25,674 nucleotides of DNA, taken from the IMG/VR virus record IMGVR_UViG_3300033149_002371, positions 1 to 25,674 of that record, one strand, 5' to 3'. The stretch comes from a virus. The notes under the pieces are model-generated. The model ran no database searches. It was not told the DNA's origin and worked only from the letters and a program-made list of their open reading frames with translations. The position numbers and the translations under genes were made by a program. Shown here piece after piece: positions 1-25,674 of this stretch; within the stretch, counting starts at the first letter, position 1; each line of letters starts with the position of its first letter.

Positions 1-498
1 CTAGTCGTCCGGGATCTCCAGTTGGCCACGCTGCGCTGCGCCCGTAACGATCAGTTAACGGGCATTCTCAAAGCCCCTAATACCAAGTTAATAGCCCAAC
101 AAATATCAATAAGTGATGATTGGGCGGGCCGTGGTCGCCTTAGCTGGCGCCGTGTGGATCGTGTGTTGGTCCAGTTCCGGGCGTGCGGTTACATTACCTG
201 GCCTAAAACGTGCCGAATGATCAACAACCTGGGGCGATATGAGACAGCGCCCCGCATTATCCAATTCACCAAAAAGTTTTTTGTAGAGCTGGGGGGCGCC
301 AGCCTGTGGCGCGATGTGCAGAAGGTAAGCCAGGAAAGGATTGAGGGCTTGCGCGTGACTATGCGGGCCAAGGGTATGGACTTTACCGAGATTGCCCAGG
401 CGCTAACGCAATTATTCGAGAACAATAAGGCAATGACCCCGGCGCAGATCGATCGACGGGACCTCAGGCCCGGCCAGCGCATCCTATTGGCGATATAA
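1..498 (+). CDS. RepA-like plasmid replication initiator, C-terminal part (partial)
   Basis: The frame is open from base 1, so the true start lies outside the window; the TTG at 22 is only an internal candidate. The visible part looks like the C-terminal winged helix of IncFII/R1-type RepA. The stretch RGRLSWRRVDRVLVQFRACG followed by YIT matches the RepA pattern of basic helix, 'R..R.L..L...G.I'. The later IIQFTKKFFVELG matches the 'ITFT..LF..L' strand-helix. A lysine/arginine-rich helical tail follows. Such proteins bind the origin and load host DnaA and helicase. The context supports this: the gene is followed after about 145 bases by a perfect DnaA box, as in R1. The match was judged by eye against remembered RepA sequence, so a divergent phage replication protein of another family remains possible. 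Confidence 0.55.
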   Translation, partial: LVVRDLQLATLRCARNDQLTGILKAPNTKLIAQQISISDDWAGRGRLSWRRVDRVLVQFRACGYITWPKTCRMINNLGRYETAPRIIQFTKKFFVELGGASLWRDVQKVSQERIEGLRVTMRAKGMDFTEIAQALTQLFENNKAMTPAQIDRRDLRPGQRILLAI

Positions 499-642
499 AC
501 CGCCCTTTTCCCTCTGATTACATGTTTTACAAAAGTCACAGCCACGCCTAAAAACCGCCTTTTACCACCAAAAATCCCGCCCGCCCGTCCAATCCTAAAT
601 CCCCTCCAGTTGATCAATATAACGATCAGCCCCAACCCCGCT

Positions 643-651
643 TTATCCACA
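643..651 (+). other. DnaA box (TTATCCACA)
   Basis: This is a perfect match to the consensus DnaA box, 145 bases after the stop of the RepA-like gene. A second, weaker DnaA-like site (GGGATAA on the same strand) lies at 658-664. A nine-base match can arise by chance in a genome, but its place beside a Rep-like gene and at the edge of an AT-rich palindrome cluster makes a role in origin opening plausible. Confidence 0.6.
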
Positions 652-703
652 AAAACAGGGGATAAACCTGTGGCAAACCGTGTATTTTTTAGGGGGTAAA
701 AAC

Positions 704-728
704 TAAGTAGGTCGGGGTTAAGTAGGTC
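704..728 (+). repeat. Two direct repeats TAAGTAGGTC, iteron-like
   Basis: TAAGTAGGTC occurs at 704-713 and again at 719-728, a 15-base period. Two copies are few for iterons, but they sit between the DnaA box and the palindromes and could be initiator contacts. Confidence 0.4.
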
Positions 729-740
729 CGCTTCTCTTCA

Positions 741-754
741 ATTACTTAAGTAAT
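741..754. repeat. 14-bp perfect palindrome
   Basis: ATTACTTAAGTAAT reads the same on both strands. Together with the palindrome at 787-802, which shares the ATTACT...AGTAAT core, it looks like a pair of dimer-binding sites, possibly for the RepA-like protein or a repressor. Confidence 0.5.
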
Positions 755-786
755 ACTTTTAAACCTCTAATAACCCCGTACCGGGT

Positions 787-802
787 TTATTACTAGTAAT
801 AA
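787..802. repeat. 16-bp perfect palindrome
   Basis: TTATTACTAGTAATAA is a perfect palindrome. Its half-site ATTACT is the same as in the palindrome at 741-754, 46 bases away, so the same dimeric protein could bind both. A further partial copy (AAGTAATTAG) follows at 802-811. Confidence 0.5.
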
Positions 803-1018
803 GTAATTAGAGCCAGGGCAAAATGATTAAAAAATGATCGGATAAATCCTAAGTGAAACTTATATTGCTCCGCCTCAATCGCTCCGCTCAATCGTTGGGG
901 TGTTGTGCGTTACTGTGTCGTTGTGTCTTTTTGGTGTTAAGGCGCGCAGCGCTTAGTGATGTTTTTCAGGGGGCTAAGGGCGATGTTTTCGCGCTTTAAA
1001 GTTTGTTCATTGATTACC

Positions 1019-1047
1019 TTGAGTTATGACGCTGGCGCGTGTAATCT
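1019..1047 (+). promoter_or_regulatory. Weak sigma70-like promoter before the 1082 gene cluster
   Basis: TTGAGT and TAATCT are separated by exactly 17 bases. The -35 box is a fair match and the -10 box is poor. It lies 35 bases before the first gene of a three-gene overlapping cluster, which is the only reason to list it. Confidence 0.25.
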
Positions 1048-1081
1048 GTTCGGGTTGCGTTGAATGGTCTAGAGGTGGGTT

Positions 1082-1303
1082 ATGGATTCGCACGACGATA
1101 GAAAACAAACGGCCGATGCTGGCAAGGGCGGGCATAGTTTAGGGCTGGGGCCCTCAGGAGGGGCAACCCCTAGCGTTGCCCCTCTTGGATGGTTTGGGCG
1201 CCTTACGGCCAATCTGAGGCGCCCCGTGACGCTGGGGGAGTTGGCCGTGGGTGTTGCGGTTTATTCGTTTTTAGAATGGCTTTTGTCGGGGTGGTTGTCG
1301 TGA
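1082..1303 (+). CDS. Small single-span membrane protein, unknown function
   Basis: The 73-residue product has a hydrophilic N-terminal half (Asp/Lys/Gly/Pro-rich, residues 1-45) and one hydrophobic C-terminal helix, about residues 51-72 (LGELAVGVAVYSFLEWLLSG), with no signal peptide. The ATG follows AGAGGTGG at a good distance. Its stop shares bases with the GTG start of the next gene (GTGA), so the two are probably translationally coupled. I do not recognise a family. A tail-anchored inner-membrane protein of the phage's early or establishment region is the most that can be inferred. Confidence 0.65.
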   Translation: MDSHDDRKQTADAGKGGHSLGLGPSGGATPSVAPLGWFGRLTANLRRPVTLGELAVGVAVYSFLEWLLSGWLS

Positions 1304-1695
1304 CGCCGCGCGGGGTGGCTATAGCTGAGCGCCTAAAGGAAAATTTCCCCGGTGTTTTTAGCTATTTTCGTGAGGATGCGTTGGGCCGGGTGTTAGCCCT
1401 GGCGGATCTTGGAGAAAGTACCGCTATCGTCGCCGATATGGACGGGCTCGGTTATGGGTATAAGTGGGTTTACTCCAGCGTTGAGGGCGCGGTTGCGGCG
1501 TATACAGATTGGATTGTTTCAGGTGATCAGCCCGTTGGCTGGATTTTTGACAACTACACGGACCGCCGCCAGTACCAATCAAAAGAGGAGTGGACGCGGG
1601 CGGCTATTCAAGCGCCAATAGTCGAGGGGCCATTTTCTGTTTTAAGTGTTGATTTATTTTGGGAGGAGTTCGATGCGCGACCAGGAAAAGATTGA
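1300..1695 (+). CDS. Hypothetical protein (131 aa), coupled to upstream gene
   Basis: GTG at 1300 is chosen over the longer frame from 1189 because the GTG overlaps the upstream stop as GTGA, has GGGGTGG just before it, and the 37 extra residues would only read through the upstream gene in another frame. The product is soluble and mixed alpha/beta. It has an N-terminal amphipathic helix (GVAIAERLKENFPGVFSYF) and an aromatic-rich middle (GYGYKWVY, GWIFDNYTDRRQYQSKEEW). No known motif was recognised. Its end overlaps the next gene by 23 bases, placing it inside a three-gene operon. Confidence 0.65.
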   Translation: MTPRGVAIAERLKENFPGVFSYFREDALGRVLALADLGESTAIVADMDGLGYGYKWVYSSVEGAVAAYTDWIVSGDQPVGWIFDNYTDRRQYQSKEEWTRAAIQAPIVEGPFSVLSVDLFWEEFDARPGKD

Positions 1696-1900
1696 TCACA
1701 TTGATGGCCAAAGCGGGGACGGTCCAGACCGCCGCAATCGTGCAGCGGTGGCGCTTAATGCCAAGCGCCGGATCGTTGAGGGCACTTGTGTTAACTGTGG
1801 GGAATCCTTTGAGGGCGTGACCACTAAAAAGTATTGTGGGGACCGTTGCCGAATGCAGTACCGCCGGGCCAAAGCGAAGGAGGCCGATTCGGAAAAGTAG
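1673..1900 (+). CDS. Small zinc-finger protein (CxxC...CxxxC)
   Basis: The ATG at 1673 is chosen because GGAGG lies six bases upstream; the longer frame from 1646 has no such site. The 75-residue product has a charged N-terminus and then one zinc-binding unit, CVNCGESFEGVTTKKYCGDR followed by CRMQYRRAK. The cysteines are spaced C-x2-C-x12-C-x3-C and are followed by a basic helix. This arrangement is common in small phage and bacterial DNA- or RNA-binding zinc fingers. It overlaps the upstream gene by 23 bases. The specific role is unknown; a regulator or nucleic-acid-binding accessory protein is inferred. Confidence 0.75.
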   Translation: MRDQEKIDHIDGQSGDGPDRRNRAAVALNAKRRIVEGTCVNCGESFEGVTTKKYCGDRCRMQYRRAKAKEADSEK

Positions 1901-1904
1901 GGTT

Positions 1905-2020
1905 ATGTGCATTAATACAATTTTATTTTTAACCAAAGGTGCGTTTGTATCGATGCGCATCAATACAATTTTATCTTTAACCAAAGGTGCGTTTGTATCG
2001 ATGCACATTTGTATTAATTT
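1905..2020 (+). repeat. Two 48-bp tandem repeats plus a partial third, with palindromic junctions
   Basis: Unit 1 (1905-1952) and unit 2 (1953-2000) are 48 bases each and differ at only three positions. A third unit begins at 2001 and diverges after about ten bases. The junction between the units is a near-perfect 24-bp palindrome (1945-1968: TTGTAT-C-GATG / CATC-A-ATACAA), and TTGTATTAA at 2009-2017 is inverted to TTAATACAA at 1912-1920. Because 48 is a multiple of three, both strands stay open and encode 16-residue peptide repeats. It fills the gap between the zinc-finger gene and the gene at 2044, so operators or a small repeated element are the likely readings. Confidence 0.8.
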
Positions 2021-2043
2021 AAGCAAATAAGGAGTTTTAAAAA

Positions 2044-2259
2044 ATGACTATCGAAGAGAAGTGGCAAGACTATTTGACGCGCGTTATCCCTAAGAGCGCC
2101 GGAAGTGTTCAGATATCAGAATCCAGGGCGGCATTTTTTGCGGGCGCGCTTAGTGCGTTTAACTTGGTTACTAACCTGCCAGATAATGAGGATGAGGCGG
2201 TTGAGCGGATGGATACAATCTACGCGGAGTTAACGGGTGCATTTGTTGCCCGGCATTAA
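2044..2259 (+). CDS. Hypothetical small protein (71 aa) before terminase
   Basis: The ATG has AAGGAG nine bases upstream. The product is acidic and largely helical (MTIEEKWQDYLTRVIPKSAG..., then SESRAAFFAGALSAFNLV), with no cysteines and no membrane span. Small proteins with an 'ESRAAFFAGA' type helix occur near terminase genes in many phages, but I know of no assigned function. It follows the 48-bp repeats directly and is separated from terS by 87 bases. Confidence 0.75.
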   Translation: MTIEEKWQDYLTRVIPKSAGSVQISESRAAFFAGALSAFNLVTNLPDNEDEAVERMDTIYAELTGAFVARH

Positions 2260-2346
2260 AACCCTCCCTTAATGCCCCTTAAACCTTCCTATTGGTTAAA
2301 TACTGGCCTAGAATCGGGTTAACTCGGTTTAACGGATGTAGACCCC

Positions 2347-2856
2347 ATGGGCTCCCAGATAGAGCTTTTAAGCCCTCAAAATCTTAAAGATGAGATTAAG
2401 GGGGCGTTTAAACAGCTCAATCCCCAACAGCAAAACTTTGTCGCTCTGGTAAAACAGGGGATTCCCGCTGGGCGCGCGTATGACCAGGCGGGCTATAAAT
2501 GCAAAGACCCGGACGCCGCTAATTCCCACGCTTCCCGCCTGATGAGAAATGGCAAGGTAAAGCGGTATCTGTTATTGGTGGAGGCGATGGCCGCCGATGC
2601 CAACAGTTTGACCGCCCAATATCTGGCGCTTGAAATGTACGACAACGCGATAAAACTAAAGGAGGCCGGGGACTTTGCGCAATCCACGGCAAGCCTGGAC
2701 AAAGTGGGCAAGTATTGCGGTATAGAGCCCGCCAATAAAAGCGAGTTCAGCGGACCCGGTGGCGCGCCCATTGCTTTGGATCAGGATATTGAGAACCGCG
2801 TTATTGTTGAGTTTGTGGAGGCTGTCCCGCCCGCCGCTGGTGAGGAGTTCAGTTGA
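2347..2856 (+). CDS. terS: Terminase small subunit
   Basis: The product recognises packaging sites on concatemeric phage DNA and hands them to the large subunit. Residues 24-75 (LNPQQQNFVALVKQGIPAGR, AYDQAGY..., ASRLMRNGKVKRYL) form the helix-turn-helix region typical of the Terminase_2 family: 'L...Q..FV......G..A..AAGY', then '...A..L.+...V..yl'. Residues 80-125 are helical and fit the oligomerisation core. The C-terminal 40 residues are acidic and probably flexible. The length of 169 aa is usual. It overlaps terL by four bases (TTGA), which fits coupled translation. The ribosome site before 2347 is weak (GGATG). Confidence 0.85.
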   Translation: MGSQIELLSPQNLKDEIKGAFKQLNPQQQNFVALVKQGIPAGRAYDQAGYKCKDPDAANSHASRLMRNGKVKRYLLLVEAMAADANSLTAQYLALEMYDNAIKLKEAGDFAQSTASLDKVGKYCGIEPANKSEFSGPGGAPIALDQDIENRVIVEFVEAVPPAAGEEFS

Positions 2857-4289
2857 CGGTACAGTTAAAGCTACCCGCTAAATTCAAGCCGCTATTCCAA
2901 AAAATACGTTTTAAGATATTCTACGGCGGCCGGGGTGGCGCCAAAACAGAGTCGTTTATTCGCGTCCTATTGATTGAGGCGCAGAAGGGTAAGCGCATTT
3001 TATGCCTCCGGGAATACCTAAACTCAATCGATGATTCATGCCACGCCACTATCCAGGAGATTATTAACCTGGACGGATTTACGGGCTTTACCGTTTTGCG
3101 CAATGAGATCCGGCATAGCTCCGGCGGCGGTTTCAAGTATGGGCAATTGGCCCGCAATCTATCCTCTATAAAATCAAAGTCTGTTTTTGATATAGCTTGG
3201 GTAGAAGAGGCTGAGACGGTCACAGAGGAAAGTATTAACTTTCTTGAGCCTACCATCAGAAAGTCCGGCTCTGAGCTTTGGTATAGCTTTAACCCGGTTC
3301 GCGAGGATGGCGCCATATACAGTAAGTACGTTAAGCCCTACCTGGACGCAATCGCGGCCAATGGCTCTTATCATAGATCGGCTAACGATCCCCTTTATGA
3401 TCCGGGTTTTGATGATGACATATACGTTGCTAAGGTTGGCCTAGATGATAACCCGTGGGCGCCCCATACCCTTAGAGCCGCGTCTAAGCAGATGCGCAAC
3501 GATAACTTTGACCTCTGGTTACATGTTTATGGTGGGGAGCCCAAGCGGGATCTAGATGATGTAATTATTCAACCTAAATGGGTAGAGGCGTCTATTAACG
3601 CCCATATTAAGCTGGGCTTTGAGCCGATCGGCGTTAAGTCGCTGGGGTTCGATCCAGCGGATGAGGGGGAGGATGCTAAAGCGGTATGCCATCGCCATGG
3701 GTCAGTAGTGGACCATTTAAGCAGTTGGACCAAGGGGGACCTTGAGGACGGCATTAATAGGGCTTTTGATTGCGCTTATGATATGCGTTCAGAGTTCCTA
3801 GTATTTGACGGGGACGGTTTAGGGGCGGGCGTTAAAATCGGCCTATCCAAGCGCCTGGAAGGTAAGCGGGTTGTGGTCGAGAATTACAAGGGCGGTAAGA
3901 CCGTTGATAATCCCACTGCCAAATACAAGGGCGATGACACTAATAAAAACACCTTTAAAAATAAGCGTGCACAATATTGGTGGTACTTGCGGGACCGCTT
4001 TTACAATACCTATTTAGCCGTCGAGAAAGGCCATTATATAGACCCCGAGGAGCTTATCAGCCTGGACGCTGAGGCACTGGGCAAGCCTATGATTGATATG
4101 CTTAAAGGCGAATTGACGCGCGTTATGCGCCTAAGGACCAACAACAGCATTATCCAACTGGAGTCTAAAAAGGATATGAGAGGGCGGGGTGTTAAAAGCC
4201 CTAATTGCGCGGACGCTATTGTTTTGGCCTTTGCCAATCCGCCGCCAAAGATGAAACCTAAAAAAATAAGCTTTGCCAGTGGGTGGTAA
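2853..4289 (+). CDS. terL: Terminase large subunit (ATPase and nuclease)
   Basis: This motor protein cuts concatemers and pumps DNA into the prohead. The TTG start at 2853 is supported by GAGGAG five bases upstream and by overlap with the terS stop. Walker A is at residues 24-32 (YGGRGGAKT) and Walker B at 111-119 (VFDIAWVEE), with the catalytic glutamate at 118 or 119. The C-terminal RNase H-like nuclease has its acidic residues at D267 (GFDPADEGED), D319/D321 (FDGDGLGAG) and D454 (NCADAIVLAF). This is the PBSX/Sf6 gp2 type (Terminase_3 and Terminase_3C), and 478 aa is the usual length. The pairing with a P22-type portal suggests headful packaging, which is inferred. Confidence 0.95.
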   Translation: MTVQLKLPAKFKPLFQKIRFKIFYGGRGGAKTESFIRVLLIEAQKGKRILCLREYLNSIDDSCHATIQEIINLDGFTGFTVLRNEIRHSSGGGFKYGQLARNLSSIKSKSVFDIAWVEEAETVTEESINFLEPTIRKSGSELWYSFNPVREDGAIYSKYVKPYLDAIAANGSYHRSANDPLYDPGFDDDIYVAKVGLDDNPWAPHTLRAASKQMRNDNFDLWLHVYGGEPKRDLDDVIIQPKWVEASINAHIKLGFEPIGVKSLGFDPADEGEDAKAVCHRHGSVVDHLSSWTKGDLEDGINRAFDCAYDMRSEFLVFDGDGLGAGVKIGLSKRLEGKRVVVENYKGGKTVDNPTAKYKGDDTNKNTFKNKRAQYWWYLRDRFYNTYLAVEKGHYIDPEELISLDAEALGKPMIDMLKGELTRVMRLRTNNSIIQLESKKDMRGRGVKSPNCADAIVLAFANPPPKMKPKKISFASGW

Positions 4290-4292
4290 ATA

Positions 4293-4577
4293 GTGAGCGG
4301 GCCAACGGATGGACCCCGCAACAACCGCCCCATACTGTCCCAGGAGGTCCGTTCGATTGGCCGCCATAAAGACCCCTATATTTATTGCTCCTTTGCTTGT
4401 GGGTGTGGCTCCAGCTTTACCGCCAAACTGTACACGCCCACAACCCGGTGCGAGCCATGCCGCCGCCGGGTTATGTCCGAAAAGCGTAAAGCCGCTTGGA
4501 ATGAGGGTAAATACGCCAAAAAGATCAAGGGTGTAGAGATAAAGGACGTTTTAAACGCCAAAGATCCCCCCAAGTAA
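4293..4577 (+). CDS. Small zinc-ribbon protein between terL and portal
   Basis: The 94-residue product starts at a GTG four bases after the terL stop; no better in-frame start exists before the cysteines. It has a zinc-ribbon core of C-x3-C-x-C-x16-C-x2-C at residues 32-57 (CSFACGCGSSFTAK...RCEPC), followed by a basic tail (RRRVMSEKRKAAW). The extra first cysteine gives five in all. Tight spacing to terL suggests the same transcript. A role in DNA packaging or as a nucleic-acid-binding accessory is possible, but nothing in the sequence proves it. The ribosome site is weak (GGGTGG inside the terL end), so coupling to terL is likely. Confidence 0.7.
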   Translation: MSGPTDGPRNNRPILSQEVRSIGRHKDPYIYCSFACGCGSSFTAKLYTPTTRCEPCRRRVMSEKRKAAWNEGKYAKKIKGVEIKDVLNAKDPPK

Positions 4578-4628
4578 TGTAATCAAATAAAAAAGCGCCT
4601 ATAAATAATAAAAATTTCCCCGGACGGA

Positions 4629-6863
4629 ATGATTATGGCGCGTAAAACAAAATCTCAGAAAATGGATGATATCCACGTTCAGGCCCTTAAGCGTTACAAC
4701 GCCGCCAAAACCTCAGATTATGACAGCCGGGAACAGGCCCTAGATGATATTGCCTTTGCCCAGGCTGAGGGGAACCAGTGGGATCAGCGTTACGGCCAAA
4801 GCAAAGACCGCCCCCGGTTTGAGATTAATAAAATCCAATTTGCCATTAACCAGGTTATAGGCCAGTTTACCCGCCAAAAAATGTCCACCAATACCCGCCC
4901 CACCACGGCAAACGCTGAGCCCAAGGTGGCCGGAGTGTTTAACGGTATTATCCGAAACATATTTAATAAGTCCATGTTTTCCAAGATCCAAGTCGAGGCG
5001 CTTAAGGAGGTAGCCACGGGCGGCTTTGGTGCCTGGCGCGTGTGTACGGATTTTCTGGATGATGAAAGTTTTGACCAAGAGATAAGTTTAAAGTGGATAC
5101 CAGACGCCGTTAATACCGTTTGGTTTGAGTATGAGGACCGCGACAGCTTAAAGCGGAACGCCCGCTGCGCGTTTATCGCTGAGGATATACCGCGCGAACG
5201 TTTCAAAGAGCTATACCCTGATAGTCAGATGAGCAGTTTTGATAAGATCCCCAACCTGAGACGCTTGCGCCGTGATGGCTGGAGTACTCAAGACACTATC
5301 CGGGTAATGGAATATTTCTACAAAGAGCGCATTAACGATCGGCTCTTGGAATTATCGGACGGCCGGGTTGTTTTGCATTCCACGGTTAAGGATGTGTTGG
5401 AGGAAATGGCGGAGGGAGAGAGCCCCGTTACCGTTATTCGTGAGCGCAAAATTAAACGCGATCGCGTGATGTGGTGCAAGGTGTCCGGCACTGAGGTATT
5501 AACAGCGGTAGAAGAATTCCCGTCTAAGCATATTCCTGTATTCCCGGTATACGGTTTCAATTACTGGATAGAGGGCCAACACCTATGGCGCGGCATGGTT
5601 CGCTTTGCCAAAGATCCCCAACGGATCTATAACCATATTGTCAGTGCCAAGGTTGAGGCCGCCACCAACAGTCCTAAAGATCCTATATTTGTTACGCCGG
5701 ATATGGTGGGGGAATATGAGGATGAGTATAAAAACTTTAACCTCAGAAACTCCCCGTTTATGTTCTATGATCCCGGCGATACGGGATTAACTCCGCTGAG
5801 ATTGGGGCCGCCGCCCGTCCAGCCCGCGCTTACTGAGATTGGCCAGCAGGCGGATATGGATATTAAAGCCACGCTGGGCACTAATGAGGCCAGCTTGGGC
5901 AATGTCCCTATGGGCGCCAATGCCCCCAGCGGCGCGGCCGTTATGGCCATCCAACAGCAGAGCAATGTCGGCCATCAGGAGCTTATCCAAAATCTAGCGG
6001 ATGCCGTGGAATACACGGGCAACGTATTAATCGATATGATCCCCCGCGTTTATGATTATGAGGCGCAGATTCGCACCATGAATCCTGATGATTCGACGGA
6101 ATTTGTGCCTATTAACAAGGAGGAAATAGACGTTGAGAACAACACCAAAACGATTGTTAACGATTTAGCCCAGGGCAAATATGACTTATCCGTATCCCTT
6201 GGGCCTAGCTTTGCAACCCAGCGGGAGGAGACGTTGGCCATGATCACCGCCATCAGTGCTAACGATCCTGAGCTGATGGGTTTGACGGCGGATATCCTGG
6301 TTAAGAATCTGGACCACCCGGAGAGCGTTGAGATCACTAAGCGCGTCCGCCGCTCAATGATTGAGAAAGGATTAATCCGGCCTAATGAGGAGGAGGCGGA
6401 GGAGATCGCGGAATTGGCCGCTAGCGCCCCTGAGCCGTCCCCACTTGAACAGATGCAATTTAAACAGCAGGGGCTAACCCTGGAGCATTTGGCCGCTCAG
6501 ATTGATCTACTGGAGGCGGATCTATTAGAGAAACAAAGCCGGGCGCATAAGAATGTAAGCCAATCAGAAAAGACTGAGGCGGAAACGGCCAAGGTATTCT
6601 CCGATATTATGATCAGTGAGTTTAAGGAGGGGATGGCGCTTAATCAGCAGGCGATGGAGGCCATGCAGTTACAGCTGGATAACGCGGTTGTCCATATGAA
6701 TAGCGGCATGAATGAGGCCGTGAATACCGCCTTCGCCAATGTTGCGCCGGGGTTGTATCAGACCGATGATGGGACCGTTGTAAATGTCGATGATCAGGGT
6801 CAAATGTTGCCCGTCGATATGGCCGCGCAGTTGCCGCCGCCCAATGCCACGCCGATGGTCTAG
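4629..6863 (+). CDS. Portal protein, P22 gp1-like
   Basis: The portal is the dodecameric ring at one capsid vertex through which DNA enters and leaves. The 744-aa product matches P22-type portals in length (P22 gp1 is about 725 aa). The N-terminus is typical: SREQALDDIAFAQAEGNQW, then FEINKIQFAINQVIGQ. The body carries 'W.PD.....Y..RDSLK.AR', and 'FPVYGFNYWIEGQHLWRGMV' is followed by a helical stretch around the tunnel helix. The C-terminal 130 residues (about 590-715) are long helices rich in Gln/Glu/Ala, like the barrel of gp1. Two ATGs (4629, 4635) are possible and neither has a strong ribosome site. Next gene starts nine bases downstream. Confidence 0.93.
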   Translation: MIMARKTKSQKMDDIHVQALKRYNAAKTSDYDSREQALDDIAFAQAEGNQWDQRYGQSKDRPRFEINKIQFAINQVIGQFTRQKMSTNTRPTTANAEPKVAGVFNGIIRNIFNKSMFSKIQVEALKEVATGGFGAWRVCTDFLDDESFDQEISLKWIPDAVNTVWFEYEDRDSLKRNARCAFIAEDIPRERFKELYPDSQMSSFDKIPNLRRLRRDGWSTQDTIRVMEYFYKERINDRLLELSDGRVVLHSTVKDVLEEMAEGESPVTVIRERKIKRDRVMWCKVSGTEVLTAVEEFPSKHIPVFPVYGFNYWIEGQHLWRGMVRFAKDPQRIYNHIVSAKVEAATNSPKDPIFVTPDMVGEYEDEYKNFNLRNSPFMFYDPGDTGLTPLRLGPPPVQPALTEIGQQADMDIKATLGTNEASLGNVPMGANAPSGAAVMAIQQQSNVGHQELIQNLADAVEYTGNVLIDMIPRVYDYEAQIRTMNPDDSTEFVPINKEEIDVENNTKTIVNDLAQGKYDLSVSLGPSFATQREETLAMITAISANDPELMGLTADILVKNLDHPESVEITKRVRRSMIEKGLIRPNEEEAEEIAELAASAPEPSPLEQMQFKQQGLTLEHLAAQIDLLEADLLEKQSRAHKNVSQSEKTEAETAKVFSDIMISEFKEGMALNQQAMEAMQLQLDNAVVHMNSGMNEAVNTAFANVAPGLYQTDDGTVVNVDDQGQMLPVDMAAQLPPPNATPMV

Positions 6864-6871
6864 GGGTTGTT

Positions 6872-8107
6872 ATGCGATTAACGCCGCTAACGCCTGAGGA
6901 CGTTTATAGATTGGTCAGTAAAGCCCTGGCCAATGAGGTGACGCAAATAAACGCGCGCCTATCCAAAGCGGACGGGATGCGCGACCTCAATAAAAAACTC
7001 ATTAATGATGATGTTGTTGGCGTCCGCAACAGTATCGAGAGCCTTAAGCTCAATCTGGCCCTGGCCAAGAGTGACGCCAACACAAGCCAGGATAAGGCCC
7101 TTGGCAAGTTGCGCGGGGAGCTGGACAACATCGATTTGCGCCAGGATATCAGCGTAATTCAAAACCGGGTCCGCCAAATGGGCGCCGGGTTGCTGGAGTT
7201 GGTGCGCCCGGCGGATGCTGTCCAAGGTAGCGCCCTGGATGATGATCGTTTTGATATTTTTCTGGATGAGATCAAGCGCCTTGAGGATTTGATTAGACGC
7301 GCCCGGCCCCAGGCCTACGCCCTAACCAATGGCAACAACGGCGGCGGCGCTGTAGAGATCCAATACGATGGGGTGACGGTTTCAGATTCCGCTACCTGCT
7401 TAAACTTTACCGGGACGGATGTATTGGTGGCGCCTAATCCTGACAACCCGGATTGCCTGGATATCTATATCCCGCCGCCCGCGTTTGCGTTGCAGTTTAT
7501 CAACTGTGCGCCGGGGTTGGTTGAGGTCGGGTTGCTGGTTTCTGAGGTTGCGCTTTCTTGGAGCTGGACGATTGCCGTAGTAATAGACCAGCTTTTAACA
7601 GGCCCCGGCACTTATGCGCCCGTTGCTGATTCTGAGCGCGCCCGCCTGGTGACGCTCTTAAACAACGATCAGACAAACCAGACTTGGACCATAGCGGCTA
7701 AAGACCCGTTGACGGGCCTTACTGATAACGGCAGTTGCTCACTGAGGTTTGGTGCGATCGCATATTTTGGAAAGGGTCCGGTGCCCACAAATGAGGCTGA
7801 GGTTTTAGCCTTTACGCCAACAGGCATTCAGACGGGGCACGGTGGCACCTTAGCGCAGCCAACCAGCGGCGCGCCTCAATATATGATCTATGCGTATCCG
7901 GCCGCCTGGGGCGCATTGGGGACCGTTATTGACCCTCAAACGGGTTTTGAGATCCCGACAGTTCAGGAATCGGACGTTGAAGTAACCAACGTTAACGGCT
8001 ACAAGCTCAATTACTCTGTTTACAGATCATTCCAACAGACCGCCGGGGCGTTTACCTGGACCTTTGCCAGCTCCGGCCCGGTCCAGTTGCCGCCCTCTTT
8101 GCCGTAA
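6872..8107 (+). CDS. Tail fibre-like structural protein with N-terminal coiled coil
   Basis: The 411-residue product starts with about 145 charged helical residues with heptad-like leucine spacing (IESLKLNLALAKSD, LRGELDNIDLRQDISVIQNR), probably a trimeric coiled coil. A glycine linker (NGNNGGG) near residue 153 follows, then VEIQYDGVTVSDSATCLNFT and DVLVAPNPDNPDCLDIYIPP, a beta motif often seen in phage fibres. The C-terminal 200 residues are beta-rich, with an 'ALSWSWTIAVVIDQLLTGPG' stretch that resembles domains in phage tail and fibre proteins. It begins a five-gene cassette between portal and scaffold. Virion location is inferred; the exact tail position is not known. Confidence 0.65.
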   Translation: MRLTPLTPEDVYRLVSKALANEVTQINARLSKADGMRDLNKKLINDDVVGVRNSIESLKLNLALAKSDANTSQDKALGKLRGELDNIDLRQDISVIQNRVRQMGAGLLELVRPADAVQGSALDDDRFDIFLDEIKRLEDLIRRARPQAYALTNGNNGGGAVEIQYDGVTVSDSATCLNFTGTDVLVAPNPDNPDCLDIYIPPPAFALQFINCAPGLVEVGLLVSEVALSWSWTIAVVIDQLLTGPGTYAPVADSERARLVTLLNNDQTNQTWTIAAKDPLTGLTDNGSCSLRFGAIAYFGKGPVPTNEAEVLAFTPTGIQTGHGGTLAQPTSGAPQYMIYAYPAAWGALGTVIDPQTGFEIPTVQESDVEVTNVNGYKLNYSVYRSFQQTAGAFTWTFASSGPVQLPPSLP

Positions 8108-8118
8108 GGATACAGCCA

Positions 8119-8379
8119 ATGCCAAACCCGGAAAATCTGGATAATACTATTGCCGCGCCTGATAAGGGTTTTTTGTTGGTCGCTGCAAAACCCGTGAGAA
8201 TGTCGCGCCAAGAATATTGTATTTATAGAGGATGGGAATTACCCGCTAATGAATGGGGCGCCGATATCGGCTATCTAATGGAGTACGAAAGCGCCGGGGA
8301 GAAAAACCACCCGGACCATGCCGCTTATATATCCTGGTTGCCTGAGTTTGTTTATCAGCGCGCTTTTGTGGTGGCTTAA
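8119..8379 (+). CDS. Small conserved-type phage protein in fibre cassette
   Basis: The 86-residue product contains MSRQEYCIYRGWELPANEW, then GYLMEYES and NHPDHAAYISWLPEFVYQRA. The 'GYL.EY.....NHP.H..YISW.P..VF..A' pattern recurs in small phage proteins of unknown function, often encoded near tail genes; I recall it but cannot name a family. There is no membrane span. It lies 11 bases after the upstream gene, with AAGGA upstream, and its stop directly abuts the next ATG, so it is part of the fibre operon. A chaperone or small virion component is a guess. Confidence 0.65.
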   Translation: MPNPENLDNTIAAPDKGFLLVAAKPVRMSRQEYCIYRGWELPANEWGADIGYLMEYESAGEKNHPDHAAYISWLPEFVYQRAFVVA

Positions 8380-8976
8380 ATGGCACGCTATACAAATATC
8401 AATGCCGCCGTCCCCCCGGTTCAGGGTGGCCAGGTTCCGCTGTCGTCGTATATTGGCCCCGGTAATGTGGATCTGGATGAGTACCCAACCCATCTAGCAA
8501 ACTTTGCCCTGGGTGGCCTGCAAACGTTCGACAGTCCCGGCGACCGCAATTTGCTCCCCCCAGCGTTTAGAACTGAGGGCATGTTGGCTTATGTTGAATC
8601 CGACAAAAACTATTACCGCTTAGACGCCGATTTGATTACCTGGTTGTTGTTGTTGCAGACCGGGCAAAGTGTGGCTAATTTTATCCGCCGCCCGTTTCAG
8701 AATGAGATACAGCTAGTTTTTGACAATATCCCCGGCGCTCCTTTGGTGCAGGTATACGAACAGAGCGCCGCCGTATTCCGGCCCGCGCTTTACTCAGATT
8801 TAGATAGCTTGGTTTATGGACTCAGTGAATACAACCAGTCAAATGTTGCCGCTGAGCGTATGACAAGTCACGAACAGGCCGCGCCCGCTTATGAGGTTTT
8901 ATATTTGGCGACCCAGGCCCAACTAATTATCAATTTTGACAGCCCTCGCAGCGGTACCGCCGTCCTCAGCTTCTAA
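8380..8976 (+). CDS. Tail/fibre-associated structural protein
   Basis: The ATG at 8380 directly follows the previous stop (TAAATG), so translation is probably coupled. The 198-residue product has a proline/glycine-rich N-terminus and a middle 'MLAYVESDKNYYRLDADLIT' motif, commonly found in phage tail and fibre proteins as a short beta module describing a value to be displayed. It continues with beta-rich sequence through YEQSAAVFRPALYSDLDSLV. There is no signal peptide or membrane span. Its place between two fibre-like genes supports a virion role as a fibre adaptor or spike part; that is inferred. Confidence 0.6.
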   Translation: MARYTNINAAVPPVQGGQVPLSSYIGPGNVDLDEYPTHLANFALGGLQTFDSPGDRNLLPPAFRTEGMLAYVESDKNYYRLDADLITWLLLLQTGQSVANFIRRPFQNEIQLVFDNIPGAPLVQVYEQSAAVFRPALYSDLDSLVYGLSEYNQSNVAAERMTSHEQAAPAYEVLYLATQAQLIINFDSPRSGTAVLSF

Positions 8977-8987
8977 GGAATAGAACA

Positions 8988-11504
8988 ATGGTAAACTTTC
9001 CAGTAACTCCAGATACTCAAACCACGTTGCTGGAGGAAACCAATATTGCGCGCTCCCCGTTAACGTCAACGATTGATTCCCTGGACGGGCCGGGCGCGAC
9101 TTTCGATGTAGACAGCGGCGCCGCGTTCCCTAATAACAATTTTTTGGTAACGGTGTCGGCTGAAATACTATTGATCAGCAGCCGGGCGGCTAACGTGTTG
9201 ACCATTGCGGAGCGCGGGGCGGAGGGGACCATTGTTGTAACCCACGCGCCGGGGGAGCAAGTGGGCAACACCTACACCGCCGGATCACGCCAGATTACCA
9301 AACAGGCCCAGATAGACCACCAAAACTATCTATTTAATCTTAAGGGTAAGGCTATAAGCCGGACCATAACAGACCCCACGCCCCTTACTCCGGCGCTTTA
9401 TGACCAATACATTGTGCCCACTGGCGCCGTGAATGATTGGGCCGGGCAGGATGGCACCTTGGCTTATTGGGACGGCTCCGCCTGGTCGTTTATCACGCCC
9501 ATCGATGGGGACCGCCTTTACTGCCTGGAGGATAGCGATATATTAAAGAGCCAGGGCGGCGCCTGGGTGGTTGATCAGCCTATACCCGTCTACGACTCAA
9601 CATTGTCTTGGGTTGCGGGCTCGGTGATCCTCCAGGGCGGGGAGCTGTGGCGCATTGTTGCGGCGCTGCCTGAGGGGACCGCGTTTGATGGTGAAAACCC
9701 GGCGCAATTTGTCCCGCTTACGGGTACCCAGGCAAACCAGCCGATAGGGGATTGGGCGCAGTTGACATATTATGTCGCTGGCGCGGTTCTAATCGACACA
9801 ACCACGGGCCTCGCTTATCGAGCCATAAACACCCACACAAGCCCAGGCGCCGGGGATCTATTGGATGACGCCGCCAACTGGGAGCCAATAACAGCCAAAT
9901 ATAGAGGGGATTGGGATACCCGCGAGGATTACCGGGGCGCCGATGTTGTCCAATTTGCTCAGCAATTTTACCGCGCCAATATTGCGATTGCGCCAGGCGG
10001 GAACGATCCAGTAACGCCGCCCAATGATTGGGGGCAAGTGTCCGGCGCCGTGTTTACGGATGATGTTTTTAGGGTCCTGGATGATGCGGACAATACCAAA
10101 CAATACGCCCTTGAGTTGGCTGGGTTCACTACTGGCCAGACGCGCACCACGACTCCGGCGGATCGTGATATGGATTTGGGCCGCGTTGCGGATGATTACA
10201 TTGTTGGCGCTAATTATGACGCTGGTGATTTGTGTTTGTTTGTTAGTGGTATTTATCAAGCTAACCAGCAGATCCTAAACGCCCCCACCTTTAATGCCGC
10301 TGATTGGACCCTATTGAGCAACCCGGCAGTTGTGACCGCGCCAGGGCGTCAAGCGCTGCGCGTGACGGGTTCCGCGACTATCCCGGACCTAGTGGCCGAA
10401 TCCTCCCCCATTATCATATGCGACAACGGCGCCACGCCAATGACGCTAACCATGCCGGAATTGACGCCCACTAATCCCCTGGGCAATCATTGGACCGTTA
10501 TACAAGTCGGCACCGGGTTAGTCAGTGTGGCGGGTGTAAATGCTAACGTTATCCTGGACGGCATAGCAGGCCCCACCCCGGCGGATCTCAGCGCGGCGCG
10601 GGAAATATACGATTGGTATATGACCGTAGACAACGGCAACACCTGGGAGAGTTCAGACAGCGCCACGGCGCTTAATGATTTAACTGATGTAGACGCTCCG
10701 GCGCCCGCTGATGGTGAGGTTTTAAGATGGGTTGCGACCAATGGCCTCTGGGAGCCGTCGGAAATTGAAACTGCAAACAGGTTTCAGTCTCTTACTTCAT
10801 TCGCTATAACATTAAACGCTTGGTATAAAGTAGCGGGTGGCGCGTTGGTGCAAGGGACAATAAAGGCGGGTTTTGATTGGTTTGAAACTGGCGCAGGTAA
10901 TGAGCAAGAAATAACTATAGATGTTAGCGGAAATGATGTCCTGGCATCAATCAATGTGGTTTCTGCAAATGCAAATAATGTATTTAATGCGGTTCGTTAT
11001 ATTGAGCAAGGCAATTCTGAGTTTGCACTTGAATTTAGAGCGGCCGTGACGGGCGTAATCGACCGCCAATCATACCAAGGGGATTTGAATTATTACGATG
11101 ATTTAGCATCTCTGCAAACGTTAACCCCAACCGTTGGGGGCACTAACTTAGGCCAGGTTGATATTATAGAATCAATAGGTAATGGCGTTGGCCCTTGGGT
11201 TAACGTTTTATTGATAGGAACAACTATAGGTACGTTTAGGACTAGGCTAATTGGTACACATACAGTACAGATGGAAATGCGCATTAATAAATCAGGCTCC
11301 TATATAGGAGGTGGCCCGGTTGGTCAAATAGACCTAGCTCACCGACCTATAACAGGTAGCGCAATGCCGATATTTTTAGCGGGTCATAAGTCTGGCCAGG
11401 ATGGTGATTTTTCTAGAATTTCTATTGCTGGCGATGGAACAGTGACTGTTTTAAATAACGGTAGCACGCAAGATATGACTTGTTTAGCAACTTGGAACAA
11501 ATAG
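8988..11504 (+). CDS. Large modular tail fibre / receptor-binding protein
   Basis: The 838-residue product is a mosaic of beta modules. Residues about 136-182 match the DUF2793 pattern of phage tail proteins (YIVPTGAVNDWAGQDGTLAY, WDGSAWSFITPIDGDRLYC). Four segments at about 201-245, 256-301, 305-353 and 410-444 have the 'Y..G..V...G.lY.A.......P....W' layout of small carbohydrate-binding (CBM5/12-like) modules. Residues 561-590 carry ALNDLTDVDAPAPADGEVLR, a linker repeat found in fibres. The last 250 residues are an AT-rich, probably receptor-binding tip. It would bind host surface glycans; the receptor cannot be told. ATG has AAGGAAT upstream. The next gene starts six bases later. Confidence 0.8.
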   Translation: MVNFPVTPDTQTTLLEETNIARSPLTSTIDSLDGPGATFDVDSGAAFPNNNFLVTVSAEILLISSRAANVLTIAERGAEGTIVVTHAPGEQVGNTYTAGSRQITKQAQIDHQNYLFNLKGKAISRTITDPTPLTPALYDQYIVPTGAVNDWAGQDGTLAYWDGSAWSFITPIDGDRLYCLEDSDILKSQGGAWVVDQPIPVYDSTLSWVAGSVILQGGELWRIVAALPEGTAFDGENPAQFVPLTGTQANQPIGDWAQLTYYVAGAVLIDTTTGLAYRAINTHTSPGAGDLLDDAANWEPITAKYRGDWDTREDYRGADVVQFAQQFYRANIAIAPGGNDPVTPPNDWGQVSGAVFTDDVFRVLDDADNTKQYALELAGFTTGQTRTTTPADRDMDLGRVADDYIVGANYDAGDLCLFVSGIYQANQQILNAPTFNAADWTLLSNPAVVTAPGRQALRVTGSATIPDLVAESSPIIICDNGATPMTLTMPELTPTNPLGNHWTVIQVGTGLVSVAGVNANVILDGIAGPTPADLSAAREIYDWYMTVDNGNTWESSDSATALNDLTDVDAPAPADGEVLRWVATNGLWEPSEIETANRFQSLTSFAITLNAWYKVAGGALVQGTIKAGFDWFETGAGNEQEITIDVSGNDVLASINVVSANANNVFNAVRYIEQGNSEFALEFRAAVTGVIDRQSYQGDLNYYDDLASLQTLTPTVGGTNLGQVDIIESIGNGVGPWVNVLLIGTTIGTFRTRLIGTHTVQMEMRINKSGSYIGGGPVGQIDLAHRPITGSAMPIFLAGHKSGQDGDFSRISIAGDGTVTVLNNGSTQDMTCLATWNK

Positions 11505-11510
11505 GGGTAA

Positions 11511-12284
11511 ATGATGGGAATATCAACGCCGCCAACAGCGGCAGAAATTGAAGCAAAAGCTAGGGCGATTTGTATTTTTCTTGGGTTAGATCCTGATAGA
11601 GATGAGGGCTCTGGTATTATTCTGTGGGAGACTTATGCTAACACCTCTGAGACTGATTTAATAAATTTTAATGATAATTGGTTAAACCAAAAACCTGTAT
11701 TAATCAATATTTCTGATATATCGGATCAAGTGACGATTGTCGCTGATGGTATGGTACTTAAGCGCGAAGCGGGCGCGGGTCCCCAGGGTCAGGACTATAT
11801 AATTGATTATTTAACGTTAAATGATCTAGAGCAGGTATCTATTCCAGTAACGCCCGTTGATGGTGAGGTGCTAACGTATGACTCCGGCGGCGGTGGTTGG
11901 TTGGCTAAACCTCCGGCGCTCCCTGAGTTCTATTATCAAGAGGGGGATTTAATTGACGTTCCCGCCGCCTGGACGGATGTATTAACGCTTAATTTCAACG
12001 TGATTACCGCCGCAACTTTTAGAGTTGATCTAAATTTTGCCTGGACTCTGGCGAGTGTTAGCCAAAGTGCTGAGTTCCGTTATCGGGTAGACGGCGGCGC
12101 CTGGCGTGAATGGTCCCAGGAGCCCAAGGATACAAGCAACGTGCAGCCCTTTAGTTATTCCGCCCCGGATGATTTAACGGCGGGCGCGCATGTTATAGAG
12201 CTGGAGGCGCAAAAAGCGGGGGGCGGCCAGCAAATGGATATAACCAGCGCTAATATAATGGTGACAGCGGCGGCCTATCTTTAG
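11511..12284 (+). CDS. Tail fibre-like protein, second receptor-binding candidate
   Basis: The product is 257 residues (two adjacent ATGs, 11511 and 11514; GGGG lies just upstream). Residues 1-80 are helical and encoded by AT-rich DNA. A short GAGPQGQ segment leads to LNDLEQVSIPVTPVDGEVLT, the same 'L.DL..V..P...GEVL.Y' linker as in the large fibre gene upstream. The C-terminal 120 residues form a beta-sandwich-like domain (FRVDLNFAWTLASVSQSAEF, ITSANIMVTAAAYL) that resembles the distal domain of short fibres. It closes the fibre cassette; a weak stem-loop follows its stop. Confidence 0.65.
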   Translation: MMGISTPPTAAEIEAKARAICIFLGLDPDRDEGSGIILWETYANTSETDLINFNDNWLNQKPVLINISDISDQVTIVADGMVLKREAGAGPQGQDYIIDYLTLNDLEQVSIPVTPVDGEVLTYDSGGGGWLAKPPALPEFYYQEGDLIDVPAAWTDVLTLNFNVITAATFRVDLNFAWTLASVSQSAEFRYRVDGGAWREWSQEPKDTSNVQPFSYSAPDDLTAGAHVIELEAQKAGGGQQMDITSANIMVTAAAYL

Positions 12285-12300
12285 CGCCTGGCGCTTTATT
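12283..12300 (+). terminator. Weak stem-loop after the fibre cassette
   Basis: AGCGC-CTG-GCGCT (12283-12295) is followed by TTTATT. The stem is only five base pairs and the U-tract is short, so any termination would be partial. Confidence 0.3.
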
Positions 12301-12315
12301 GTGCTAAAACTACAC

Positions 12316-12335
12316 GGCGCCCCATTTTGGGCGCC
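12316..12335 (+). promoter_or_regulatory. Strong GC hairpin in the scaffold leader
   Basis: GGCGCCC and GGGCGCC are perfect inverted arms around the six-base loop CATTTT. No U-tract follows, so this is not a normal terminator. It ends 22 bases before the scaffold ATG and could protect the transcript end or tune scaffold expression. The GTAGGGA ribosome site stays free. Confidence 0.45.
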
Positions 12336-12357
12336 ATTCTGATGGAGTAGGGAACAA

Positions 12358-13296
12358 ATGCCAGGTAATGAACAAGATCCACAATCAGTAATCCAGCCAA
12401 CCGACACGGAAGCGGGCGCGATAGCTCCGGCCGCCATCGATCCCGGCGCCATCGATCCCGGCGCCATCGATCCCTGCGCCATCGATCCCGGCGCCATCGA
12501 TCCAGCCGGCACAGATCCAGCCGGCACAGATCCAGCCGGCACAGATCCAGCCGGCACAGATCCAGCCGGCACAGATCCAGCCGGCACAGATCCCGGCGCC
12601 ATAGATCCCGCCGCCATCGATCCCGGCGCGCCAGCGGGTGAGGAGGGCCAAGCCGTCCCTCATAGCCGATTTAATCAGGTTTATTATCAAAAAAAGCAGC
12701 TGGAAAAGGAGGTTGAGCAGTTAAAGGCCCAACAGCAGGACAAAGCAGTAGAACGCCAGGTGATGCAGGCCCAAGAGGGTAAGCCCAAGCTGGAAGACTT
12801 TGATTATGATGATGAGAAATTCCAGGATGCCCTGGTTGATTTCAAGTTGGATCAGCGCGACAAGGTACGCCAGCAGCAGCAAGTAAACCAGCAACAAGAA
12901 AAGAGCCTAACAGCCTTTAAAGACAAACAAGCGCCATACATGCAAGCTAACCCAGGTTATCAGCAGTTAACCCAGGCGGCGGATGCGGCGGGCGTTATCT
13001 TTGAGGAGAAATTGGCCGGGGTGATCCTTAAGAGTGAGGCGGGATTGCAGATACACCACCACCTATTGGCCAACCCGGAAAAGCTGGAGCGTTTTAATAA
13101 CGGTAACTTTGCGGACACAATGCGGGAGATCATCCAGTTGGAGAGCAATTTTAAGCCCGGCAAGCGCAAAACCAGCGCCCCGGCGCCTATCCAGCCGGGT
13201 AACGGTGGCGGCGGTATAGCGCCAGTGCCTAACGGCGCAACATTAAGCCCTGATGCCTACTACAAGCAACGGATGGCCGAAAAAAAGGCCCGTTAA
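12358..13296 (+). CDS. Scaffolding protein, P22 gp8-like
   Basis: Scaffold directs coat assembly into proheads and then leaves. The 312-residue length is close to P22 gp8 (303). Evidence is position (between portal and coat), strongly helical and polar content, and architecture. Residues 20-90 are a low-complexity run of pentapeptides (GAIDP/AGTDP). Residues 103-200 are Gln/Lys/Glu-rich helix (YYQKKQLEKEVEQLKAQQQD). The basic end (YYKQRMAEKKAR) fits the positively charged C-terminal hairpin by which gp8 binds coat. No sequence signature alone would prove the call. In P22, portal-scaffold-coat are contiguous; here fibre genes lie before it and an accessory module after it. Confidence 0.75.
   Translation: MPGNEQDPQSVIQPTDTEAGAIAPAAIDPGAIDPGAIDPCAIDPGAIDPAGTDPAGTDPAGTDPAGTDPAGTDPAGTDPGAIDPAAIDPGAPAGEEGQAVPHSRFNQVYYQKKQLEKEVEQLKAQQQDKAVERQVMQAQEGKPKLEDFDYDDEKFQDALVDFKLDQRDKVRQQQQVNQQQEKSLTAFKDKQAPYMQANPGYQQLTQAADAAGVIFEEKLAGVILKSEAGLQIHHHLLANPEKLERFNNGNFADTMREIIQLESNFKPGKRKTSAPAPIQPGNGGGGIAPVPNGATLSPDAYYKQRMAEKKAR
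12427..12621 (+). repeat. Thirteen 15-bp tandem repeats inside the scaffold gene
   Basis: Five units of the type CCCGGCGCCATCGAT (12427-12501, slightly varied) are followed by six identical units CCAGCCGGCACAGAT (12502-12591) and two more of the first type (12592-12621). They encode in-frame pentapeptides (G/A-A-I-D-P and A-G-T-D-P). One first-type unit (12472-12486) has T for G and gives a cysteine. Identity of the six central copies implies recent expansion by slippage or unequal exchange. Confidence 0.95.
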
Positions 13297-13859
13297 GCAA
13301 CTAGGGCTTCCAGGGCGGCAATCTGAGCGCGTTTAATGTTGCGCTCTATTTTGTCGATCAGGGTCGCTTGTGTGTCGAGTTCGGCGGCGTCCGTTTCGGC
13401 GTTTTGATCCCAGCCGTCCGGCCTAATAATGGCCAGCCAGCCCCAGGTTATCTCCTGGTGGTCCTTAGTGATTTCCCGGCATTCTGTTAGCGCCGCCTCT
13501 ATGGTGGCGTCTATCGTGTTGATCTGTACGCCTTTGGCCTGGTATGAGGCGCTTTCTAGGTCGCACTGTTTGCCATTGTCGCAATAGGAAAAGGCCACCA
13601 CTTGCCAATTCCATAGCCGTTCGGTGATCTCTTTGCTGATTAGCTCATAATTTGCGTCTAGCATAGCAATAGCGCGCCCGGCCCCGTTTATCTGGGTATT
13701 GGGTACGCCGCCCGCATCATTGCCCAACAGGTCACAATAAAAAATAGTTGTCCCTGGCATCATGGCGCGGAGCGTTTTGATGTAGCGGCTATGGGCAAGG
13801 TCTAAGCCCTTGCGGGCTTTGCGGGGTTTCTTTTGTTTGCGGGCCGTCCCTTTTGGCAT
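13293..13859 (-). CDS. Hypothetical protein (188 aa), last gene of leftward operon
   Basis: The product starts with a very basic stretch (MPKGTARKQKKPRKARKG), which could bind nucleic acid. A mixed alpha/beta domain follows, with PGTTIFYCDLLGNDAGG, a cysteine pair at YCDNGKQCDLE and a tryptophan-rich ITWGWLAIIRPDGWD. The end is helical (LIDKIERNIKRAQIAALEAL). I recognise no family. AAGGAAAA precedes the start. The gene is convergent with the scaffold gene: both stops use the same TTAA at 13293-13296, leaving no intergenic base. It closes a run of seven leftward genes. Confidence 0.65.
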   Translation of the reverse strand: MPKGTARKQKKPRKARKGLDLAHSRYIKTLRAMMPGTTIFYCDLLGNDAGGVPNTQINGAGRAIAMLDANYELISKEITERLWNWQVVAFSYCDNGKQCDLESASYQAKGVQINTIDATIEAALTECREITKDHQEITWGWLAIIRPDGWDQNAETDAAELDTQATLIDKIERNIKRAQIAALEALVA

Positions 13860-13872
13860 TGTCGTGTTTTCC

Positions 13873-14163
13873 TTAGTGGTTGGCCAGCTGAGTCTCTAGC
13901 CTGGCTATTTCGTTATTGGCTGCATCGATAAGCTTGTTGGCGGTAGTCTTTGTCTTTTTCAGCTCCTTCTCCAGCTCACTTATGCGGTCAAGTGCTCGAC
14001 TGGCAACATCAATACAGCAAATTTCAGCGAAGCCTTCTCCGCCGCCTGCATACTCATAAGCAACATCAAATACAGGGTTGTCGAGGTCTTCCGGCGTGTA
14101 GCTGGCCAAGGTTTCAAGCTGATAGGTAAGGTTTTCGTTTGGCGTCATAACTTGATCTGACAT
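13873..14163 (-). CDS. Hypothetical coiled-coil protein (96 aa)
   Basis: The product has an acidic N-terminal half (YTPEDLDNPVFDVAYEYAGG, then FAEICCIDVASRALDR) and a C-terminal coiled coil of about 40 residues (ISELEKELKKTKTTANKLID, ARLETQL). The start is preceded by AAGGAAAAC, the same upstream block (TGTTTTCCTTA on the plus strand) as the next gene in the operon, suggesting copied expression signals. No family was recognised. The gap to the downstream gene is only 13 bases. Confidence 0.6.
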   Translation of the reverse strand: MSDQVMTPNENLTYQLETLASYTPEDLDNPVFDVAYEYAGGGEGFAEICCIDVASRALDRISELEKELKKTKTTANKLIDAANNEIARLETQLANH

Positions 14164-14287
14164 TGAAATGTTTTCCTTAAAAGTGGCCCTTCATTTTCAC
14201 GCTATAGCCGAAAACAAAGTGCAAGGTGTGATTAAAACCCCGAAAAGCGGGCGGCAGATACCGGCGCCGCTGGCTTCTCAGGAAAAT

Positions 14288-14545
14288 TCAAACGGGCGTG
14301 GTTACTTCGTGTTTCTTGCAGATTTCATCGAACTCATTTTTCTCGATGATCTCAGTTTGAGTTAGTTTCACCTCAATTCGCGGGCCACTTTGGCACTTGA
14401 CTAGGTAGTGTTCGTATTCGCCGTCTTGGCGGCACATTTGCTCGTCAACGACTATTGCAGAATCGAGAATTGATAGCAGTTGCTGTGCTTGCTCAATGTT
14501 TTTCAGTGCGTACATTTTGTGTCCAATTTCAGCTGTAATTGTCAT
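14288..14545 (-). CDS. Hypothetical protein (85 aa) in leftward operon
   Basis: The product is small, acidic and soluble: an N-terminal helix (NIEQAQQLLSILDSAIVVDE), then a beta-strand pair (YEHYLVKCQSGPRIEVKLTQ) and a charged helical end. GAGAGC precedes the ATG as a weak ribosome site. The 124 bases to the downstream gene hold no gene that I can support. Function is unknown; its setting suggests an accessory or host-interaction gene rather than virion structure. Confidence 0.6.
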   Translation of the reverse strand: MTITAEIGHKMYALKNIEQAQQLLSILDSAIVVDEQMCRQDGEYEHYLVKCQSGPRIEVKLTQTEIIEKNEFDEICKKHEVTTPV

Positions 14546-14602
14546 GTTTCTGCTCTCTAAGTTAGGTAGTTAAAGGGTTGTAAGGAAAATTCACTAAACT
14601 AA

Positions 14603-14955
14603 TTAGATGCCTACCAGGATGCTGGGCGGCCGGGCTAATTCTTTATCAGTTGGCCGCCATAGGTGTAAGCAGTTCGGGTGATTGTTTATATATTCACTTT
14701 CTGGCGGGTGATATTGCACGACGCAATCTTCCGGCCCCCAAAACTTTGCTTTAAAGGCGCACATTTCTTGCCAGGTTGGTACCGTGCAGCTGGAAACGCT
14801 AACATGCTCCCAACCCTCCCCGTCCGAGGCAATAACGGCCATTCTCTGCCCTTCAACATCAAATAGGAATAGGCCATTGTTTCCGTCTTGACTACAAGAG
14901 GCCAAGAGGCCAAGGGGCCCTCAGTTACTCTGTTTTCCTCGGGTACTTTAAACAT
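14603..14955 (-). pseudogene. DUF7694-type phage protein, broken by an 8-bp duplication
   Basis: The C-terminal part, read from about 14905, contains MAVIASDGEGWEHVSVSSCT, then PTWQEMCAFKAKFWG and VVQYHPPESEYINNHPNCLH followed by LWRP. I recognise this as the DUF7694 family of small phage proteins of unknown function. The expected N-terminus, MFKVPEENRVTEGPLAS from the ATG at 14955, lies in another frame. The sequence at the joint is a tandem repeat of AAGAGGCC (14896-14911). Removing one copy restores one continuous 114-residue frame, ...EGPLASCSQDGNNGLF..., a normal length for the family. A TTG at 14905 could start a truncated protein. The ATG overlaps the stop of the upstream micro-gene. 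Confidence 0.75.
14896..14914. repeat. Frame-breaking 8-bp tandem duplication
   Basis: AAGAGGCC stands twice (14896-14903 and 14904-14911) and AAG of a third copy follows. The extra eight bases shift the reading frame of the DUF7694-type gene. Such short tandem copies arise by polymerase slippage; in a draft genome an assembly or read error is also possible. Confidence 0.85.
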
Positions 14956-15046
14956 TGTGTTTAGCTCTTGGTTTGCGCCTATGACCCTCAATAAATTGGC
15001 CGCCTTTGGTGAGATCGCCGCAACCGCAATTGCAGACGCGCGCCAT
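14948..15046 (-). CDS. 32-residue zinc-binding micro-protein
   Basis: An ATG at 15046, one base after the stop of the upstream gene (TAAAATG), opens a 32-residue frame with CNCGCGDLTKGGQFIEGHRR and a lysine/arginine-rich end. The 'C.CGCG.....GG.F..GH' pattern is known from small phage zinc-binding proteins. The stop overlaps the ATG of the DUF7694-type gene by eight bases. The operon packing and the cysteine/histidine motif are the evidence; the length is at the limit of what can be called. Confidence 0.6.
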   Translation of the reverse strand: MARVCNCGCGDLTKGGQFIEGHRRKPRAKHNV

Positions 15047-15047
15047 T

Positions 15048-15260
15048 TTACTGGGTGGGCGTTTGTGTTGTGCTGTTGGTTTTTTCCTGATTTTCGATAG
15101 CATTGCCGTCCTCCTTTTCTGTTAGCTGTTTAATCAGTGCATCGATCTCCGGCTTGTGGATCGGGTCTATCCAGCGTTGCAGCAATACTAACCCCTTTTG
15201 CTTTTGCCGGGCGGCGTAGTTCTTTTGTTTGGCGTATTTGTTGGCGTCCATTTTTGGCAT
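15048..15260 (-). CDS. Small basic hypothetical protein (70 aa)
   Basis: The ATG at 15260 is preferred over the TTG at 15278 because it lies one base after the stop of the upstream gene. The product has a basic N-terminal half (MDANKYAKQKNYAARQKQKG), then LVLLQRWIDPIHKPEIDALI and a polar Gln/Thr-rich tail. The 'strand then helix with E...L...L' part faintly resembles small ribbon-helix-helix-like phage proteins, but the match is too weak to name. It is tightly packed with its neighbours, so it is cotranscribed. Confidence 0.6.
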   Translation of the reverse strand: MPKMDANKYAKQKNYAARQKQKGLVLLQRWIDPIHKPEIDALIKQLTEKEDGNAIENQEKTNSTTQTPTQ

Positions 15261-15261
15261 C

Positions 15262-15456
15262 TTATTTATCCAGGTCAAAGGTTAGCCAATAGGTTATTCC
15301 AAAAGGGACGCAAATAAGCATTACGGCGGGGATACGCCCAAAAATTATAGCTATCACAACTAGAGGGAGCCAAAAGGCGGAAACTATAGCAATACTAGCC
15401 GCCAGGCTAAGAAGGAAAAAAGGTAAATTCCATAACCATTTTAGAAAGTAAATCAT
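15262..15456 (-). CDS. Small two-span membrane protein, first gene of leftward operon
   Basis: The 64-residue product is mostly hydrophobic: one span at about residues 11-30 (LPFFLLSLAASIAIVSAFWL) with a possible re-entrant continuation, and one at about 36-58 (FGRIPAVMLICVPFGITYWL), ending in the acidic FDLDK. GGCGGA lies seven bases before the ATG. Size and topology are holin-like, but no endolysin gene is nearby, so I do not call it a holin. Superinfection exclusion is another possibility for a phage membrane protein outside the virion genes. Confidence 0.65.
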   Translation of the reverse strand: MIYFLKWLWNLPFFLLSLAASIAIVSAFWLPLVVIAIIFGRIPAVMLICVPFGITYWLTFDLDK

Positions 15457-15484
15457 AATATCCGCCTTTGGTTTGTTGTTCCAG

Positions 15485-15535
15485 TGGTATACATATTACC
15501 AGAATCCCCCGCGCTGTATAGGTACTATGTATACC
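15485..15535. promoter_or_regulatory. Operator-like inverted repeats in the divergent control region
   Basis: GGTATACAT at 15486-15494 is perfectly inverted as ATGTATACC at 15527-15535. The left copy also sits in a TGGTA...TACCA palindrome (15485-15501). The region lies between the leftward and rightward accessory genes, and a ribbon-helix-helix-like protein is encoded in the rightward set. Binding by that protein is inferred. Confidence 0.55.
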
Positions 15536-15570
15536 GATAAGACATAAGGAGGCGCCAAAGGTGTGTTATT

Positions 15571-15579
15571 TGTTATAAT
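15571..15579 (+). promoter_or_regulatory. Extended -10 promoter for the rightward accessory genes
   Basis: TGTTATAAT is a perfect extended -10 element; no good -35 box is present, as is usual for this class. It lies 57 bases before the ATG at 15637. TATAATA (15574-15580) and TATTATA (15585-15591) form an inverted repeat over the -10 box, so a repressor binding there would block transcription. Confidence 0.6.
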
Positions 15580-15636
15580 ATAGTTATTATATTAAATGGG
15601 TGGTATTGTTGATTTCTAATATGGTTGAGGTGATTT

Positions 15637-15825
15637 ATGGTTGAGCAAGAATTGGCAAAGGTAGCGGCGGAAACTGCGTTGTTATCGGCTAATACTTTTG
15701 AGGTGTATGCAACCACCTATATGGCTATAGGTGGTTTTATTGGTGCGCTGTTTGTGGCCTTGATCGCTCTAGGGGTTAAGGTTTACGAACTAAACCAAAA
15801 GTTAAAGGGTGCGGGAGATGAATAA
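15637..15825 (+). CDS. Small single-span membrane protein
   Basis: The 62-residue product has a polar helical N-terminus (MVEQELAKVAAETALLSANT), one transmembrane helix at about residues 31-48 (AIGGFIGALFVALIALGV), and a charged coiled tail (KVYELNQKLKGAGDE). GAGGTGA precedes the ATG at a good distance. This layout recalls small phage membrane proteins such as class-III-like holins or spanin partners, but no lysin lies nearby. It is the first gene after the extended -10 promoter and overlaps the next gene by eight bases. Confidence 0.65.
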   Translation: MVEQELAKVAAETALLSANTFEVYATTYMAIGGFIGALFVALIALGVKVYELNQKLKGAGDE

Positions 15826-15997
15826 AAACCCAGTAGGGCGCCCCGTTTTAACCAGTGGCGCCAACAGAAAGACGGGTAAGTCTGTTTGCTTGCCTGCTTA
15901 TATATGGGACTGGATGGAAGCTCAGGAGCTAGGGCGGTCCGATTTGGTGGCTAAAGCCTTAACGGCTCAATTCGATATTAAAAAGCCGGAGGCGTGA
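15818..15997 (+). CDS. Ribbon-helix-helix-like DNA-binding regulator (59 aa)
   Basis: The ATG at 15818 is preferred over the GTG at 15809; it overlaps the upstream stop (ATGAATAA). The product begins NPVGRPVLTSGANRKTGKSV with a GRP basic arm, then a short strand (KSVCLP) and two helices (AYIWDWMEAQEL, then RSDLVAKALTAQFDI). This is the basic arm-strand-helix-helix plan of ribbon-helix-helix repressors. Such proteins bind palindromes as dimers. The inverted repeats in the control region upstream are obvious candidate operators, giving autoregulation. The call rests on architecture, not on a strong family match. Confidence 0.6.
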   Translation: MNKNPVGRPVLTSGANRKTGKSVCLPAYIWDWMEAQELGRSDLVAKALTAQFDIKKPEA

Positions 15998-16001
15998 GGG
16001 T

Positions 16002-16808
16002 ATGGGGCGTATCATTTGGAATAAAGAGCTTGTTTTTAAACGGGCGGCCGATTTTGAAACGCGGACTAAGTTTGCGCGCGGCGCGTCTGGTGCTTATGAC
16101 AAAGCGTGGAAAAATGGGTGGCTTAATGAGTTGGATGATGTTTTTGGTGCCCCAGTTTGTCCTGGAAGTTTAAATCGAGTTTGGACTCTTGAAAAAATTT
16201 TGCTAGTAGCAAAAAAATACTCTTCGCGTAAGGCGTTTGCTATTTCTGTTGATAGTGCGGCATATGGTGCTGCCCAAAAAATGGGCGCCCTTAGTGTGAT
16301 TGGTGCGGTGTTTGGCGAAAAAATAAAAAGTAGCCATTCCTGGGAGTTAACATTGGCTGAGAGTTTGTTGCTTGCTAAACAGTATAAATATAGGTCTGAT
16401 TTTAAGGATGGCTCGCCAGGTGCTTACAAGCGCGTAAGCAGTGCTAAATTAATGGATGATGCATGTGATCATATGCCAAATCACAGAAATGGTTTTGATG
16501 ATGATGCGGTATATATTTGGTGCGCCAAAGGTGAGAGATTTAAAAATAAATGCATTTTCAAGGTTGGCGTTACGTCCGTAAGGCTTGGGAGTTGGCGCGT
16601 AGGCAATTGTTCCAATAAAACACCCTTTTCCTCTGAGTTGGTTATATTACGCGCCACAAATGGGCGGGCAACTATAGTTGAGAGATTGTTGTTAGGTATT
16701 GGCTCTGACCCTGGATTGTCGGGTTTCGATGGCGCGACAGAATTTAGGGCAATGAACGATGAGGAGTTGGCGGAGGCCGTGGAGTTGATCGGTAAACACG
16801 CGATGTAA
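16002..16808 (+). CDS. GIY-YIG-like (T5orf172/MUG113 type) nuclease with N-terminal repeats
   Basis: The C-terminal domain (about residues 168-262) has VYIWCAKG, then FKVGVTSVRLGSWR, a later glutamate in IVERLLLG (E227) and GFDGATEFRAM. This matches the T5orf172/MUG113 branch of GIY-YIG nucleases: Y171, the K-V-G-V-T strand at 187-191, R199 and E227 as likely active-site residues. The N-terminal half holds three repeats of about 45 residues (6-49, 61-105, 114-158), each W.....L..AK.Y..R..F......AY..A, which resemble DNA-recognition repeats of mobile nucleases. It is probably a homing-type endonuclease. Its DNA is more AT-rich than the virion genes. A strong terminator follows. Confidence 0.7.
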   Translation: MGRIIWNKELVFKRAADFETRTKFARGASGAYDKAWKNGWLNELDDVFGAPVCPGSLNRVWTLEKILLVAKKYSSRKAFAISVDSAAYGAAQKMGALSVIGAVFGEKIKSSHSWELTLAESLLLAKQYKYRSDFKDGSPGAYKRVSSAKLMDDACDHMPNHRNGFDDDAVYIWCAKGERFKNKCIFKVGVTSVRLGSWRVGNCSNKTPFSSELVILRATNGRATIVERLLLGIGSDPGLSGFDGATEFRAMNDEELAEAVELIGKHAM

Positions 16809-16839
16809 TCCCAAGGGTGTAATAATAAAAGACGAATAG

Positions 16840-16878
16840 AGCGCCAATCCCTAAAAAGGGGTTGGCGCTATTTTTTTT
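16840..16878 (+). terminator. Strong rho-independent terminator
   Basis: AGCGCCAATCCC and GGGGTTGGCGCT pair around TAAAAA with a single G-T wobble, and ATTTTTTTT follows. It ends the rightward accessory transcript 31 bases after the nuclease stop and separates it from the coat gene. The coat gene therefore needs its own promoter or antitermination. Confidence 0.9.
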
Positions 16879-16879
16879 A

Positions 16880-17061
16880 TAGGTCTATATTCGAGGTTAA
16901 TCAGCGCAAGCTGTATAGGTGTAAGCCGTCCCCAGCGGCTATATATCGGGGCTCAGAATCCCGGTACTAAGGTCCTCTGCTATTCAACCGCCGCAGGTTG
17001 TAAAAAAGCGAATTTATCGGCCATAAGGCCACAATTCTTTTTTTAATAGCAGGGAACCAAC
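16880..17061 (+). promoter_or_regulatory. Structured leader of the major coat gene
   Basis: CTGCTATT (16977-16984) pairs with AATAGCAG (17045-17052). The stem extends by one U-G and one C-G pair, so it takes in the ribosome site AGGG at 17051-17054. Inside are two hairpins: CAACC-GCCGCA-GGTTG (16985-17000), and GAATT...GGCC-ATAA-GGCC...AATTC (17010-17037). Together they form a three-way junction. Upstream, AGCCG/CGGCT (16924-16940) and further G/C-rich arms give more possible pairing. Nothing here codes for protein. Translational control of coat is the inferred role. No clear promoter was found. Confidence 0.55.
17010..17044 (+). terminator. Attenuator-like hairpin with U-tract in coat leader
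   Basis: The hairpin GAATT-GGCC/GGCC-AATTC is followed at once by seven T residues, as in an intrinsic terminator, only 17 bases before the coat ATG. The stem is interrupted by an internal loop, so termination would be weak or conditional. Confidence 0.4.
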
Positions 17062-18315
17062 ATGGCTAATACATTAATTACCTCCTCAATTATTCTCAAT
17101 GAATCACTCCTAGAACTCAAAAATAATATGGTTTTGGGTGAGCTGGTTGATAAACAGTACTCCGGGGAATTCTCCGGTCAAGCCCTAAAGCGCGGCCAAT
17201 CGGTGCGCGTGCGTCGCCGTGTTAATTTTATGGCCACCAACGTTTATGGTGCTGATGGTGATATGACGGGCAATGTGTCCGATATCGTGGAAGGTTCCGC
17301 CGAGATCAAGCTAGAAAATCAAGACTCAGTGGTGTTTGAAGTATCTAGCCAAGATTTGACCCTTGATATTTCTGATTTCAGTGAGCGCTATATTCGTCCG
17401 GCAATGATCGAGATTGCGCAGAAGTGCGAAACCGCCATAGCCCGCGAATTTCAAAAAGCGCCATGGCTTAAAACGGGCGGCGTCTCTGATTTCCAAAGCA
17501 TTGCCAGTATGGATGCTATTTTGGATGACTACGGCGTGCCAATGATGGATCGTTGCTGTGTGATCACGCCTGTAATGATGGTCCAGTTGGCGGCCATCTT
17601 AACCACTGTTTTTCCCACTGAGATTGCCAGCCGGGCGATTGAGCGCGCGTTGGTTACTACCCTGGGCAACTTCCCAATTTACAAATTCCAATCAGCGGTT
17701 AACCATACCAATGGCGCCTTTGCGGGTTCGCTGGTTGTCGATGGCGCCGCGCAGGAAGTTGTTTATTCGGACGTTAAAGACAACGACTACTTAAGCCAAA
17801 CCTTTAATATTGGTGGCCTAACGGCAACCACGGGCACATTCAACAGCGGTGATACTTTCACCATCGTGGATGTTTACCAAGTGAACCATCGTACTCGCGA
17901 GGCAACCAGCCGTTTGCAAATGTTCACTGTCCTTGCGGATATTACGGCGGACGGCTCGGGTGATGTGGCGGCATTGATTAGCCCGGCAATCATTACAACT
18001 GGCGCTTATAAAACGTGCGATATCGTCGGTGGCACTGTCCCGGATGCGGCGGTTATTACTGTCACAAGTGGTGTGGCTGGCGCGCGTTCGCGTGAAGGTA
18101 TGGCGTTTCACAAGCAGGCGTTGACCCTGGCAACCGCCGATATGGAAGCATTCAAGGGCGGCGTCGATAACTCAACGGGCGCGCTGGATGGTTATTCTAT
18201 GCGTGTGGCGATGGATTCGGACGTTTTGCGCGACAAGACTATTTGCCGTTTAGATATGTTGTACGGCGTGCGCTTGCTAGAGTCGCGCGCGGTGGTTCGT
18301 ATCTCTGAGGTTTAA
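17062..18315 (+). CDS. Major capsid (coat) protein, P22 gp5-like
   Basis: The coat protein forms the icosahedral shell with the HK97 fold. The 417-residue length is close to P22 gp5 (430). Family features include the N-terminus MANTLITSSIILNESLLELK, then VDKQYSGEF..., the long-helix region SERYIRPAMIEIAQKCETAI, and near the end MAFHKQALTLATADMEAF followed by GYSMRVAMDSDVLRDKTICR and LDMLYG, all typical of P22-type coats. The middle part (about 220-330) would hold the inserted domain. The ATG follows AGGGA at six bases; that site lies in a sequestering stem. Its own terminator follows. Normally scaffold lies directly upstream; here 3.7 kb intervenes. Confidence 0.93.
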   Translation: MANTLITSSIILNESLLELKNNMVLGELVDKQYSGEFSGQALKRGQSVRVRRRVNFMATNVYGADGDMTGNVSDIVEGSAEIKLENQDSVVFEVSSQDLTLDISDFSERYIRPAMIEIAQKCETAIAREFQKAPWLKTGGVSDFQSIASMDAILDDYGVPMMDRCCVITPVMMVQLAAILTTVFPTEIASRAIERALVTTLGNFPIYKFQSAVNHTNGAFAGSLVVDGAAQEVVYSDVKDNDYLSQTFNIGGLTATTGTFNSGDTFTIVDVYQVNHRTREATSRLQMFTVLADITADGSGDVAALISPAIITTGAYKTCDIVGGTVPDAAVITVTSGVAGARSREGMAFHKQALTLATADMEAFKGGVDNSTGALDGYSMRVAMDSDVLRDKTICRLDMLYGVRLLESRAVVRISEV

Positions 18316-18330
18316 TTCTAAACCTTAATT

Positions 18331-18357
18331 AAGGCCCCCAAATATGGGGGCCTTTCT
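18331..18357 (+). terminator. Rho-independent terminator after coat gene
   Basis: AAGGCCCCC-AAATAT-GGGGGCCTT is a perfect nine-pair stem, followed by a short T-rich stretch (TCTATT). It would lower expression of the tail genes relative to coat. Confidence 0.8.
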
Positions 18358-18387
18358 ATTCCTTAATTATTCCCATGGATTATCTCT

Positions 18388-18825
18388 ATGTCTCAAAGAA
18401 AAGCCCTTTTTAAACGTTACCCGGCTATGCGTTATAAGCCTAATGTTGCGCCTCAGCGCGTAGAAAATAAAAAGGATGATGAGGCGTTGTTGGCGGATGG
18501 ATGGTTTAAAACCCCAACCCAGGCCGTGTTGGAATTGACTAAGGATATGCACAATGAGGACCCAGCGAGCGTTCAAATGCTGGTGAAAATGACGGACAAG
18601 ATCGCGGCCATTGTTAACATGATGGAGCGCTTGGATACCTGCAAAAGTAAAAAGGATCTTTACTGGTTAGCTGAGCAATTGGCAATTCCAGTTGAGGCCA
18701 ATCTTGGGTTAAAGCCGCTGCGCGCAAAGATACGCGAGGGCGCCAAAGATATGACCGAATTAAATGACGCTATTGAGGCCGCAAAAAACGCGGACTCTGA
18801 TAGTGAAAATACCGCGACACATTAG
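18388..18825 (+). CDS. Phage virion-region protein with SAP/HeH-like segment
   Basis: The 145-residue product has a basic N-terminus (MSQRKALFKRYPAMRYKP), then DDEALLADGWFKTPTQAVLE, a 'LL.DGWF.TP..A' phrase that I have seen in phage head-region proteins. Residues 85-122 (CKSKKDLYWLAEQLAIPVEA, LKPLRAKIREGA) fit the helix-extended-helix 'K.DL..LA..L.I......L..LR..I' of SAP/HeH/Rho-N-like DNA-binding segments. The tail is acidic. It lies between coat and the gp4-like gene, where P22 has no counterpart. A head completion or capsid-associated role is inferred. The ribosome site is weak. Confidence 0.65.
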   Translation: MSQRKALFKRYPAMRYKPNVAPQRVENKKDDEALLADGWFKTPTQAVLELTKDMHNEDPASVQMLVKMTDKIAAIVNMMERLDTCKSKKDLYWLAEQLAIPVEANLGLKPLRAKIREGAKDMTELNDAIEAAKNADSDSENTATH

Positions 18826-18833
18826 GGGCCGCT

Positions 18834-19355
18834 ATGTCCACTGCCAAAAGCATCATAGACCGCGCCGCAATGTATATCAGTGTAAAGCGCCAGGGCATTG
18901 ATCTAACGGCTGAGGAATACGCCGCCGCCCTGGACACGCTGAATGATTTTTTATTGGAGTTGCAGGCCCGCAATATTAAATTCCCGTTAACCATTGTTGC
19001 CGACATTAATGACGATGTGGGGGAATGGGATTGGACGCGCTCTTATATTAAAACTCAGTTGGCCATGCGAATGGCGATGGAATATACGGTTGAAATTCCG
19101 GGCGCGCTCTTAAAGATGGCCAAAGAGGCGAAGCGTTCGGTTTACGCAAACCTAACAGATTTAAGCGATGTGGCGAAGCCGGACACATTGCCCGTTGGCT
19201 CTGGCAATGAAATGGTTGGTTATGGCAATGACCAGTTTTACCAGAACAACTATAAAGGCAAGTTAAAAACCGCCTCTGGCATGGTGCTGGATGATGAGCA
19301 GGGCGAAGCAATAACAACGCGCAATAACGGACGGGGTTTACTCAATGGGCAATGA
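18834..19355 (+). CDS. Tail accessory / DNA stabilisation protein, P22 gp4-like
   Basis: P22 gp4 joins the portal after packaging and forms the adaptor ring for the tail. The 173-residue product matches in length (gp4 is 166) and pattern: MSTAKSIIDRAAMYISVKRQ, AALDTLNDFLLELQARNI, then DWTRSYIKTQLAMRMAMEY and AKEAKRSVYANLTD. The mostly helical N-terminal 110 residues bind portal in gp4, while the C-terminal tail is extended. The position two genes before gp10 supports the call. gp4 of P22 is also reported to have muramidase activity; I cannot judge that here. It overlaps the next gene by 11 bases. Confidence 0.88.
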   Translation: MSTAKSIIDRAAMYISVKRQGIDLTAEEYAAALDTLNDFLLELQARNIKFPLTIVADINDDVGEWDWTRSYIKTQLAMRMAMEYTVEIPGALLKMAKEAKRSVYANLTDLSDVAKPDTLPVGSGNEMVGYGNDQFYQNNYKGKLKTASGMVLDDEQGEAITTRNNGRGLLNGQ

Positions 19356-19800
19356 TAACAGAGAAAGCAATCTGGCGCGTGTTTCAACACTCCAGGATAC
19401 AGATTTGGTGCGGGTTGTCGCCTCAGATCAAAGCCGCAACATGTTGGTTGGTGCGTTTGTTCAGCAGATCGCGCTGGAGGTTCAAACCTTCCCGACTCAA
19501 TTAACCTTTGCAACCATTATTCCCAGCCAGGGCTTAACGGATGCGGATATTAACTTTATTGATTGCACCACTGCTAATTGGGCTGAGGTATTGCCGTCCG
19601 CCGCCTCCTTTGTTATTGCGCCGGGTCAGTCCCGCGTTATGACGGTTAAGCGTATCGACGGCACAAACAACACGGCCACGCTTACGGCTGGCGCTGGTGA
19701 CACAATTGAAGGTGAGCCGGATCTTATATTGGCGGGCATTGATCGGCCTTATGTGCGTTTAGCGTCCGATGGCGTTAACACTTTTTATATAGTGGATTAA
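19345..19800 (+). CDS. Small beta-rich virion protein between gp4-like and gp10-like genes
   Basis: The 151-residue product begins with a helical stretch containing LQDTDLVRVVASDQSRNMLV, a motif often seen at the base of phage fibre and tail proteins. It continues as beta strands: a 'FVIAPGQSRVMTVKRIDGTN' part, then TATLTAGAGDTIEGE and PYVRLASDGVNTFYIVD, an arrangement common as a small beta domain in phage structural proteins. It overlaps the gp4-like gene by 11 bases and ends three bases before the gp10-like ATG. P22 has no gene in this place. A tail decoration or fibre-anchor role is inferred. Confidence 0.65.
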   Translation: MGNDNRESNLARVSTLQDTDLVRVVASDQSRNMLVGAFVQQIALEVQTFPTQLTFATIIPSQGLTDADINFIDCTTANWAEVLPSAASFVIAPGQSRVMTVKRIDGTNNTATLTAGAGDTIEGEPDLILAGIDRPYVRLASDGVNTFYIVD

Positions 19801-19803
19801 AAA

Positions 19804-21252
19804 ATGCCAATCGCTCCATTCACAGGATTTTATATCGACGAGGCTAAAAACCTGGCCAACCAGGAGTGCCTTAATCTATTCCCCGTCTTAATTGAGACTA
19901 AGGGGCCAATGAATCCCCAGGCATTGAGAAGTCCGGCGGGTCTGGTTGAATTCTCCCCGGACGCGGGTGAGGGCCCTTGCCGTGGAATGATACGGCTAGA
20001 GGATGAGCTTTATACGGTACACGGGGACAGATTTTACAAGGTAGACGCCGCCGGGGTTAAAACCGCCCTGGGTGATGTGGTGGTGGGCTCCGGCCGTGTG
20101 CATATGTCAGAAAACGGCTTTGTGATAACGGTTGTTGTCCCTGGTGAGGTTGAGGGTTATTTCTACGATAAGGCTCTAGATACCTTTACCGAAATCGCGG
20201 ACCCGGTGTTTATCGACTACGGCAATAAGTTGGATGTAGCCTATATTGATGGGTATTTTGTGTACCTTACAGATAAGGAGTTTTTTCTCTCCAGCCTGGT
20301 AACGGATAACCACGGCCAAAACTTTGACGGCTTGGACTTTTCAACGGCGGACTACTCAACGGATAATAATGTGGCCGTTGAGGTCGTTAAGGGGGAGCTG
20401 TATATATTCGGGCTCAATTCGATTGAGGTGTTTTCTAATACGGCGGATACCTTCCCGTTTACCCGTATTCCAGGCGCCGCGATTGATCGCGGTTTATCCT
20501 CCAGCTTTGCCGTTATCGATTTTCAAAACACCTACTTATTTTTAGGCGCTGGAGAGAATGAGGGGATTTCTATTTGGTCGGGATTGTCCGGGCAGTCTGA
20601 GCGGATCAGCACGCCTAGCATTGACAATATATTGCAGGGCTTGCCGCGCGATGATTTAGCCAACGCCTATGCCTTTAAATATTCTGAGTCCGGCAATTTC
20701 TTTTGCTGCTTTACCGTCCCCAACCAGATCACCCTGGTTTACGATCAGACCAGCTCCCAGAAGTTTGGCAAGCATGTTTGGCACCGCCGCAGCTCCAGCA
20801 CTACGGCGGCGGGTGTGAGCCGTGTTAGCCACTTTGAACAGGTGTATGGGCAGATTATGGCGGGGGATTCTGTGGATGGCCGCTTGGGGCAGGTGGATCT
20901 GGAGACTTTCACAGAGTACGGCAATTTATTGTTGCGCCGATTTAATACGGTATACGTTAAAAATAATTCGGACCGTTTTAGTATTCCGTTTGTTGAGCTT
21001 AAAAGTCAGGTGGGGTTGTCCGGGTTTAACCCGGCGCAGGTTGGCCCGGATCTATCTATGGCGTTGTCCGTGGATGGTGGTATTAACTTCTTCCCGTTTC
21101 AGACGTTGGCTATGCCGAGTGAGCCCAGCGGCTTAACGCGCACGGTATTTAAGCAGCTCGGGCGCTTTGAGTTTTCCGCCGTGATGCAATTCGACGTTTT
21201 AACAGATCAAAAAATCGCCCATACCTTGCATAACATCGTGGGGGGTCCGTAA
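19804..21252 (+). CDS. Packaged DNA stabilisation protein, P22 gp10-like tail hub
   Basis: gp10 forms the hexameric tail hub below gp4 and, with the needle, closes the DNA channel. The 482-residue product is close to P22 gp10 (472 aa) and starts in the typical way: 'APFTGFYIDEAKNLANQECL' followed by NLFPV. Beta-propeller-like strands with repeated aromatic residues follow (LDVAYIDGYFVYLTDKEFFL, GELYIFGLNSIEVF). 'FKYSESGNFFCCFTVPNQIT' and 'KFGKHVWHRRSS' are also family-like. The stop and the next ATG share a base (TAATG), so translation is coupled. Confidence 0.9.
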   Translation: MPIAPFTGFYIDEAKNLANQECLNLFPVLIETKGPMNPQALRSPAGLVEFSPDAGEGPCRGMIRLEDELYTVHGDRFYKVDAAGVKTALGDVVVGSGRVHMSENGFVITVVVPGEVEGYFYDKALDTFTEIADPVFIDYGNKLDVAYIDGYFVYLTDKEFFLSSLVTDNHGQNFDGLDFSTADYSTDNNVAVEVVKGELYIFGLNSIEVFSNTADTFPFTRIPGAAIDRGLSSSFAVIDFQNTYLFLGAGENEGISIWSGLSGQSERISTPSIDNILQGLPRDDLANAYAFKYSESGNFFCCFTVPNQITLVYDQTSSQKFGKHVWHRRSSSTTAAGVSRVSHFEQVYGQIMAGDSVDGRLGQVDLETFTEYGNLLLRRFNTVYVKNNSDRFSIPFVELKSQVGLSGFNPAQVGPDLSMALSVDGGINFFPFQTLAMPSEPSGLTRTVFKQLGRFEFSAVMQFDVLTDQKIAHTLHNIVGGP

Positions 21253-22490
21253 TGGCTATTATCCCGCCGCGCCGTGATGAATCGTTGATTGAAAAAAACG
21301 GCTCAGCGACTCAGCGAATTATTAAATTTTTTGAGGCTATCACGCGCCAGGTTAATAGCACAGAAAGCGAGGTTGTTACGGGAATAGATGTTGATTTGGA
21401 TTCTGGCGCCCGCTTTGCCAGCGCCGCCGCTCTGGAGGATTTGCAAAACCAAGTAAGCGAGTTAAAAAACTTTATACGGTCCCAGGTTGCCGGGCTGATG
21501 TGTTCCAAAGGCCCCTGGGCTCAGGACGTAATCTATGAGGCGGGCAACTTTGCCGTTGATGCGGGTTGGTCGGGGGTGGCGCTGCGCACGACTCAGGACC
21601 GTCTAAGCCCTCAGGAGGCCGGGGCGGCTGAATTTATGTTGCCGGACGTTCCCGCCTGGATAACAAACAACGTTAACCAGGTGGTAACGGCGGGCGCCAC
21701 GTTTGTTTTCACTGATAACGTCCAGATAACGACGATTCGCGTATGGGTTCCGGCGGTGTCGGTTACAACGGTATTTAATCTTATTATTGCCAATATTACA
21801 GACCCTAGCGTCCCTGTAGTTACCCGCAAAAATAACCTTACTTTATTGGCGGGGCAGTGGAATAACGTGAGCCTTGGCCGGGGCATTTTCCAGGCCGGGG
21901 AAACCGTTGTTGTGGCGCTGGAGCAATACGACGAAAGCGGTACCACTTTAGTAACGGGTGGATGGACACGCGGCGCCGATAGCAACAACGCAAACCCGCC
22001 CGCTGAGAATTGGAATAGAAGTAACAACAACACAACGCTGAGAATTGATAAAACCGACCTTAATACAATAGATCGCTCCAGTGAGCTATTAGGCGTTACA
22101 CCCGGCTCTATTATTGAGCTGGTGGAAACCGCAATCCCGGCCAACAATCGCAGCTATACCGTTAACAGTGTTGCTGATGGCGGTTCGTGCGTTACCTATG
22201 GCGTGACCTTGGACACAAGCAACGGGTCAGAGCCTGGGGTGGGTGTTACTACCACTATTAATATTTCTATTCCAATCCCTAGCGGAACTCAACTTGTAGA
22301 ATTGCCGGGATTCTTCCCAGCGGGCTCCCCGGATTGGGCAACTGTTACGGGGTATTTAGACTTTGATGGGGTTGTGCAGCCAGGGGAGGACGTTAACGCC
22401 TTTGGCGTTGATGTTGAGGGCGTTAAATTAATCACAAGCCCGGATTGGCAGTTGTACGCCTATAGCGCCGAATTTTCAGGAGATTTATAA
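21252..22490 (+). CDS. Tail protein in the needle/fibre position
   Basis: The 412-residue product starts MAIIPPRRDESLIEKNGSAT and QRIIKFFEAI, an N-terminus common to phage tail proteins encoded right after gp10-like hubs. A predicted coiled coil at residues 55-82 (ALEDLQNQVSELKNFIRSQV) follows. The remaining 330 residues are beta-rich: a jelly-roll-like part (FVFTDNVQITTIRVWVPAVS, ...ALEQYDESGTTLVTGGW) and a second beta part near the end. In P22 this slot holds the needle gp26. The short coiled coil and large beta head make a fibre or needle with an enlarged tip equally possible. No enzyme motif was seen. Confidence 0.65.
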   Translation: MAIIPPRRDESLIEKNGSATQRIIKFFEAITRQVNSTESEVVTGIDVDLDSGARFASAAALEDLQNQVSELKNFIRSQVAGLMCSKGPWAQDVIYEAGNFAVDAGWSGVALRTTQDRLSPQEAGAAEFMLPDVPAWITNNVNQVVTAGATFVFTDNVQITTIRVWVPAVSVTTVFNLIIANITDPSVPVVTRKNNLTLLAGQWNNVSLGRGIFQAGETVVVALEQYDESGTTLVTGGWTRGADSNNANPPAENWNRSNNNTTLRIDKTDLNTIDRSSELLGVTPGSIIELVETAIPANNRSYTVNSVADGGSCVTYGVTLDTSNGSEPGVGVTTTINISIPIPSGTQLVELPGFFPAGSPDWATVTGYLDFDGVVQPGEDVNAFGVDVEGVKLITSPDWQLYAYSAEFSGDL

Positions 22491-22492
22491 GA

Positions 22493-22828
22493 ATGCCAAA
22501 TATTTATGCCTATGCCGATGAGCAGATAACCTCAAACGCGCCTCAGTTGGTTTATACCGTCCCCGTTAATACGGCCGGGATTGTGACCGATGGCAGCGCC
22601 GCCAATATCGGCTCAGAGGCGCGCCTAGTAAACGCTTATATTGTCCGGGGTGGTGGCGCTCCAGGCTCCCCGGATCAGGTGTTGGTTAACCAGCCCGTAC
22701 AGTTAGAAGATGATGCGTATTTGGATAAGTTGATTGGCAAAAACCTGGGGGCCGGGGATGAAATCCATATGACCCTGGACGCGGCGGGTACTGTTAACGT
22801 GACGCTTTCAGTTCGCGAGATCGTTTAA
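22493..22828 (+). CDS. Small beta-sandwich virion protein (111 aa)
   Basis: The product is beta-rich and cysteine-free: MPNIYAYADEQITSNAPQLV, VNAYIVRGGGAPGSPDQVLV, and TLDAAGTVNVTLSVREIV at the end. The pattern of alternating short strands resembles small tail or head decoration proteins. It starts three bases after the upstream gene with AGGAG upstream, and is followed directly by the TTG of the gp14-like gene. No named family was recognised. Confidence 0.65.
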   Translation: MPNIYAYADEQITSNAPQLVYTVPVNTAGIVTDGSAANIGSEARLVNAYIVRGGGAPGSPDQVLVNQPVQLEDDAYLDKLIGKNLGAGDEIHMTLDAAGTVNVTLSVREIV

Positions 22829-23323
22829 TTGGAAACCGTTGTGGATCTATCGGCCGTCTATTTGGTAGAGACTCGGGACCTGGCGCATTTGCGCGAATTG
22901 ATCGGCGGCGGTGATCTGTTGGCGCGGATCTCTGAGGATGTGGCCACGCTTGACGATATAAAAATAAAAGAGACTGAGCGGGTGTATCTGTTTGTCGATA
23001 AGGGGGAGGTGTTGGGGTTCTTTTTGGTGTGTTGGCTGGGTGTGGTTACGGTCCAGTTGCACATTAATATTTTAAAAGAACACCGCCGCCGGGCGATGGA
23101 ATGCGCCCGAGTAATGCACCATTTTCTATTGAGTGAAACGGATATTGAAAAGGCCATAGCAGAGGTGCCCGTAATTTTTCCCGAGGTGTGCAAGTTTGTA
23201 GAGTGCAACAAGTGGAAAAAAGAGGGCGTAAACCGCGCCAGCCTTTTAAAAAATGGCGTAATGGTTGATCAAAATTATTACGGAATCACGCGGGCGGAGC
23301 TTGCGGAATTGGTGGGGCAGTAG
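22829..23323 (+). CDS. P22 gp14-like (DUF2824-type, GNAT-like fold) protein
   Basis: A TTG directly after the upstream stop is the only good start. The 164-residue product has RVYLFVDKGEVLGFFLVCWL, TVQLHINILKEHRRRAMECA and KFVECNKWKKEGVNRASLLK, then NGVMVDQNYYGITR. The 'L.V.....G......V.LH..+...+R..A' and final 'EG..R.S....G...D...YGI.R' fit an acetyltransferase-like fold. P22 gp14 has this type of fold and lies in the same place, between the needle gene and gene 7, where it is linked to virion assembly and infectivity. Enzyme activity is not shown. Confidence 0.7.
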   Translation: METVVDLSAVYLVETRDLAHLRELIGGGDLLARISEDVATLDDIKIKETERVYLFVDKGEVLGFFLVCWLGVVTVQLHINILKEHRRRAMECARVMHHFLLSETDIEKAIAEVPVIFPEVCKFVECNKWKKEGVNRASLLKNGVMVDQNYYGITRAELAELVGQ

Positions 23324-23324
23324 C

Positions 23325-23705
23325 ATGGGTTTTGTCAAAAGCATGATGGGCGGCGGCGGTGATGATGAGGCCGCCAAGAAAGCCGCAAAGGAGGCTGAGA
23401 AGTTGGAGCGCCAGGCGGTTCTGGATCAGCAGGCAGCGGATGAGCAGGCAATGATTGATGAGCGCCAAGCGCAGATCCAAATGGCCGCCCAACAGCCCGC
23501 CCCGGCGCAATCTTTAGGCGGCGGCATGTTGCCCAGCCTTGGCGCTGTAAACGTTGCCGGAGGTTTGGCCGCCCCTGGTGAAGTTCGCAGCGGCACCAAT
23601 TTATACGCTATCGAGGGGGCCCCAAGTCGGGCTCAGTCTATGCAAATTAATCAGGGGCAATTGCAAGCCCCCGGCGGTTTACGACCTTACAGAGGGATCT
23701 ACTAA
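23325..23705 (+). CDS. Small ejection-region virion protein (126 aa)
   Basis: ATG at 23325 is chosen because GGGG lies seven bases upstream and it sits one base after the gp14-like stop. The N-terminus MGFVKSMMGGGGDDEAA is followed by an alanine/lysine/glutamine coiled coil (AAKKAAKEAEKLERQAVLDQ, IDERQAQIQMAAQQ) and a glycine/proline-rich flexible half. Its start resembles that of the next protein (MGFIRKTMG). The stop shares a base with the next ATG (TAATG). Its position fits a DNA-transfer or internal virion protein, but no family was recognised. Confidence 0.65.
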   Translation: MGFVKSMMGGGGDDEAAKKAAKEAEKLERQAVLDQQAADEQAMIDERQAQIQMAAQQPAPAQSLGGGMLPSLGAVNVAGGLAAPGEVRSGTNLYAIEGAPSRAQSMQINQGQLQAPGGLRPYRGIY

Positions 23706-24730
23706 TGGGCTTTATTCGCAAAACTATGGGGTCCCTCAGTGGTGGCACAAAAAACGCTGAGGATATAGGGCAGGCAACAGACCAGCAGATAAAAATGCAG
23801 CGCGAGGCGATTGCGGCGCAGGAGGACGCTTACGGGGAAATTTTACCCGGCATGGCGCAGTTTATGACCCCTCAGCAGGCGGCGGCGTTTGGGCTCAACA
23901 CTGGCACTCAAGGACCCGCCCCGGATCGGTATTTGAGCGGTGGGGGCGCCCGTCCGCCGGGTATGGGGGGATCATTTGGTGGGTATGGCGGCGGCGGTCG
24001 CCAGGTTAACCCAGCTTATACAGAGTGGCAGGAGCGGAATAGCGGCCCCCAGTATATGGCGCCGGATCAAAATAGCGCCCTAGAACAATTAAGATCAGCA
24101 ACGGGTATTTATGGCAATGAGCGGCAGCAGGAATACTACGACAATTTTACCGAGGACCCAGGCACGCAATTTTTACGCGAGCAAGGCCAGGGCGATATTG
24201 ATAGACAGTTGGCCGCGCGCGGCGGCCTGGGTGGTGGGTCCCGTTTAAAGGCCGTTAGCAAATTTAACCAGGGGTTGGCTAATCAGCAGTTAGATAAGCG
24301 CATGGCGCAACTAGGGAGCCTAGCCCAAACGGATATTGGGATGGCCACGGGTTTGTCTAATTTGCGCACCGGGTTGGGTACGGCTCAGGCCCAAAGTTTG
24401 AGCGATATCGGCACCGCGTTTGCCTCCGGCACTAAGGGCCAAATTGAGGCAACCCAGGCGGGCCGCGAGCATATGTTGGGTGTGGGCAATATGATCGGCT
24501 CCTTCTTTAGTGATAGCGCCCTCAAGGAGAACCTGGAGGAGATCGGGGAGTTTAAGGGCTGCACGCTGTATGTTTGGGATTGGAATGAGGAGGCGGCCAT
24601 TGTTGGCGCTGATGAACAGAGCCCGCTGGGGTGCATTGCCCAGGAGGTCCAAGAGTTGTACCCGGACATGGTGGTGGCCAGTGATACGGGCTACTTAAAA
24701 ATAAAACAGGAGTTTTTCAACAATGCCTAG
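23705..24730 (+). CDS. DNA-ejection protein (gp7/gp20-like) with C-terminal S74-like domain
   Basis: The 341-residue product has a helical N-terminus (DQQIKMQREAIAAQEDAYGE), a glycine-rich middle, and 'DPGTQFLREQGQGDIDRQLA' with 'ARGGLGGGSRLKAVSKFNQG', which I associate with phage DNA-transfer (P22 gp7/gp20-type) proteins. The last 75 residues resemble the Peptidase_S74 intramolecular chaperone: FFSDSALKENLEEIGEFKGC, LYVWDWN, then PLGCIAQEVQELYPDMVVAS and DTGYLKI. The serine and lysine of that family would be S269 and K274. If active it would cleave itself off, but such domains in ejection proteins may be inactive. The next gene overlaps by eight bases. Confidence 0.7.
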   Translation: MGFIRKTMGSLSGGTKNAEDIGQATDQQIKMQREAIAAQEDAYGEILPGMAQFMTPQQAAAFGLNTGTQGPAPDRYLSGGGARPPGMGGSFGGYGGGGRQVNPAYTEWQERNSGPQYMAPDQNSALEQLRSATGIYGNERQQEYYDNFTEDPGTQFLREQGQGDIDRQLAARGGLGGGSRLKAVSKFNQGLANQQLDKRMAQLGSLAQTDIGMATGLSNLRTGLGTAQAQSLSDIGTAFASGTKGQIEATQAGREHMLGVGNMIGSFFSDSALKENLEEIGEFKGCTLYVWDWNEEAAIVGADEQSPLGCIAQEVQELYPDMVVASDTGYLKIKQEFFNNA

Positions 24731-25674
24731 TTATGTAGGCCCGGCGCCTGGCCTGATTACAGCGCGCCCGCATCAGGCTCAAATTGTCGATATGTCCGGC
24801 ATTAATTACGGGGACCCATTGGGGGCCGCGCTTAAGGGTCAGCAGTTGGGGCAAAATTACCGCGCCCAAAAAGACAACCGCGCCGCCGCTGGATTGGAGC
24901 GCGGACGCCAAGCGGAGCGCGACCGCCTAAACAGTACAGTAACGGGCGCCGCTGAGATCCAGGGGTTGCCCTATGACCAGCAGGGCGCGGCCCTCCAGGC
25001 CCGAAAATCCCGGCTAGAGCGCCAGGATATAGACACAAGCGATACACAAGAAATGATTGATCTTTACGAATCCGACCCGGAAGCGTTCCAGACAACCATT
25101 GATGAAACTGTGGGTTATGGTGAACAGCTGGGCATTCTTAAATCCCAGCGGGCCCTGGGTGGCGGGAGTGTTAATAAGCAGTTTGGCGCCGGGGATACGT
25201 TTAAAGATGCTGAGGGCAATTTATTTTTTGGCAGTCAGCGCCGAGATCCAACTACTGGGGATGTGACAACGGCTTTATCCTCAGTGTCCGGCGGTGATGC
25301 CCAGCCCGTTGGCCAGTTGTCGCTGGTGTCTGGCATGGGTGAAACGGTGGCCGAAAAAATCCAAAACGAAACCACCAAAGCGGGCAAGGTTAAAGAGGCT
25401 CAGGAGTTGGCGGTTAGAGATCTGGCGGCCGATAAAGAAAGCCAGAAAAAATTGGGCGTTTTGCGCGGTGATATTCGGACGGGAGAGATCGAGGCCCGCG
25501 CCAATGCACAAAAGCAAAAGCGGACCCTAGCCCAGTTGCGGGCGGCAATGGATGGCGCGAGCGTTGGCAAATATGGCCAGCTCAAAAAATTCCTAGGCTC
25601 TTATGCGCCGGGTGTTGATGTGTCCAATGAGGAAAATTTAACAGCGATAGCGACCCAATACGCGCTGGATGAGT
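24723..25674 (+). CDS. DNA-ejection / internal virion protein, gp20- or gp16-like (3' end outside window)
   Basis: An open frame of 317 codons runs from the ATG at 24723 to the window end without a stop. GGAG lies about ten bases upstream, and the start overlaps the upstream stop by eight bases. The visible part is Gln/Ala/Arg/Gly-rich and largely helical. Residues 35-85 carry LKGQQLGQNYRAQKDNRAAA and basic coiled segments; residues 120-140 have DLYESDPEAFQTTIDETVGY, and a later helix runs through ARANAQKQKRTLAQLRAAMD. Low cysteine, long helices and position right after the gp7-like gene fit P22 gp20/gp16 pilot proteins. The family cannot be settled without the remainder. Confidence 0.7.
   Translation, partial: MPSYVGPAPGLITARPHQAQIVDMSGINYGDPLGAALKGQQLGQNYRAQKDNRAAAGLERGRQAERDRLNSTVTGAAEIQGLPYDQQGAALQARKSRLERQDIDTSDTQEMIDLYESDPEAFQTTIDETVGYGEQLGILKSQRALGGGSVNKQFGAGDTFKDAEGNLFFGSQRRDPTTGDVTTALSSVSGGDAQPVGQLSLVSGMGETVAEKIQNETTKAGKVKEAQELAVRDLAADKESQKKLGVLRGDIRTGEIEARANAQKQKRTLAQLRAAMDGASVGKYGQLKKFLGSYAPGVDVSNEENLTAIATQYALDE

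Follow-up and report, generated by a model that had tools for sequence, protein, structure and literature searches.

How is coat synthesis controlled in a P22-like phage whose coat gene lies apart from its scaffold gene? Shell and scaffold need balanced synthesis, and the translational setting of this balance in P22-like phages is only partly known. The DNA analyzed here, termed the window, is a 25,674-base virus record with P22-type head genes, encoding the terminase large subunit, portal, scaffold, coat, tail factor and head-closure proteins. Its major coat protein gene (17062–18315, plus strand) belongs to the P22 coat family (PF11651, E 1.3e-44; phrog_283, E 5.9e-62). The 95-nt stretch leading up to the coat ATG is predicted to fold into a stable three-way junction, which may well act as a lid that keeps coat translation off by default; this is the reading that we tentatively prefer. 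We infer that such a lid would lower coat translation in the cell and be opened at the right time. Whether a simple hairpin, as in one clade of relatives, or a three-way junction, as here, a lid on the coat gene would offer a concrete point of control, open to experiment, over the protein that is most abundant in the virion.

Genomic context of the coat gene

In the window, the scaffold stop (13296) and the coat ATG (17062) are 3.77 kb apart, and the gap holds minus-strand genes, two small plus-strand ORFs, a nuclease-like ORF and a strong terminator. By comparison, the spacing from scaffold to coat ranges from −1 to 59 nt among ten annotated phages, including P22 and APSE-1; for 74 loci of metagenomic or prophage origin, the distance from the end of the presumed scaffold ORF to the coat start is −8 to 81 nt. 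Coat lies directly 3′ of scaffold in all relatives checked, and the window is the exception. The homologous coat gene of P22, gene 5, is followed in the P22 record by an annotated putative stem-loop, as the window has a hairpin at that place; unlike in the window, however, the scaffold stop and the coat ATG overlap in P22.

The two genes are separated by a 3.6-kb module (13293–16878) consisting of minus-strand genes of unknown function and the plus-strand nuclease-like ORF. A phage homologue of the minus-strand gene at 13293–13859 was looked for and none was found. The nuclease-like ORF (16002–16808, plus strand, 268 residues) gave a weak phrog endonuclease match and no match in a Pfam search, and it resembles a phage protein annotated as GIY-YIG. 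Judged from its sequence, it is probably a free-standing homing-endonuclease-like gene.

The transcription unit of this ORF is closed by an intrinsic-terminator-like hairpin with T8 (16840–16878, plus strand), the 13-bp stem of which (16840–16869) has a folding energy of −23.6 kcal/mol. A candidate sigma70-type promoter for coat, TTGGCG-18-TATATT (16862–16891, plus strand; expected +1 at about 16898), shares the sequence of its −35 element with the 3′ arm of the terminator. Scored with a sigma70 matrix built from textbook values, this candidate ranks third on the plus strand of the window and is alone among the top few in being intergenic; in a sigma70 consensus scan of the window, the count of sites was not above that of shuffles. 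Another terminator-like hairpin (18331–18354, plus strand, −19.7 kcal/mol) lies 3′ of coat. Being flanked by two strong terminator-like hairpins, with the promoter candidate after the first, coat appears to form a transcription unit of its own. Its putative leader, bounded by the candidate promoter and the start of coat, would be about 164 nt long (16898–17061, plus strand).

This leader was searched for reading frames and contains neither an ATG nor a usable small ORF. A leader peptide was rejected on this ground, and ribosome-coupled opening of a lid on coat is thus unavailable in the window. Toward its 5′ end, RNA folding predicts three plus-strand hairpins: a small one with a GCAA tetraloop (16902–16913), AGCCG/CGGCU (16924–16940) and AUCGGGG/UCCCGGU (16945–16965). 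The GNRA-type tetraloop of the first might provide a tertiary contact.

Predicted structure of the coat leader

The 95-nt segment at 16970–17064 has a folding energy of −33.5 kcal/mol, whereas its shuffles average −17.2 (z −5.85; 0/200 shuffles), in a folding model that leaves out proteins, ribosomes and kinetics. The original prediction had described a ten-pair outer stem with one U-G pair, which is present base for base on the plus strand: its 5′ arm (16975–16984) pairs with its 3′ arm (17045–17054) in the order C-G, U-G, C-G, U-A, G-C, C-G, U-A, A-U, U-A and U-A. The stem is prolonged by GGU at 16971–16973 pairing with ACC at 17056–17058. The predicted fold also bears out that the stem encloses two hairpins and takes in the coat Shine-Dalgarno (SD) AGGG (17051–17054). 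On the plus strand, hairpin 1 (16985–17000, CAACC/GGUUG) has −6.0 kcal/mol alone, and hairpin 2 (about 17002–17044), the base of which is formed by A6 and T7, has −7.6 kcal/mol for its core and −10.3 kcal/mol with the A/U base. Opening the whole 3′ arm of the outer stem costs 15.2 kcal/mol. The mean pair probability of the outer stem is about 0.87 in 95-nt and 700-nt folding contexts alike, and the fold is retained under one alternative energy parameter set.

In a structure scan of the record, the coat-leader fold ranks 25th of 5,117 overlapping windows, and those that outrank it are mainly terminators and a tandem repeat in the scaffold gene. This 15-nt repeat (12367–12658) specifies successive pentapeptides (PGAID, PAGTD) close to the N-terminus of the scaffold protein.

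The expectation that the outer stem would hide the coat SD agrees with this robust pairing: in the predicted fold the AGGG is fully paired and the ATG mostly open. The SD is paired in a stable local helix of the predicted structure, which is the general mark of leaders that sequester a ribosome-binding site (RBS). Opening it costs 10.9 kcal/mol, the highest value among the 22 gene starts of the window examined. Among 1500 shuffled leaders, in which the SD and coat start were held fixed, five close the coat SD equally or more (p about 0.003), and correction for the 22 gene starts brings p to about 0.07. Closure of the SD by chance is therefore unlikely by these folding estimates, though not beyond doubt.

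The structure as a whole could still be incidental and have no regulatory role, for instance as something left over from the insertion between scaffold and coat. The outer stem is known from one sequence, the corrected p is as given above, and another gene start in the window (21252) also has a strongly closed SD (9.5 kcal/mol). Against this stand the z-score of the total fold, its robustness across contexts and a closure that coat translation could hardly ignore. We consider an incidental structure somewhat unlikely.

Hairpin 2 is followed by seven T residues, which had suggested an attenuator, and the hairpins flanking coat indicate that the phage employs such signals. In the MFE fold, however, these residues (17038–17044) pair with A6 (17002–17007) as the base of hairpin 2, leaving no free U tail. 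The core of hairpin 2 is weak compared with the terminator at 16840–16869 (−7.6 vs −23.6 kcal/mol), a competing anti-terminator fold was looked for in growing transcripts of the leader and none was seen, and a leader peptide is absent. Transcription attenuation ending at the seven T's is thus very unlikely, and this part of the original prediction was dropped.

Nor is the stem expected to open with temperature, as had also been proposed. Apart from the buried SD nothing favors an RNA thermometer, and the predicted pair probability of the outer stem hardly falls on heating (0.91 at 15 °C, 0.87 at 37 °C and 0.80 at 60 °C). The melting prediction leaves this reading a negligible probability. An Rfam search of the window returned no match at the gathering threshold, with only sub-threshold matches near the leader; a group I intron remnant, a riboswitch, a thermometer and other Rfam families were accordingly rejected.

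Comparison with known leaders

The leader DNA has no match in phages or plasmids. The best matches of the coat protein are 31%–34% identical, and scans with the portal, head-closure and nuclease-like proteins recovered no relative. Two DNA pattern scans for the leader yielded chance matches only, and the one specific pattern match, in locus L260, falls within an ORF on an unrelated contig. In the literature searched, with most subscription papers outside its scope, no coat-leader element is described in P22-like phages. An RBS-burying leader is in itself of a well-known kind; on the predicted structure, its presence before a coat gene and its three-way form would be new, if it is functional.

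The T4 late genes e and soc have SD-burying leaders (PMC3014915), and RBS-burying leaders are carried by T4 e, soc and 49 as well as by homing endonuclease genes (I-TevI) (PMC3014915, PMC2988022). In these elements an internal late promoter gives rise to mRNA devoid of the 5′ arm, which is translated (PMC3014915, PMC2988022). Similar to these leaders, the window element is a stable helix immediately ahead of a phage gene, with the SD in its 3′ arm and a nuclease-like gene next to it. By analogy, the coat stem might serve as insulation: read-through transcripts containing both arms would be silent, whereas an internal coat promoter would produce translated mRNAs that lack the 5′ arm. The position of the nuclease-like ORF just upstream, with a terminator that may leak, is in line with this reading. 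But in contrast to the T4-type leaders, no good promoter was found inside the window element. The search for a promoter giving transcripts free of the 5′ arm found the best candidate upstream, at 16862–16891, and weaker promoter-like sites inside the element. As transcripts from the best candidate would begin upstream of this arm, at about 16898, they would keep the lid. Moreover, the phage is P22-like rather than T4-like, with the lid on a P22-like coat gene and in the form of a three-way junction. Insulation of the T4 type is thus quite unlikely.

A second precedent is provided by the adhE and lambda cIII leaders, in which the occluded RBS is opened by RNase III (PMC5371410). The window leader resembles them in that its structure occludes the RBS; unlike theirs, its cleavage is hypothetical. 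By analogy, RNase III-type cutting of hairpin 2 or the outer stem may free the SD or stabilize the coat mRNA, so that processing would either be a specific version of the lid explanation or concern only the stability of the mRNA. A long imperfect double strand adjoins the buried SD, which favors such processing, but the helices are short and interrupted. We regard it as unlikely.

Hairpins in the coat leaders of relatives

A simpler SD-enclosing hairpin recurs before the coat genes of one clade of P22-type phages from IMG/VR, named here after locus L138. In this clade, the coat SD is contained in a hairpin of about 28 nt that sits right in front of the ATG, as in GGAGCCAUUCCGAGAAGGAAUAGGCUUC, and further examples are AGCUUAUCCCAAAGGGAUUUAAGCU and CUGCCAAUCCAUAAGGAUUAGGCAG. 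The two-part hairpin lies at 2972–2999 of L138 and has equivalents in L131, L132, L134, L137, L142, L144, L177 and L179–L201; it is conserved in distant P22-type coat genes, and its arms differ yet match. It is a candidate translational operator or element of scaffold-coat coupling. Compared with the window, the gene and the position are the same and the SD likewise lies in the 3′ arm, whereas the clade element is a single two-part hairpin beside the scaffold stop. No SD-enclosing hairpin of this type is predicted in P22, APSE-1 and other named phages.

Of the 24 non-redundant clade leaders, 21 have a hairpin ending at most 6 nt from the start; the same holds for 42/351 control starts (12%) and for 11/54 other coat leaders. 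We further used an alignment-free test of arm pairing, in which the 5′ segment of each leader was paired with its own 3′ segment or with that of another leader. Across 78 coat leaders, the arms pair better within than between leaders (p 4e-5), and control starts show no such difference. Inside the L138 clade the within-leader pairing has p 0.005, and p 0.10 once similar leaders are removed, when 12 remain. By opening energy, the coat SDs of relatives are not more closed than those of control genes (p 0.53), and the notion of a generally tighter closure of coat SDs in relatives, compared with other genes, is not supported on this measure. The signal in relatives is hairpin geometry together with arm pairing, mainly in one clade.

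The window was searched with the covariance model R1 of the clade-A coat SD hairpin and gave no match, at E up to 5 or at 0.001; the two lids are therefore regarded as alike in their would-be action rather than as one family. By analogy, lids at the same position in distant relatives suggest that a lid is useful. Another type of coat leader was observed in L209, L234, L252, L257 and L258, where a G+C-rich hairpin lies just before an exposed SD, as in GCCCCUUCGGGGGCCAGAAGGA.

A putative model for opening of the lid

In the proposed model, the outer stem would take in the coat SD and thereby keep coat translation off by default. In relatives, ribosomes ending scaffold could open the lid on the adjacent coat gene. 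A ribosome finishing scaffold would near or reach their hairpin, which makes translational coupling of scaffold and coat plausible in that arrangement. In the window, an inserted module would have split scaffold from coat, and coat apparently has its own promoter; given both, the lid must open another way. The leading candidates are removal of the 5′ arm through an RNase III-like cut of hairpin 2, and a phage protein acting by binding; the original prediction named the scaffold or coat protein, or a ligand, as potential openers. Possibly the stem is a constant brake and does no more than tune the output of coat. As coat must be made in large amounts, a tight lid would require an opener, and none was found in this analysis.

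A broader version of the model, to which we give little probability, is that P22-type phages repeatedly place a lid on the coat RBS, coupling coat to an adjacent scaffold, and that the window phage carries an elaborate independent switch responding to a trans-acting factor, such as the scaffold or coat protein.

Elsewhere in the window, two 48-nt repeats that are 94% identical lie in tandem at 1905–2000, and the protein encoded at 23705–24730 has a terminal Peptidase_S74 (endosialidase chaperone) domain.
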